DNA of 64,000 bases, taken from an uncultured Pelagibacteraceae bacterium (GTDB lineage: Bacteria; Pseudomonadota; Alphaproteobacteria; Pelagibacterales; Pelagibacteraceae). The stretch lies in contig CACJEG010000004.1 of assembly GCA_902592375.1 (NCBI GenBank), positions 1 to 64,000 on the forward strand. The letters are read 5' to 3'. The notes below the pieces were generated by a model. The model had not been told where the DNA came from and made no database searches. It saw only the letters and a program-made list of their open reading frames with translations. Positions within the stretch are counted from its first letter, which is position 1. Every line of letters starts with the position of its first letter. Of this stretch, positions 1 through 64,000 are shown piece after piece. A program made the position numbers and the translations under genes.

Positions 1-494
1 TTATTGATTCCCCAAATTTTAAAAAATCTGATGTAATATTAGTTAGTTCCTCATTTAGACTAGAAGAAGATAAAAACATTAATTATTTGGATGGTTTAAA
101 AAAATTAAAAGATATATCGAATATAAATAATAAAAAACTAGTAGTTACTATACCATTTTACTTTAGAAATGAGAAAAATGAAATACCAGCAGACTATTTA
201 CTGAAAAAAAATATTAACTTTAAATATAGTATGAAAAAATTAGATAGTTTTAATAATTTTTGTTATTTTAAAAAAACCTCTCATTTTAAAAATGAACTAA
301 TTAAATTTGGTGATAAATTTAAAATAAAAATTTTAGATAAAGCTGATTTTATTTGTGATGAACAAAAACAACAGTGTTATTGCTTTGATGATAAGGGTTT
401 AAAAACTTACCATGATGGAGGTCATCAAACATTAAGTGGGGCTGTTTTTTTTGGAAAAAAAATAAAAGAAATTAATTGGTTGGAAATAAATTAA
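1..494 (+). CDS. SGNH-domain protein, C-terminal part (probable membrane O-acyltransferase), 5' truncated by window edge
   Basis: The reading frame is open from base 3 to the stop at 492-494, so the gene begins before the window; a TTG at 87 is internal. The visible part contains a strand-like stretch DVILVSSSFR typical of the SGNH region (asking whether a candidate site is occupied) and ends with the block DGGHQTLSGAVFFGKKI, which resembles the terminal D-x-x-H catalytic block of SGNH domains fused to acyltransferase-3 membrane proteins that modify surface glycans. The membrane half is not visible, so the fusion is inferred. It converges on hisF with no gap. Confidence 0.6.
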   Translation, partial: IDSPNFKKSDVILVSSSFRLEEDKNINYLDGLKKLKDISNINNKKLVVTIPFYFRNEKNEIPADYLLKKNINFKYSMKKLDSFNNFCYFKKTSHFKNELIKFGDKFKIKILDKADFICDEQKQQCYCFDDKGLKTYHDGGHQTLSGAVFFGKKIKEINWLEIN

Positions 495-1247
495 CTAAAT
501 TCTTACAGGTATATTCTTCATCTCAAGGTATTTTTTACAGTCGCTAATTGAATATTTACCATAATGAAAAATTGATGCCGCTAATACTGCACTCGCACCA
601 GAATTAATTCCATCAGCTAGATGATCCAAAGTTCCAACTCCACCAGATGCAATTACTGGAATATTTACGCTTGATGAGATTTTATTTATTAATTGAATAT
701 CATAACCTGATTGAGTTCCATCCTTATCCATTGAAGTAAGAAGCAACTCACCTGCGCCACAATCCTCCATTTTTTTTGCAAATTCTAATGCATCAAGTCC
801 GCTGTTATTCCTTCCGCCATGAGTGAAAATTTCCCATTTGTCACTATTTTTTTTTGCATCTATTGCAACAACAATACACTGTGAACCAAATTTTTTCGAA
901 CTTTCTACTACTACTTCTGGATTTTTAACTGCAGCAGTATTTATTGATACCTTATCTGCCCCACAATTTAGTAGTTTGTTAATGTCCTCAACACTTCTAA
1001 CACCACCCCCAACAGTTAAAGGTACAAAACATTGCTTTGAAGTACTCTCTACAACATCATAAATAGTATCTCTATTTTCATTTGAAGCAGTAATATCCAA
1101 AAAACAAATTTCATCTGCACCACCATCTGAATAAATTCTAGCTTGTTCCACAGGATCACCTGCATCTTGTAGATCAACAAAGTTAATTCCCTTTACTACT
1201 CGACCATTATTAACGTCTAGGCAAGGTATTATTCGATTTTTAAGCAT
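495..1247 (-). CDS. hisF: Imidazole glycerol phosphate synthase, cyclase subunit HisF
   Basis: HisF uses ammonia delivered by HisH to convert PRFAR to imidazole glycerol phosphate and AICAR in histidine synthesis. At 250 aa it has normal family length. The N-terminus [16 protein letters not shown] carries the first catalytic Asp of the (beta/alpha)8 barrel, VAIDAKK carries the second, and the phosphate-binding segments VGGGVRS and ASGGVGT are present. It overlaps the end of hisA by 8 bp, so the two are probably translationally coupled. It is the last gene of a hisB-H-A-F run; hisE, often next in alphaproteobacteria, is not here. Confidence 0.97.
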
Positions 1248-1965
1248 CTAATTCCTTAACTAATTCTTCTAATTTAATATCACCATCGTATATAGCTTTT
1301 CCAACTATTATTCCCTCGATATTCTTATTATTTAATTCCTTAGCTTTTTTAATATCCTCAATTGAGGAGACTCCGCCAGATATTATTACCGGGCAATTAG
1401 ATAAATCAGCAACCTTTACTGCTTCATCAAAATTAGGACTTTGCTTCATCCCATCTCTATTAATATCTGTATAAATCAATCTACTTGCACCATAATCTTT
1501 GACTTCTTTCAAATAATCTAAAGTCAATTGATTTGAATTTTCTTTCCAGCCTGAAACTGATAAATATCCATCTTTAGCATCTAAACCTAAAGCAATTTTA
1601 TTTGGAAATTTTTCACAAGCTTCTTTTAAAAAGTTTTTATCTTTGATGGCAGCACTTCCTAAAATAACTTTTTCAACACCAGCATCAGTATATTTCTGAA
1701 TACTTTCAAAGTTTCTGATGCCTCCACCAACTTCGATTTTAAGATCAAAATTTTTAACTATTTCTTGAATAATATCCAAGTTAACTGTTTCTCCATTTAA
1801 AGCTCCATCTAAGTCAACTACATGTAAGTTTTTAAAACCATGATCTTTATATTTACCAGCTTGTTCAACTGGCGAAATTTTGTATTCAGTTTTATTATTA
1901 AAGTCTCCTTTGACTAACCTCACACATTTTTTATCTTTAATATCGATTGCTGGAAATATCTTCAT
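1240..1965 (-). CDS. hisA: ProFAR isomerase HisA
   Basis: This is 1-(5-phosphoribosyl)-5-[(5-phosphoribosylamino)methylideneamino]imidazole-4-carboxamide isomerase, the Amadori-type step of histidine synthesis. The 241-aa protein begins [17 protein letters not shown] with the catalytic Asp in AIDI, has the second catalytic Asp in GLDAKDG, and the phosphate-binding GGGIRN and SGGVSS segments of the half-barrel repeats. It abuts hisH and overlaps hisF by 8 bp. Confidence 0.97.
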
Positions 1966-2592
1966 TTATAAATTAATAAAATTATCAATTATTTTAAGTC
2001 CTGTTTTATCACTTTTCTCTGGGTGAAATTGGGTTCCAAAGATGTTTTCTTTTTCAACAGAGCAAACAATTTTCGATGAATAATCAGTCATTGCAGAAAT
2101 CACATTTTTATCTTCTGGAACAAATTCATAGCTATGTACAAAATACATGTGAGAATTATTTTCTATATCTTTGAAAATTTTACTATCTTTCAAAATATTT
2201 ATTTGGTTCCAACCGATATGAGGAAGCTTATACTTTCCATTTTGATTATCAATTTTTGATACTTTACCTGGTATCCAGCCTAAACCCTTAGTTTCTGTTT
2301 CCTCATAACCAACATCAGCAAACATTTGAAGCCCAACACAAATTCCAAGAAGAGGTTTTTTATTGTTAATGGCAAACTCGTTTAAAGTTTCTACCAGACC
2401 ACTAATGTTGTTAAGCGCATCAACACAACTTTTAAACGAACCCTGCCCTGGTAAAACAACTTTATCTGAAGATTCAATCCTATTTAAATCTGAAGTTACC
2501 TCTATGTTTACTTTATCTTTAGCAACTTCCTTAAAGGAGTTTATCACCGAGCTTATATTGCCCGAATTATAATCAACAATTGTGACTTTCAT
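1966..2592 (-). CDS. hisH: Imidazole glycerol phosphate synthase, glutaminase subunit HisH
   Basis: HisH is the class I glutamine amidotransferase that feeds ammonia to HisF. I place the start at the ATG read from 2592 (MKVTIVDYNSGN), giving 208 aa; the longer open frame to 2691 would add 33 unconserved residues running into hisB. Visible motifs are PGQGSF (oxyanion strand), the nucleophile elbow GICVGLQMF with Cys, and the His-x-Glu pair in GTQFHPEKS. It lies 5 bp downstream of hisB in the same transcription unit. Confidence 0.96.
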   Translation of the reverse strand: MKVTIVDYNSGNISSVINSFKEVAKDKVNIEVTSDLNRIESSDKVVLPGQGSFKSCVDALNNISGLVETLNEFAINNKKPLLGICVGLQMFADVGYEETETKGLGWIPGKVSKIDNQNGKYKLPHIGWNQINILKDSKIFKDIENNSHMYFVHSYEFVPEDKNVISAMTDYSSKIVCSVEKENIFGTQFHPEKSDKTGLKIIDNFINL

Positions 2593-2597
2593 TAAAC

Positions 2598-3188
2598 TTA
2601 TAATGAACCTTTGGTGGATGGAATGCTCTTTTTGTTTCTTGGATCCATCTCTAGTGCAGCTCTTAATGATCTTGCTAATGCTTTGTAGCAAGACTCAATT
2701 ATGTGGTGACTATTATCACCATAAATATTTTCTACATGCATCGTAATGCCAGCAGATTGAGAAAAAGCTTGGAACCATTCTTTAAAAAGTTCTGTGTCCA
2801 TCTCACCAAGTTTTTCAACTTTTAATTTTACTTTCCAAATTAAATAAGGTCTGTTTGAGACATCAATAGCAACCCTAGTTAATGTTTCATCCATCGGAAT
2901 AACTGTATGCGCATATCTTTTTATTCCGACAAATTTTTTAGCAGCTTTCTTCAAGGCTTCGCCAATCGCAATACCCGTATCTTCAGTTGTATGATGAAGA
3001 TCTATATGAGTATCTCCTTTTGCTTTTACTTTAAGATCAATTAAAGAATGTTTTGATAACTGTTCAAGCATATGATCTAAAAATCCTATACCAGTGTCAA
3101 TTTGGTAGTTACCTTTGCCATCAATATTCACTTCAACATTAATGCTGGTTTCTTTTGTTTTTCGAGATACTTTTCCTTTTCTAGCCAT
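2598..3188 (-). CDS. hisB: Imidazoleglycerol-phosphate dehydratase HisB (monofunctional)
   Basis: This manganese enzyme dehydrates imidazole glycerol phosphate. The start is taken at 3188 ([11 protein letters not shown]), giving 196 aa; upstream in-frame ATGs at 3209 and 3269 would run through the hslV promoter. The metal-binding motifs [20 protein letters not shown] and [10 protein letters not shown] are all present. There is no N-terminal HAD phosphatase domain, so it is the monofunctional form, unlike the enteric bifunctional protein. It heads the hisBHAF operon and is divergent from hslV. Confidence 0.96.
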
Positions 3189-3243
3189 ATATTTTTTAAT
3201 GGTATACATACTTAATCTGCCTATATCAATATCAGTCTGAACA

Positions 3244-3273
3244 CTTGAAGTATCAAAAATAGTTACCATTTAT
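3244..3273 (+). promoter_or_regulatory. Sigma-32-like heat-shock promoter of hslVU
   Basis: CTTGAA (3244-3249), a 16-bp spacer and CCATTTAT (3266-3273) match the RpoH promoter pattern. The expected transcription start lies about 6-8 bp after the -10 element, at or next to the hslV ATG at 3279, so the hslV mRNA may be leaderless. No Shine-Dalgarno sequence is visible before that ATG. The match is by eye; the same spacing recurs at dnaK and grpE. Confidence 0.6.
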
Positions 3274-3278
3274 TAGGT

Positions 3279-3794
3279 ATGACAACAATTGTATTAGTTA
3301 GAAAAAATAATGAAGTAGTAGTTGCTGGGGATGGACAAGTTAGTATGGGAAATACTGTTGTAAAAAGCACTGCTTCAAAAGTCAGAAAAATTGAAAAAAG
3401 AGATGTGGTTGCAGGTTTTGCAGGATCTACTGCAGATGCATTAACTCTATTTGAAAGATTAGAAGGAAAATTAGAAAAACATGCAGGCAACTTATCAAGA
3501 GCTGCTGTTGAATTAGCAAAAGATTGGAGAACAGATAAATATTTAAGAAGATTAGAAGCGCTTATGGCAGTTGGAGACAAAAATAATAGTTACATTATTT
3601 CTGGAACTGGAGACGTACTAGAGCCTGAAGGAGATGTTATTGGAATAGGCTCAGGCGGTAATTATGCATTAGCAGCTGGAAAAGTTTTAATGGAAGGCAA
3701 TATGTCAGCTGAAGAAGTTGCTAAAAAGGCAATTAAAGTTGCAGCAGACATATGTGTCTTTACAAATGATAACGTTAAAATTGAAAAAATATAA
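3279..3794 (+). CDS. hslV: ATP-dependent protease subunit HslV
   Basis: HslV is the proteasome-like peptidase ring that works with the HslU unfoldase in the cytoplasm. The 171-aa protein starts [11 protein letters not shown]; after removal of Met1 the Thr becomes the N-terminal nucleophile, and the conserved AGDGQVSMG block follows at residues 16-24. Further family blocks are GFAGSTADA and GIGSGGNYA. Its stop shares one base with the hslU start codon, so the two subunits should be co-translated. A heat-shock-like promoter lies directly upstream. Confidence 0.97.
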
Positions 3795-5167
3795 TGGATA
3801 ATTCAAACGTAACACAACTGCACCCAAAAGATAAAAGTCAAAAAGAAGAAACTTCTTTAGTTAGTTCTTTATCTCCAAGAGAAATAGTTTCAGAATTAGA
3901 CAGATTTGTTGTTGGACAAAACAAAGCCAAAAGAGCTGTTGCTGTAGCATTAAGAAACAGATGGAGAAGACAGGCTCTAAAGGGTGAAATGAAAAATGAA
4001 GTATTACCAAAAAATATTTTAATGATTGGACCAACAGGTGTTGGAAAAACTGAAATCTCGAGAAGATTATCAAAACTAGCGGAAGCTCCTTTTGTAAAAG
4101 TTGAGGCTACAAGATTTACAGAAGTAGGTTACGTTGGAAGAGATGTAGAACAAATTGTAAGAGATTTAATTGAGATAGCTATCTCAATGGAAAAAGTAAA
4201 AAAAAGAAAAGAAGTTTTTGCACAAGCTCAAAAAGCAGCTGAGGAAAAAGTTTTAGACGCTTTAGTTGGAAAAAAAGCGAGCTTGGCAACGAGAGAAAGT
4301 TTTAGAAAAAGATTAAGAAATGGTGATTTAGATGATAATGAAATTGAAATAGCTGTTAGTGACAGTGGATCTAGTGGAGCTTCTTTTGAAATACCTGGAA
4401 TGCCTGGAGCAAATGTTGGGATGATCAATATTGGAGAAATGATTGGAAAATCAATGGGCAACAAGGAAAAAAAGAAGAAGATGACTGTAAAAGAATCCCA
4501 TGAGATTTTGATAAATGATGAGTCTGACAAACTAATAGAGCAAGACAAAATTATTAAGGCAGCAAAACTTTCAACTGAAAATAACGGAATAGTTTTTTTA
4601 GATGAAATTGACAAGATTTCAGCTAGAACTGACCGAGTTGGTGGAGACGTTTCAAGAGAGGGAGTTCAAAGAGATCTATTACCTTTAATTGAAGGTACAA
4701 CAGTAAATACAAAACATGGTCCTATTAAAACTGATCATATTTTATTTATTGCATCAGGTGCGTTCCAACTTGCCAAACCATCTGATTTATTACCTGAATT
4801 ACAAGGTAGATTACCAATAAGAGTGGAACTAGAAGCCTTAACAAGTGAAGATTTTAAAAGAATTCTAAGAGAGCCTGACTTTAGTTTAATCAAACAATAT
4901 GTGGCACTTTTAAAAACAGAAAATGTAGATCTAGAGTTTTCTGATGATGGTATAGATGCAATAGCCAACATTGCTTCAGAGGTAAATGCTACTGTTGAGA
5001 ATATTGGCGCTAGAAGATTACATACTATTATTGAAAAAATCTTAGATGAAATTAGTTTTACCGCAACCGACCGTTCAGGTGAGAAAATTATTATTAATAA
5101 AGAATATATCAATAAAAATTTAGATACTTTGGTAAAAGATACAGATTTATCGAAATTTATTTTGTAA
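3794..5167 (+). CDS. hslU: ATP-dependent protease ATPase subunit HslU
   Basis: HslU is the AAA+ unfoldase that feeds substrates to HslV. The 457-aa protein carries Walker A GPTGVGKT at residues 79-86, the pore loop GYVGRD at 112-117, an intermediate (I) domain, Walker [10 protein letters not shown], and sensor-type arginines in the C-terminal part ([11 protein letters not shown]). The unconserved first 25 residues are the usual variable leader. Its last 11 bp overlap the convergent smr-family gene. Confidence 0.97.
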
Positions 5168-5579
5168 ATTTATTTTTTTTCAAATAAATATAAAAAGCTC
5201 CTGCGCCTCCATCCTCAATTTTTGCATCTGTTATTTCATTTATCATGCTCATTAAACTTGTATTATTTGAGATAAATTCTGGAACAGAATATTTTAAAAT
5301 ACCAAGATCTTTTGACACGTGAGGGTCTTTTTCGTTTTCTGAGTGAAGTCCTTTTCCTGTAATGATAATTAATTTGTTAATGTTTTCTGAAAAAGCTTTA
5401 TTTATAAAATTTTCTATAGTTTTATTTGCTTCATCTAAAGTAAATCCATGTAGATCTATTGATCTAGTTTTTTTATTTTTTTTTTCTAAATTATTAAAAT
5501 CTTTATCGGGTAACTTTTCATTACTATTTATGAATTGATCCCAATCTTTTTTATCTTTATTTGAAATATTGTTGTTCAA
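5157..5579 (-). CDS. Smr-domain protein
   Basis: A 140-aa protein consisting of a charged 40-residue leader and an Smr (small MutS-related) domain, a fold with nicking or RNA endonuclease activity in some members. The domain signatures [20 protein letters not shown] and [10 protein letters not shown] are all visible. It follows the timA-like gene with no gap and ends inside the 3' end of hslU. The substrate cannot be judged from sequence. Confidence 0.88.
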
Positions 5580-6176
5580 TTATGTTAATATATTTACAAG
5601 CTGCCAATTTGGATTTGCTGACGTTGTATCTCTTGAAAAAATCCAAGTATCATAAATTTTCTTAATCTTTTCAGGATCTCCAGAAACAATCTTTTTGTCT
5701 TTATCTCTTATGCAGGTAATTACCTCTGCAATAAAATCTACTGTTACATTTAACATATTACCAATTTTTTTATGTTCTTTAATCTCCGCTTTATTAACTC
5801 CAATAAATGTTATTTCTGCGAAATGACCCCTTTTTGCTCTTTCTTTCAAAGCATCATCAAATTGATTATATATATCTTTATTTAAAAGAGGTTTTGCATT
5901 TGTGATCTTGTTATCATTATCACTAAAATCAGTAATAATTGTCTCGTAAGCAATTTTTGCACCTTTTAAAAATTCTTTTTGAGCTACATCATCAAACTTT
6001 TCTTTTGGTTTAACTGCTTGATCTACTTTAATATTCTTCAAAACCTCTTTAAATTGAGCTGGTGATTTTCCCTCAAAACCAGTTCTTTTACCAAGAATGC
6101 CCCGAAGTCTTAAAAAAATAAATCCTGCAATCATCGCCAATAAAATAATGTCGATATATTCAAAACTATAATTCAT
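5580..6176 (-). CDS. Tim44-like domain membrane protein (TimA type)
   Basis: The start is set at 6176 (MNYSFEYIDIILLAMIAG), giving 198 aa with one N-terminal transmembrane helix, a basic/proline linker and a C-terminal Tim44-like domain ending in TWIFSRDTTSANPNWQLVNI, a typical block of bacterial Tim44-domain proteins. An upstream in-frame ATG at 6218 would add 14 poor residues before the helix. In alphaproteobacteria this gene lies next to fxsA and secB, as here. Its relation to mitochondrial Tim44 suggests a membrane or export role, not demonstrated here. Confidence 0.85.
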   Translation of the reverse strand: MNYSFEYIDIILLAMIAGFIFLRLRGILGKRTGFEGKSPAQFKEVLKNIKVDQAVKPKEKFDDVAQKEFLKGAKIAYETIITDFSDNDNKITNAKPLLNKDIYNQFDDALKERAKRGHFAEITFIGVNKAEIKEHKKIGNMLNVTVDFIAEVITCIRDKDKKIVSGDPEKIKKIYDTWIFSRDTTSANPNWQLVNILT

Positions 6177-6234
6177 GCTTAGATAGTAATTACTATGTTG
6201 ATTAATTTCAACCAGCAATTTAGATTAAGGACAA

Positions 6235-6660
6235 ATGAACACAATTTTAGCATTAATAATTTTAATACCAATAATTGAAATTTATCTTTTAATTAAAATT
6301 GGTTCACAAATTGGTGCGATTCCTACTATATTGCTTATTTTTTCCACAGCAATTATTGGTGTTTACTATGCTAAATATGAGGGCTTAAATACAATAAAAT
6401 CAGGATTTATTCAGTTAAGTAAAAATGAAGCGCCTGCTTTTGAAATTTTGTCAGGTGCCGCCATAGCCTTTGCAGCTCTTCTTTTGATAGTTCCAGGTTT
6501 TTTAACCGACATTCTAGGTTTTTCATTAATTTTTCCTCCTAGCAGAAAACTAATTTTTAAAAATTTTTCAAAAAAATACAGTAAAAAAGAAAGTGTAAAA
6601 AAAGATTATATTGACGGAGACTTTGAGGATATAGAAGAGGATAATGACAGAAAATTATAA
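6235..6660 (+). CDS. fxsA: FxsA family membrane protein
   Basis: A 141-aa integral membrane protein with hydrophobic segments near residues 1-20, 25-45 and 70-95. The family feature of E-I-Y near the first helix (IIEIYLLIKIG) and the P-G-F-L-T-D-I-L-G block (VPGFLTDILG) are both present, followed by a charged cytoplasmic tail. FxsA was named for suppressing F exclusion of phage T7; its normal role is unclear. The stop overlaps the secB start by 17 bp. Confidence 0.88.
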   Translation: MNTILALIILIPIIEIYLLIKIGSQIGAIPTILLIFSTAIIGVYYAKYEGLNTIKSGFIQLSKNEAPAFEILSGAAIAFAALLLIVPGFLTDILGFSLIFPPSRKLIFKNFSKKYSKKESVKKDYIDGDFEDIEEDNDRKL

Positions 6661-7066
6661 AATTCTAGCTAAATTTATAAAAGACTTATCTAGTGAAACT
6701 CCGGACACAGAAACGTATTTATTTGTTAGAGATAACATCGCAAGATACCAACTTGGAATTGATATCACTTCAAAAGCTTTAAAAAATCAAATGGTTGAGG
6801 TTAATACAAAACTTAAATTTGAAGATAAAGAAGAAAACACAAAAAAATCATATTTTGAAATAATATATGCAACAATAATTAGAGTGAATGATAAGATAAA
6901 AGAAAAGAAAGAATTAGAAAAAATTATATTGTGTGATGTCCAAATTGAAATTTATTCTGATTTAGAAAAATCTTTACTAGATCTGCTTCACAACTCGGGA
7001 TATCCGAACATTAAATTTGAAAAAAAAGTTGATTTTGAAAAACTGTATAATCAAAAATTCAATTAA
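6644..7066 (+). CDS. secB: Protein-export chaperone SecB
   Basis: SecB holds preproteins unfolded and hands them to SecA. The 140-aa protein fits the family: it starts MTENYKILAKFIKDLSSETP, a typical alphaproteobacterial SecB N-terminus, and has the beta-rich core with IDITSKAL and VEVNTKLKF. It overlaps fxsA by 17 bp and converges with dnaQ (4-bp overlap). The timA/fxsA/secB/dnaQ/coaE/aroE/maf order is the alphaproteobacterial arrangement near the origin. Confidence 0.88.
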   Translation: MTENYKILAKFIKDLSSETPDTETYLFVRDNIARYQLGIDITSKALKNQMVEVNTKLKFEDKEENTKKSYFEIIYATIIRVNDKIKEKKELEKIILCDVQIEIYSDLEKSLLDLLHNSGYPNIKFEKKVDFEKLYNQKFN

Positions 7067-7725
7067 AAATAATTTTTTTTTAATTTGTTCTTTAAATATT
7101 CTTTATGTCGTTTTTTTTCTATCTCTGATGGTTTAACTATTTTTTTGTAGTAATTCAAAATAATATCATCTTTTTTTTTGTGTTGATCATTTATTGCTTG
7201 GAAGTTTAAAGATGGCTCTTTTTGATCTATTAAATTAATATAAACTTTAGCAAGCAAGTCGCAATCAATTAGTGCTGTATGAGTTACTCTTCTAGAATTA
7301 TCTATTCTAAATCTTTTACATAGAGCATCTAGACTAATCTGAGATCCAGGAAATTTATCTCTAGCTAAAACCAATGTATCGATTACTTTGTTGGCTACTT
7401 TTCCTGATCCAAGTAATTTAAGTTCATTATTTAAATGTGCCAAGTCAAACTCAGCATTATGAATTATAAGCCTTTTATCCTTAATAAATTCCAAAAACTC
7501 ATCAACTATTTCATTAAATTTTTTTTGTTTAGATAAAAATTCATCACTGTAACCATGAACTTTAAAAGCTTGTTCTGAAACTTTTCTTTCAGGATTTAAA
7601 TAACAATGAAATTTATTTTTTGTTGGTATTAAATCTTCAAGCTCAATGCAGCCTATTTCAACTATTCTATGACCATCTTTAACAGATATTCCTGTGGTCT
7701 CAGTATCTAATACTATTTCTTTCAT
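7063..7725 (-). CDS. dnaQ: DNA polymerase III epsilon subunit (3'-5' proofreading exonuclease)
   Basis: DnaQ is the proofreading exonuclease of the replicative polymerase. The 220-aa protein has all DEDDh exonuclease motifs: ExoI VLDTETTGI near the start, ExoII HNAEFDLAHLN, and ExoIII with His and Asp in THTALIDCDLLA. A short basic C-terminal extension probably contacts the polymerase alpha subunit. It sits 3 bp downstream of coaE and shares 4 bp with the end of secB. Confidence 0.96.
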   Translation of the reverse strand: MKEIVLDTETTGISVKDGHRIVEIGCIELEDLIPTKNKFHCYLNPERKVSEQAFKVHGYSDEFLSKQKKFNEIVDEFLEFIKDKRLIIHNAEFDLAHLNNELKLLGSGKVANKVIDTLVLARDKFPGSQISLDALCKRFRIDNSRRVTHTALIDCDLLAKVYINLIDQKEPSLNFQAINDQHKKKDDIILNYYKKIVKPSEIEKKRHKEYLKNKLKKNYF

Positions 7726-7728
7726 TTA

Positions 7729-8295
7729 TTAAATTTTTTTTAAAATATTTTTAATTTCATTTTTAATAGATTGTTTTTTAAAATCATTTTTAATTATGAA
7801 ATTAGATTTTCTCTTTTTATAAAAAGATGAAAGCTGTAATTTTTTAAATTTGTTAAACAATTTTCTATCAAAATTTTTTCTTTTTTTCAGTCTTTTTTCA
7901 ATATCTTCTTTTTTTGAATCAACAAAAATCAATATGTCTTTTTTATTATTAATTTTATTTTCTAACAATAAAGGTATATCCAATATTACAATTTTCTTTT
8001 GTTTATTTTTCTCAAGAAACAGTTTCATTTTTTTCCTAATCTCTTTGTGAATAACATTAATTATTTTTTTTAAATTATTTTTATTACTTAGTATTGCTAC
8101 TCTAATTTCATTTTTATCTATTGGAAATTTAAAAATATATTTTGGTAATTTTTTATTTAACTTAATAAATATTTGTTTATCCTTTTTATAAAGTTTTGAT
8201 ACTTCGTAATCTGCATTGAAAACTGGATAACCAAAAACATTTGCTACAAAACTTTTTCCAGATCCTATATCTCCTAAAATTCCAATTCTAATCAT
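7729..8295 (-). CDS. coaE: Dephospho-CoA kinase
   Basis: CoaE phosphorylates dephospho-CoA in the last step of coenzyme A synthesis. The 188-aa protein opens MIRIGILGDIGSGKSFVA with the P-loop GDIGSGKS, and keeps the substrate-lid block VILDIPLLLE. The rest is very lysine- and asparagine-rich, reflecting the strong AT bias. It overlaps aroE by 8 bp. Confidence 0.93.
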   Translation of the reverse strand: MIRIGILGDIGSGKSFVANVFGYPVFNADYEVSKLYKKDKQIFIKLNKKLPKYIFKFPIDKNEIRVAILSNKNNLKKIINVIHKEIRKKMKLFLEKNKQKKIVILDIPLLLENKINNKKDILIFVDSKKEDIEKRLKKRKNFDRKLFNKFKKLQLSSFYKKRKSNFIIKNDFKKQSIKNEIKNILKKI

Positions 8296-9082
8296 TATCT
8301 AAAAGCTTATATGTATCTGTATTAACTTTTGGTTCTATATTGTGCCATAATTTAAATGCTTCTAAAGCCTGATAAACAAACATGGTTTTTCCATTCTCTG
8401 TTTTATATCCCAATTGTTTTCCCATTTTCAAAAAACGAGTTTCTTGAGGATTATAGATTACGTCATAAAATAATTTATCATGCTCTAAACTTGAAAAATC
8501 TAAATCTATTGTTTCATTATTTAAACCAAGACTTGTGGCATTTATTACCATATGAAAATCAGTTAAATCTCCCCATTCTAAAATTTTAATATTATTAAAT
8601 AAAGCTTTCAAATTTTCTGCCTTCTCTCTAGTTCTATTAGTAATTATTATTTCTTGAACACGCATATTTTTTAAAGCAAAAATTATTGAAGGAACTACAC
8701 CACCTGCCCCTAAAATTAAAACCTTCTTGCCCTTTGTTTTAAAATTCAACTTTTTAATCGCAGTATCAAAACCACTAATATCTGTATTATGTCCAACTAG
8801 CTCACCACTATCAAAAGTAATTGTGTTTACTGATTGAGTCTGTTCTGCCTCCTGGCTTAGTTTATCTAAAAAAGGAATAATTTTTTTTTTAAAAGGTACG
8901 GTCACATTGCAACCAGCTATTTTTTGTTCCTTAATATCTTGAATAAAATTTTTAATTTCATGCTCCTCTAATTTAATTTTGTCATACGTTGCATCAATAT
9001 TATTTTCTTTTAACCACCAATTTTGAAGTTTTGGAGACAATGAATGATCTATAGGATTACCAATTACAAAATATCTTTTCAT
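8288..9082 (-). CDS. aroE: Shikimate dehydrogenase AroE
   Basis: This NADP-dependent enzyme reduces 3-dehydroshikimate in aromatic amino acid synthesis. The 264-aa protein shows the substrate-binding block GNPIDHSLSP, the catalytic Lys region NVTVPFKKK, HNTD for the second substrate Asp, and the nucleotide-binding GAGGVVPSI. It overlaps coaE at its 3' end and maf at its 5' end (4 bp), so the whole ppsR-maf-aroE-coaE-dnaQ set looks like one operon. Confidence 0.96.
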   Translation of the reverse strand: MKRYFVIGNPIDHSLSPKLQNWWLKENNIDATYDKIKLEEHEIKNFIQDIKEQKIAGCNVTVPFKKKIIPFLDKLSQEAEQTQSVNTITFDSGELVGHNTDISGFDTAIKKLNFKTKGKKVLILGAGGVVPSIIFALKNMRVQEIIITNRTREKAENLKALFNNIKILEWGDLTDFHMVINATSLGLNNETIDLDFSSLEHDKLFYDVIYNPQETRFLKMGKQLGYKTENGKTMFVYQALEAFKLWHNIEPKVNTDTYKLLDND

Positions 9083-9666
9083 CTTAATGAACTTATATAT
9101 TCCTTGATTTTTTTAATAGGTAGACCCATAATTGTATCCTCGTCACCTTCTATGCTTGCAAACAAACTTCTGCCCTCTCCTTCAATTTGGTAAACATTGT
9201 ATGCATAAAGGGTTGCATCAGATATTTTAGATAAATAATTTTTTAATTCATCATCAGTAAATTTTTTCATAGTTAATTTTGCTTTATCAGTATAATTCCA
9301 AATCATAGATCCATTTTTAGATATACAAACAGAACTAATTAAAAAATGTGATTTACCGTTAAGTTTTTTTAATATTTCCATTGCTTCCTCTCTGCTTTCT
9401 GGTTTAGATATCAGTTCACCCTCCAAATCTATCACACTATCTGCTCCTAATACTATTTCGTCATTTTTTTTCATGCTAACTTTGTTTGCTTTTAATTCAG
9501 CTAAATTTTTTGAAATTATTTCTGAACTTGCCTGTTCTTTTAATAAGCTTTTTTTAACGGGCTCTTCATCTACGTTTGAGGGCTCAACAACGCATTTAAT
9601 ATTATTTTTATCTAAGATCTCTTTTCTAACCTTGCTTTTTGAAGCAAGAATAATTTTATTTAACAT
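9079..9666 (-). CDS. maf: Maf family nucleoside triphosphate pyrophosphatase
   Basis: Maf proteins hydrolyse non-canonical or pyrimidine nucleoside triphosphates and can influence septum formation. At 195 aa it has the N-terminal signature LASKSKVRKEIL, the catalytic Asp region LGADSVIDLEGE and the C-terminal block GLPIKKIKEYI. Subtype (dTTPase versus m7GTPase) is not decided. It overlaps the upstream PEP synthase regulator by 11 bp. Confidence 0.93.
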   Translation of the reverse strand: MLNKIILASKSKVRKEILDKNNIKCVVEPSNVDEEPVKKSLLKEQASSEIISKNLAELKANKVSMKKNDEIVLGADSVIDLEGELISKPESREEAMEILKKLNGKSHFLISSVCISKNGSMIWNYTDKAKLTMKKFTDDELKNYLSKISDATLYAYNVYQIEGEGRSLFASIEGDEDTIMGLPIKKIKEYISSLR

Positions 9667-10483
9667 TGTTTAAATATATTTCGTGAATTTTAATTATAGA
9701 AGCTGCTGTTTCTTCGACTGACTTTCTCGTTACGTCTATAAGAGGCCACTTATATTTTTGAAATGTTTTTTTTGCCTCTAAAACCTCTTTTTTAATATTT
9801 TCTAAATTTGTATATTCAATATTTTCTGTTTCTTTCAAAGAATTCATTCTATTTTTTCTCAAATCTGCCAATCTTTCCGGCTCTGTGCTTAGTCCTACAA
9901 CACATGTCATTTGTGGATTTTTTTTAAGGGACTCTGGCAAAGAATTTTCATTTACTAAGGGGATGTTTGACGTTTTAAATCCTTTGTTGGCTAAGTAAAT
10001 AGATGTTGGTGTTTTGCTTGTTCTGCTTACGCCTACAAGAATAATATCAGATTTGTTTACTTCGTTTATTAAATTTCCATCATCATGATTCATTGTAAAT
10101 TGAATTGCTTCAATTCTGTCATAATACTCTTCATTCAATATATGTTGACCGCTCGGCTCGTGTGTTGCTTTTTGATTTAATATTTTTGAAAAATTCAGAA
10201 TTAAATTTCCTAAAACGCCAAAACATGGAATATTTTTACCCTCACTCGCTTTCGCAAGGTATTTGGCTAAATTGTTATCCACGATTGTATATAAGATTAT
10301 TGAATTTTCATTTTTTTTTGCATCCTCTAGAATTTTTAAAATTTGATTTTCTGTCCTTGTAAAAGAGTAAGAATGAACCTTATATTCTATATTTAAAAAT
10401 TGAGCCTTCAGAGCTAAAAATATTCTATCTAAAGTCTCGCCCGTCGAGTCAGAAATTAAATATATTTGATATGTATTACTCAT
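9656..10483 (-). CDS. Bifunctional kinase/phosphorylase regulating PEP synthase or PPDK (DUF299/PPSR family)
   Basis: Members of this family switch phosphoenolpyruvate synthase or pyruvate phosphate dikinase off with ADP-dependent phosphorylation and on with Pi-dependent dephosphorylation of an active-site Thr. The 275-aa protein has YLISDSTGETL at the N-terminus, the P-loop-like GVSRTSKTPTSIYLA, and GLSTEPERLADLRKNRM. In Caulobacter and Rickettsia the homologue flanks the replication origin opposite hemE, exactly the arrangement seen here. Which of the two target enzymes it controls cannot be told from the window. Confidence 0.93.
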   Translation of the reverse strand: MSNTYQIYLISDSTGETLDRIFLALKAQFLNIEYKVHSYSFTRTENQILKILEDAKKNENSIILYTIVDNNLAKYLAKASEGKNIPCFGVLGNLILNFSKILNQKATHEPSGQHILNEEYYDRIEAIQFTMNHDDGNLINEVNKSDIILVGVSRTSKTPTSIYLANKGFKTSNIPLVNENSLPESLKKNPQMTCVVGLSTEPERLADLRKNRMNSLKETENIEYTNLENIKKEVLEAKKTFQKYKWPLIDVTRKSVEETAASIIKIHEIYLNNVK

Positions 10484-10749
10484 GAATAAATTGTTAATAA
10501 ATTTGTAATATTTTAATTAAATTACACAATTTAAAATTTTTTAAATTAACATTGTAAAAACTGCTATTTATTAACATTAATAATAAATAGGGTAAAACAA
10601 TCCACAAAATTAATATGTTTAAAAAAGCTTCATTTTAAACAATTTTAACCAAATTAGATGTTGGTAAACTGTGAATATAATGTTTATAAAAATTAATCAC
10701 CTTTATTCACAAGATATATTACAACTACAATAATTAATAATACTTATTT
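10484..10749. other. Candidate chromosome replication origin (oriC) region
   Basis: This 266-bp region between the divergent PPSR-family gene and hemE is extremely AT-rich on its left two thirds, suitable as an unwinding element. On the right it has three DnaA-box-like 9-mers within 42 bp: TTATTCACA at 10703-10711 (fits TTATNCACA), and on the opposite strand ATATTCACA (10670-10678) and TTATAAACA (10681-10689), each with one mismatch. The gene order is that of the Caulobacter/Rickettsia origin, and parS/parAB lie 8-10 kb away. It must also hold the promoters of both flanking genes. Location is inferred, not shown. Confidence 0.65.
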
Positions 10750-11754
10750 ATGAAACCTTTAAACAAAGTAATAATTAACAAAGATACTTCGTTCAATCCT
10801 ATATGGATTATGAGACAGGCTGGTAGATATTTGCCAGAATTTAGGGCAATAAGAAAAGAAAATCCTAATTTTATTAATTTATGTTTAAATGATGATTTAT
10901 CTTCAGAAATAACTCTACAACCATTAAAAAGATTTGATCTGGATGCTGCAATAATATTTTCAGATATCTTAATGCTTCCTTATGGATTAGGTCAAAAAGT
11001 AGAATTTGAAAAAAACTTCGGGCCAAAATTAGGGGAATTAAATCTAAATGAAATTGCTAGGACTGATGAAATTGACTTTGTAGAGAAAATACACCGTGTG
11101 TATAAAGCATTAAAAAAAGTTAGCTCAGACTCTAGTTTAAAAAATAAAAATACCATAGGATTTACTGGTGCTCCATGGACATTACTAGTTTATATGATTA
11201 ATCAACAGTCCCCTAAAAAAAATTTGAAAAAAGATTTTTTTAAAGATGAGTTTTTAATAAATAGAATTTTATTAATTATTGAAAAATTTTTAAAGGTTCA
11301 TATTAAAAATCAAGTTGATAACGGTGCGAATGTAATTCAAATTTTTGATAGTTGGGCAGGTTTATTAGAGGAAAAAGATTTACCTAATTATGTTTATTCT
11401 CCAACTTTAAATTTAGTAAATTATGCAAAATCTTTAAATGTGCCAGTTATATGTTTTCCCAGAGAAATTAAAAATTATAAAGAGTTTTGCGATATTGTTA
11501 AACCTGATGCTGTTAGTATCGACTATAATGTTGATCCAAAAAAAATACTTAAAGATATAAGTATACCTATACAAGGAGGCTTAGACCCAAAAATTTTGTT
11601 AACAGATAAAGAAACATTAAAAAAAGAAGCCTTTCATTACTTAGAAATTTTTCGAGATCACCCGTATATATTTAATCTCGGCCATGGTATTTTGCCTGAA
11701 ACAAATCCAGAAATGGTTGAAAATTTAATTAAAATTGTAAAAGATTTTAAATGA
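10750..11754 (+). CDS. hemE: Uroporphyrinogen decarboxylase HemE
   Basis: HemE removes four acetate carboxyls from uroporphyrinogen III in heme synthesis. The 334-aa protein starts with the family signature WIMRQAGRYLPEFR near residue 20, keeps the catalytic Asp in FSDIL, and has GFTGAPWTLLVYMI and the C-terminal NLGHGILPET. It begins a hemE-hemH-hemJ unit and overlaps hemH by 4 bp. Position beside the presumed origin is conserved in alphaproteobacteria. Confidence 0.97.
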   Translation: MKPLNKVIINKDTSFNPIWIMRQAGRYLPEFRAIRKENPNFINLCLNDDLSSEITLQPLKRFDLDAAIIFSDILMLPYGLGQKVEFEKNFGPKLGELNLNEIARTDEIDFVEKIHRVYKALKKVSSDSSLKNKNTIGFTGAPWTLLVYMINQQSPKKNLKKDFFKDEFLINRILLIIEKFLKVHIKNQVDNGANVIQIFDSWAGLLEEKDLPNYVYSPTLNLVNYAKSLNVPVICFPREIKNYKEFCDIVKPDAVSIDYNVDPKKILKDISIPIQGGLDPKILLTDKETLKKEAFHYLEIFRDHPYIFNLGHGILPETNPEMVENLIKIVKDFK

Positions 11755-12746
11755 TTGAAAAAAATCACCCACCTATAAAATACGGCAACACAGGAGTTCT
11801 TATAGTTAATTTAGGCACACCTGATTCCACTAATTGGTTTGATATAAGAAAATATTTAAAAGAATTTCTTTCTGATAGAAGGGTTATCGAAGTAAATCCT
11901 GCGATTTGGCAAATAATTTTGAATTTGTTTATTTTAAATTTTAGACCCTCCAAAACTGCTAAAGCATACAAAGAAATTTGGATGAAGGATGAAAATATAT
12001 CGCCACTTCTTTATTATACAAAAAAGCAAAGTAAGAAAATTTCAAATTCATTTTCAAAAGAAAATATTTTTATAGATTTTGCTATGAGGTATGGAAATCC
12101 GAGCATTAAGAGCAAAATTCATAAATTGCATAAAATGGGTTGCGAAAATTTGGTGATACTTCCTCTTTACCCCCAATATGCGGCAGCTACAACAGCAACA
12201 GTTTGTGATGAGGTATACAGAACTTTAATGAAAATGAGGTGGCAACCTTCTTTAAAAATAATTCCTCATTACGAATCTGATCCACTTTACATTGATGCGC
12301 TTGTTAATTCGATTAATAAAAAAATAAATGAAATCAGCTGGAAACCAGATCTAATCATAGCTTCTTATCATGGGATACCAAAAAAATATTTTGATAAAGG
12401 TGATCCTTATCATTGTTATTGTCATAAAACGACAAGACTAATTTCGGAAAAATTTAGTTCAGTTAAAATTAAAACTACATTTCAGTCAAGATTTGGTCCA
12501 CAAGAATGGCTTCAACCATACACTGACAAGACTTTAGAAAATTTGCCTAAAGAAGGTGTTAAAAACGTCCTTACAATTTGTCCAGGGTTTGCATCTGATT
12601 GTGTAGAAACTTTAGAGGAAATACAAATTCAAGCTAAAGAAAGTTTTTTAAATTCAGGAGGAGAAAATTTTGATATGGTTCCCTGTTTAAATGATAATAG
12701 TGATCATATAATTTTATTAAAAGCCCTAATTGAAAGAAATATCTAA
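11751..12746 (+). CDS. hemH: Ferrochelatase HemH
   Basis: Ferrochelatase inserts Fe(II) into protoporphyrin IX. At 331 aa it has the family length, with VLIVNLGTPDS at the N-terminus, the metal-site His in ASYHGIPKKY, the block QSRFGPQEWLQPYT, and the catalytic Glu region GFASDCVETLEEI. It overlaps hemE by 4 bp and lies 3 bp before hemJ, so three consecutive late heme genes are together. Confidence 0.97.
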   Translation: MIEKNHPPIKYGNTGVLIVNLGTPDSTNWFDIRKYLKEFLSDRRVIEVNPAIWQIILNLFILNFRPSKTAKAYKEIWMKDENISPLLYYTKKQSKKISNSFSKENIFIDFAMRYGNPSIKSKIHKLHKMGCENLVILPLYPQYAAATTATVCDEVYRTLMKMRWQPSLKIIPHYESDPLYIDALVNSINKKINEISWKPDLIIASYHGIPKKYFDKGDPYHCYCHKTTRLISEKFSSVKIKTTFQSRFGPQEWLQPYTDKTLENLPKEGVKNVLTICPGFASDCVETLEEIQIQAKESFLNSGGENFDMVPCLNDNSDHIILLKALIERNI

Positions 12747-12749
12747 TAT

Positions 12750-13184
12750 ATGAATTCGTATTTATTATTTAAATCTTTACATTTAATCGCTGTTGTTTCC
12801 TGGATGGCAGGCCTTTTATATCTTCCTAGAATTTTTGTTTACCATGTTGAAAATAAAGAAAAAAAAGAAGCAACCGATATTTTTGAGGTGATGGAAAAAA
12901 GATTATTTTTTTATATCATGCGACCCGCAATGGTTTTTACTTGGGTTTTTGGATTAGTATTAATTTATCTTAATGGAATTGATATTTTCTTTCACTTATG
13001 GTTCCAAATAAAGATTGTCTTAGTAATATTGTTATCTGCTTACAATGATTATCTAGGAAAGTGTCTCGTTGCGCTTAAAAATTCTACAAATATAAGATCT
13101 GCAAAATTCTTTAGGATTATCAATGAAATACCAACAGTTATCTTAATTATTTTAGTATTTTTGGCTATTTTTAAGCCAATCTAG
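12750..13184 (+). CDS. hemJ: Protoporphyrinogen oxidase HemJ
   Basis: HemJ is the membrane protoporphyrinogen IX oxidase used by many alphaproteobacteria without HemG/HemY. The 144-aa protein has four hydrophobic segments; the conserved His in SLHLIAVVSWMAGLLYLPR and the Arg/Lys-rich loops typical of this family are visible. Placement directly after hemE and hemH supports the assignment over a generic UPF0093 label. Confidence 0.92.
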   Translation: MNSYLLFKSLHLIAVVSWMAGLLYLPRIFVYHVENKEKKEATDIFEVMEKRLFFYIMRPAMVFTWVFGLVLIYLNGIDIFFHLWFQIKIVLVILLSAYNDYLGKCLVALKNSTNIRSAKFFRIINEIPTVILIILVFLAIFKPI

Positions 13185-13223
13185 GGTTGAAATAATAACA
13201 GCAGTATATATATTAATCATGTC

Positions 13224-13239
13224 TGATAAGTCCTTATCA
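13224..13239. promoter_or_regulatory. Perfect dyad in the rho leader
   Basis: TGATAAG (13224-13230) and CTTATCA (13233-13239) form an inverted repeat 12 bp before the rho start codon at 13251. It is followed by an A-run rather than a T-run, so it is not an intrinsic terminator in the rho direction. It could be an operator or part of an autoregulatory leader, as rho is autogenously controlled in other bacteria. Functional meaning is unproven. Confidence 0.35.
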
Positions 13240-13250
13240 AAAAATTAACC

Positions 13251-14519
13251 ATGAACATTCAAGAACTCAAATTAAAAACATCTGAACAGCTTATTACACA
13301 GGCAGAAGAGCTCGGTATAGAAAACGCGAGTACATTGAGAAAACAAGAAATTCTTTTTGCCATTCTTAAAAAAGTTGCTGAAAAAGAGGAAATTACTGGC
13401 TTAGGGGTTTTGCAGTTATTACAAGACGGCTTTGGCTTTCTGAGAGCAATGGAATCAAATTATTTGCCAGGACCAGATGATATTTATGTAAGCCCAAGTC
13501 AAATTAGAAAATTTGGTTTAAGAACGGGAGATACAGTTGAAGGACCAGTTAGAGCCCCCAAAGAGGGAGAAAGATATTTTGCACTGTTGCAAGTAAGTAA
13601 AATAAATTTTGAAGAACCAGAAAAAGCTAGACATAAAATTGCATTTGATAACTTAACGCCTTTATATCCAGACAAACAATTGGTTATGGAAGTTGAAACT
13701 ACGAAAGTTGAAAAAAAACCAGATCTTACCCCAAGGTTAATTGATCTTGTTAGCCCAATTGGAAAAGGACAAAGGTCAATAATAATTTCTCCACCCAAAG
13801 CTGGAAAGACGATGATTTTACAAAGTATTGCAAACTCTATAGCAAAAAATTATCCAGAATGCTATTTAATAGTTCTTTTGATTGATGAGCGTCCTGAAGA
13901 AGTTACGGATATGCAAAGAACGGTTAAAGGCGAAGTAATTAGTTCTACATTTGATGAGCCCGCACAAAGACACGTGGCTGTTGCTGAAATGGTTATCGAA
14001 AAAGCTAAAAGACTGACCGAACATAAAAAAGACGTTGTCATTTTATTAGATTCAATAACAAGATTGGGAAGGGCGTATAATGCAGTTATACCAAGCTCGG
14101 GCAAGGTTTTAACTGGGGGTGTTGATGCAAACGCACTTCAAAGACCAAAGAGATTTTTTGGTGCTGCCAGAAACATTGAAGAAGGTGGATCGTTAACAAT
14201 TATTTCTACAGCTTTAATTGATACAGGAAGTAGAATGGATGAAGTAATTTTTGAAGAGTTTAAAGGTACGGGTAATAGCGAAACTGTTCTAGATAGAAAA
14301 ATCGCTGATAAAAGAATTTATCCAGCTATTGATATTACAAAATCTGGAACAAGAAGAGAGGAGCTATTATTTGATAAAAATGATTTACAAAAAATGAATG
14401 TGCTTAGAAGAATAATTGCCCCAATGGGAACAATGGATGCTATTGAGTTTATAAACTCAAAATTAAAAGTTACTAAAAATAATTCTGAGTTTTTTAACTC
14501 GATGAACAAACCAGCTTAA
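13251..14519 (+). CDS. rho: Transcription termination factor Rho
   Basis: Rho is the hexameric RNA helicase that ends transcription. The 422-aa protein has the N-terminal Rho_N helices ([14 protein letters not shown]), the cold-shock-like RNA-binding domain with [22 protein letters not shown], Walker A PPKAGKT at residues 181-187, and [15 protein letters not shown]. It stands between hemJ and mnmE as in other alphaproteobacteria, with a small dyad in its leader. Confidence 0.98.
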
Positions 14520-14533
14520 ATATAATTATTAAA

Positions 14534-15364
14534 TTATAAGTAGCCTAATTCTTCCATTTCTGTTTTGAATACTTCCTCAATTTCTTTTATTATTTCCTTG
14601 TCCAAAATATTTTGCCATTTATTTTTTGGCCCTAAATTAAAAAATTTTTTATTAAGCTCTTTGTTTCTTTTTGAATTGTCATTAAAACCAAATTTATCTT
14701 CTTGATTTGACATATTATCAAATGTGCATTCCTCAATAGCTTTTAATACACTCTTATTGTTAAATTTGAGATCAGTAATATTTTCTAGATAATTTATAAT
14801 TTTAGAGAACTCTTCAACTGGATTTTTTAAAAGATTTTCATACTTTATAATTAAAAGATTTTTCTTAAATTTTTTCCAAGATTTATAATGATTTGACCAC
14901 GAACCAATTATTGTAGGCAACCCTATTTCAGCTTCATTACCACCCAACACCTTATTTTCTTTCATAAATTCAAGAGCGTCATAATAATTATTTTTATGAA
15001 AATAATTTAATACTGAAGTAATTATATTGCGTGGATCTCTAACAATATATATCACTCCGAGTGTATTTTGTTCATTTGTAAAATAGTGCTTACCTCCCTC
15101 CCAACTCCAAAAAGCATTATGTGTTTTAAAAATTTTTAATCTATTTTCCAAGTTTAATTTGTGCTGTGCTTTAATGCAATATTTTGCAAATTCATCTTGA
15201 TTGTTAATATTATCAGATAAATTTAAAAAATGACTTCTAAGAGGGAATTGACCAATTACATTATTATTTATATTAAATTCTTTATCAGGTGATAATAGAT
15301 TATCTAAAAATAATCTTACCCATGTATTTCCACTTTTGGGATAAGAAGATAGCCATATAATCAT
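14534..15364 (-). CDS. PAPS-dependent sulfotransferase domain protein
   Basis: A 276-aa cytosolic-type sulfotransferase. The 5'-phosphosulfate loop SYPKSGNTW lies at residues 7-15 and the 3'-phosphate site IYIVRDPRNIITS is present, with HNAFW likely near the acceptor site. Such enzymes transfer sulfate from PAPS to alcohols or glycans; the acceptor here is unknown. It is the only minus-strand gene between hemE and parB and interrupts the usual rho-mnmE order, so it may be an acquired or strain-variable gene. Confidence 0.85.
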   Translation of the reverse strand: MIIWLSSYPKSGNTWVRLFLDNLLSPDKEFNINNNVIGQFPLRSHFLNLSDNINNQDEFAKYCIKAQHKLNLENRLKIFKTHNAFWSWEGGKHYFTNEQNTLGVIYIVRDPRNIITSVLNYFHKNNYYDALEFMKENKVLGGNEAEIGLPTIIGSWSNHYKSWKKFKKNLLIIKYENLLKNPVEEFSKIINYLENITDLKFNNKSVLKAIEECTFDNMSNQEDKFGFNDNSKRNKELNKKFFNLGPKNKWQNILDKEIIKEIEEVFKTEMEELGYL

Positions 15365-15408
15365 AATTAAATTTTACACAAAAATTATTTAGAAGCTATA
15401 ATATCATT

Positions 15409-16740
15409 ATGACAATTTATGCTCTATCGAGTGGTCCTGGTATATCCGGTGTTGCTGTTATAAGACTTTCAGGACAAGACACCTCAAAAGTAATTCAACT
15501 TTTAACTGGTAAGGAGACACCAAAGCCTAGAGTAGCAACATTAAGAAAAATCAATAAAATCAAGACTTCTGAGCTGATTGATGAGGGACTAATTCTTTGG
15601 TTTCCTGGCCCTGAGAGCTACACAGGCGAAGATATGGCTGAAATTCAAGTTCATGGCAGTAAAGCTGTTGTGGATGCCCTGCACTCCTCTCTTTCAGCTA
15701 TAGAAAATTGTAGATTAGCTGAGCCAGGTGAATTTACAAAACTGGCATTTCAAAATGGAAAAATAAATTTACTTAAAGCAGAAAGTATTGCTGATTTGAT
15801 TTCTTCAGAAACAGAAATTCAAAGACAACAAGCAATAAAAATCATGAATGGAAAATCATCTGACCAATTTAATTTTCTAAGAGAAAAACTTTTAAAAATT
15901 ATATCACATGTCGAGGCAAAAATTGATTTTCCAGAGGAAGATCTGCCTAATAATATTTTAGATGAAATCAAAAACAGTTCAAATGAAGTAATAAATAAAA
16001 TTAAAAAAATATTAAACGACCAAAAAGTTGGAGAAAGAATTAGAGAAGGTTTTAAAATTGCTATTCTAGGACCAACAAATGCTGGCAAATCTAGCTTAAT
16101 GAATCACTTATCTAATCGTGATGTCGCAATCGTTTCAGAAATTGCAGGTACAACTAGAGATGTGATTGAGACCCATTTTAATATAGACGGTTATCCAGTT
16201 ATAATCTCTGATACAGCCGGAATAAGAGATTCTCAAGATGAGATAGAAAAAAAAGGAATTAAATTATCTCTAAATAGAGCTGAAGAAGCAGATTTAAAGC
16301 TTGTTGTGGTTGATGCAAAAAGCCCTGATTTTACTGATGTTTTGAAGGGTTTATTAGATGAGAATGCAATTTTAGTTATTAATAAATCTGATCTTTTAGA
16401 AAAAGATATTGATCCAGAAATTAAAAAAACAAATCATGTTTTAATTTCGATTAAAGAAAATAAAAACATTGAAGAATTAATGTTAAAAATAAAAAATAAT
16501 TTAAAAAATAAATTTCTTACAACTGATGATATTTTAATTACAAGAGAGAGACACAGGCAACACTTGCAACAGTGTTTGCATCATCTAAATAACTTTAATC
16601 AAAAAAAAGAAATCGAAGATTTTGATAAAGCTGCAGAAGATTTAAGATTAGCTACTAGACATTTAGGCATCATTGTTGGAAAAGTTGATGTAGAGGAGAT
16701 ATTAGGTAGTATTTTCAACGATTTTTGTATCGGCAAGTAA
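15409..16740 (+). CDS. mnmE: tRNA modification GTPase MnmE
   Basis: MnmE acts with MnmG to make 5-(carboxymethyl)aminomethyluridine at the wobble position of some tRNAs. The 443-aa protein has the N-terminal folate-binding domain (IYALSSGPGISGVAVIRLSG), a G domain inserted in the helical domain with G1 GPTNAGKSS from residue 221, DTAGIR and NKSD, and the C-terminal FCIGK motif. It is followed 117 bp later by its partner mnmG. Confidence 0.97.
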   Translation: MTIYALSSGPGISGVAVIRLSGQDTSKVIQLLTGKETPKPRVATLRKINKIKTSELIDEGLILWFPGPESYTGEDMAEIQVHGSKAVVDALHSSLSAIENCRLAEPGEFTKLAFQNGKINLLKAESIADLISSETEIQRQQAIKIMNGKSSDQFNFLREKLLKIISHVEAKIDFPEEDLPNNILDEIKNSSNEVINKIKKILNDQKVGERIREGFKIAILGPTNAGKSSLMNHLSNRDVAIVSEIAGTTRDVIETHFNIDGYPVIISDTAGIRDSQDEIEKKGIKLSLNRAEEADLKLVVVDAKSPDFTDVLKGLLDENAILVINKSDLLEKDIDPEIKKTNHVLISIKENKNIEELMLKIKNNLKNKFLTTDDILITRERHRQHLQQCLHHLNNFNQKKEIEDFDKAAEDLRLATRHLGIIVGKVDVEEILGSIFNDFCIGK

Positions 16741-16771
16741 TACCCTATTTTGCTGGTTTTTTGCACTTTTT

Positions 16772-16791
16772 TTATCAAAAAACGTTGATAA
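16772..16791. promoter_or_regulatory. Inverted repeat in the mnmE-mnmG gap
   Basis: TTATCAA (16772-16778) and TTGATAA (16785-16791) form a 7-bp dyad with a 6-bp spacer in the 117-bp gap before mnmG. A second weaker dyad follows, GGCTTA (16796-16801) with TAAGCC (16814-16819). No T-run follows either, so a terminator is unlikely; an operator or promoter-associated element is possible. The TTATCA/TGATAA half-sites resemble those in the rho leader. Confidence 0.3.
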
Positions 16792-16857
16792 ATATGGCTT
16801 ATTTACAAAAAATTAAGCCTATCTTGTAAATTATATAATCACATATAGATTTGGATT

Positions 16858-18729
16858 ATGAAAAATGATTTGTCATTTGATGTAGTTGTAATTGGAGGAG
16901 GCCATGCCGGATGTGAAGCTGCAGCAGCTTCTGCTCGTCTTGGAGTGAACACTGCCCTATTTACACACAAAATAGAAACTATCGGGGAGATGTCCTGTAA
17001 CCCGGCAATAGGAGGTTTGGGCAAAGGTCATTTGGTTAGAGAAATAGATGCACTTGATGGTCTTATGGGAGATGTAGCAGATAAATCAGGTATACAATTT
17101 AGATTGCTAAACAGAAGTAGAGGGCCAGCAGTTAGAGGACCACGAACACAATCAGATAGATCGCTTTATCGTAAATATATGCAAGAAATATTGCTAAACT
17201 ATTGTAATTTAAACGTTTTTTCTGATCCTGTTGTAAAGTTTATTTTTAATAAAAATTCAATAAGTGGATTTGAAACTAAAGAAGGAAAGAAAGTGCTATC
17301 GAATAAGATAATACTTACAACAGGGACTTTTTTGAATGGTTTGATACATATAGGTGATGAAAGAACTCCAGCAGGTAGATATGATGAAAAACCTTCTACA
17401 GGTTTGAGTGAACAATTGGCAAAATATAATTTTAAAATTGGAAGATTAAAAACCGGAACGCCACCAAGGTTAGATTCAAGGACAATTAATTTTGAAAACT
17501 TAGAAGAGCAATTCGCTGATGACGATCCTTATTTTTTTTCATTCTTAACAAAAAAAAATTTAAATAAACAAGTGTCATGTAGAATGACATATACAAATGA
17601 GAAGGTTCATAAAATTATAGAAAAGAATTTATCAAAGAGTGCTATGTACTCAGGCAGTATAAAAGGAGTAGGCCCAAGATATTGTCCATCAATAGAAGAT
17701 AAAATAGTAAAATTTGCAGATAAAGTTCGTCATCAGATATTTTTAGAACCCGAGGGTCTAAATGACCACACAATTTACCCAAATGGTATCTCAACATCAC
17801 TTCCAGCCGATGTTCAGCAAGAAATATGCAATAATATCAATGGTTTAGATAATGTTACCATATTAAGACCAGGATATGCAATAGAATATGACTATGTAGA
17901 TCCACGTGAACTATTCTTAACCCTTGAAACTAAGAAGATAACCAACCTTTATCTAGCCGGTCAGATTAACGGGACAACAGGATATGAGGAAGCTGCAGCA
18001 CAAGGCCTTATAGCTGGAATAAATGCCGCGTTGTCTGTTAAAAAATTGGAACCATTCATACTTGATAGATCTGATGCCTACATCGGAGTAATGATCGATG
18101 ATTTGGTGACTAAAGGAGTAGCTGAGCCATACCGTATGTTTACGTCAAGGGCAGAATATCGATTGAGTTTGAGATCAGATAATGCTGATCAAAGATTAAC
18201 TGCTAAGGGAATAGATATTGGTTTAATTGGTGATCATAGAAAGGCTATATATTTAAGTAAATTTGAACAAATCAGCCAAATTAATACAAAAATGTCTGAA
18301 TCCAAGATTTCACCAACAAAAGCCAAAAAATTTGGAATTAAAATAGCAAAAGATGGAATATTGAGATCATCTAGCGAAGTTTTAACTCAAAAAGGTGTAA
18401 ACATGAATAAAATTAGGGAAATATGGTCTGACATACCTTTTTTTAGCAAAGAAATTGATGAACAAGTGGAGATTAACGCTCATTACAGAGGATATTTAAA
18501 GAAACAAAAAGCTGATATTTTAGCGTTTAAGAGGGATGAAAACTTACTTATTCCAGATAAAATTAATTATGACGGGCTATCAGGTTTATCTAATGAGGTA
18601 AAAGCAAAATTTAAAGAAATAAAGCCCAAAACAATGGGTCAAGCTCTAAGAATTGATGGAATAACTCCTGCCGCCGTATATATTTTGTTGTCACACGTCA
18701 AAAGAAAGTCTATTAAGCATATAGCTTAA
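16858..18729 (+). CDS. mnmG: tRNA uridine-5-carboxymethylaminomethyl modification enzyme MnmG
   Basis: MnmG is the FAD- and NADH-dependent partner of MnmE in wobble-uridine modification. The 623-aa protein starts with the FAD dinucleotide motif [12 protein letters not shown], followed by [14 protein letters not shown], the [12 protein letters not shown] block and [16 protein letters not shown]. Its stop shares one base with the rsmG start, giving the classic gidA-gidB pair. Confidence 0.97.
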
Positions 18730-19373
18730 TGGATCAGGAAATTTTAAATTCTTATTCTAGAATCAATCACTTAAATGTTTCACGTGAAACATTTTTGGAC
18801 TTTGAAAACTATATATCTATGATTCTTGAAAAAAATAAAAAAGTCAACATAATTAGTCAAAATACAGCATCAAAAAAGGCTATAATTGATCGTCATATTG
18901 TAGATTCTGCACAAATAATTGATTTTGTTGACTTAAATAGTAATACAACCACTGATATAGGTTCAGGAGGGGGTATGCCAGGTATAATCGTGGCAATTAT
19001 ACTAAAAAATATGAAAAATAACATGAATGTGCACCTTTATGAAAAAAGTTATCATAAAAGCCATTTTTTAAAGGAAGTTTCAAAAAAATTAAATTTAAAC
19101 ACAAAGGTTTTTCAAAAAAATATTTTTGAAATTAAAAATTTAGAAACAGGAACGATAATGTCCAGAGCATTTAAACCAATGCCAGTAGTTTTAGAATTAG
19201 TATATGAAAATTTTTCAAAATACAAAAATTTAATTTTTTTTATGGGGAAGAGTGGAAAAAAAATTTTTGAAAATTCCAAAAAAAATTGGGAGCTGGAATA
19301 TATAGAAAGGAAAAGTTTAACAAGTGAAGACTCATTTTTAATAAATATTAAAAAAATTAAAAAAAAAAATTAG
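18729..19373 (+). CDS. rsmG: 16S rRNA (guanine-527-N7)-methyltransferase RsmG
   Basis: RsmG methylates G527 of 16S rRNA using SAM. The 214-aa protein has the family N-terminal block NVSRETFLDFENYI, the DRHIVDSAQI helix, and the SAM-binding loop DIGSGGGMPGI. The codons for the VSRET block form a perfect parS palindrome (see separate entry), a known dual use of this gene near alphaproteobacterial origins. It abuts parA directly. Confidence 0.96.
   Translation: MDQEILNSYSRINHLNVSRETFLDFENYISMILEKNKKVNIISQNTASKKAIIDRHIVDSAQIIDFVDLNSNTTTDIGSGGGMPGIIVAIILKNMKNNMNVHLYEKSYHKSHFLKEVSKKLNLNTKVFQKNIFEIKNLETGTIMSRAFKPMPVVLELVYENFSKYKNLIFFMGKSGKKIFENSKKNWELEYIERKSLTSEDSFLINIKKIKKKN
18773..18794. other. 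parS: parS centromere site (ParB-binding), inside rsmG
   Basis: TGTTTCACGTGAAACA at 18776-18791 is an exact copy of the canonical chromosomal parS palindrome, and the dyad extends to 22 bp (18773-18794) with flanking AAA/TTT. It lies in the 5' coding region of rsmG, about 1.4 kb upstream of parB and 8 kb from the putative oriC. ParB should nucleate here for origin segregation. No second copy was recognised in the window. Confidence 0.95.
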
Positions 19374-20168
19374 ATGCAAATTATTTCAGTAATAAATCAA
19401 AAGGGTGGGGTTGGAAAAACTACTACGGTGATAAATCTTGCAGCGGGTTTATCTCAAATAGATAAAAAAATTTTAGTTATTGACCTAGATCCACAAGGTA
19501 ATGCTACCACAGGTCTGGGATTATCTAATGTGGACAACTCAAGTGATACAATTTATGGAGTTTTGAATGGAACTAGAGAAATTAGTGATGTGATTAAAAA
19601 AACACAGTTTGAAAATTTAGATATTATAACATCTAATGTAGATTTATCGGGTTTAGAAGTAGAGACGGCTGATGATAGCAATAGGGCTTTTATACTAAAG
19701 ACTAAATTAACCTCATATTTAAACGATTCTAGAAGATTATATGATTATGTCTTGATCGATTGCCCGCCTTCGTTAAGCTTGTTGACAGTAATGGCACTTG
19801 TAAGTTCAAACTCTCTGTTGGTACCACTTCAGACTGAATTTTTTGCTTTAGAAGGGTTAACACAGCTAATGAAAACAATCGAAAGGATAAAAGTAAGTTT
19901 AAATCCAGATTTGAAAATCAGAGGTATACTTTTAACGATGTATGACAAAAGAAATAAGCTTTCATCTCAAGTTGAAAAAGAAGCTAGGGATTATTTTAGT
20001 GATAAAGTTTACTCAACTGTCATACCGAGGAATGTCAGACTATCTGAAGCACCCTCCCATGGTATGCCGGTATTGATCTATGACAAGACATGTCCTGGAA
20101 GCAAATCTTACTTTAGTTTTACTGACGAGTTTATGAGTCAAGAATCAACAATTGGGAGTGCTGCTTAA
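19374..20168 (+). CDS. parA: Chromosome partitioning ATPase ParA
   Basis: ParA is the Walker-type ATPase that drives segregation of ParB-parS complexes. The 264-aa protein has the deviant Walker A KGGVGKT at residues 10-16 with the signature Lys, Walker A' VIDLDPQGNATTG and Walker B YVLIDCPPSLSLLT. There is no N-terminal helix-turn-helix, as expected for chromosomal (type Ib-like) ParA/Soj. It shares a base with parB. Confidence 0.97.
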   Translation: MQIISVINQKGGVGKTTTVINLAAGLSQIDKKILVIDLDPQGNATTGLGLSNVDNSSDTIYGVLNGTREISDVIKKTQFENLDIITSNVDLSGLEVETADDSNRAFILKTKLTSYLNDSRRLYDYVLIDCPPSLSLLTVMALVSSNSLLVPLQTEFFALEGLTQLMKTIERIKVSLNPDLKIRGILLTMYDKRNKLSSQVEKEARDYFSDKVYSTVIPRNVRLSEAPSHGMPVLIYDKTCPGSKSYFSFTDEFMSQESTIGSAA

Positions 20169-21010
20169 TGGATAAAATCAAAAAAGGATTAGGAAGAGGA
20201 CTTTCATCGTTAATTGGTGAGACGAAAATTGAACCTCAAAATAAACAAATATTAGTTAGCGATTTGGTCCCAAACAAGTATCAACCAAGAAAGATATTTG
20301 ATGAAGCTAGTTTAGAAGATCTAGCAAATTCAATTAAAGAAAGAGGAATGATACAGCCTATAGTCGTTAGAAATTCAAACGATGATAGATCAAAGTTTGA
20401 AATAATTGCTGGTGAGAGAAGATGGCTAGCGGCACAAAGAGCTGGCCTCCACAATGTTCCTATTGTCATAACTGAAGCAGATGATTTAAAATCTTTAGAA
20501 TTTGCTATTGTAGAAAATGTTCAAAGACATGATTTAAATCCACTTGAAGAAGCACAGGGGTATAAAAGGTTAATTGACGAATTTTCTTATGATCAAGAAA
20601 AAGTATCAAAATTTATTGGAAAAAGCAGAAGTCATATAACTAATTCTTTAAGACTTTTAACTTTACCTGATGATGTTATAGAACTAATTGAAAACCAAAA
20701 AATTACACCTGGTCATGCCAAAATTTTGGTAGGTCTTGAAAATGCTTCTTTTGTAGCTAATAAAATTGTTGAGAAAAAACTTTCAGTTCGACAAGCAGAG
20801 AATTTTGTAAAAATCTTTAAAAATAAAAAAATAAAATCAAAAGTATCTAAGGATGCTAATATAATTGCTTTAGAATTATCAATTTCTAACAAAATTGGTT
20901 TAAATGTTGATATTCAAAATAACAGAAGAAATAAGGGTAAAATAAGTTTTGAATATAAAGATTTGGATCAACTAAACAAAATAATTGATTTAATAAAACT
21001 CAACTATTAG
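20168..21010 (+). CDS. parB: Chromosome partitioning protein ParB
   Basis: ParB binds parS and spreads as a CTP-dependent clamp. The 280-aa protein has the N-terminal RGLSSLIG motif, the CTPase region with YQPRKIFD (box I) and GERRWLAAQ (GERR motif, box II), the ENVQRHDLNPLEEA segment, and a helix-turn-helix around FIGKSRSHITNSLRLL. The C-terminal part is the dimerisation domain. The end overlaps the convergent holA by 11 bp. Confidence 0.97.
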   Translation: MDKIKKGLGRGLSSLIGETKIEPQNKQILVSDLVPNKYQPRKIFDEASLEDLANSIKERGMIQPIVVRNSNDDRSKFEIIAGERRWLAAQRAGLHNVPIVITEADDLKSLEFAIVENVQRHDLNPLEEAQGYKRLIDEFSYDQEKVSKFIGKSRSHITNSLRLLTLPDDVIELIENQKITPGHAKILVGLENASFVANKIVEKKLSVRQAENFVKIFKNKKIKSKVSKDANIIALELSISNKIGLNVDIQNNRRNKGKISFEYKDLDQLNKIIDLIKLNY

Positions 21011-21998
21011 CTTTTTTAATTACCAGGTTGATTATAAAGTCTGTAATTATTTTAATAGAACTATCAAGATTTTTTTTAATTTCTAACTCAATATTTCCCA
21101 ACTTATAAATAAGCTCCTTAATATTTTGAGATTTCCATTTAGATATTTGTTGCTTAGTTATATCTTTATCCTTCCAGAATATGGGGGGCCTTGAATTGCT
21201 TATTGTAAGATCTAAATTTTGATTATTTTCATAATCTGTGCATAATTTTAACAATTTCTTTGATTTTATTAAAAATGTTCTAATAATTATAATATTTTCA
21301 TGAGTATCAAAATTATTTTCGTTTAAAATTTGTATTGTTTTATTTTTATTTTTTGCAAGGCAGTTATCAACCAATTCATTAATACTATAATTTTCTATCA
21401 AGTTAATTAATTTTATTAGATCTGTTGTGCTAATTTTTTTCTTATTAAGAAAGAACATATGAATTTTATCTAATTCATTTATTAAATTTTTTTTATCTCC
21501 ATTACATTTATTGATAATCAAATTAATATTCGAACTTGAAATTGTAATATTGTTTTTCAACAAGAAATTTTTAGCATAATCTAATAATGTTTCGTATGTA
21601 TCTTGATAAAACGGAACACAAATTAAATTATTTTCTTTTTCAAAAAAACTTCTTAGTTTTGATTTTTTTTCTAGAACACCTGAAATAACAATTATTTTTA
21701 AGTCATTTAACTTTTTATCTATGATTTCTTTTAAGAGATTTAATATTTTATCGGTACTTTTCTTTATAATTATAATTTTTTCGTCTGAAAATAGTGATTT
21801 ATTTAAAATTTCATCAAAAAAAATTTCCTCATTATTTAAAACATCTTTTTCTTCAAAATTGAATATTTCATCTTTTTTTTTATTTAATAGAATTTCAGAC
21901 GTTTTAATATCTTTAGACCCTTCGTTTATCCCATAAAACAATAAATACTTTTCTTTATTTAAAGTTTCTTTATTTATTTGATAAATCTTTTTAATCAC
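21000..21998 (-). CDS. holA: DNA polymerase III delta subunit HolA
   Basis: Delta is the clamp-loader subunit that opens the sliding clamp. The 332-aa protein begins with a KYLLFYGINEG segment and contains the AAA+-like fold blocks IVISGVLEKKSKLRSFF and the INKCNGDKKNLINELDKI helix region that mark HolA, though it is highly divergent and lysine/asparagine-rich. Position after lptE and leuS and opposite parB agrees with the alphaproteobacterial order. Confidence 0.88.
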   Translation of the reverse strand: MIKKIYQINKETLNKEKYLLFYGINEGSKDIKTSEILLNKKKDEIFNFEEKDVLNNEEIFFDEILNKSLFSDEKIIIIKKSTDKILNLLKEIIDKKLNDLKIIVISGVLEKKSKLRSFFEKENNLICVPFYQDTYETLLDYAKNFLLKNNITISSSNINLIINKCNGDKKNLINELDKIHMFFLNKKKISTTDLIKLINLIENYSINELVDNCLAKNKNKTIQILNENNFDTHENIIIIRTFLIKSKKLLKLCTDYENNQNLDLTISNSRPPIFWKDKDITKQQISKWKSQNIKELIYKLGNIELEIKKNLDSSIKIITDFIINLVIKKANS

Positions 21999-22453
21999 TC
22001 AATAAGCTCTAATTGTACTATTAATTTATTATATATTGAGGATGCAAAATTATTTATGATCTCATCTTCATGTTTTTTTTGCTCAAAGGAATTGTCAATG
22101 TTTTTTATTTTTAAATTTTCATTAAATGAAAGAACTTTTGTTATACCCTTGTAATAAATATTAAAAGTAGAAATAGCTGTAAGATCATAATTCGTAGCTT
22201 TACCCGTGAGGTCTTTCGATATCACGTTTTTATTTAATGATGAGTTTATACTAATTCTAAATTCATTGTTAGATTCATTGATTAAATGTTTTTTTAAATT
22301 AAAATTAATTTTATTGTTAATTTCCTTGTTTCCATTAACTTCTAAAACAATAATTTTAAAATTTGTATCTTTATCCTTATATACTGAAGAATAACCACAT
22401 TGATATAGTAAGATAAAAAATAATATTGGAATTAATCTCTTTAAAATAATCAT
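21995..22453 (-). CDS. lptE: LPS-assembly lipoprotein LptE-like
   Basis: A 152-aa predicted lipoprotein: a basic and hydrophobic leader ends in a lipobox-like LLYQCGYS (Cys about residue 19). The rest is a small alpha/beta domain as in the LptE/RlpB family, which plugs the LptD barrel in the outer membrane. Sequence conservation is weak; the call rests on size, lipobox, the C-G-Y/F-x-P/S-like start and its position between leuS and holA (4-bp overlaps on both sides). Confidence 0.75.
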
Positions 22454-24987
22454 AAAATTATATTCATAAGTTTATCTTTTACATAAATTTTTCTTTTTAT
22501 CTTTTTATCAAGTAAATATTTATTTAATTTTTCATCTTGCTCTATTAATTTTATAATATCTTCTTCACTTGAATCTTTTAAAGTATTTAAAATCCCTCTT
22601 TTTTTTCCATCAAATTGAACAACTATGTTTACTTCTTTTTCATAAAGTAAGCTTTCATCATAATCCGGCCAAATTATTTCTTTTTTTGAATTTAACAATT
22701 CTAAGCACTCATTCGAAAAATGTGGAATTATTGGTTGTATTATAATTAACATTTTTTGATAATTTTCAATAAGAGTATTTTTTTTATAATTCTTTTTAAT
22801 TTGATTAGATAGAAAAGAATACATTTCATGTAAATTAGCAATAATTTTATTATAACTAAAGTTATTAAGATTATTTGTTACATTTTTAATAAAGATATTT
22901 GTAAATTTTGTTATTTCTAAATCATTATCATTTTTATGATTTTTTTTAATTTCATTTAAAATTTTAAGGTTTAAGTTCCATAGTTTTTGGGTGAACTTAA
23001 ATGAAGAAATAATACCTTCCTCTGACCACTGAACATCTTTTTCAGGTGGGCTATCTGATAAAATAAATAATCTAGCCGCATCTGCTCCATAGTTTGAAAT
23101 AATGTTTTCAGGGTCAATTGTATTTTTTTTAGATTTTGACATAGACTCTGATGGTCCAACTGTAATTACTTTTGATTTATCTCTTTTGAGATATTTTTTA
23201 TCCCCTATAGTTTCAATTTCATCAGGACTTACCCAATTATTTTGTGGATCTTTATAAGTTTCATGGCAAACCATTCCTTGTGTGAATAATCCGTCAAATG
23301 GCTCTAAAATGTTAAATTCCTTGTTTTTATATGCAAGAGCTTGCATAAAAAATCTTGAATAAAGTAGATGTAATATTGCATGTTCTACGCCACCTATATA
23401 TTGATCAACTGGCATCCAATAGTCAATTTCATCTTTTTTGAAACCATAATTGTTTTCTTTTGGAGAACAAAATCTTAAAAAATACCATGATGAACAAACA
23501 AAAGTATCCAACGTATCAGTTTCTCTTGTTAATTTTTTTCCATCGATTGTTATTTTTTTCCATTCCTTTTGATTGTTTAAAGGATTTCCTTTTCCTTTAA
23601 GGTCAACATTATTTGGCAATTTCACAGGCAACATTGATTTGGGTATTGGATAAGCTTTTCCACTCTCGTCATATGCAATTGGTATTGGACATCCCCAATA
23701 CCTTTGTCTTGATACCCCCCAATCTTTTAACCTATAATTAATTCTTTTTTTACCAAGTTTCTTACTCTCCAAAATATTTATGGCCTCCATTACTGAGTTG
23801 TGTGGAGCCTCTAAATCATTTAGAAAGTCAGAATTTATTATTATTCCAGGACCCGCGTAGGCTTCATTAGTTACTTCGTAAGAGTTGTCTTTATCATGGG
23901 GTTTTACAACAGTCTTAATTTCTAAATTATATTTTTTAGCAAAATCGAAATCTCTTTGATCGTGAGCTGGGCATCCAAAGACAGCTCCAAAACCATAATC
24001 CATTAATACAAAGTTAGCAAAATACACTGGAACTTTATCATTAGGGTTTAGAGGATTAATAGCAAAAAGATTAGTTTTAAATCCTATTTTTTCACCAACA
24101 GCAATAGCTTCTTCAGTTGTACCTGTCTTTGAGCATTCTTCTTTAAATTTTATAAATTCTTTGTTTTCACTATAATGTTTTGATAATTCGTGATCGATTG
24201 ATAATGCTAAAAAAGAGAATCCAAACAACGTATCAGGTCTTGTAGTGAAACATTTAATATTATCAATTGGTAAATCGCCCTCAATTTTAAAATCTATTTC
24301 ACATCCAAAGGATTTACCTATCCAGTTTTTTTGCATTGTTTTCACTTTGTTTGGCCAAGAATCAAGTTTTTCTAACCCGTCAAGTAAATTTTCTGAGAAT
24401 TTTGAAATATTAAAAAACCATTGGTTTAATTTTTTCCTTTCAACTATTGCACCTGAACGCCAACCTTTTCCGTCTATCACTTGTTCGTTCGCAAGAACAG
24501 TTTCATCTACAGGATCCCAATTTACATAATTTTCTTTTCTGTAAACTAATTTTTTTTCAAATAACTCTAAAAAAAAAGCTTGTTGATGTTTATAATAATC
24601 ATCTGAACAAGTTGAAATTTCTCTTTCCCAATCTATTGAGAGTCCAAGTCTCTTTAATTGGGATTTCATTTTTGAAATATTTGTTTCTGTCCAAATTTTA
24701 GGATCTAAGTTGTTCTGTTTAGCCGCATTCTCTGCAGGCATACCAAATGAGTCCCATCCCATTGGATGAAGTACGTTAAAACCTTGTAGAATTTTATATC
24801 TAGCTAAAACATCACCAATTGTATAATTTCTTACATGTCCCATATGAATTTTCCCAGATGGATATGGAAACATTTCTAGGCAATAGAATTTTTTTTTATT
24901 TCTATCAATCTTACTTGAAAAGGTTTTGTTTTTATCCCAAAAATCTTGCCACTTTTTTTCTATAGCTTTAAAATTGTATCTTTCCAC
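22450..24987 (-). CDS. leuS: Leucyl-tRNA synthetase
   Basis: LeuRS charges tRNA-Leu. The 845-aa protein is full length: class I HIGH-type motif [14 protein letters not shown] near residue 45, the CP1 editing domain with TTRPDTLFG, the block WGCPIPIAY, and the catalytic loop [11 protein letters not shown]. It overlaps lptE by 4 bp and lies 8 bp after a DUF3576 lipoprotein gene. Confidence 0.98.
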
Positions 24988-24995
24988 AATTGAAA

Positions 24996-25562
24996 TTATT
25001 TTGATAAACCTTTAGGATATTTGTAGTCAACATCACCTTTAGTCTTATACTTTGAAGCTTTTTTAAGAATTTCTTTTTTTAATTCAGTAACCAAATTTCC
25101 ACTTATCTCAGTGAAATCACAATTCAATAATGTATCTGAACATTTTCTATTAAATACTTTAATGTCCAACGCATCAGATCTAATTTCATTTGTTAAAAAT
25201 CTAATTGAAATTTTAATACTTTCGCTCGGTGTGCTCTTATCAGAATACCAATCTGTAATAATTATACCACCGCTATAATTTACAGAAGATAATGGCATAA
25301 AATCAATTACATCTAAAGATGCCCTCCAAAGCTCATTTGAACTTGCAAAATCAAAAGTACCACCTCTTTTTGTTATTTCACTAAATCTGAAACCTCGACC
25401 TTCTTTTAAGTTTTGTTCAACTCTTTTTTCTGGATCTGCAGGAAACTTCCTAGCATCACCCCCTGGTAACTTAAACTTACCATCTGGACTTTTGCAGGAT
25501 ATTGTCAATAAGGGTAAAAGTAATATAAACGCTAAACTTTTAAGTAATTTTGATATTTTCAT
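24996..25562 (-). CDS. DUF3576 lipoprotein
   Basis: A 188-aa predicted lipoprotein with a basic/hydrophobic leader and lipobox LTISC (Cys about residue 23). The mature part contains [24 protein letters not shown] and [11 protein letters not shown], blocks typical of DUF3576, a family confined largely to alphaproteobacteria and usually found upstream of leuS as here. Function is unknown; envelope localisation is inferred from the lipobox. Confidence 0.88.
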
Positions 25563-25771
25563 ATAGATTTTTTAAAAAATAATAATATTTACAACATATT
25601 CTTAAAATATCTAATTTATATGAAAAATAATGATAAAAAGTGATGCAAAAATGCAACACATGTAAAAATTGTTAAAAATTTCGTTAATTTAAGCAAATTT
25701 GAAACTCACAAGCTGTTATTAAGGCAATGTTTATTATTAATAATAAAACTAATTAAAAAGGAGTAATTAAT
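25563..25771 (+). promoter_or_regulatory. Porin upstream region with an 18-bp palindrome and strong ribosome-binding site
   Basis: This 209-bp region is long for this compact window. A perfect AT palindrome lies at 25730-25747 (TTTATTATT/AATAATAAA) and AAGGAG at 25758-25763 sits 8 bp before the ATG, an unusually good Shine-Dalgarno for this genome. I could not assign a clear -35/-10 pair. The region also carries the promoter of the divergent DUF3576-leuS-lptE-holA operon. Confidence 0.5.
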
Positions 25772-26749
25772 ATGAACATTAAAAAAATAGGTCTAACTGC
25801 ATTAGCAGCTTCACTTGTTTCTGTATCAGCGCACGCTGGTGAGATGTCAGTGGCTGGTGGTGCATCTATGGCTACAGAAGGTTATTCTGGTGAAGGTTTA
25901 AATGCTGGAACAACTTTTTCAATGGGTAACCAATTAACATTTACTGGTTCTGGTGAATTAGATAATGGATTAAACGTTTCTTTATCTTTTGTATTAGACC
26001 AAGGTGATGATGGAGCTAGTCCAAACAGTTTATCAACTGCACCATTTGATAGTCACTCTGTGACTGTATCTTCTGATGCTATGGGTTCTTTAACTATAGC
26101 GGGTGAAGGTGGTTCTTCAGCAGCAACTTCTATTGATGGAACTGCAGCTGGTGACATTTGGGATACATTCGACGGTGCTAGAGGTTATGTAACAGCTGTA
26201 GCTGTTTCTGACTCTGGTCCAGGAGATAATTCATTATTCTACACAACTCCAGCAATAATGGATGGTCTAACAGTAAACTTATCTTACCAACCACAAGGTT
26301 CTGGTAGAGAGTCAGCAACTGGATATGGTTTTTCATACACAGGCGTTGAAGGTTTAACTGCAAAATACGCTGTAACTGACGAAGCTGGTACAACAACTGC
26401 TCTGTCAGGTGATCAGACAGTTTGGAGCTTATCATATGCATATGGTCCAGTAACTGCATCTGCTTCAAACAGTGATTTTGATGTAGAAACTACAGCAAGT
26501 GATCAAGAGACTTCATCTTACGCACTTTCTTACACAATAAGCGATGAGCTTTCAGTAACTTATGGTGAAGAAACAATCGAAAAAGGTGGATCTACAATTG
26601 ATGCTGAGTACAGTGTAATTAAAGCATCTTACACAGCTGGTGGTATGACAATTACTGCCAACATGAAAGAAGGTGAAAACGTAAACCACACTAATAACAG
26701 CTCAGCTGATTTTGAGTATTGGGGTTTAAGTGCATCTTTTGCATTCTAA
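25772..26749 (+). CDS. Outer membrane porin
   Basis: A 325-aa beta-barrel porin. A signal peptide of about 22 residues ends SVSAHAG; the mature protein opens EMSVAGGASM and is rich in Gly, Ser, Thr and alternating hydrophobic strands (such as LTFTGSGELDNGLNVSLSFVL), ending in a strand with a terminal Phe (ASFAF) as needed for BAM recognition. Codon use is less AT-extreme than its neighbours, it has a strong ribosome-binding site and its own terminator, all consistent with very high expression. Substrate specificity is unknown. Confidence 0.93.
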   Translation: MNIKKIGLTALAASLVSVSAHAGEMSVAGGASMATEGYSGEGLNAGTTFSMGNQLTFTGSGELDNGLNVSLSFVLDQGDDGASPNSLSTAPFDSHSVTVSSDAMGSLTIAGEGGSSAATSIDGTAAGDIWDTFDGARGYVTAVAVSDSGPGDNSLFYTTPAIMDGLTVNLSYQPQGSGRESATGYGFSYTGVEGLTAKYAVTDEAGTTTALSGDQTVWSLSYAYGPVTASASNSDFDVETTASDQETSSYALSYTISDELSVTYGEETIEKGGSTIDAEYSVIKASYTAGGMTITANMKEGENVNHTNNSSADFEYWGLSASFAF

Positions 26750-26767
26750 TTTAGTTTAGAATAAATT

Positions 26768-26800
26768 TAAAAAGGGCCCCTTTTTAGGGGCCTTTTTTTT
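26768..26800 (+). terminator. Intrinsic terminator of the porin gene
   Basis: A GC-rich hairpin with GGCCCC (26775-26780) pairing with GGGGCC (26787-26792), a T-rich loop, A-rich left flank and a run of eight T at 26793-26800. It lies about 25 bp after the porin stop. The opposite strand also has a potential T-run from the A-rich left arm, so it may act bidirectionally for the convergent TenI-like gene. Confidence 0.9.
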
Positions 26801-27317
26801 ATTCAAAATAAGAAATTCCAGCAAATTCGGTATTGTTTAAAAGCTTAAGTTTTTTAACATTTCCTTTAGATATACCACCTAAAGCTACAACTTTTTTTTT
26901 CGTTAAGTTAGATATTAATTTAAATTTATTTATACCCAAGTAATTTTTATTTTTTTTAAAAATAGAGGATATAAAAATTTTATCTACTTTTTGTTTTTCT
27001 TTAATTTTTATTTCTTTAATATTATGCGCTGAGCCAATTAAACTAAATTTCTTTTTAAATGAAAAAGATAAATGTTTTGTAGACTTGTTAAAAGACGGAA
27101 TATAAACTCCATCTAGATTTAGTGTCATTGCAAGCCTTACATTGTTCGATAAATAAAATTTAATGCCTCTTTTTTGGCAATATTTTTTTAATTTTAAAAC
27201 AGGTTCTTTATTTAATGATTTTGAATTATAATTTCTATAAATAATAACAGTTTGCTTATCTAGTTTATCGATATTATTTGTTTCAAATTTATTAATAAAG
27301 TAATATTTTCTATTCAT
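26799..27317 (-). CDS. TenI/ThiE-superfamily protein, short and divergent
   Basis: The start is set at 27317 (MNRKYYFINKF), giving 172 aa; the ORF could start 4 codons earlier. The fold signature is the phosphate-binding end of TMP synthase/TenI proteins, VVALGGISKGNVKKL, with SAHNIKEI matching the usual S-x-H-x-x-x-E segment and LDGVYIPS in place of the usual DGVHLGQ-D. The missing GQ-D residues argue against true thiamine phosphate synthase activity. No other thiamine gene is adjacent. Its start lies only 6 bp from that of the divergent yggS. Confidence 0.7.
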   Translation of the reverse strand: MNRKYYFINKFETNNIDKLDKQTVIIYRNYNSKSLNKEPVLKLKKYCQKRGIKFYLSNNVRLAMTLNLDGVYIPSFNKSTKHLSFSFKKKFSLIGSAHNIKEIKIKEKQKVDKIFISSIFKKNKNYLGINKFKLISNLTKKKVVALGGISKGNVKKLKLLNNTEFAGISYFE

Positions 27318-27323
27318 ATTTAT

Positions 27324-27983
27324 ATGCATATTACTGTAAAAAATTTATTAGACATTGAACGTAATATTAGAATTAATTTAGATGAACTTAAAATTAAAAA
27401 TATTCCAAAAATTATAGCAGTTTCAAAAACATTTAAAATTGATAAAATTTTACCTCTTATAGATCACGGTCACATCGATTTTGGAGAAAATAAAGTCCAA
27501 GAAGCAATAGAAAAATGGTCAGAAATTAAAAAAAAAAACTCATCAATTAAATTACATATGATTGGTAAGTTACAAACTAATAAAGTTAAATTTGCTGTAA
27601 AGTTATTTGATTATATTCACTCAGTTGATAGCGAAAAACTTGCAAAAAAGATTGCTGATGAACAAAATAAATTAAACAAAAAAATAAAAATATTTCTGCA
27701 AGTTAACATTGGTGAAGAAAATCAAAAATCAGGAATTAATAAAAATCATGTGAAAAATCTCGTTTCTTATTGTAAAGAAATTGGATTGGATTTAATTGGT
27801 TTAATGTGTATTCCTCCAATTAATATTGATCCAGAAAATTACTTTAAAGAAATGAATATCTTAAATAAATCTTTAGGTTTTTCTGAGTTAAGTATGGGAA
27901 TGTCTTCAGATTTTCTTCTAGCTACCAAATATTTGTCAACTTATGTGAGAGTTGGATCAAGTATTTTTGGTCAACGATCCTAA
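27324..27983 (+). CDS. PLP-binding protein YggS/PLPBP family
   Basis: A 219-aa pyridoxal-phosphate-binding protein of the YggS/ProSC family, which maintains PLP homeostasis and has no known catalytic activity. Visible signatures are AVSKTF with the PLP Lys, FGENKVQEA, HMIGKLQTNKVK, VNIGEENQKSG, LMCIPP and LSMGMSSDF with the phosphate-binding end VRVGSSIFG. Its ATG is 6 bp from the start of the divergent TenI-like gene and its end overlaps the convergent L,D-transpeptidase by 4 bp. Confidence 0.93.
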   Translation: MHITVKNLLDIERNIRINLDELKIKNIPKIIAVSKTFKIDKILPLIDHGHIDFGENKVQEAIEKWSEIKKKNSSIKLHMIGKLQTNKVKFAVKLFDYIHSVDSEKLAKKIADEQNKLNKKIKIFLQVNIGEENQKSGINKNHVKNLVSYCKEIGLDLIGLMCIPPINIDPENYFKEMNILNKSLGFSELSMGMSSDFLLATKYLSTYVRVGSSIFGQRS

Positions 27984-28474
27984 ACAATTTTTATTTTTGA
28001 ATTTTTTCTAATTAATTTAAGCATGATTAAAAAATCTTTTTCTTTTAAAGCAATACATCCAGCTGTTGGTTTATAATCTTTAGTTAGATGAATGAAAATA
28101 CAACTACCTCGACCAGAGATAGGTTTTTTAAAGTTATATTTAATTGGAATTAGAAAATCATATTTATTATCCTTTCTTGATAATTTCTCACTTTTTACTT
28201 TTTTTTCTATTTTGCAAAGTTTATTGTATTTTTTAGGAAAATTAATGTCATCACACCAACCCATATTTTTTTTAATTTCAATACATTTTAGCAAAGTGGA
28301 TGGGTTCTTTTTACGATCTTTCCTAAAATAAAGATGTTGAATTTCAAAGGTTCCTTTTGGTGTTTTTTTATCTCCTTCTTTTTTTTTTACCGTTGAACCA
28401 TTTTTTCCAATTGAACACCTGAACTTAAATTCATCAACTTGAAGAGTGTGTTTATTTTTTACTAAAATTGTCAT
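27980..28474 (-). CDS. L,D-transpeptidase catalytic-domain protein (YkuD family)
   Basis: A 164-aa protein with the YkuD catalytic signature: His in CIFIHLTKDYKP followed by TAGCIALKEKD, where the Cys is the nucleophile (family pattern H-x(n)-S/T-x-G-C). GDKKTPKGTFEI is the expected substrate-side block. Such enzymes form 3-3 crosslinks or attach proteins to peptidoglycan. No signal peptide is evident, as is common for this short alphaproteobacterial subfamily, so its site of action is uncertain. Confidence 0.87.
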   Translation of the reverse strand: MTILVKNKHTLQVDEFKFRCSIGKNGSTVKKKEGDKKTPKGTFEIQHLYFRKDRKKNPSTLLKCIEIKKNMGWCDDINFPKKYNKLCKIEKKVKSEKLSRKDNKYDFLIPIKYNFKKPISGRGSCIFIHLTKDYKPTAGCIALKEKDFLIMLKLIRKNSKIKIV

Positions 28475-28486
28475 ATTCTACTTTTT

Positions 28487-29050
28487 GTGAGCGTACAAAA
28501 TTTAATAATTTATAAGTTTACTACATTATATCAAATCCTTGATGAACTTGAATCAGATTTAAACTTTAATATAATCTTTGTAGATAATGAAAATTCTTTA
28601 AAAGATAAGATAAAAAATCTTAATTATTGTTTAGTATTATCAAATAAAAAATATTCAGGTATTAGCAACTTTTTTTTTTTAGACAAACTACCAATCAATA
28701 TATTTAAATTTATCGAAAAGATAAATATTGAATTTTTAAAACAACAATTTAATAGTCAATCAGAATTGAGAATAAATCAATATATAATTGATCTAAATTC
28801 AAGAGAATTGATATCGAGTAATTCAATACTTAAATTGACTGAGAAAGAAATTAATACAATTACTTATATATCAAAATCAAACAAACCGGTTAGCATTAAT
28901 GAATTACAAGAAAAAGTTTGGAGTTATCAATCTGATATAGAAACTCATACTGTTGAGACTCATATCTATAGGTTGAGAAAAAAAATCTTAAATACATTTA
29001 ATGATAACGAATTTATAATTAGCAAAAAAGATGGTTATCAAATCAAATAA
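28487..29050 (+). CDS. OmpR/PhoB-type winged-helix DNA-binding protein with degenerate receiver-like N-terminus
   Basis: A 187-aa protein from a GTG start at 28487, 12 bp from the divergent L,D-transpeptidase start. Residues about 95-187 form a Trans_reg_C winged helix: LTEKEINTITYI, VSINELQEKVW, ETHTVETHIYRLRKKI and KKDGYQIK are classical PhoB-like blocks. The first 90 residues are receiver-sized but I cannot find the phospho-acceptor Asp and Lys arrangement with confidence. It is probably phosphorylation-independent. The ArfA-like ORF follows 10 bp later. Confidence 0.82.
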   Translation: MSVQNLIIYKFTTLYQILDELESDLNFNIIFVDNENSLKDKIKNLNYCLVLSNKKYSGISNFFFLDKLPINIFKFIEKINIEFLKQQFNSQSELRINQYIIDLNSRELISSNSILKLTEKEINTITYISKSNKPVSINELQEKVWSYQSDIETHTVETHIYRLRKKILNTFNDNEFIISKKDGYQIK

Positions 29051-29060
29051 GAAAAACCCA

Positions 29061-29150
29061 ATGGCTAAAGACTTATTTACAAAAAAGTATAAGCCAAAAG
29101 TAGTTAAGCCAAAAAAAGGTAAGGGGAGTTTTAAAAGAAAAAAAATTTAA
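29061..29150 (+). CDS. Very small ORF resembling alternative ribosome-rescue factor A (ArfA) core
   Basis: A 29-codon ORF with ATG 29061-29063 and stop TAA 29148-29150, just after the winged-helix gene. The predicted product is highly basic: it begins MAKDLFTKK and contains KKGKGSFKRKK. This matches the conserved core of ArfA, D-x-L-F followed about 10 residues later by KKGKGSY-x-RK, which enters the empty mRNA channel of a stalled ribosome. It lacks the long N-terminal helix of E. coli ArfA and its hydrophobic tail. Assignment is by motif only. Confidence 0.6.
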   Translation: MAKDLFTKKYKPKVVKPKKGKGSFKRKKI

Positions 29151-29151
29151 G

Positions 29152-30081
29152 TTAAAGTCTTGCCCCAATTTGTTGTATTACTTTAGTTGACATTTCAGTA
29201 CCTTTTTCAAGACACTCTTTTGTAGATAATTTGTTAATGTACCCGTGTAAAAAACCAGCAGCAAAAAGATCGCCTGCACCTGTAAGATCAATAATTTTTA
29301 GATTTTTCTGTACATCACTTTCAATAACCTCATTACCATTAACTGCAATTGCTCCTTTTTCTCCTCTAGTTACAATCACTAATTTATTAAGTTGTTTTGA
29401 AAAGCTTATAACTTCATTAAAATTTTTCGCTTCAATTAATGAGGTAATTTCTTGTTCATTAGCGAAGGTTATATCAAGTTTGTTTTTAACTAAATTTAAA
29501 AAATGAGGTTTGTGTCTATCCACACAAAATAGATCAGAGAGTGACATAGCAACTTTGTTTGCATTATTTATTGCTTTATCAAAGGCTTTCTTAGGATCTC
29601 CTTCATCCCACAAGTAACCCTCTAAAAATATTATTTCACTTCTTTTAATAGCATCTGAATTAACATCATTTTCGTTTATTTTTCCTGCTGTTCCTAAAAA
29701 AGTACACATTGTTCTCTCTGAGTCTGGTGTTACCAATATTAAACATGTTCCAGTTGGTAATTGTTCTTTTTTTTTTGAATATAGGTATTCTACATTTTCT
29801 TTTTTTAAACCTTCCTCGTACTTACTCCCAAATTCATCATCAGAAACTTTTCCTATAAATCCAACTTTATCTCCAAGTTGTGATAATCCTACTATAGAGT
29901 TTGCCACTGAACCTCCAGAAACTGTTTTTTCGATTTTAAGATTTGTTAATAAACTTTTGAATTCACTTTCATCAAAAAATAATTTCATAGTACTTTTTGT
30001 GAGATTATTTTGCATAATAAAGCTGTCATCAACTTTACAAATTACATCCACAATTGCATTTCCTATTCCTAAAACTTTCAT
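29152..30081 (-). CDS. PfkB-family carbohydrate/nucleoside kinase (adenosine kinase-like)
   Basis: The start is set at 30081 (MKVLGIGNAIVDV), giving 309 aa; the longer ORF adds 8 residues. PfkB signatures are GGSVANSIVGLSQLG at the sugar/nucleoside site and the catalytic DLTGAGDLFAAGF with its Asp base. The N-terminal GNAIVD and overall similarity fit the alphaproteobacterial adenosine kinase-like group, but inosine-guanosine or sugar kinases cannot be excluded. It is 1 bp away from nth and ends 1 bp after the small ArfA-like ORF. Confidence 0.85.
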   Translation of the reverse strand: MKVLGIGNAIVDVICKVDDSFIMQNNLTKSTMKLFFDESEFKSLLTNLKIEKTVSGGSVANSIVGLSQLGDKVGFIGKVSDDEFGSKYEEGLKKENVEYLYSKKKEQLPTGTCLILVTPDSERTMCTFLGTAGKINENDVNSDAIKRSEIIFLEGYLWDEGDPKKAFDKAINNANKVAMSLSDLFCVDRHKPHFLNLVKNKLDITFANEQEITSLIEAKNFNEVISFSKQLNKLVIVTRGEKGAIAVNGNEVIESDVQKNLKIIDLTGAGDLFAAGFLHGYINKLSTKECLEKGTEMSTKVIQQIGARL

Positions 30082-30082
30082 A

Positions 30083-30736
30083 TTAAGCTTTTTTGGTAAT
30101 AACACTTTTTTTCCTATTTGGGTAGCAAGTAGTACAAATTTTACATTTTAGACCATAACAATCTCTTGCTTTACAATATTCTCTACCATAAAAAATTATT
30201 TGTAAATGAAGTTTAGACCAAGTTTTTTTAGGGAATATTCTTTTTAAATCTTTTTCAGTTTGAACCACATTTTTTCCATTTGTTAAACCCCATCTTTGTG
30301 CAAGTCTATGTATATGAGTGTCAACCGCAAAAGCTGGATATCCAAAGCCTTGAGACATTACTACGCTTGCAGTTTTGTGTCCTACACCAGGTAATTTTTC
30401 AAGTTCATCAAAGGTTTTAGGAACTTTACCTTTGTGTTTTTCTAACAATTGCTTTGACATTAAGTAAATGCTCTTAGCTTTTACTCTAAAAATACCAATT
30501 TTTTTAATTAATTTTTCAATTTTTTTTCTCCCTAATTTTACAAAGTGTTCCGGTTTATAGTATTTAGGATAGATATCTTTTGTTACATTGTTAACATTAG
30601 CATCAGTACATTGTGCAGAAAGCAGAACAGAAATTAATAGTGTAAAAGTATTTTTACTTTTTAAAGGAACAGGCGTTTTAGGATAAATTTTATTTAAAGT
30701 TTTAATGATAATTTTTGCTTTTTGTTTTTCATTCAT
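30083..30736 (-). CDS. nth: Endonuclease III (Nth), with unusual cysteine spacing
   Basis: Nth is the bifunctional glycosylase/AP lyase for oxidised pyrimidines. The 217-aa protein has SVLLSAQCTDANVN, the helix-hairpin-helix LPGVGHKTASVVM with the catalytic Lys, and the catalytic Asp in AVDTHIHRL. The C-terminal Fe-S region has five Cys spaced C-x4-C-x4-C-x2-C-x2-C instead of the textbook C-x6-C-x2-C-x5-C, so cluster binding here needs checking. It shares one base with dapB. Confidence 0.94.
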   Translation of the reverse strand: MNEKQKAKIIIKTLNKIYPKTPVPLKSKNTFTLLISVLLSAQCTDANVNNVTKDIYPKYYKPEHFVKLGRKKIEKLIKKIGIFRVKAKSIYLMSKQLLEKHKGKVPKTFDELEKLPGVGHKTASVVMSQGFGYPAFAVDTHIHRLAQRWGLTNGKNVVQTEKDLKRIFPKKTWSKLHLQIIFYGREYCKARDCYGLKCKICTTCYPNRKKSVITKKA

Positions 30737-31512
30737 TATGAAAAATTAAGCAAGTCTCTCATAGAGTATAAACCTGGTTTTTTTTTCATTAACCATTTAG
30801 AGGCAGTTAAAGCTCCATCCGAGTAAAGTGTTCTATCAAAAGCTTCATGGTTTAATGTAATTATTTCTTTTCCACTTGAGAATTTTACTTCATGTTCTCC
30901 TATAATCTCACCTTTTCTAATTGAGTTAAAATTAATTTTTTTTCCATAAGGAAAAGATTTTTTATTCAAGAATTTTTTACCAATTAAGTTATATAAATTT
31001 CTATTTTTTCCATCGGCAATTCCTTTACCAAGCATTAACGCAGTACCGGATGGATAGTCTTTTTTATGCTTGTGATGTACCTCAAATATCTTACTTAGGT
31101 AATCATCGTTTAATGATTTTGAAGCAATCTCGGTCAAATACATCAATAAATTTACACCCAGGCTCATATTGCCAGCTTTTAAAATGGGTATTTTTTTTGA
31201 ATATTTTTTAATTTGATTTTCTTGGCTTCTATTAAATCCAGTAGTACCAATTACTACTTTTTTCCTAAGTTTTGAAGCTATTTTGAGTATTTCAAGAGTA
31301 CAATTTGGTACTGTAAAATCAATAATAACATCAGTTTTTTTAAAAGCTTTCTCAGAATTTAACTCGGGTTTAACTCCATTAAACTTTTTATTTATCAATC
31401 TATTTTCTGTAAGTGTAACTAGTTTAAAGTTTTTATTTTTCTTTGAAGACTTGATTAATTGCTGGCCCATCCTTCCCATGCAACCAGAAATAGCTAAATT
31501 AATTTTTTTCAT
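30736..31512 (-). CDS. dapB: 4-hydroxy-tetrahydrodipicolinate reductase DapB
   Basis: DapB makes tetrahydrodipicolinate for lysine and meso-diaminopimelate synthesis. The 258-aa protein shows the nucleotide-binding SGCMGRMGQQL, the DFTVPNCTLE segment, GTTGFNRSQ, and the catalytic/substrate block EVHHKHKKDYPSGTALML. It sits between dnaJ and nth on the same strand, 36 bp after dnaJ. Confidence 0.95.
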   Translation of the reverse strand: MKKINLAISGCMGRMGQQLIKSSKKNKNFKLVTLTENRLINKKFNGVKPELNSEKAFKKTDVIIDFTVPNCTLEILKIASKLRKKVVIGTTGFNRSQENQIKKYSKKIPILKAGNMSLGVNLLMYLTEIASKSLNDDYLSKIFEVHHKHKKDYPSGTALMLGKGIADGKNRNLYNLIGKKFLNKKSFPYGKKINFNSIRKGEIIGEHEVKFSSGKEIITLNHEAFDRTLYSDGALTASKWLMKKKPGLYSMRDLLNFS

Positions 31513-31548
31513 TTAGATAATATTAACCTTTTTTAAAAGATTAGTCTT

Positions 31549-32676
31549 TTAGTTTTTCCAGAAATCTTTTGCTTTTTGAAAAAATTTTTTAATACTTGGA
31601 TTTGACTTATCGTTTTCAATTTCTCTAAATTGCTCTAATAATTCTTTTTGTTTTTTATTTAAATATACAGGCACCTCTGTTTTAACTTGAACATATAAGT
31701 CTCCAAAATCACCTCTTCTCATAAATGGCATTCCTTTACCTTTTAATCTAAATTGTTTACCACTCTGAGTTCCATCAGGAATTTTTATTTTTGCTTTTCC
31801 ACCATCAATAGTAGGAATTTCAATGGTCGTTCCTAAAGCTGCATCAGCTAGGGAAAGAGGGAATTCAAAAAATAAATTTTCGTCTGATCTTTTAAATAAG
31901 TTATGTGAATTAACATTAATAAACAAATATAGATCTCCTGTTGCTCCACCTCTAGTTCCGGCTTCACCTTTTCCTGCAAGTCTTATTCTTGTTCCGTCAT
32001 CTACACCTTTTGGAATTGTTACAGATATTCTTTTAGATGCTTGTTTTTTACCCTGACCATTACAATCATTACATGGGTTAGTAATTTCTTCTCCATTTCC
32101 ATTACATTGAGGACAAGTTTGTTGAACAGTAAAGAAACCTTGATTAGATCTTATTCTTCCATTACCTCCGCAATATGAGCATCTATCTGGAGAATAACCT
32201 GGTCTTGATCCATTACCTTTGCAAGTCCCACATTGTTCAGATGTAGAAAATTTAATATCTTGTTTTTTTCCATGATAAGCTTCTTCAAGAGAAATTGATA
32301 AATCATACCTTAAGTCAGAACCTCTATTATTAGATTTTCTACTTCTTGATCTTCCACCTCCTCCAAAATCACCAAAGAAATCCTCAAAAATATCTGAGAA
32401 ATCCGCACCACTGAAACCACCAAAGCCACCACCTGATCTACCGCCACCGTTTTCAAATGCGGCGTGACCAAAATTATCGTAGTTTTGCTTTTTTTCTTTA
32501 TCTGAAAGTATTCCGTAAGCTTCACTGGCTTCTTTGAATTTTTCTTCCGCTTTGGAATCTCCTGGATTTTTATCAGGATGATACTTAACAGCTAATTTCC
32601 TATATGCGGATTTTAATTCTTCTGGGCTCGCGCTTTTGTTAACGCCTAGGACATCATAATAGTCTCTTTTAGCCAT
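31549..32676 (-). CDS. dnaJ: Chaperone protein DnaJ
   Basis: DnaJ is the Hsp40 co-chaperone of DnaK. I use the second of two adjacent ATGs ([14 protein letters not shown]), giving 375 aa. The J domain carries HPD in KYHPDKNPG; a Gly/Phe-rich linker follows; four zinc-finger repeats are [24 protein letters not shown] and CNDCNGQG; the C-terminal substrate domains are complete. It follows dnaK closely, with grpE-dnaK-dnaJ all on the minus strand. Confidence 0.97.
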
Positions 32677-32705
32677 CAAATTACCCCAGACAATTAAATG
32701 TCAGT

Positions 32706-34635
<1,930 letters not shown>

Positions 34636-34657
34636 AATTTAATGTCTCTCTCTCGTC

Positions 34658-34685
34658 ATATAGGGTTTAAATGTGAAACTACAAG
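34658..34685 (-). promoter_or_regulatory. Sigma-32-like promoter of dnaK
   Basis: Reading the minus strand, CTTGTA (-35) is followed after 16 bp by CTATATGA (-10), within the 62-bp grpE-dnaK gap and about 25 bp before the dnaK start. This fits the alphaproteobacterial RpoH pattern (CTTG-N17/18-CYTAT-N-T). It would let dnaKJ be induced separately from grpE. Confidence 0.6.
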
Positions 34686-34697
34686 TTGATCTCATAA

Positions 34698-35357
34698 TTA
34701 TTTATTTTCTGAATTTTCCTTATTTTCCTCAGTTTTTTCTTCTTTTGTTGTAATTTTTTTTGACACCCCCACTAAAGAAGGTCTAAGTAATCTATCTTTT
34801 ATTGTAAAACCTTTTTGAATTTCCTGGATTATTGTTCCAGGTTCTTTTGAATCATCTTCTATCTCCATCATTGCTTGATGAAAGTTTGGATCTAGTTTTT
34901 TGTTAAGGCTATCAATTGGTTTGATGTTATTTTTTTCAAATATTGAGATTAGATCTTTTTTAATAATGTCCAAATGTTCTAATGTTTTTTTTAATGCTTC
35001 AGTTTCTTTTAACTTATCGTCACTTTCAAGAACATGTTTCGATCGATCCAAGTTATCAATCAAATTTAATGCTTCTTTAGCAAAACTATAGCCACCATAT
35101 TCAAAAGCATCCTCTTTTTCTTTTTCAAACCTTCTTCTTTGATTTTCCATTTCAGCAAAAGTTCTTGCCACTTTATCTTCAAGTTCAGCAATTTTTTCTT
35201 CTGGAGTTGGTTCCTTGATTTCTTCTTTAGGTTCTTGGTCTGTTTCTTGCTTATTTTCTTCGACTAAATTTTCTTCAGGCCTCTCATTTTCTTTTTCTTT
35301 TATTGTATCCTGTTTTTGATCCGCAGAAGTGCTATTTTGGTTTTCTTCTTTTTCCAT
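34698..35357 (-). CDS. grpE: Nucleotide exchange factor GrpE
   Basis: GrpE releases ADP from DnaK. The 219-aa protein has a long acidic, Glu/Lys-rich N-terminal stretch of about 60 residues, a coiled-coil region, and the conserved beta-domain blocks KLDPNFHQAMMEIEDDSKEPGTI and LRPSLVGVSKK. The order grpE-dnaK-dnaJ on one strand is a complete Hsp70 set. A heat-shock-like promoter lies in the 36-bp gap to the divergent rdgB. Confidence 0.95.
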   Translation of the reverse strand: MEKEENQNSTSADQKQDTIKEKENERPEENLVEENKQETDQEPKEEIKEPTPEEKIAELEDKVARTFAEMENQRRRFEKEKEDAFEYGGYSFAKEALNLIDNLDRSKHVLESDDKLKETEALKKTLEHLDIIKKDLISIFEKNNIKPIDSLNKKLDPNFHQAMMEIEDDSKEPGTIIQEIQKGFTIKDRLLRPSLVGVSKKITTKEEKTEENKENSENK

Positions 35358-35363
35358 AGCCTC

Positions 35364-35393
35364 TTATATGGTAAGGATTTTAGTAATTTCTAG
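35364..35393 (-). promoter_or_regulatory. Possible sigma-32-like promoter of grpE
   Basis: On the minus strand CTAGAA (one mismatch to CTTGAA) is separated by 16 bp from CCATATAA, with the -10 element about 7 bp before the grpE ATG. As with hslV this would give an almost leaderless transcript. It fills nearly all of the 36-bp gap to rdgB. Confidence 0.45.
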
Positions 35394-35996
35394 ATGTCTA
35401 AACCAAAAATATATAAATTACTCATTGGGACTAATAACAGGGGCAAATTAAAAGAAATCAAGAGTTTATTGCCAAAAAAGATCAAAATACACTCTACATC
35501 TGAATTTAATTTAAAAAGTCCAGTTGAAAATGGCAAAACATTTAAAGAAAACTCATTAATTAAATCCAAATATTTTTCAAAAAAAACAGGGTTAATTTGT
35601 TTAGCTGATGACTCGGGCCTAGAGATAGATTTTTTAGATAAAAGTCCTGGAATTTATTCTGCTCGTTGGGGAGGAAAACATGGAGATTTTAGTAAAGCTA
35701 TCAGAAAAGTTTATAGAGAGCTTAATAAAAAAGACAAAAATTGGAAAAACAAAAAAATAAAAGCTAGATTTATTTGTGCACTTTCTATTTCATACTTAAA
35801 TAAAAAAATTGCATGTGTATTAGGAAAAGCTGAGGGTCATATTTCACATGAAGCAAAAGGAAAAAATGGATTTGGTTATGATCCAATTTTTATTCCTCTA
35901 AGAAAAAGAAAAACTTTTGGAGAAATGAAGCCGTCTCAAAAATATAAGATGGATCATAGATTTCAGGCTTTTAAAAAAATTAAAAAATTTCTATAA
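35394..35996 (+). CDS. rdgB: Non-canonical purine NTP pyrophosphatase RdgB/HAM1
   Basis: RdgB hydrolyses dITP/XTP to keep deaminated purines out of DNA and RNA. The 200-aa protein has LIGTNNRGKLKEI at the N-terminus, LADDSGLEIDFL with the catalytic Asp, YSARWGGKHG, and the C-terminal GFGYDPIFIP and MDHRFQAFKK blocks. Its last 17 bp overlap the convergent LpoA-like gene. Confidence 0.95.
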   Translation: MSKPKIYKLLIGTNNRGKLKEIKSLLPKKIKIHSTSEFNLKSPVENGKTFKENSLIKSKYFSKKTGLICLADDSGLEIDFLDKSPGIYSARWGGKHGDFSKAIRKVYRELNKKDKNWKNKKIKARFICALSISYLNKKIACVLGKAEGHISHEAKGKNGFGYDPIFIPLRKRKTFGEMKPSQKYKMDHRFQAFKKIKKFL

Positions 35997-37134
35997 GTTT
36001 TTGATCTTCAATTTTATAAAAATTTAATCTGTGATTAATTTTATTATTTTTGATATCAAAAATTCCAATTTTTCCTTTGAATGAATTTTTTCTCTTAAAA
36101 ATTTTATTTAAGCTATCTTTATTTGAGTTTAGCGATAAATAATAAACTAAGCCAACAAGATCATAACTCAATAGAGATAAATGAGTAGGATCTTTATTAA
36201 ATGCATTAAAGTATTTTATTTTGTAGCTATCAAAATTTTCTTTATTTATTGATGGATAATATAATGGTTGAATATCAGTTTCGTTCAATAAAGTTTCATC
36301 GAACCATTGATTTAAAGTTATAAAATATTTATTTTTAGGAAGTACGTCAGTATATAAAAGTGATGTAGATACACTTTTCAGACTTTCATCAAAATCTGCA
36401 ATTACGACTGCATCAAAATTTAAACCACCTAAAGTGTATCTTTTTTCAAGTCTTTTTATTTTTTTTTCTTTATTTGGATCATCTGAATTTTTTATCCTTT
36501 TTATTTCATCCTCTAAATTTTGCTTTCTTATTCTGTAGTTTGTAATTTCCTCTATTTGTTTTGTTAGTTTTGTAGGCTCTATATTATATTCGTAATCTTT
36601 ATAAATTTTAATTTTTGAATTTTTCATTCCTCTTTTAACTTCAAATTCATAATCTTGGATTGGTGTTAAAAGAATAGTTCTTTGTATTTGATTTGTTTCT
36701 AAAAATTTTTTTATTGTATTAAATTGTGATGTAGAATTAATACCAGCAGAGATTACATTTTTTGGAAGATCTAAAGTTTTATTTGTTAATGATAAAAAAG
36801 TTAAATCCTTCATTTCATCTAAATAAGTTAAGCTTTCATAGAACACAGGGCCTATAATAATTTTTATCCCCATTTCACTTAATTCAAATGCTGATTTTAA
36901 AGTTTGGTTAGCTTTAGTTGCTGTATCTTTTGGATAGATTTCTATCAGATCATTATCAATATCTTTGACAGCTAATCCAACTGCTTTAATGATTGATTCT
37001 CCAATCTCCTTATTTTCTCCTGACATAGGTACCAATAATCCAATTTTGATTTTTTCTTGAGCATTAACATTTGGAAAAAACAGAAAGTAAAAACTTAAAA
37101 TAATAAAATAAATAATTTTAATTAATTTAATCAT
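35980..37134 (-). CDS. Penicillin-binding protein activator (LpoA/LppC-like, periplasmic-binding fold)
   Basis: The start is set at 37134 (MIKLIKIIYFIIL), giving 384 aa with a signal peptide ending near NVNAQEK; no lipobox Cys is visible. The mature protein begins KIKIGLLVPMSGENKEIGESI, the start of a type I periplasmic-binding fold as in LppC/LpoA, and contains VVIADFDESL and LSYDLVGLVYYLS. Divergence from rsmI mirrors the E. coli yraL-yraM (rsmI-lpoA) pairing, supporting a role in activating peptidoglycan synthases, though an amino acid-binding role is possible. Confidence 0.78.
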   Translation of the reverse strand: MIKLIKIIYFIILSFYFLFFPNVNAQEKIKIGLLVPMSGENKEIGESIIKAVGLAVKDIDNDLIEIYPKDTATKANQTLKSAFELSEMGIKIIIGPVFYESLTYLDEMKDLTFLSLTNKTLDLPKNVISAGINSTSQFNTIKKFLETNQIQRTILLTPIQDYEFEVKRGMKNSKIKIYKDYEYNIEPTKLTKQIEEITNYRIRKQNLEDEIKRIKNSDDPNKEKKIKRLEKRYTLGGLNFDAVVIADFDESLKSVSTSLLYTDVLPKNKYFITLNQWFDETLLNETDIQPLYYPSINKENFDSYKIKYFNAFNKDPTHLSLLSYDLVGLVYYLSLNSNKDSLNKIFKRKNSFKGKIGIFDIKNNKINHRLNFYKIEDQKLIEIF

Positions 37135-37168
37135 TTTGATGTTAATATAATATTTTTTAAGCTGAATT

Positions 37169-38032
37169 ATGATCATAAAACCACAATTTAAATTAAAAGA
37201 ATACGAAAATGGTCTTTATTTGGTATCAACTCCTTTAGGAAATTTAAAAGATATAACTTTAAGAGCAATTGAAGTTTTACAGCAGTCTCATTACATTTTA
37301 TGTGAAGATACTCGTGTTTCTAAAAACCTTTTAGATAAATATCAAATAAAATCAAAATTAATTTCAAATCATAAATTTAATGAAAAAAAAAATGTAGTAA
37401 AAATTATTGAATATCTAAAATCTGGAAAAATAATTTCTTTGATATCAGATGCTGGTACGCCTATTATTTCTGATCCCGGTTCAATTTTAGTTAATGAGTG
37501 TATTAATAACGAGATTAAAATATTCCCGATTCCTGGACCTTCGGCTGTTGCCGCAGCTGTTTCAATTAGTGGTTTTTCAGATAAATTTTTATTTTGTGGT
37601 TTTTTCCCAGATAAAAAACAGCAATTATCTAATGAATTAAAAAAATTCTCAGAATTTGAAAATTCTTTAGTTTTTTTTATTTCTCCAAAAAAAATTAATA
37701 AAATCATACCTGAAATAAAAAAGAATTTTGCAGGCAGAAAGATAGTTTTTTGTAGAGAAATTACAAAAATATACGAAGAATTTATTAGAAAAAATGTTGA
37801 TGAATTAGAATTATTTGAAAAAGAACCAAAAGGTGAGCTTACAGTTGTTATTTCTGAAAAAAAAATAAATAAAAATTTATCTGAAAAATTAACTGAATCA
37901 GATATGAATATAATAAAAAAAATGATTAATAAATTATCTACTAAAGAAATTACTGAAATTTTAAGTCAGAGTACTAATGTTCCTAAAAAAGAAATATATA
38001 ATTATTGTTTAGAATTAAAAAATGAAAAATAA
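37169..38032 (+). CDS. rsmI: 16S rRNA (cytidine-1402-2'-O)-methyltransferase RsmI
   Basis: RsmI methylates the ribose of C1402 in the ribosomal decoding centre. The 287-aa protein carries the TP-methylase signatures LYLVSTPLGNLKDITLRA, CEDTRVSKNLL, LISDAGTPIISDPG and FPIPGPSAVAAAVS. It is divergent from the LpoA-like gene and overlaps the BON-domain lipoprotein gene by 11 bp. Confidence 0.96.
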   Translation: MIIKPQFKLKEYENGLYLVSTPLGNLKDITLRAIEVLQQSHYILCEDTRVSKNLLDKYQIKSKLISNHKFNEKKNVVKIIEYLKSGKIISLISDAGTPIISDPGSILVNECINNEIKIFPIPGPSAVAAAVSISGFSDKFLFCGFFPDKKQQLSNELKKFSEFENSLVFFISPKKINKIIPEIKKNFAGRKIVFCREITKIYEEFIRKNVDELELFEKEPKGELTVVISEKKINKNLSEKLTESDMNIIKKMINKLSTKEITEILSQSTNVPKKEIYNYCLELKNEK

Positions 38033-38615
38033 ATTACTAATTTTAATATTCGTAAGTTTTATTTTAGCTGGATGTGTTGGAGTTGGTTCCAAAGGTCTTT
38101 TTGGAACTGGTGTTTCAGTTGCTTTAGATCCAAGAACAGTTGGTACTCAAATAGATGACTCAATTATGGAAAAAAGCATAGGTGCAAAAATCTTATCTAG
38201 AGATAAAAAATATCTTTTAACAGTAAAAACTAAAGTTATAGATGGGAGAATTTTTGTAACTGGAAAAGTAGACAGTCCAGAAGAAAAATTAATGATTACC
38301 AAATTAGCATGGGAAACTAAAGGTGCTAGATCTGTTAGAAATGATATTAAAATTAAGGAAGAGTTTAACTTTCAACAATCCGCAAAAGATTTATTGATTA
38401 CATCTCAACTTAGAACAGCTATAATTGTAAATAAAAATATTAAGGCAACCAATTATCAAATAGATACTTATAAAAAGAAAATTTATATTTATGGAATTGC
38501 TTTAACATCAGAAGAAAAGGATCTAGTTATAAGTGAAGCAAAAGAAATACTTGATGTTGAAGATGTGATTGCCAGTATTATTCTTGTTGAAGATTTAAGA
38601 ATTCAAAGAGAATAA
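38022..38615 (+). CDS. BON-domain lipoprotein (DolP/OsmY type)
   Basis: A 197-aa predicted outer membrane lipoprotein: signal peptide with lipobox ILAGC (Cys about residue 18), then two BON domains, the first around LLTVKTKVIDGRIFVTGKV and the second around YQIDTYKKKIYIYGIALTSEEK. The rsmI-lpoA-(yraN)-(diaA)-dolP neighbourhood of enterobacteria is partly kept here, so a DolP-like role in envelope integrity is likely. Confidence 0.86.
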   Translation: MKNKLLILIFVSFILAGCVGVGSKGLFGTGVSVALDPRTVGTQIDDSIMEKSIGAKILSRDKKYLLTVKTKVIDGRIFVTGKVDSPEEKLMITKLAWETKGARSVRNDIKIKEEFNFQQSAKDLLITSQLRTAIIVNKNIKATNYQIDTYKKKIYIYGIALTSEEKDLVISEAKEILDVEDVIASIILVEDLRIQRE

Positions 38616-40901
38616 TTATTTTTTATAATCTATTACTTGAGAAGAATAAGCAGCAATCGATGCCAAATTAAGTATCTCAGAAGTTGACGATCTTAAAGGT
38701 GCAATTTCTATTGGAAGCCCAAGTCCAATTAACAGTGGTCCAATAACTTTTGTGTCTCCAATTGTTTTCATCAGTTTATATGAAATTGCTGCACTATGTT
38801 GCCCAGGCATTATTAATATATTTGCTTTACCAACTATCTTTGCAAAAGGATAAAGTTCCTCATACTCTGGATTAAGAGCAACATCAGGCTGCATATCTCC
38901 ATCAAATTCAAAGTCTACTTTTCTTTCTTTTAATATCTCAACCGCGTTTCGAATATGTTTTGTTCTACTAGTAAGAGGTTGTCCAAATGTAGAGTGGGAT
39001 ACAAAAGCTACTTTAGGATCAAATCCAAAAAGTCTAACTACTCTCGCTGTAGATATAGCAATTTCAGCCATTTGTTCAGAAGTTGGATATTCATGGACAC
39101 TTGTATCACCAACAAAAATAGTTCTTCCTTTATGGACTATCATGTTTAAACCAAACATAATTTCACCTTTTCTTACATCAACAACTTGCTTGATTTTTTC
39201 AAAAGAGGCACCAAATCGTCTTGTATTACCTGTTACAGCACCATCAGCATCGCCACAGGCAACCATACTAGTAGCCCAAACAACTCTATCATTTCTGATC
39301 ATTCGGTCACAATCTCGTTCTAATAATCCTTGCTCTCTTTGTAATTTTTCAAATAAATGTTTAACGTATCTTTTTCTCTTTTCTTCATCTTTTGAATTAA
39401 CAATTTCAATGTCAAAATTTTCACTGTATCCAATATTTTTAATCTGTTCTTTAATTTTACTTTCTTTACCAACTAAGATTGGAATACCTAATTTTGAATT
39501 TTTAAATGCTATGGCAGCTTTTAAAGTATTTTCATCTTCACCATCTGCAAAAACAATTTTTTTCTGATTTTTCTTAATAAATGAATTTATACCTTGCATG
39601 ATGGTTACTGTCGGATCTAGCCTTTGTTTAAGTTGATCTTTATAAGCATCAAAATCATCTATATTTTTTCTAGCAACTCCACTATCTATAGCTGCTTTTG
39701 CTACAGCTGCTGGTATAACACTAATTAATCTTGGATCAAATGTTGATGGAATAATATAATCTTTTCCATAATGAGGTCTTTCTCCACCCATAGCTGCAAC
39801 CACTTCATCAGGAACATCTTCTCTTGCAAGCTTAGCTATTGCATTAGCTGCAGCAACTTTCATTTCTTCATTTATTGTTTTGGATCTAACATCTAAAGCT
39901 CCCCTGAATATGTAAGGAAAACCAATTAAATTATTTACTTGATTGGGATAATCTGATCTTCCTGTAGCAACGATTGCATCATTTCTAACCTCACTAATTT
40001 CCTCTGGAGTAATTTCTGGATCAGGATTAGCACAAGCAAATATAATTGGATTTTTTGCCATGGATTTAACCATCTCTTTTTTTAGAACACCTTTTGCAGA
40101 TAATCCTAAAAAAACATCTGCACCTTTAACAGCATCTTCCAAAGTTCTATGTTTAGTTTTAACTACGTATCTCGATTTCCATTGATCAATTCCCTCAGTT
40201 CTTCCTTCGTAAATAACGCCTTTTCTGTCTAGCATTATTATATTTTCAGATTTTACTCCTGAGTTTTTAAATAACTCGGTACAAGCTTGCGCTGAAGCTC
40301 CAGCACCATTTACTACAACTTTAATTTTTTTTATTGATTTACCAGAAATATCTAATGCATTAATTAATGCTGCGGTTGTTATGATTGCTGTTCCATGTTG
40401 ATCATCATGAAAAACAGGAATATCCAAAATTTCTTTTAATTTTTGTTCTATTATAAAACAATCTGGGGCTGCTATGTCCTCTAAATTTATTCCACCAAAG
40501 CTAGGTGCAAAATTTTTAATTGAATTTATGATTTCGTTTGAATCTTTACAATCAATCTCTAAGTCAATCGAGTCTATATCCGCAAATCTTTTAAATAATA
40601 CAGCCTTTCCTTCCATTACAGGCTTTGATGCAAGAGCACCTAAATTTCCCATCCCTAATATTGCTGAACCATTACTTATTACAGCAACAAGGTTTCCTTT
40701 ACTCGTGTAATCATAAGCTGCTTCTGGATTTTCACTTATCTTTTTTACAGGAGCAGCAACTCCTGGAGAATAAGCTAAAGCGAGATCACGCTTAGTTGTC
40801 ATATTTTTTGAAGAAATAATCTCAATCTTGCCAGGTTTTTTGTCTTTATGAAAATCTAAAGCTTCTTTATCTGTATAATGATCGATTTTTGTTTTTTTCA
40901 T
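38616..40901 (-). CDS. maeB: NADP-dependent malic enzyme with C-terminal phosphotransacetylase-like domain
   Basis: Malic enzyme oxidatively decarboxylates malate to pyruvate. The start at 40901 (MKKTKIDHYTDKEAL) gives 761 aa; the longer frame to 40979 adds 26 residues into the intergenic gap. The N-terminal catalytic half shows LAYSPGVAAPV, GSAILGMGNLGALASKPVMEGK, FHDDQHGTAI and VNGAGASAQAC; the C-terminal half is a phosphate acetyltransferase-like domain (IVFADGEDENTLKAA onward) that in this family is regulatory. Confidence 0.95.
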   Translation of the reverse strand: MKKTKIDHYTDKEALDFHKDKKPGKIEIISSKNMTTKRDLALAYSPGVAAPVKKISENPEAAYDYTSKGNLVAVISNGSAILGMGNLGALASKPVMEGKAVLFKRFADIDSIDLEIDCKDSNEIINSIKNFAPSFGGINLEDIAAPDCFIIEQKLKEILDIPVFHDDQHGTAIITTAALINALDISGKSIKKIKVVVNGAGASAQACTELFKNSGVKSENIIMLDRKGVIYEGRTEGIDQWKSRYVVKTKHRTLEDAVKGADVFLGLSAKGVLKKEMVKSMAKNPIIFACANPDPEITPEEISEVRNDAIVATGRSDYPNQVNNLIGFPYIFRGALDVRSKTINEEMKVAAANAIAKLAREDVPDEVVAAMGGERPHYGKDYIIPSTFDPRLISVIPAAVAKAAIDSGVARKNIDDFDAYKDQLKQRLDPTVTIMQGINSFIKKNQKKIVFADGEDENTLKAAIAFKNSKLGIPILVGKESKIKEQIKNIGYSENFDIEIVNSKDEEKRKRYVKHLFEKLQREQGLLERDCDRMIRNDRVVWATSMVACGDADGAVTGNTRRFGASFEKIKQVVDVRKGEIMFGLNMIVHKGRTIFVGDTSVHEYPTSEQMAEIAISTARVVRLFGFDPKVAFVSHSTFGQPLTSRTKHIRNAVEILKERKVDFEFDGDMQPDVALNPEYEELYPFAKIVGKANILIMPGQHSAAISYKLMKTIGDTKVIGPLLIGLGLPIEIAPLRSSTSEILNLASIAAYSSQVIDYKK

Positions 40902-40953
40902 TTCTGATAACAATAAGTGTACAATTGGGGTAAAATTAAGACTAATATGATTT

Positions 40954-42483
40954 ATGAACTTACTTAAGTCAACAGGCACATTTGGTTTTTATACTATCAT
41001 TAGTAGATTGCTGGGTTATTTAAGAGATATTTTAATAGCAATTTTTCTTGGAACAGGGATGTTGGCTGATGCTTTTTTTGTAGCATTTAGAATTCCAAAT
41101 ACTTTTAGAAGATTATTTGCTGAAGGCACTTTTAATGCAGCATTCGTTCCAAGTTATTCATCTGAAATTACTAAGGGAAAAAAACAATCAAACAAATTTG
41201 CTAACGATATTTTTAATCTCCTTTTTTTAGGGTTGTTGTTTTTAACAATAATAATTGAAATTTTCATGCCAGCATTTGTTTCTATTATTGCACCAGGATT
41301 TGTGGGTGATTTAGAAAAAATGGAGTTAGCAATTAATTTAACAAGAATTACCTTTCCTTTTTTATTTTTTATTTGTTTAGCCTCATTTTTTTCTGCAATC
41401 TTAAATTCACACAATAAATTTGCAGCTGCTGCTGCAGCGCCGATAATATTAAATATTGTTTTAATTTTAGTATTGTTTTTTTCTAAATCTTTAGGTGATC
41501 AATTAGTTTATTATTTGTCTTATGGTGTTTCTTTAGCTGGTTTTTTACAATTAATATTTTTATATAAATATGTATCAAAATATTACTCACTTAAATTTAG
41601 TTTTGAATTAAATTTAAGTAACAAAGTTAAATTTTTTTTTAAAAAACTTTTACCAAGTATTTTTTCATCAGGTGTCACTCAAATAAATATTTTAATTGGT
41701 ACAATAATTGCATCATTTCAAGCAAGTGCAGTTTCTTACTTATATTATGCTGATAGAATTTATCAAATTAACCTAGCTATAGCTGGTATCGCGATTGGCG
41801 TTGTAATACTTCCTCAGCTGTCAAAACATATTCAATCTAGGAAAAAAAATAAGATTTTGTTTATACAAAATAAAGCTCTTGAATTAAGTTTATTCTTAAG
41901 TCTTCCAGCAACTATCGCTTTAATCATAGGATCAGAACAAATTATTTCAGCTTTATTTGGTTATGGGTCTTTCAATGAAAATTCCGTGAACAATTCAAGT
42001 TTAGCTTTATATTATTTTGCATTAGGTCTGCCTGCTTTTGCCTTAATAAAAGTTTTTTCAAGTTTTTTCTTTGCAAACCACGATACAAAAACTCCTTTTT
42101 ATATTTCTTTGATTTCAGTATTAGTAAATATTTTTATTAGTTTGTATTATTTTAGTGAAATTGGTTTTATAATAATTCCAATAGCTACATCTATTTCATC
42201 TTGGTTTAATTCAATATTGTTATTTTTATTTTTAAAAAATCGACAATTATTTTATTTTAACCAAATATTTTTTGTTAAATTTATTAAAATAATTTTTGCA
42301 TCAATTATGATGGGTTTATTTTTTAACTTTATGTTAAATTATTTCCAGAACGAATTAGCATTTAATCAATCAATTAAATCTTTTTATTTAGTTTTATCTG
42401 TTATATTAGGGTTATTGTTTTATTTAATTGTGTCTTATTTCATCAAAGCTTTTCAAATGAATGATATTAAATTAAAGTATTAA
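40954..42483 (+). CDS. murJ: Lipid II flippase MurJ
   Basis: MurJ flips the peptidoglycan precursor lipid II across the inner membrane. The 509-aa protein has about 14 hydrophobic segments and the MVF/MurJ signatures [42 protein letters not shown] and AFVPSYS near the N-terminus, including the essential Arg residues. It is followed 4 bp later by trpS. Confidence 0.95.
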
Positions 42484-42487
42484 TTTT

Positions 42488-43489
42488 ATGGGTAAAAAAA
42501 TATTCTCTGGTGTTCAGCCTACAGGTAATCTTCATCTTGGAAATTATTTAGGTGCCATAAAAAACTTTGTAGACTTAAATAACGATAAAGATAATAAATG
42601 TATTTTTTGTGTAGTTGATCTGCATGCCATTACAGTAAAGCAAGATCCTAAAGAATTAAAAAATAATATCCGGGAAACTGTTGCAACCTTTGTAGCTAGT
42701 GGAATAGATCCAAAAAAAAGTATAATTTTTAATCAATCTAGAGTGGCTGCCCATGCAGAAGGAGCATGGATATTAAGCTGTGTTGCTAGAATGGGCTGGT
42801 TAAATAGAATGACTCAATTTAAGGAGAAAGCTGGTAAAGATAAAGAGAAAGCTAGTATTGGATTATATTCTTATCCGGTTTTAATGGCAGCTGATATTCT
42901 CTTATATGATGCTACTCATGTTCCAGTAGGTGATGATCAAAAGCAACATTTGGAGTTATGTAGAGATATAGCTCAAAAATTTAATAATGATTTTGAAGTA
43001 GAAAATTTTCTTCAAGTTCCTGAACCTCTAATTCAAAAAGAGTTTTCAAGAATAATGAGTTTAAAAGATGGTTCAAAAAAAATGAGTAAATCAGAATTAT
43101 CAGATTTAAGTCGAATAAATTTAACAGATAACAAAGATCAAATAATAAACAAAATCAAAAAAGCGAAAACTGATCCTTTGCCCATGCCACAGGACATAAA
43201 GGAACTTAATGAAAGATTAGAAGCGAAAAATCTTTTAGGAATTTATTCAAGCTTAACTAATTCTACATTGGAAAACACAGTAAAAAATTTTTCAGGTAAA
43301 AATTTTTCAGAATTTAAAGAACAATTAGCTGGAGAACTTGTTAATAAAATTGAACCTATTTCTAATGAGATAAAAAAACTTTTAGAAGATAAAAAGTTTC
43401 TTGATGAAATTCTTCTAGATGGAGTTGAAAAAGCAAATACGATTGCCTCTAAAAAGATTGAAAGAATTAAAGAAATTATAGGTTTTTAA
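42488..43489 (+). CDS. trpS: Tryptophanyl-tRNA synthetase
   Basis: TrpRS charges tRNA-Trp. The 333-aa class I enzyme has the HIGH-like [19 protein letters not shown], the block [23 protein letters not shown] and the KMSKS-type loop SKKMSKSEL. It lies between murJ and nfu, a common alphaproteobacterial order. Confidence 0.97.
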
Positions 43490-43541
43490 TAAAAATTTAT
43501 TATCAAGTTTTAATTTTCAAAATATTCATTATATATAATTT

Positions 43542-44084
43542 ATGTTCGTGCAAACAGAAGTAACACCAAATCCAAATTCTTTGAAATTTCTTCCTGGGAA
43601 GAAAGTTTCAAACAGTGGTCCTTATGAAATTACAAATAAAGAGGATATGAAAAATGAATTGGTGAGAAATATTTTGTCAATAAATGGTGTTGAGGGTATT
43701 TTTTTAGGTCAAGATTTTATTTCAGTAAATAAAAATGAAAATACAAAATGGGATGAAATAAAACATATCGTAATTTCCTTAATAAATGATTTTTACGCGG
43801 ATGGTAAAGAGTTTGTAATTGATGAGAATATAAAAGAAGAAGATTTAGATTTAAGTGAAATTGAATCAAAAATTGTAAAAATTTTAGAAGAAAAAATTAG
43901 ACCTGCTGTTGCTAGAGATGGTGGAGATATAAAATTTAAAGAGTTTAAGGATGGAATTGTTAAGGTACAGTTACAAGGTAGTTGCTCAGGCTGTCCTAGC
44001 TCAACAATGACTTTAAAACAAGGTGTACAAAATCTTTTATGTCATTATTTACCAGAGGTAAAAGAGGTTGTTGCTATACAATAA
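43542..44084 (+). CDS. Fe-S scaffold protein Nfu (NifU-like)
   Basis: A 180-aa protein with an N-terminal Nfu_N domain (QTEVTPNPNSLKFLPG) and a C-terminal NifU domain (RPAVARDGGDIKFKEF, with CSGC at residues 148-151) that binds a labile Fe-S cluster for transfer to apoproteins. It matches the NFU1-type architecture of alphaproteobacteria and mitochondria. Confidence 0.95.
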   Translation: MFVQTEVTPNPNSLKFLPGKKVSNSGPYEITNKEDMKNELVRNILSINGVEGIFLGQDFISVNKNENTKWDEIKHIVISLINDFYADGKEFVIDENIKEEDLDLSEIESKIVKILEEKIRPAVARDGGDIKFKEFKDGIVKVQLQGSCSGCPSSTMTLKQGVQNLLCHYLPEVKEVVAIQ

Positions 44085-44090
44085 TTTATT

Positions 44091-45155
44091 ATGAGAAAAT
44101 TTAAAAAATCAGGTTTTTTAAAAAATAAAAGCCTTAATATAGTTTCACAGTTTTTCTTAAGTTCATTTATAGTAATTTCATTCTTTTATGTAACTCCTAT
44201 ATTTATTAATTTTGCTGATAAAAATTTTAATAATAAAGAATTTACTAATAATTCAAAAAATATTTTAAATAATACTTTAAATAAAGATATGCTAATTCAG
44301 GAAGATACAACAGTAGATGCTGATGAAAGAGATTTATTATATGATATCTTAGAAGAAAATAATTCTGAAATTAATTTAGTCAGATATACAACATCTGAGA
44401 TTGACTCATTATTTAAAGAGATAAATTATAATTTAAAAGATGTAAGAGATACAAAATTAGTAAAACCAATAGATATTGGTCTTTTACCAAATGAAATTAA
44501 AAACATAGCTAACACTAAAAAAAGAAAAGATATGTTTATAAAAATTGTTCTTCCTTTAATAGTTAAAGAAAACAACAAAATTAGAGTTGATAGAAAAAGG
44601 TTATTCACAATTTTAAATAAAAATAGCAACACTGAAATTGAAAAAAAGTGGTTAGAAAAAAAATATAAACAATATGGTGTAAGAAAAAATGATTTATCTA
44701 CTTTGAAAGTAAGAATGGATGAAATACCAGTTTCATTAGCAATAGCTCAAGCTGCTAAAGAAACTGGCTGGGGTACTTCAAGATTTGCTTTAAAGGGAAA
44801 TGCTCTATTTGGACAATGGACTTGGTCTGGAGAAGGATTAAAACCTAAAAATGCAGATGAGGGTAAAGATCATAAAGTTATGAAGTTTCATAGCTTACAA
44901 TTATCTGTAAGAGCATATTTAAGAAATTTAAATACACACTCAACATATAAAAATTTAAGGAAAGCAAGAGCAGAACTTAAAAATCAAAATAAACCTTTAG
45001 ATAGTTTAATTTTGTCTAAGCATTTAGATAAATATGCAGAAACAGGAAATCAATATATAGAGGTTTTACAAAAAATTATTGAACAAAATAACTTAAAAGA
45101 TTTTGATGAAGCGAGATTGTTGCCATCAAGCAAAGATTTAGAGAGTTTAATTTAA
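44091..45155 (+). CDS. Bax-like glucosaminidase-domain protein, membrane anchored
   Basis: A 354-aa protein with an N-terminal hydrophobic segment (about residues 18-40) followed by a C-terminal glucosaminidase (GH73-like) domain. The block SLAIAQAAKETGWGTSRFALKGNALFGQW holds the catalytic Glu at residue 224, and YAETGNQYIEVL is typical of the E. coli Bax family. It probably cleaves peptidoglycan in the periplasm. It overlaps the convergent deacetylase gene by 4 bp. Confidence 0.86.
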   Translation: MRKFKKSGFLKNKSLNIVSQFFLSSFIVISFFYVTPIFINFADKNFNNKEFTNNSKNILNNTLNKDMLIQEDTTVDADERDLLYDILEENNSEINLVRYTTSEIDSLFKEINYNLKDVRDTKLVKPIDIGLLPNEIKNIANTKKRKDMFIKIVLPLIVKENNKIRVDRKRLFTILNKNSNTEIEKKWLEKKYKQYGVRKNDLSTLKVRMDEIPVSLAIAQAAKETGWGTSRFALKGNALFGQWTWSGEGLKPKNADEGKDHKVMKFHSLQLSVRAYLRNLNTHSTYKNLRKARAELKNQNKPLDSLILSKHLDKYAETGNQYIEVLQKIIEQNNLKDFDEARLLPSSKDLESLI

Positions 45156-46213
45156 TTTTCTTTTATAGGAAATTGCACACCAAACCATCTCCATTTTCCA
45201 TCATCATTCAGAGAACAATTAATTCTTCCTCTTCTTGGTTTGAATGGTTCTCTAAATTCAATCGTTAGAGAGTTGTTAGTAAATGTTGTTTTTGATTTTT
45301 CCCATATATCTCCCTCATTAGAATAGCAATTAATATTAGATAAATTTTTTTGCTCTTTGAAAAATTCAACTTTGAAATTTGGAGGGTTTGTGTTTTCGAA
45401 TAATTGTTTTTCCTCAGGAAGTATTCTTTTATATTCAAGTGGAAAATAATTTATTATTGATTTAAATCTTTTTAACTCCCCGTATTTTTCATTAATTGGA
45501 AATCTAGGTAGTTCAAATTTATCTTTATTTAAATCAATAACACCAGAATGCTGACCAAAAGCATATTGGAAATTCTTAGATATATAATCTTTCATAAATT
45601 TAGAGTATTCACCAAATGGATATGAAAATAGACTAGGTACGTAACCAAGTTCTTTTAGGAAAATTTTATTAGCCGTTTCAATATCTAAAATAAACTCTTT
45701 ATTGCTTACATCTATAAGATATTCATGAGTATGAGAATGATGTCCTATATTTGCAAATTCATTCCTTTCAACCTCTTTAATTTGCTCCCAAGTCATGTAA
45801 CCTCTTTTTCCCACTGGTTCAGTTGAGACAAATAAAATAAATGGAATTTTATTTTCTTTTAGATAAGGCCATGCATCAGTATAAAAAGATTCAAAAGCAT
45901 CATCGATAGTTATAAGAATTTCTTTTTTTTGTTTTGGTTTATTAAACTGTTCATGAAAATTATTTGGATTATGAAAATTAAAATCTGAGTTCTTAATAAT
46001 ATTTATATGTTCCTCAAATATATCCATTTTAATATTGGTTGAGGGGTACTTATTCTCATTAAAACGATGATACATAATTGATAGAATTCCTTCATCATGG
46101 GAATATTGTTTGATATTATTTTCATCTGATTTAGAACTGATATTAGAAAATAAAATAATTATGAATAAACTGATAATTGATGTAGCCAGTGAAAAAATTT
46201 TTTTAATGATCAT
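45152..46213 (-). CDS. Polysaccharide deacetylase (NodB homology), secreted
   Basis: A 353-aa protein with a signal-type leader (MIIKKIFSLATSIISLFIIILFSN) and a NodB domain: ILSIMYHRF, TIDDAFES (catalytic and metal Asp), and the metal His pair in GHHSHTHEYL. SYPFGEYSK is the third NodB motif. The substrate (peptidoglycan or polysaccharide) is unknown. If the signal peptide start at 46213 is right, its 5' end overlaps the divergent tsaB coding region by about 53 bp. Confidence 0.85.
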   Translation of the reverse strand: MIIKKIFSLATSIISLFIIILFSNISSKSDENNIKQYSHDEGILSIMYHRFNENKYPSTNIKMDIFEEHINIIKNSDFNFHNPNNFHEQFNKPKQKKEILITIDDAFESFYTDAWPYLKENKIPFILFVSTEPVGKRGYMTWEQIKEVERNEFANIGHHSHTHEYLIDVSNKEFILDIETANKIFLKELGYVPSLFSYPFGEYSKFMKDYISKNFQYAFGQHSGVIDLNKDKFELPRFPINEKYGELKRFKSIINYFPLEYKRILPEEKQLFENTNPPNFKVEFFKEQKNLSNINCYSNEGDIWEKSKTTFTNNSLTIEFREPFKPRRGRINCSLNDDGKWRWFGVQFPIKEN

Positions 46214-46547
46214 AACTAGTAATGATATTTATAATATTACTAAAGAGAATACTAAAATTAATTATGAAAAATTAACTTTAATTATTAATGATTTTTTAAA
46301 TACTCATAAATTAAACTTGAAAGATATTAATACAATTTATTTAAATAGAGGGCCTGGAAGTTTTGCAGGAATAAGAAATTCACTTTCTATAGTTAAAGCA
46401 TTTAATTTAACTAATAATATTGACTACTATTGTTATAGCATACAAGATTTTAAAGGTGAAAAAGACATAAAATACGAAAATATCCCTCATTTGTGCGATA
46501 AATTTAATATTAAAAAAAATTTGATTAACCCTATTTATTTAAGTTAA
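46161..46547 (+). CDS. tsaB: tRNA threonylcarbamoyladenosine synthesis protein TsaB, short form
   Basis: TsaB pairs with TsaD to make t6A37 in tRNAs reading ANN codons. The start at 46161 (MNKLIIDVASEKIFL) matches the usual beta-strand opening of the ASKHA fold; the longer ORF from 46110 lies inside the deacetylase. The family block NRGPGSFAGIRNSLSIVKAF is clear. At 128 aa it is much shorter than the usual 220-230 aa, yet ends in NPIYLS, like the normal C-terminus (PLYLR), suggesting loss of the second lobe interior. rimI, often next, is absent. Confidence 0.82.
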   Translation: MNKLIIDVASEKIFLMIITSNDIYNITKENTKINYEKLTLIINDFLNTHKLNLKDINTIYLNRGPGSFAGIRNSLSIVKAFNLTNNIDYYCYSIQDFKGEKDIKYENIPHLCDKFNIKKNLINPIYLS

Positions 46548-46556
46548 AATTATTTT

Positions 46557-46970
46557 ATGTCAGAAACAATAGAGCAAAAATGTATAGCAAAAGGAGTTAA
46601 ATTAACTGATCAAAGAAGAGTAATTGCACAAGTAATGTCCGAGTCTTCTGACCATCCGGATGTAGATGAACTTTATAATAGAGTGTCTAAAATTGATCCA
46701 AAAATAAGTATTGCAACTGTTTATAGAACGGTAAAACTATTTGAAGAGTCTGGAATATTAACTAAGCATGAGTTTAAAGGTGGAAAAGCAAGATATGAAG
46801 AGCTTAACGAAGGTCATCACGATCATTTAATTGATGTCAAAACTGGTGAAATTATAGAATTTGTAGACGAAGAAATTGAAAAGCTTCAAAAAAAAGTTGC
46901 AGAAAAATATGGATATAAATTAGTGGACCATAAATTGGAATTATATGGGGTTAAGAAAAAATCCCAATAA
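46557..46970 (+). CDS. Fur/Mur family metalloregulator
   Basis: A 137-aa Fur-family repressor. The DNA-binding part has LTDQRRVIAQVM, ISIATVYRTVKLFEESGIL; the metal site HHDHLID follows. The enteric CxxC zinc pair is replaced (VKTG in place of CxxCG), as in alphaproteobacterial Fur/Mur, so it may sense Mn(II) or Fe(II). It lies 9 bp after tsaB and 1 bp before miaB. Confidence 0.9.
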   Translation: MSETIEQKCIAKGVKLTDQRRVIAQVMSESSDHPDVDELYNRVSKIDPKISIATVYRTVKLFEESGILTKHEFKGGKARYEELNEGHHDHLIDVKTGEIIEFVDEEIEKLQKKVAEKYGYKLVDHKLELYGVKKKSQ

Positions 46971-46971
46971 T

Positions 46972-48300
46972 ATGAGTCAAAAAATATTTATCAAAACATT
47001 TGGATGTCAGATGAATGAGTATGACTCAAATAGAATTTTTGACTCAGTCAAAAAAATTGGCTATGAAAAAACAGAAAAATATGAAGAAGCAAATTGTTAT
47101 CTATTAAACACATGTCATATTAGAGATAAAGCAAAAGAAAAAGTTTACTCAGAAATAGGTAGAGTAAAAAAAATTTTTAGATCAAAAAAAAAACCATTGG
47201 TGATTATTGCAGGCTGTGTTGCTCAAGCAGAAAATCAAGAGATGCTAAAAAGAGAACCCTACATAGATTTAGTTATTGGTCCTCAAGCTTATCACAAAAT
47301 AAATGACACAATATTAAATTATAACAAAAAAAAGAAAAAGATTGAAGAAACTGAATTTGATGCAGTTTCTAAATTTAAATATTTGAGTAAAATTAAAAAT
47401 GAAGCTGGAAAAGTTTCATCCTTCTTAACTATTCAGGAAGGATGTGATAAGTTTTGTCATTTTTGCGTAGTCCCATATACAAGAGGACCAGAATATTCTC
47501 GACCATTTAAACAAATTTTGGATGAAGCAAAATATTTAGCTGATAATGGTGCAAAAGAAATAATTTTACTTGGTCAAAATGTAAATGCTTATGATAATGA
47601 AGGATTCAGACTATCAGATTTGATTTTAAATATTGAAAAATTATCTGAAATTAAGAGAGTTAGATATACAACATCTCACCCAAAAGATATGACTGAGGAT
47701 TTAATTGAAGTATATAAAACCTGTGAAAAGTTAATGCCACTTGTGCATTTACCGGTTCAAAGTGGATCTAATAAAATTTTAAAGTTGATGAATAGAAAAC
47801 ATACCATTGAGGAATATCTAAATACTTTTGATAAATTAAAAGAAATTAATTCAAATATTGAATTTTCAAGTGATTTTATAATTGGCTATCCTGGTGAAGA
47901 GGATCAGGATTTTAAGGATACTATTAGATTAATTGAAAGAATTAAATTTATTAACTCTTATTCATTTATTTTTAGTCCAAGACCTGGAACAGTCGCCGAA
48001 AATTTAGACCTAATTGAAAAAAAAATTTCTATTGAAAGATTAGAAAAAATTCAAACTATTTTATTCAAAAATCAAATCGAAATGAACAAGTCATTGGAGG
48101 GTAAAGTTATTGATGTTTTGGTTGAAAATTTAACCGACGATAAAAGCAAAGCTTTTGGTAGATCTGAGTATATGACATCTGTAATTTTTAATGGTAAAAA
48201 GAATGATATTGGAAAAATAGTTCAAGTGAGAATTAAAGATAGTAATAGAAATACTTTATTTGGTGAAGTAATAACTAATTCGGATCAGAAGGTTGCATAG
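46972..48300 (+). CDS. miaB: tRNA-2-methylthio-N6-isopentenyladenosine methylthiotransferase MiaB
   Basis: MiaB is a radical SAM enzyme that adds the 2-methylthio group to i6A37. The start at 46972 (MSQKIFIKTFGCQMNEYDS) gives 442 aa; the longer frame starts inside fur. The N-terminal MTTase domain has Cys in TFGCQMN, LNTCHIRDKA and IIAGCVAQ; the radical SAM triad is CDKFCHFC; a TRAM domain lies at the end. Order tsaB-fur-miaB-phoH-ybeY-lnt is typical of the class. Confidence 0.97.
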   Translation: MSQKIFIKTFGCQMNEYDSNRIFDSVKKIGYEKTEKYEEANCYLLNTCHIRDKAKEKVYSEIGRVKKIFRSKKKPLVIIAGCVAQAENQEMLKREPYIDLVIGPQAYHKINDTILNYNKKKKKIEETEFDAVSKFKYLSKIKNEAGKVSSFLTIQEGCDKFCHFCVVPYTRGPEYSRPFKQILDEAKYLADNGAKEIILLGQNVNAYDNEGFRLSDLILNIEKLSEIKRVRYTTSHPKDMTEDLIEVYKTCEKLMPLVHLPVQSGSNKILKLMNRKHTIEEYLNTFDKLKEINSNIEFSSDFIIGYPGEEDQDFKDTIRLIERIKFINSYSFIFSPRPGTVAENLDLIEKKISIERLEKIQTILFKNQIEMNKSLEGKVIDVLVENLTDDKSKAFGRSEYMTSVIFNGKKNDIGKIVQVRIKDSNRNTLFGEVITNSDQKVA

Positions 48301-48303
48301 AAT

Positions 48304-49299
48304 TTGAGTGGAATAACTAAAAAAAATATCGATCAGTCTTTAAAATTTGTTTATTCAGATAACAATTCTTTAAGTGTTATATTTCATGACAATAACTTGT
48401 TGATGGGTGTTGTTGGGGAATTTAATAAAAATTTACAAGAATTAGAAAAAATTGCAAATTGCAGCTTATATTCAAGGGGAAATTCAATTTTAATTAAATC
48501 AACACCTGAAAAGAATGAAAAAATTAAAAACGCTATTCAATTTTTAGCTAATCAGTTTATTAATAATGGAAGTATAGAGAATAAAGATATACTTTCATCA
48601 GTTGACAACTTTATGATTAATGAAAAAGTAAAAAATAATAATGTTACAGACATCATTAAAACTCCCAAGAAATCTATAATTCCTAGATCTGAAAAACAAA
48701 AAAGCTATGTGAGAGCTTTGAGGGAGAGTGATATAGTAATTTCAGCTGGACCAGCAGGAACAGGAAAAACTTTTTTGGCAGTAGCCGTAGGCTTAACTAT
48801 GCTTTTAGAAAAAAAGATTGATAGAATTATTCTTTCAAGACCAGCTGTAGAAGCGGGTGAGCGTTTGGGATTTTTGCCAGGTGATATGAAGGAAAAAGTA
48901 GATCCTTATCTTAGACCTTTATATGACTCTTTATATGATCTCTTCGACTTTGAAAAAATACAGCGAATGATTGAGATTGGAGATATAGAGATTGCGCCTT
49001 TAGCTTTTATGAGAGGTAGAACTCTTAAAAATTCCTTTGCAATTTTAGACGAAGCACAAAATGCTACAGATACTCAGATTAAAATGTTTCTAACACGTAT
49101 TGGAGAAAATTCAAAAATAGTTGTTAATGGAGATCCTTCTCAAATTGATTTACCAAATAAAAGCATGTCAGGATTAGTCCGATCAAAAGAGTTGCTCGGG
49201 CATTTAAAGGAAATATCCATAGTTGATTTTGATCATTCAGATGTAGTTAGACATCCACTTGTTTCTAAAATAGTTAAAGCATACTCAAATAATGATTAG
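48304..49299 (+). CDS. PhoH-like ATPase (YbeZ)
   Basis: A 331-aa PhoH-family protein from a TTG start at 48304. The N-terminal KH-like region is followed by the ATPase core with Walker A SAGPAGTGKTFLAVA, RPAVEAGERLGFLPGD, and Walker B FAILDEAQNAT. It is linked to ybeY (8-bp overlap), the usual partnership in ribosome and RNA metabolism. Confidence 0.95.
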   Translation: MSGITKKNIDQSLKFVYSDNNSLSVIFHDNNLLMGVVGEFNKNLQELEKIANCSLYSRGNSILIKSTPEKNEKIKNAIQFLANQFINNGSIENKDILSSVDNFMINEKVKNNNVTDIIKTPKKSIIPRSEKQKSYVRALRESDIVISAGPAGTGKTFLAVAVGLTMLLEKKIDRIILSRPAVEAGERLGFLPGDMKEKVDPYLRPLYDSLYDLFDFEKIQRMIEIGDIEIAPLAFMRGRTLKNSFAILDEAQNATDTQIKMFLTRIGENSKIVVNGDPSQIDLPNKSMSGLVRSKELLGHLKEISIVDFDHSDVVRHPLVSKIVKAYSNND

Positions 49300-49753
49300 T
49301 ATTAATGTCTTCTCTGAGGAGAAGGCTTGGTCAAAAAAGCTTAAAAATAAGGATATTTTTTTTAAAAAAATATGTAAAGCTTTTCCAAAAAAATATAAAT
49401 TTTTAAATAAAAAAGTAACCTTCACACTATTACTTTCAAATAATAAGAATATTAAAAAATTAAACAAGGTTTTTAGAAAAAAAAATAAATCTACAGATAT
49501 TTTATCTTTTCCATTAGATAAAAAAATAAAAATTAAAAAAAATACTTATTTGGGAGACATTATTATCAGCTATAATTATTTAGATAAACCAAAATCACAA
49601 GATTTAAAATCTTTTAAAGAAAAAGTTGCTAAAATATTAATACATGGTTTTCTTCATCTTTTAGGTTTTGATCATAAAAAAAATAAAGATTATTTCAAAA
49701 TGTTAAAAGAGGAAAATCTATTATTTAAATCTGTACAATCAAAAATAAATTAA
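49292..49753 (+). CDS. ybeY: Endoribonuclease YbeY
   Basis: YbeY is a metal-dependent RNase acting in 16S rRNA maturation and quality control. The 153-aa protein has the signature HGFLHLLGFDH with three metal-binding His (H-x3-H-x5-H), preceded by STDILSFP and LGDIIISYN. It overlaps phoH and precedes lnt by one base. Confidence 0.95.
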   Translation: MISINVFSEEKAWSKKLKNKDIFFKKICKAFPKKYKFLNKKVTFTLLLSNNKNIKKLNKVFRKKNKSTDILSFPLDKKIKIKKNTYLGDIIISYNYLDKPKSQDLKSFKEKVAKILIHGFLHLLGFDHKKNKDYFKMLKEENLLFKSVQSKIN

Positions 49754-49754
49754 A

Positions 49755-51299
49755 TTGAAAAATAAATTTTATATTGAATTAATTTATTTAATTTTATTAG
49801 GGGTGCTTACCTCCTTAAGTTTACCCCCATTTAATTATGTTGTAATAAATTTTTTAACTTTTAGTTTATTCTATATATTTTTAATAAAAAAAATTGAGTT
49901 TTATAAAAATAAAAAAATATTTTTCCTTTATGGTTGGTTTTTTGGGTTTGGTTATTTTGTAAGTAATTTATATTGGATTTCAATATCATTAACGTTTGAT
50001 CAAAGTTTTAAGTTTTTAATACCATTTACAATAATATTAATACCTGGTTTATTAGCCTTGTTTTATGCTTTAGTTTCTTATTTATTTGCAGTTTTAAAAC
50101 CAAATAAAAGTTTGAGCTCATTTTTTCTTTTTTCTTTAATATTTGGAATAGTAGAGTTTTTACGAGGATCAATACTAACCGGTTTTCCTTGGAATTTAAT
50201 TGCTTATAGTTTCTCTAATCAAATCGAAATTTTAAACATTTCATCAGTCATAGGTACATACAGCTTTAATCTTTTCTGTATTTCATTATTTACAAGCCCA
50301 TCAATATTTATTTTAAGAGAAAATAAAAAAGATATTAGCGTATGTGTTGCGTTTCTTATTGCAACGTTATCATTTTATGTACTTGGTTCACAAAATTTAG
50401 AAAAATTTAACAATCAAGAAGTAAAAAATCTTGACTATAAGATAAGAATTTTAAGTTCAAATATAAGTATAGATAGATTTTATAACAATGTTGATCCTAT
50501 AACTGCACTAGAAGAACTAATTGAAATTAGCTCTCCCAAAAAAAGTGAAAAAATAATTTTTATTTGGCCAGAGGGTATAATTCCAGGTATTTCACAAGAC
50601 CAATTAAAAGAATACAAGTGGTTATTTGAAAATAAATTTAACGAAAATCATTTGTTAGCAATTGGTATCAATAGCAAAGAGGAAGAGAATAAAACTATTA
50701 AACATTTTAATTCATTATCTATTTTTGATCACAATCTAAATATAATAAATTCATATAAAAAAATAAACCTTGTTCCTTTTGGTGAATTTTTACCTTTTGA
50801 AAAATTACTAAAAGGTATTGGCCTAAAAACAATTACTAATGACTACCAATCATATTCGAAAGGTAAAGAAAGAAACATAATTAATCTGAATTATAATAAT
50901 TTATCAGTGAAAATATTGCCTCTCATTTGTTATGAGATAATTTATTCTGGAAAAATTTTTACAAACAGTAACTTTGATTATATTGTAAATATTTCCGAAG
51001 ATGGCTGGTTTGGTAAATCAATTGGTCCTGAGCAACATTTTACTCATAGTATTTTTAGAGCTATAGAGAGTGGAAAATATGTTTTAAGGTCTGCAAATAA
51101 TGGGACAACAGCAATTATTAACCCAATGGGAGTTATTGAGCAAAAAGTCGATATTAATAAATCTGGTTATATAGATTTAAGTGAATCAAGAGAAATTCAG
51201 ATGAGCCTGTTTGCAAAATTTGGAAATAAAATTTTTGGACTTGTAATTTTGTTGTATATTTTTTTAATATTTTCATTTAAGAAACGTAAAAATGAGTAA
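49755..51299 (+). CDS. lnt: Apolipoprotein N-acyltransferase Lnt
   Basis: Lnt adds the third acyl chain to the N-terminal Cys of lipoproteins in the inner membrane. From a TTG start it codes for 514 aa: about six to eight N-terminal hydrophobic segments, then a nitrilase domain with catalytic Glu in [10 protein letters not shown], Lys in [17 protein letters not shown] and Cys in [10 protein letters not shown]-terminal helix follows. Several lipobox proteins in this window are its likely clients. Overlaps metK by 8 bp. Confidence 0.95.
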
Positions 51300-52460
51300 T
51301 TTAAAAAATTATCTTTTCACGAGTGAGTCTGTCTCCGAGGGACACCCAGATAAAGTGTCTGATAGGATTTCAGATATGGTTGTTGATAGTTTTATTTCTG
51401 GAGATCCATATTCTAGAGTTGCTTGCGAAACACTTACTACGACAAATAAAGTTGTTCTAGCTGGCGAGGTGAGAGGACCAGAAATTAAAAAAGATGAATT
51501 AATTGAAAAAGTAAGAAATTGCATAAAAGATATTGGTTATGACCAAGAAGGATTTACTTGGAAAGAAGCTACAAAAATTGAAAGTCACTTACATTCCCAA
51601 TCAGCTGATATTGCTATGGGCGTAGATTCCTCTGGCAACAAAGATGAAGGAGCTGGAGATCAAGGTATTATGTTTGGATACGCTTGTAATGAAACGGATG
51701 TTTTAATGCCAGCACCAATTCATTATTCTCATAAAATCTTAAGACTAATGGCTGAAGATAGAAAATCTGGAAAATTAAAAAATATTGAACCAGATTCAAA
51801 AAGCCAGGTAACATTCGAGTATGTTGATGGAAAACCATCAAAGTAAAATCTGTAGTTATATCTTCACAGCATTCACCAGATGTTAATCAATCGCAAGTCA
51901 GAGATTTACTTAGACCTTATATGTTAAAATCCATTCCTGAGAATTTTCTTGATGGTTTTAATGAGGACGAGTTTTATGTAAATCCGACAGGAAATTTTGT
52001 AATTGGTGGGCCAGATGGAGATTGTGGTTTGACAGGTAGAAAAATTATTGTTGATACTTATGGTGGAGCAGCACCGCATGGTGGTGGAGCTTTCTCTGGA
52101 AAAGATCCAACTAAAGTTGATAGATCAGCAGCTTATGCGGCAAGGTACATTGCTAAAAATGTTGTTGGTTCTAAAATTGCTGAAAAATGTTTAATTCAAT
52201 TAGCTTATGCAATTGGTGTATCAAAACCATTATCTATTTATGTCGATTTATTTGATAACGACATAGATAAAAATAAATTTGTTGTCGAAAAGATTAAAGA
52301 AAATTTTGATTTAAGTCCTAGAGGCATCAGAGAAATGTTAAATTTAAATAAACCAATATATGAAAAAACAGCTGCCTATGGTCATTTTGGTAGGACACCT
52401 GAAGAAAATGGTTCATTTTCATGGGAAAAAAAGGATAAAACTGAGGTTTTTTCAAAATAG
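51292..52460 (+). pseudogene. metK: S-adenosylmethionine synthetase MetK, full length but with a one-base frameshift (probable sequencing error)
   Basis: MetK makes SAM from methionine and ATP. The first 184 codons (51292-51846) carry [16 protein letters not shown] and [13 protein letters not shown]; the remainder, in another frame to 52460, carries [22 protein letters not shown] and [16 protein letters not shown]. The switch lies at AAA 51840-51842: adding one A restores [18 protein letters not shown] and a 389-aa protein of normal length. Because the gene is normally indispensable and both halves are perfectly conserved, an indel error is likeliest; this is the second such case in the window. 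Confidence 0.93.
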
Positions 52461-52466
52461 TTTCTG

Positions 52467-52494
52467 TTGAATTAAAAAAAAACTTTACTATATT
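52467..52494 (+). promoter_or_regulatory. Putative sigma-70 promoter upstream of nusA
   Basis: TTGAAT (52467-52472), a 16-bp spacer and TATATT (52489-52494) form a reasonable housekeeping promoter immediately after metK. Transcription would start near 52501, ahead of the hairpin at 52521, placing that hairpin in the nusA leader. Confidence 0.45.
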
Positions 52495-52520
52495 GCATTA
52501 ACATTATTGAAATTTACAAA

Positions 52521-52544
52521 ATGGGCTTTAGCCCATTTTTTTTT
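52521..52544 (+). terminator. Intrinsic terminator/attenuator between metK and nusA
   Basis: ATGGGC (52521-52526), loop TTTA, GCCCAT (52531-52536), then a T-run to 52544. It ends 15 bp before the nusA ATG at 52560, with GGAG at 52545-52548 directly after it. It can serve as the metK terminator, or as an attenuator of nusA-infB-rbfA-rpsO-pnp if the promoter at 52467 is used. Confidence 0.85.
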
Positions 52545-52559
52545 GGAGCAAACAAAATT

Positions 52560-54113
52560 ATGTTGAATAAAAGAGCTGATAAACTTGAATTATTAAGAAT
52601 TGCTGAAGCCGTAGCTTTAGAAAAATCAATTGATAAAGAACTAATTATAAGTTCTATGGAAACGGGTATTGCTAAAGCTGCAAAATCAAAATTTGGACAG
52701 GAAAATGAAATTAAAGTTTCTATAAATAGAGACAATGGAGATATTGAGCTTTTTAGAAAATTGATAATCGCTGAAAATCCTGAAAATGCAAATACGGAGA
52801 TAAAGTTGGAGGATGCAATTAATTTAAATGAATTAAACAAAGACAAGTCTATTGGTGATGAGGTATTACAACCACTTCCTTCATTTGATTTTGGAAGAAT
52901 AGCTGCACAAACTGCAAAGCAAGTGATTAGTTTTAATGTAAGAGAAGCAGAAAGAGAAAGGCAATTTAATGATTTTATTGATAAAAAAGATTCAATTTTA
53001 AGTGGTATTATTAAAAGATTAGAATTTGGAAATGTAATTGTTGATTTAGGAAGAACTGAAGCAATAATTCAAAAAAATGAATTAATACCTCGTGAAAATA
53101 TTAAGGCAGGTGATCGTATAAAAGCTTATTGTTATGATGTAAGAAGAGAACCTAGAGGGCAACAAATATTTCTATCCAGAGCTCATCCTAAATTTATGGA
53201 AAGGCTTTTTGTTCAAGAGGTACCCGAAATTTATGATGGTTTAATTGAAATTAAATCTTCTTCAAGAGATCCTGGAAGTAGAGCTAAAATATGTGTAAAG
53301 GCAGTTGACACATCTCTAGATCCAGTGGGTGCTTGTGTAGGCATGAGAGGTTCAAGAGTTCAAGCTGTTGTAAATGAACTTCAGGGAGAGAAAATTGATA
53401 TAGTTAATTGGTCAGAAGATCCTGCTATTTTAGTTTCAAATGCATTATCCCCTGCTGAAGTACAAAGAGTTAACGTTGATAGTGAAAGAAAAAAACTTGA
53501 TGTAATTTTAACTGAAGAAAATTTAAGTAAAGCAATTGGAAGAAGAGGTCAAAACGTCAGACTTGCAACAAAACTCTTAAATTATGAAATTAATATAATG
53601 ACAGACGCAGAAGACTCTGAACGAAGACAATTAGAATTTAAAGAAAAAACAGAGAATTTTGTAAAAAATCTAGAGTTAGATGAAACATTGGGCCAGTTGC
53701 TAGTTGCCGAAGGTTTTTCAACTATTGATGACATCAAAGATAGTTCAGCTGAAAATTTAAAGAAGATTGAAGGTATAGAGGAAGATACTGCTAAAGCATT
53801 GATAGAAAGAGCTAAAGAGTTTCATGAAAAGGATCAAGAGGATATTTCTCAGAGAATTAAAGAATTAGGTCTGGAAGACGCCTTGATTAATTTAAAGGGA
53901 TTAACACCAGGAATGTTAGTCACGCTTGGTGAACAAAAAATTTTAAGTTTAGAAGATTTTGCAGACTTAGCATCTGATGAATTAACTGGTGGTTATGACG
54001 TGGTTAAAGGTGAAAGAGTTAAAATCCAAGGTTATCTGGAGGATTTTGCTTTATCTAAAGAGGAAGCGGATGAACTAATTATGTCTGCCAGAAACATTGT
54101 TTATAAAGATTGA
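52560..54113 (+). CDS. nusA: Transcription termination/antitermination factor NusA
   Basis: NusA binds RNA polymerase and modulates pausing and termination. The start at 52560 (MLNKRADKLELLRIAEAVA) gives 517 aa; an ATG at 52521 lies in the terminator hairpin and is rejected. Domains in order: N-terminal RNAP-binding, S1 (ILSGIIKRLEFGNVIVDLGR), two KH domains (GACVGMRGSRVQAVVNEL; KAIGRRGQNVRLA), and C-terminal helix-hairpin-helix acidic repeats. rimP, the usual upstream neighbour, is absent. Confidence 0.97.
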   Translation: MLNKRADKLELLRIAEAVALEKSIDKELIISSMETGIAKAAKSKFGQENEIKVSINRDNGDIELFRKLIIAENPENANTEIKLEDAINLNELNKDKSIGDEVLQPLPSFDFGRIAAQTAKQVISFNVREAERERQFNDFIDKKDSILSGIIKRLEFGNVIVDLGRTEAIIQKNELIPRENIKAGDRIKAYCYDVRREPRGQQIFLSRAHPKFMERLFVQEVPEIYDGLIEIKSSSRDPGSRAKICVKAVDTSLDPVGACVGMRGSRVQAVVNELQGEKIDIVNWSEDPAILVSNALSPAEVQRVNVDSERKKLDVILTEENLSKAIGRRGQNVRLATKLLNYEINIMTDAEDSERRQLEFKEKTENFVKNLELDETLGQLLVAEGFSTIDDIKDSSAENLKKIEGIEEDTAKALIERAKEFHEKDQEDISQRIKELGLEDALINLKGLTPGMLVTLGEQKILSLEDFADLASDELTGGYDVVKGERVKIQGYLEDFALSKEEADELIMSARNIVYKD

Positions 54114-54123
54114 GTGATGAGGT

Positions 54124-56343
54124 ATGGAGAAAAAAACAAAATTAACAATTTCAGGCTCAGCCAAAAAATCAATCAAGAATATTGAGATTGCTAAATCTCA
54201 AGGAAAAAATTCTGTAGTAATTGAAAAACAAACTGGAAAATTCTCGAGTAGAGTTGGATCATTTAAATCTAGCACAAATAAGTCGAAAACAAGCTCAACG
54301 TTCAATAGAGGAGCTCCATTAAAACCTTCATTTAATCCTAAATCACCTTCTGTAACAAATGATTTTGAAAAGAGAAAACTAGCAGAGCAAAGAGCTACTA
54401 AACGACTTAAAGGAGATAGTGAAAACAAAGATAGAAAAACTCTAAAAACAGGAACAAAGAAGAGAGAATTAAAGTTAACTGTATCGAGAGCACTAAGTGA
54501 TGAGATTGATGCAAAACAAAGAAGTTTAGCATCAGTTAAGAGAGCAAGACAAAAAGAAATTAAAAATGCCACAAAAGATGATTCTCAAGAAAATTTAAAA
54601 CCAATTAAAAGAGAAGTTAACATTCCTGAAGCAATCACAGTTAGAGAATTGGCAAATAGGATGGCTGAACAATCAAGTAATGTAATTAAGCATTTATTTG
54701 GTATGGGAGTTACTGTGACTATCAATCAAACCTTAGCTGCAGATACTGCTGAATATTTAGTTAAAGAATTTGGTCACAATCCAATAAGAGAAGAAAAAGC
54801 AGAAGAAATAATTCAAAAAATAAAAGCCTCAAGAACCGAAAATTTAAAAAATCGACCACCAATAGTTACAGTCATGGGACATGTTGATCATGGTAAGACC
54901 TCAGTTCTAGATGTGCTAAGAAGTGCAAATGTAGTTTCAGGAGAATTTGGAGGAATAACTCAGCATATTGGAGCCTATCAAATTGAAAGCCAAGATAATA
55001 AATTAACATTTATCGATACTCCGGGTCATGCTGCATTTACAGAGATGAGAGCAAGAGGATCAAAATTAACTGACGTGGTTGTATTAGTGGTTGCTGCAGA
55101 TGATGGAGTTAAGCCTCAAACCGTTGAGTCTATTAAACATGCTAAAGCTGCAAATGTTCCAATAGTTGTAGCAATAAATAAATGTGATTTACCAGAGGCG
55201 GATCCTCAGAAAATAAAAAATCAATTATTAGAACACGAATTAATCGCTGAAGATTTATCTGGTGATACTTTAATGGTTGAAATTTCAACTAAAACAAAAC
55301 AAAACTTAGATAAATTAGTAGAGTCTATAATACTTCAAGCAGAGATTTTAGATCTTAAAACAGATTATGTATCTAAAGCTACAGGTATAGTTTTAGAGTC
55401 CAAAATTGATGTTGGAAGGGGTCCAGTTGCAAATATAATTGTAACAACTGGAACTCTTAAGAGAGGTGATTTTTTTGTAAGCGGTTTAAAATGGGGAAAA
55501 GTTAGAGCAATTATTAATGATAAAGGTCAAAATATTAATGAAGCTTTACCTTCAACACCTGTTGAAATTTTAGGAATAAATGGTGCAGCAAAAGCTGGTG
55601 ATGATTTTATTGTATTAGATACAGAAAAAGAGGCCAAGACATTGAGTGAAAGCAGAGCTCAAGAAAGTAAAGATGGAAAAAATCCACTAACTTTTGCAAC
55701 TCAAGATTCTGCTTTTTCAGACAAATCTACAGAAGAATTAAATTTAATAATTAAATCTGATGTACATGGATCATCAGAAGCAATTAAAAATGCAATTAGT
55801 CAAATTAAGCATGACGAAGTCAAACCTAAAATAATTTTAGCAGATATTGGAATGGTAACAGAAACAGATGTTACATTAGCAAAAGCATCGAACGCAGTAT
55901 TAATAGCATTTAATGTTAAACCAAGCAAAGAAGCAAAAAAACTTGCTGAAAATGAGAAAATAAAAATATCCTCATATAACATCATTTATGAAGTGTTAGA
56001 TTATATTAAACAAAGAATGTCAGGATTATTGGCACCCGATGTCCAAGAAACAATTACTGGTACAGCACAAATCTTGGAAATATTTAAAGTCTCAGGTGCT
56101 GGAAAAGTTGCAGGTTTAAAAGTAACTGAAGGAGAAATTAATAGTACATCAGATGTTAGAATTATTAGGGACGGTGCTATTATTTATACTGGAAAAGTTT
56201 CATCAATATTTAGAGAAAAAAATCAGGTAAAACAGGTAAGTGGTGGTCAAGAATGTGGAATTACGGTCAAAGATTATATGGATTTCCAAAAAAATGACAC
56301 AATAGAGGCTTTTAGTGTTACATCTACAGAGAGGTCAATTTAA
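54124..56343 (+). CDS. infB: Translation initiation factor IF-2
   Basis: IF-2 brings initiator tRNA to the ribosome. The 739-aa protein has a basic, low-complexity N-terminal region of about 160 residues, then IF2_N (IPEAITVRELANRMAEQ), and the G domain with VMGHVDHGKTSVLDVLR, DTPGHAAFTEMRARG and NKCDLP, followed by domains II-IV. It is shorter at the N-terminus than many homologues. It shares one base with rbfA; ylxR is not present between nusA and infB. Confidence 0.97.
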   Translation: MEKKTKLTISGSAKKSIKNIEIAKSQGKNSVVIEKQTGKFSSRVGSFKSSTNKSKTSSTFNRGAPLKPSFNPKSPSVTNDFEKRKLAEQRATKRLKGDSENKDRKTLKTGTKKRELKLTVSRALSDEIDAKQRSLASVKRARQKEIKNATKDDSQENLKPIKREVNIPEAITVRELANRMAEQSSNVIKHLFGMGVTVTINQTLAADTAEYLVKEFGHNPIREEKAEEIIQKIKASRTENLKNRPPIVTVMGHVDHGKTSVLDVLRSANVVSGEFGGITQHIGAYQIESQDNKLTFIDTPGHAAFTEMRARGSKLTDVVVLVVAADDGVKPQTVESIKHAKAANVPIVVAINKCDLPEADPQKIKNQLLEHELIAEDLSGDTLMVEISTKTKQNLDKLVESIILQAEILDLKTDYVSKATGIVLESKIDVGRGPVANIIVTTGTLKRGDFFVSGLKWGKVRAIINDKGQNINEALPSTPVEILGINGAAKAGDDFIVLDTEKEAKTLSESRAQESKDGKNPLTFATQDSAFSDKSTEELNLIIKSDVHGSSEAIKNAISQIKHDEVKPKIILADIGMVTETDVTLAKASNAVLIAFNVKPSKEAKKLAENEKIKISSYNIIYEVLDYIKQRMSGLLAPDVQETITGTAQILEIFKVSGAGKVAGLKVTEGEINSTSDVRIIRDGAIIYTGKVSSIFREKNQVKQVSGGQECGITVKDYMDFQKNDTIEAFSVTSTERSI

Positions 56344-56711
56344 TGGCAGATAGAATAGGAAAACCAGTATCTCAAAGACAGCTTAGAGTAGGAGAAATGA
56401 TTAAACAGTCTTTAAGCATGATTTTTATAAGAAATGAGGCTAAGGTGCCGAATTTAGAAACGAACACAATAACTGTTACTGAGGTTAGAATGAGTCCAGA
56501 TTTAAAAATTGCTAAAGCATATGTTCTTCCATTAGGAGGAAAAGATGCGGACGAAACAATTAATGTTTTAAAGGAATACTCATATTTAATTAGAAAAATT
56601 TTATCACAAAAAGTGGTCATGAAATTTTTACCAAAATTACTTTTTAGAAAAGACGAGTCTTTTGAGTATGCGGAAAAAATAGAAAACTTAATTAAACAAA
56701 CAAATAAATAG
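56343..56711 (+). CDS. rbfA: Ribosome-binding factor A
   Basis: RbfA is a 30S maturation factor. The 122-aa KH-fold protein has RQLRVGEMIKQSL, TVTEVRMSPDLKIAKAYV and the C-terminal LPKLLFRKDES block. Its ATG overlaps the infB stop by one base. The next gene is rpsO, 12 bp away; truB, which usually stands between them, is missing here. Confidence 0.95.
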   Translation: MADRIGKPVSQRQLRVGEMIKQSLSMIFIRNEAKVPNLETNTITVTEVRMSPDLKIAKAYVLPLGGKDADETINVLKEYSYLIRKILSQKVVMKFLPKLLFRKDESFEYAEKIENLIKQTNK

Positions 56712-56723
56712 GAAAAAAGAGGC

Positions 56724-56972
56724 ATGAATAAAAAGGCGCAAGAATTAGCAATGCACGATAAAGATACTGGATCTTCTGAGATACAGATCGCTTTGCTAAC
56801 AGAGAAAATTGAAACTCTCTCTAAACATATTAAGCAATTCAAGAAAGATAAGCATTCATCTGTTGGATTGTTGAGAGCGGTAAATAGAAGAAAGAAATTG
56901 TTAGAATACCTAAAGAAAAATAAAATGGATTCTTACAAAAATGTACTGTCGAAATTGAATTTAAGAAAATAG
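56724..56972 (+). CDS. rpsO: 30S ribosomal protein S15
   Basis: uS15 binds 16S rRNA helices 20-22. The 82-aa protein (usual 88-89) shows DKDTGSSEIQIALLTEKIETLSKHI, KDKHSSVGLLRAVNRRKKLLEYLKK, the complete core; the N-terminus is slightly shorter. It lies between rbfA and pnp as in many proteobacteria. Confidence 0.97.
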   Translation: MNKKAQELAMHDKDTGSSEIQIALLTEKIETLSKHIKQFKKDKHSSVGLLRAVNRRKKLLEYLKKNKMDSYKNVLSKLNLRK

Positions 56973-57029
56973 AAATCAAGATAGATAGAACGGAATGGAA
57001 CGAAACGAACGAAACGAAATGGAAATGAA
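56973..57029 (+). repeat. Purine-rich degenerate repeat in the pnp leader
   Basis: The 57-bp rpsO-pnp gap is almost free of T and C in its latter part and is built of imperfect repeats of GAA, GGAA and CGAA units (for example GAACG, GAATGG, CGAAACGAA, CGAAACGAAATGG). It has little capacity to fold on itself, unlike the RNase III-processed hairpin in front of enteric pnp. It could be a binding or entry site for polynucleotide phosphorylase itself or simply a translation enhancer. Confidence 0.6.
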
Positions 57030-59102
57030 ATGTTTAAAGTATTTAAGAAGGAAATTGAAGTAGCAGGAAAGAAGATAAGTTTAGAAACAGGTAAAGTAGC
57101 AAGACAGGCAGACGGTGCAATAATCGCAACATGTGGAGAGACAGTCGTACTAGCAACAGTAGTTGGAGCAAAAAAAGTAAATCCTGATGTGGATTACTTT
57201 CCATTATCTGTAAATTACCAAGAAAAATATTATGCAGCTGGAAAAATTCCAGGTGGATATTTTAAAAGAGAAGCAAGACCAACGGAAAGCGAAACACTAA
57301 TCTCTAGATTAATTGATAGACCAATCAGACCTTTGTTTCCTGATGAATTTAAAAATGAAGTTCAGTTATTACCAACAGTAATTTCATACGATAAAGAAAA
57401 TGAACCAGATATTTTATCAATTACAGCATCATCAGCGGCATTAGCTATATCAGGAATGCCATTCATGGGACCTGTAGGAGCTTCAAGAGTTGGTTTTATT
57501 GATGGCAAATATGTTCTAAATCCATCTAAAACAGATTTAGAAAAATCAAAATTAGATTTAGTAGTAGCAGGTACAAAAGATGCTGTGCTTATGGTTGAGT
57601 CTGAAGCGAGTGGTTTAACAGAAGAAGAAATGTTAAATGCAGTTAAATTTGGTCACGAAGGTTTTGTTCCAGTAATCGAGATGATTGAGGAACTTGCAAA
57701 AGAATGTAGAAAACCTGAGTGGACAGTTGAGAAAAAAGATTTATCTGAAGTTAAGAAAAAACTTGAGGAAACTTTTACAGAAGATCTTAAAAAAGCTTTT
57801 GCAACAAGAGATAAACAAGATAGATCAAATCAAATTTCAGAAATTACTGATAAAGCTAAAAAGCTTTATGAGGAAGATGAAAATTACACTGATCTAGACG
57901 TTAACAGCCAGTTAAAAAATCTTGAAAAATCAATTGTTAGAAATGACATTCTAAAAAATAAAAATAGAATTGATGGAAGAGGTTTGTCAGACGTAAGACC
58001 TATTTCTTGTGAAGTAGGTTTTTTACCAAGAGCTCATGGTTCTGCATTATTTACTAGAGGAGAAACTCAAGCAATTGTTGTTGCAACTTTAGGAACCTCA
58101 GATGATGAGCAAAGAATTGAGAGTTTAGATGGACTTCAAAGAGAAAGATTTATGCTTCACTATAATTTCCCCCCTTTTTCAGTTGGAGAAACTGGAAGAA
58201 TTGGAACAGGTAGAAGAGAAATTGGTCATGGTAAATTAGCTTGGAGAGCAATTAACTCTTCATTACCTATAAAAGAGGCATTTCCATATACTTTTAGAGT
58301 AGTTTCAGAGATTACTGAATCTAACGGTTCTTCTTCAATGGCTACAGTTTGTGGAACATCATTAGCATTAATGGATGCGGGAGTACCAATTAAAGAGCCA
58401 GTTGCTGGTATTGCAATGGGTTTAATTAAAGAAGGTGATGATTTTAGTGTCTTATCAGACATTTTAGGTGATGAAGATCACTTAGGTGATATGGACTTTA
58501 AAGTTGCTGGAACTAAAGATGGAATTACCTCTCTTCAAATGGATATCAAAATTACAGGTATTACATTTGAAATTATGGAGCAGGCGTTAAGCCAAGCTAA
58601 AGATGGAAGAGTTCACATCTTAGGTGAAATGAATAAAGCATTATCAGCTTCAAGATCTGATGTTGGAAAACACACTCCAAAAATGGAACAAGTCAATGTA
58701 GATAAAAAAGACATTGCTGCCGTAATTGGAAAAGGTGGTGCAACAATCAGAGAGATAGTTGAAAAATCAGGTGCGAAAGTAGACGTAAATGACGAAGGTG
58801 TGGTAACAGTTGCTGCTCCAGATGAAGAGTCTAGAAACATCGCAATGCAAATGATTAAAGACATTACTGCAAAAGCTGAATTAAACAAAATTTATTCAGG
58901 TAAAGTAATGAAGATAATGGAGTTTGGTGCATTTGTAAATTTCCTAGGAAAACAAGATGGACTTGTTCATATTTCAGAACTAGCAGATAAAAGAGTTGCT
59001 AAAGTAACTGATGTTGTCAAAGAAGGTGACGAAGTTAAAGTTAAAGTGATTGGTTTCGATAGAGGTAAAGTTAAACTTTCTATGAAACAGGCTAGGGATT
59101 AG
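57030..59102 (+). CDS. pnp: Polyribonucleotide nucleotidyltransferase (PNPase)
   Basis: PNPase is the phosphorolytic 3'-5' exoribonuclease of the RNA degradosome. The 690-aa protein contains two RNase PH domains (first around [29 protein letters not shown]; second around [15 protein letters not shown] and [13 protein letters not shown]), a KH domain ([17 protein letters not shown]) and an S1 domain ([17 protein letters not shown]). Early codons use less T than the rest. It ends the nusA-pnp block. Confidence 0.97.
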
Positions 59103-59155
59103 ATTACTTAAAAGTTTTGTATATTTTTTTTGTATATAAATTTTTGATCATTGTG

Positions 59156-60028
59156 TTATTGCCAAGGTTTACCCAAACACCATAGAACTAAAGAGTATCT
59201 TGTACCACTCGTTACAGGAGTAACACAATGATAAGCAAAAGAAGGAAAAATTATTACAGATCCTTGGGGACGAATTTCTTCGCACACTTTATATCTTTCT
59301 TTTATATGTGGTCCTAAATCAAACTTTAAATTTCCACCTTCATAGTCATTTGGATCAGATAAATTTACAGTCATACTTATTTTTCTTACTTTATTCCATT
59401 TTTTGATATCATGAGAGTAGTTGCCGGCAAGACCTAAGCCGTTCTTGCTTAATGGTAAATCTTCAGCATTCATATCTGGTTCAGGCATATTTTTGTCATT
59501 TACAATTATTTTTCCTTTATGATCTTTTTTTGCTGGCTTATATCTAATTGGATTATCATTTATTCGTATAGCAGGTTTAATAGCATTGTTAAAATCAGAA
59601 GATCCATCGGTATGCCATCCATAAAACCCTCCATCTTTTTTTTTACCATGGTAAATTGCAAATTGAAAAGTTTCTGCAGTATCTATGATCCAATTCCATC
59701 CAGACTTTTTATTGGCATCACTTATTAAAGGAAGAAAAGTGTCATATAACCATTTATCATTTAAACCACAGACCTCACTATCGCGAAAATAAAATTTATT
59801 TGGATTTTTTTCAATTTTAGTTAAATCTTCAATAGTTTTATCAGAAATACTTTTATTATCCCTAGAAGTTTCTTCATTTTTTTCAAATTTACCTGTTGTT
59901 GAACCTACTGTAGATCTCCCTATTTTTCTTTCATTTGTGATTTTTAAAAGTCCCAATTTAATAATTTTTTCACAAATATCTTTATTGATTGATTTTATGT
60001 AGGTTGCAAATGGATAAGATAATCTCAT
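59156..60028 (-). CDS. 2-oxoglutarate/Fe(II)-dependent dioxygenase (prolyl hydroxylase-like)
   Basis: A 290-aa protein with the facial triad of 2OG-Fe(II) oxygenases: H139-x-D141 in GWHTDGSSDF, distal H267 in FAYHCVTPV and the 2OG-binding R277 in GTRYSLVLW. The pattern, with YEGGNLKFD before the distal His, is close to the prolyl 4-hydroxylase/PiuC group also seen in marine phages. The substrate is unknown. No partner genes are adjacent; it stands alone between pnp and fabI. Confidence 0.85.
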   Translation of the reverse strand: MRLSYPFATYIKSINKDICEKIIKLGLLKITNERKIGRSTVGSTTGKFEKNEETSRDNKSISDKTIEDLTKIEKNPNKFYFRDSEVCGLNDKWLYDTFLPLISDANKKSGWNWIIDTAETFQFAIYHGKKKDGGFYGWHTDGSSDFNNAIKPAIRINDNPIRYKPAKKDHKGKIIVNDKNMPEPDMNAEDLPLSKNGLGLAGNYSHDIKKWNKVRKISMTVNLSDPNDYEGGNLKFDLGPHIKERYKVCEEIRPQGSVIIFPSFAYHCVTPVTSGTRYSLVLWCLGKPWQ

Positions 60029-60134
60029 AAAATAATTTTATTTTTGAAAAAAAAATTATTATGTCAATTTATCAATATTTATTTAATTGACGAGGAAATT
60101 TTATAAATTTAGATTGATTAAATTTTCAAAAATA

Positions 60135-60920
60135 TTATGAAATATTCTTGGGATCGGGCATTCCAACTTTGTTATATCCAGCATCTACGTAGTGAATTTC
60201 ACCTGTAACACCGTTTGCAAGTTCACTTAATAGATATAATGCTGAATTTCCAACATCATGGATATCTACGTTTCTTTTGAGAAAAGAATGGTCTTCATTC
60301 CATTTATATAAGAATTTTGCGTCTCCAATTGCAGAGGCAGCCAATGTCTTGATAGGTCCAGCACTTATTGCATTTACCCTCATACCTTTACTGCCCAAAT
60401 CTCTCGCTAGATATTTTACACTAGCTTCTAAAGCTGATTTACAAACACCCATTACATTATAATTTGGAATAGCTTTAGTAGATTCGTATGTTAAAGTGAG
60501 TAAGCTTCCTCCTTGTTTCATTACTTTTGAAGCTTCTTTTGCTACTTCAGTAAATGAAAAACAAGAAATTAACATACTTCTTAAAAAATTTTCTCTTGTC
60601 GTGTTTAAATATTCACCTGATAATTCTGATTTATCTGAAAAGGCAACTGCATGTACTACAAAATCAATTTCACCCCATTGAGATTTGATATCTTCAAATA
60701 GTTTCACAACTTCTTCTTTCTTTTCAACATCACAGTTAAATATAACATTTGAATTTAATTTTTCTGCTAAAGGAACTACTCTTTTTTTAAGAGCGTCACC
60801 TAAATATGTAAATGCTAACTCAGCTCCAGCTTCAGCAAGTTTTTGAGATATACCCCAAGCAATAGATCTTTCATTGGCAACACCCATTATTAATCCTTTT
60901 TTACCTTTCATCAAACTCAT
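60135..60920 (-). CDS. fabI: Enoyl-[acyl-carrier-protein] reductase FabI
   Basis: FabI reduces enoyl-ACP with NADH in fatty acid elongation. The 261-aa SDR protein begins KGKKGLIMGVANERSIAWGI, has Y145 and the catalytic Y154-x6-K161 pair (YNVMGVCK), and NAISAGPIKTLAA. It follows fabB by 3 bp, completing fabA-fabB-fabI. Confidence 0.96.
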   Translation of the reverse strand: MSLMKGKKGLIMGVANERSIAWGISQKLAEAGAELAFTYLGDALKKRVVPLAEKLNSNVIFNCDVEKKEEVVKLFEDIKSQWGEIDFVVHAVAFSDKSELSGEYLNTTRENFLRSMLISCFSFTEVAKEASKVMKQGGSLLTLTYESTKAIPNYNVMGVCKSALEASVKYLARDLGSKGMRVNAISAGPIKTLAASAIGDAKFLYKWNEDHSFLKRNVDIHDVGNSALYLLSELANGVTGEIHYVDAGYNKVGMPDPKNIS

Positions 60921-60923
60921 AAA

Positions 60924-62135
60924 CTAAACCTTTTCAAAAATTAAAGCAGCATTAGTTCCACCAAACCCAAAACTATTTGACATAACCGTATTTAAAGTTG
61001 CCCTAGTTTCAGTTTTTGAAACTATAGGAAATTTTTTAGCATTATCATCCATATCAGTAATATTTGCAGAACCTGTTATGAAATTATTTTTCATCATTAT
61101 TAAACAATAAATTGCTTCATGAACTGAAGCAGCGCCTAATGGATGACCTGATAAAGATTTAGTTGAACTTATTTTTGGAATATCATTTCCAAATGTTTCT
61201 TTAATAGCATTAAGTTCAGTTATATCTCCAACTGGAGTAGATGTTCCGTGGGTATTTATATAGTCAATTTTATTTTTAGTAGTTGCCATTGCCATTTTCA
61301 TACATCTAACGGCACCTTCACCAGATGGAGCTACCATATCGTATCCATCTGAGGTTGCTCCATAACCAGTTAATTCTGCGTATATTTTAGCCCCTCTTGC
61401 TTTAGCATGTTCGTATTCCTCAAGTACTAACACACCCGCACCACCTGCAATTACAAACCCATCTCTAGTTTTATCATAAGCTCTAGACGCAGATTGTGGA
61501 GTGTCATTGTATTTTGATGATAAAGCTGTCATAGCATCAAACATTGCTGTCATCGCCCAATGAATTTCTTCACTTCCACCTGCAAAAACAACATCCTGTT
61601 TACCCATTTGAATTAATTCCATAGAATTTCCTATGCAGTGACCACTTGTTGCACAAGCAGAACTCATTGTGTAGTTAGTTCCTTTAATTTTAAATGGTAC
61701 AGCAAGTGTTGCTGAGGCAGTACTAGCCATAGTTCTTGGAACAATAAAAGGACCCATTAGTTTAGGAGTTTTTGCTCTAGTTTTGTCTGCTGCAAGTATT
61801 ACGTTTTCAATTGATGGGCCTCCGGAACCCATTACAATCCCGGTTTTAAAATTACTTACTTCGCTTTCTTTTAATCCAGAATCCTCAATTGCCTCTTTCA
61901 TTGCAATATAATTATAAGCTGATCCTGAACCCATGAATCTAATTGTTTTTCTATCGATATGATCTTCTAGTTTAATATTTGGTTTACCATGAACATGACT
62001 TTTTAAATTATGCTCTTTATATTCTTCTGCAAAAGAAATTCCTGATTTTGAATTTAATAAAGATTGATGAACTTCTTCTTGATTATTTCCTAAACAAGAA
62101 ACAACTCCTAAACCGGTGATGACTACTCTTCTCAT
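60924..62135 (-). CDS. fabB: 3-oxoacyl-[acyl-carrier-protein] synthase I FabB
   Basis: FabB elongates unsaturated acyl-ACPs made by FabA. The 403-aa condensing enzyme has the nucleophile Cys161 in [10 protein letters not shown] and the catalytic His297 ([11 protein letters not shown]) and His332 ([15 protein letters not shown]), plus the glycine-rich [15 protein letters not shown] end. It shares a base with the fabA stop. Confidence 0.96.
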
Positions 62136-62635
62136 TATTTAAATAACCCTACTTTTAAACTTTCTGCTGAATATATTTTTTTATTATCTGCAAGAACAAT
62201 TCCGTTTGCAAGACCTACAGTTGTCCCTCCAGGAGACATAATTTTCTTCATATCTATTTCATATCTTACATTTTTTACACTCTGTAAAACTTCACCTGTA
62301 AATTTTACAGTACCCACACCTAAAGCTCTTCCTTTTCCAGGATTTCCTAACCAACCTAGAAAAAAACCTACCAGTTGCCACATTGCATCTAAACCTAAGC
62401 ACCCTGGCATAACTGGATCTTTTTTAAAATGACAATCAAAAAACCAAAGATCATCTTTAATATCTAATTCAGCTTTTAAAGAGCCCTTATTAAATTTACC
62501 ATTATTTTCATAGATTTCAGTTATTCTGTCAAACATAAGCATTGGCGGAAGAGGTAATTTTGCATTGCCAGGTCCAAAAAGATCACCATTTCCACAAGTA
62601 ATTAGGTCATTATAGGAGTATGAGTTTTTTTTCAT
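62135..62635 (-). CDS. fabA: Beta-hydroxydecanoyl-ACP dehydratase/isomerase FabA
   Basis: FabA introduces the cis double bond at the C10 stage of fatty acid synthesis. I start it at 62635 ([14 protein letters not shown]), giving 166 aa; the longer frame to 62704 runs towards the Irr-box region. The hot-dog fold active site is intact: H69 in [15 protein letters not shown] and D83 in GLDAMWQ. It heads fabA-fabB-fabI, divergent from irr. Confidence 0.95.
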
Positions 62636-62706
62636 AATTTTGAGCCCCCTTATTACTTGATTTAATCCTAATATAATATAATAAAACATTATATTTTTAT
62701 TCATAC

Positions 62707-62723
62707 TTTAGAATAATTATAAA
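62707..62723. promoter_or_regulatory. Irr box (iron control element) between fabA and irr
   Basis: TTTAGAA (62707-62713), TAA, TTATAAA (62717-62723) matches the alphaproteobacterial Irr-box pattern TTTAGAA-N3-TTCTAAA at 13 of 14 positions. It lies 5 bp before the irr start codon and 71 bp upstream of the fabA ATG, so Irr may control its own gene and the fab operon. A sequence match by eye, not demonstrated binding. Confidence 0.6.
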
Positions 62724-62728
62724 AAACA

Positions 62729-63157
62729 ATGCCAAAAAACTGCAATTTTATTGAAAAATTAAGAGAAGTTGGACTTAGACCTACTAAGCAAAGAGTAAAA
62801 ATGTGTGAAGTTTTGTATAATAGAGAAAAAACTTTTCATTTCACAATTAACGATTTGGTTAAATTATTATCTGAGAAAATGAATCAAAAGATATCTCTAG
62901 CTACAGTTTATAACACAGTTCATGCATTTGAAAAAAAAGGATACCTAAAAGAAATTTCAATCGATAGTCATAAAAGTTATTTTGATACAAACACGTCAGC
63001 ACATCATCATTTTTTTGATGAAGATACGCATGAGCTAATTGATTGTGATGAGAGCGATATAGACAAAATAAATATTAGAAAAAATATAACTGGAAAAAAA
63101 ATAAATTCTGTTGAAGTTTTGGTTCGAGTTGCGAGTGATAATCAAACTCAAAAATAA
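62729..63157 (+). CDS. irr: Iron response regulator Irr (Fur family)
   Basis: A 142-aa Fur-family regulator with LRPTKQRVKMCEVLY and ISLATVYNTVHAFEKKGYLKEI in the DNA-binding half and the heme/metal-associated AHHHFFDEDTHELIDC. The HHH stretch and the fabA neighbourhood are typical of alphaproteobacterial Irr, which is stable under iron limitation and degraded or inactivated by heme. No N-terminal heme regulatory motif (GCPWHD) is visible. Confidence 0.88.
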   Translation: MPKNCNFIEKLREVGLRPTKQRVKMCEVLYNREKTFHFTINDLVKLLSEKMNQKISLATVYNTVHAFEKKGYLKEISIDSHKSYFDTNTSAHHHFFDEDTHELIDCDESDIDKINIRKNITGKKINSVEVLVRVASDNQTQK

Positions 63158-63186
63158 ATCTATCAAATCAAATACTTAAAATCTAC

Positions 63187-63203
63187 ATTATAATAATTCT
63201 AAA
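63187..63203. promoter_or_regulatory. Irr box upstream of rubrerythrin
   Basis: ATTATAA (63187-63193), TAA, TTCTAAA (63197-63203) matches TTTAGAA-N3-TTCTAAA at 12 of 14 positions and closely mirrors the reverse complement of the fabA/irr element. It ends 3 bp before the -35 box of the rubrerythrin promoter. Confidence 0.5.
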
Positions 63204-63206
63204 CTA

Positions 63207-63234
63207 TTGACATAGTCTTATTAACCATTATATG
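63207..63234 (+). promoter_or_regulatory. Sigma-70 promoter of the rubrerythrin gene
   Basis: A perfect -35 TTGACA (63207-63212), 16-bp spacer and -10-like TATATG (63229-63234). A strong AAGGAG ribosome-binding site follows at 63250-63255, 7 bp before the ATG. Together they suggest high expression. Confidence 0.6.
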
Positions 63235-63262
63235 GTGATTAACATTTAAAAGGAGAAAAATA

Positions 63263-63679
63263 ATGTCTTTAAAAGGAAGTAAAACAGAAGAAAACTTAAA
63301 AGCAGCATTCGCTGGAGAAAGTCAGGCAAATAGAAGATATCTTTATTTTGCACAAAAAGCAGACATCGAAGGTTACAATGATGTAGCTACAGTTTTTAGA
63401 TCAACAGCAGAAGGTGAAACTGGTCACGCTCATGGTCATTTAGAATATTTAGAACAAGTTGGTGACCCAGCAACAGGCAAACCAATTGGTGAAACTAAAG
63501 CTAACTTAGCTTCAGCTATTGAAGGTGAAACTCATGAGTACACAGATATGTATCCTGGTATGGCCAAGACTGCTAGAGAAGAAGGTTTTGAAGAAATTGC
63601 AGACTGGTTTGAAACTTTAGCTAAAGCTGAAAAATCGCACGCTGGTAAATTTCAAAAAACTTTAGAGTCTATTAGCTAA
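63263..63679 (+). CDS. Rubrerythrin (diiron domain only)
   Basis: A 138-aa four-helix diiron protein. The ligand motifs are [22 protein letters not shown] (E-x-x-H), [11 protein letters not shown] and AEKSHAGKF (E-x-x-H). There is no C-terminal rubredoxin domain, so electrons must come from elsewhere; such erythrins reduce peroxide. It is followed by an Fe-S cluster protein gene, a recurrent alphaproteobacterial pairing, and preceded by an Irr-box-like dyad. Confidence 0.95.
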
Positions 63680-63688
63680 TCAAATTAC

Positions 63689-63713
63689 TTAGTGGGCGTT
63701 AGTCGCCCACTAA
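63689..63713. terminator. Stable hairpin between rubrerythrin and the next gene
   Basis: TTAGTGGGCG (63689-63698) and CGCCCACTAA (63704-63713) form a perfect 10-bp stem with a 5-nt loop. There is no T-run on either side, so it may be a weak terminator or an RNA-stabilising or processing element that lets rubrerythrin be made in excess over the downstream protein. Confidence 0.6.
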
Positions 63714-63744
63714 AAACAATTCGAATTTTAAATAACCAAATTAT

Positions 63745-64000
63745 ATGAGTAAAGAAGGAAGTTTAGGTGCACCTATAAGACACCCTATAGATTTTGAGCA
63801 TCCGGATTTTTTAAATCCTGAAAAGTTAGATGCTGAAATGAGAAGAGTTTTTGATATTTGTCATGGATGCAGGAGATGTTTTAATCTTTGCGACTCTTTC
63901 CCAAAGCTATTTGACATGATTGATGAATCAAAAAACGAAGATGTTGAAAGCTTATCTAGCGATCAATTTGCCTCTGTAGTTGATGCATGTACATTATGTG
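63745..64000 (+). CDS. Fe-S cluster-binding oxidoreductase (GlpC/HdrD-like), N-terminal part, cut by window edge
   Basis: The first 85 codons are visible, from ATG 63745 (MSKEGSLGAPIRHPIDFEH). A ferredoxin-type motif CHGCRRCFNLCDSFP (C-x2-C-x2-C-x3-C) and a following DACTLC that looks like the start of a second motif mark a bis-4Fe-4S protein as in GlpC or heterodisulfide reductase relatives. Next to rubrerythrin it is the likely electron donor or partner in peroxide reduction; that is inference. Confidence 0.8.
   Translation, partial: MSKEGSLGAPIRHPIDFEHPDFLNPEKLDAEMRRVFDICHGCRRCFNLCDSFPKLFDMIDESKNEDVESLSSDQFASVVDACTLC

Follow-up and report, generated by a model that had tools for sequence, protein, structure and literature searches.

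Rescue of ribosomes stalled on broken messages by ArfA has been described at the residue level in E. coli, where one strand of the protein joins RF2 and a basic segment occupies the mRNA channel (PMC5378476, PMC8012679). A three-residue hydrophobic patch of E. coli ArfA (Leu19, Leu24 and Phe25) binds Trp319 of RF2, replacement of Ala18 by Thr inactivates the protein, and truncation to 47 residues leaves a working factor while truncation to 40 does not (PMC5378476). The hairpin of canonical arfA gives rise to a non-stop message, through which the gene is repressed by tmRNA (PMC8012679). A 2024 survey found arfA in none of 2,376 alphaproteobacterial genomes (PMC11633108), and ArfA has been reported in two marine phages, pelagiphage HTVC027P (gp30) and Citromicrobium phage RXM (g10) (PMC12753301, PMC8953757). 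No report of an ArfA encoded by a SAR11 cell was found in the open-access literature, though an earlier report elsewhere is possible.

The DNA analysed here, a stretch of 64,000 nucleotides referred to as the window, comes from the 1.25-Mb draft genome of an uncultured member of the Pelagibacteraceae (G000, 95% complete). It carries an arfA whose product has a shortened N terminus and which lacks both the tail and the non-stop control of its canonical counterparts (Table 1); an ArfA of this kind in SAR11 appears to be new. Most genomes of one SAR11 genus carry the gene despite the zero in the survey, and SAR11 bacteria are among the most abundant in the ocean.

Table 1. Features of the arfA locus, with positions numbered from the first letter of the window
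Feature	Position	Strand	Description
arfA, corrected gene	29031..29150	+	39 aa (MVIKSNKKNPMAKDLFTKKYKPKVVKPKKGKGSFKRKKI), then TAA stop; start and frame conserved in 87 loci
ORF of the first-pass annotation	29061..29150	+	29 aa (MAKDLFTKKYKPKVVKPKKGKGSFKRKKI), TAA; Met 29061 is internal Met11
Codon of invariant Asn9	29055..29057	+	Equivalent to E. coli ArfA Asn14; 87/87; lies 5' of Met 29061
Tyr20-Val25	29088..29105	+	Counterpart of ArfA Phe25-Glu30 in the gapless alignment; predicted RF2-binding strand
Lys26-Lys38	29106..29144	+	Predicted basic mRNA-channel segment, KKGKGSF..R; KKG.GS and Arg invariant, 87/87
Upstream neighbour	28487..29050	+	OmpR-type DNA-binding C-terminal domain (PF00486, Pfam)
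Downstream neighbour, convergent	29152..30105	-	PfkB-family kinase (PF00294, Pfam)

The first-pass annotation had described a 29-codon ArfA-like ORF. That ORF exists and reads as described, but it begins too late, and the conserved protein has 39 residues. In an alignment of 87 homologues (G000 and 86 of the 120 same-genus genomes), the column of Met 29061 is mostly Ile, Phe, Val or Leu, and the Asn two residues before it is invariant in all 87, so the conserved start is the ATG at 29031. A gene that starts there overlaps its upstream neighbour by 20 nt at the neighbour's 3' end. With one exception, the aligned homologues are 34-43 residues long.

The gene is real and strongly conserved. The nucleotide cores of the 87 homologues are all distinct, and the shared 29-codon core has a pN/pS of 0.18 in the arfA frame (543 pairs), with 1750, 1295 and 5316 substitutions at the first, second and third codon positions, the third being dominant. 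The other two forward frames give values of 1.3 and 2.1, and one antisense frame gives 0.36, which is expected since its third positions coincide with those of arfA. The OmpR-like gene lies 5' of arfA at 81 of the 87 loci, and the convergent PfkB kinase gene lies 3' of it, usually adjacent, also at 81. Conservation in relatives, which the first-pass annotation had proposed as a check, is thus found in 86 of 120 genomes and mostly at the same place, and neither of the outcomes that it had named as fatal to the idea, an unconserved ORF or missing coding constraint, was observed. A chance ORF in an AT-rich genome could well be short and lysine-rich and, like the window protein, be assigned no family by NCBIfam; the probability of such an origin is nevertheless negligible given the conservation across the genus, the pN/pS, the third-position bias and the constant location, and the conservation together with the substitution pattern refutes it. 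In six same-genus genomes (G114, G110, G062, G072, G094 and G096) the two neighbours abut each other without arfA between them, an exact absence of the gene at this site. Two further genomes of the genus, G092 (L076) and G068 (L342), have divergent KGKGS or KGRGS copies (…ILYT[RK]QYSPKK[VI]KPKKG[KR]GSF…) outside the usual OmpR-PfkB locus.

Against the ArfA profile PF03889 (cut-off 25.5 bits), the 29-residue form scored 26.6 bits (E 4.1e-6); in the genome scan the score was 25.5, exactly the cut-off, and the 39-residue form scored 23.4, which makes the match a marginal one. The cut-off was exceeded by 49 of the 200 relatives searched. The best PDB matches were to residues 9-27 of E. coli ArfA and were weak (E about 0.4). 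A profile comparison between the SAR11 proteins of the window type (type i) and canonical ArfA gave a probability of 97% (E 5e-11) over a gapless alignment from Asn14 through the channel segment. Columns were shuffled 100 times for each profile comparison and none of the 100 shuffles came near the observed score, which speaks against a chance likeness of lysine-rich profiles. The initial placement of the protein as an ArfA of minimal size in SAR11 therefore stands, by the profile, the length of 39 residues and the profile search in relatives.

The gapless register with E. coli ArfA runs from Asn14 to residue 44 and pairs Asn9 with Asn14, Leu15 with Leu20 and Tyr20 with Phe25. It also puts Pro22-Val25 at the RF2-joining strand and the residues from Lys28 on at the mRNA-channel segment. 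It was a D-L-F...KKGKGSFKRK arrangement that had first called ArfA to mind; the KKGKGS channel segment is indeed present, but D-L-F is not the counterpart of DPLF in E. coli, an alignment that was rejected because the gapless register puts Tyr20 at Phe25. The most conserved positions are those expected for ArfA, namely (in E. coli numbering) Asn14, Leu20, Tyr/Phe25, KKGKGS and Arg41. Position 25 is aromatic in all 87 proteins (Tyr in 76, Phe in 11), and the channel segment KKGKGS[YF]xR is invariant in all of them except for Lys/Arg and Phe/Tyr exchanges. In contrast to E. coli ArfA, the N-terminal minidomain and the Leu19/Leu24 hydrophobic patch are not kept, Leu19 being replaced by Asp, Glu or Asn and Leu24 by Lys or Arg. 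Both vary among other PF03889 members as well, and are therefore counted as features of canonical ArfA rather than as ones that define the family. The equivalent of Ala18 is Lys in SAR11 ArfA. In the E. coli protein Ala18 packs against Ile11, and since this packing part is shortened in SAR11, the constraint on Ala18 may be gone.

The N-terminal region that recruits RF2 had been thought to be missing. With the corrected start the RF2-engaging region is present, and what lacks a counterpart is limited to residues ~1 to 5-10 of E. coli ArfA. The absence of the hydrophobic tail was noted correctly: its last residue corresponds to position 44 of E. coli ArfA, so that its end falls between those of the truncated E. 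coli versions that do (47) and do not (40) work. ArfAs of Pseudomonas-like genomes (family f71; the organism is our reading) are likewise short at this end, where the conserved Asn is preceded by some 8-12 residues, and have a basic start resembling Asn-x-Ala-Lys, with Arg-Tyr in place of Leu-Phe in one member (L297), but they differ from SAR11 ArfA in their longer C-terminal part and strong in-ORF hairpin.

The in-ORF hairpin on which canonical arfA regulation depends is absent from the 87 SAR11 ORFs, as the first-pass annotation had stated for this one. Their mean folding z-score is +0.26 and the best 40-nt hairpin averages -4.3 kcal/mol, while most canonical arfA ORFs have z-scores of about -2 to -5. 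With no hairpin and a normal stop codon, production of SAR11 ArfA is presumably constitutive, with nothing on which the tmRNA-dependent control known from E. coli could act. The result would be a very small ArfA, free of the control that made the E. coli protein an induced backup.

SAR11 arfA probably encodes a 39-residue, RF2-dependent ribosome-rescue factor that ends at a normal stop codon. From the sequence we infer that the gene is expressed and that its product binds the ribosome and both recruits and activates RF2. When a ribosome has run to the 3' end of a broken mRNA and stalled, the C-terminal basic segment (KPKKGKGSFKRKK) would enter the empty mRNA channel and the middle of the protein, around Tyr20-Val25, would pair with the beta-sheet in domain 2 of RF2. 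RF2 would thereby be placed without a stop codon and would release the peptide. Off the ribosome, the isolated peptide is expected to be disordered. Four points were counted against this function: two of the three patch residues are non-hydrophobic, Ala18 is Lys, the protein ends at 44, and the locus is empty in six same-genus genomes.

The presence of other rescue genes, which the first-pass annotation had recommended checking, bears on the setting in which ArfA would operate. The genome has tmRNA, and SmpB was found in all 29 genomes that are at least 90% complete. No Pelagibacterales genome among those searched had ArfB over the cut-off, and seven other alphaproteobacteria did; ArfB as a hidden backup was accordingly rejected. 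The GGQ catalytic domain of ArfB (YaeJ) is absent from the 39-residue protein itself. SAR11 ArfA would thus operate beside tmRNA-SmpB in a genome in which ArfB was not found. A second, weak alpha_tmRNA match (30.4 bits, under the gathering score) lies near a contig end of the same genome (G000:C13:248-350, L091).

RF2 of SAR11 relatives retains the residues that contact ArfA (taken from PMC5378476), namely Trp319, Phe217 and Val198 (as Ile), and RF1 lacks them, which makes RF2 the likely partner and leaves the earlier suggestion of a different release-factor partner unsupported. Most relatives have both RF1 and RF2. In G000 a single RF-1-domain protein was found and prfB is missing; the whole mrcA-prfB region is missing with it, which points to an assembly gap, and an organism without RF2 that is forced onto RF1 was rejected on these grounds. 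It is unlikely that the protein is an ArfA-derived factor that uses RF1 also or exclusively. Such a factor would resemble Francisella ArfT, which is of similar size (40 residues), has a basic KKGGSTNKK segment, ends at a stop codon without hairpin control, and uses RF1 or RF2; the charged residues that now occupy the Leu19/Leu24 patch facing Trp319 of RF2 would also fit. ArfT, however, has low similarity to ArfA and no hydrophobic residue at position 25, where all 87 SAR11 proteins have Tyr or Phe, and the ArfA contacts are retained by RF2 and not by RF1 in bacteria that possess both factors.

The protein could instead be a small basic ribosome- or RNA-binding descendant of ArfA that has lost rescue, such as a factor for hibernation or assembly, as its high lysine content, missing N-terminal part and changed Ala18 might suggest. 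Conservation that peaks at just the positions expected for ArfA makes this quite unlikely, and the carriage of the same core by phages suits a role in translation without proving rescue. RF2-dependent rescue remains the preferred function.

Related proteins with the same core and other tails occur elsewhere in SAR11. In type ii (MSKKRKKLKKKNPMAKLLSSPMLRNKIVKNKKKIYNRKKFKLENE) GKGS is replaced and the protein ends in a KNKKKIYNRKK tail. Its gene occupies a second conserved site adjoining a gene for a 379-residue protein, as read in ten genomes (L410-L419: G033, G072, G096, G593, G609, G669, G680, G751, G697 and G784; protein KNPMAKLLSSPMLRNKIVKNKKKIYNRKK), with a pN/pS of 0.13; the type ii profile matched canonical ArfA with a probability of 81% (E 1.3e-5). 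Two of these genomes, G072 and G096, combine type ii with an empty arfA site next to PfkB, and in G033 type ii is present and type i was not detected. G114 (L334) probably has an empty arfA site too and shows a weak type-ii-like match at the type ii locus. Type iii, of 41-44 residues, was found in 40 genomes of the sister family f2 (L335-L341, L374-L409), in most of the loci read within the order lpxB-recX-SDR-[gene]-nitroreductase, and has a pN/pS of 0.34. It has the NP[IV]A[KR]xLRTxK[FY] core in common with type i and a different basic tail (NKKKLHEKKRIKIKL-type), which by eye we take to bear a slight resemblance to the C-terminal tail of SmpB. The type iii profile compared with that of type i at 96% and, when run on G000, matched the window gene only (E 6e-7). 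Types ii and iii score below the PF03889 cut-off: core and profile connect them with ArfA, but by the cut-off they do not belong to the family.

These proteins raise the possibility that Pelagibacterales ArfA is a modular family, in which a short RF2-engaging core (N-P-x-A-K-x-L...) is kept and the mRNA-channel tail is replaced among types i, ii and iii; we consider the case for it to be evenly balanced. If all three types rescue ribosomes, KGKGS would not be needed for sensing an empty mRNA channel, and one class of rescue factors would escape the present ArfA profile. Since the channel-sensing tail is replaced in relatives, nature supplies a set of variants with which the necessary parts of ArfA could be identified. 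A GKGS-less protein (MKRNPIAKALRTPKFKKKVIKDKKKYNRKKVKKYF) is encoded by G596 (L422), which belongs to a different genus of the same family; its score meets the cut-off of the uncharacterised family DUF7230 (PF23876), to which some phage ArfAs show weak matches and the window protein none. The G596 match suggests that DUF7230 may be related to ArfA. G613 (L424), also of another genus of the family, has a GKGS-less ArfA-like protein as well. Outside SAR11, a genome of a different alphaproteobacterial family (G469; L310/L343) has a protein that exceeds the PF03889 cut-off, carries KKGKGAY and extends into a longer tail.

Proteins very like SAR11 ArfA, with the arrangement NP-x-AK...KPKKGKGS[FY], are also encoded on low-GC viral contigs. 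A tblastn search of a phage collection with the 39-residue protein gave no match, which does not imply absence because the lysine-rich query is subject to low-complexity filtering. A strict DNA pattern for KPKKGKGS found at least 120 matching stretches on viral contigs, and in 67 of the 80 that were read (L129-L208) an Asn stood exactly at -19, a residue that the pattern did not demand. Phage structural or replication genes were present on the two viral contigs checked. One contig with virion and tail genes (L202) encodes MKRKNIIAKDLMSKKYKPRIVKPKKGKGSFKRK, which is very like the host copies. The ArfA-like proteins of marine phages such as HTVC027P gp30 and RXM g10 share PF03889 with SAR11 ArfA and differ in being virus-encoded and, in many cases, in having longer N-terminal parts. 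With the same protein encoded on viral contigs, infection may involve the borrowing of rescue or a contest over it; the comparison of phage and host copies covers about 35 positions, too few for a tree on the direction of transfer. In four viral stretches (L167, L153, L170 and L148) KPKKGKGS stands on unrelated N-terminal parts, one cysteine-rich and zinc-ribbon-like (L167) and one in a 1667-residue frame (L153). Judged by its sequence contexts, the channel segment looks as if it were a movable module.
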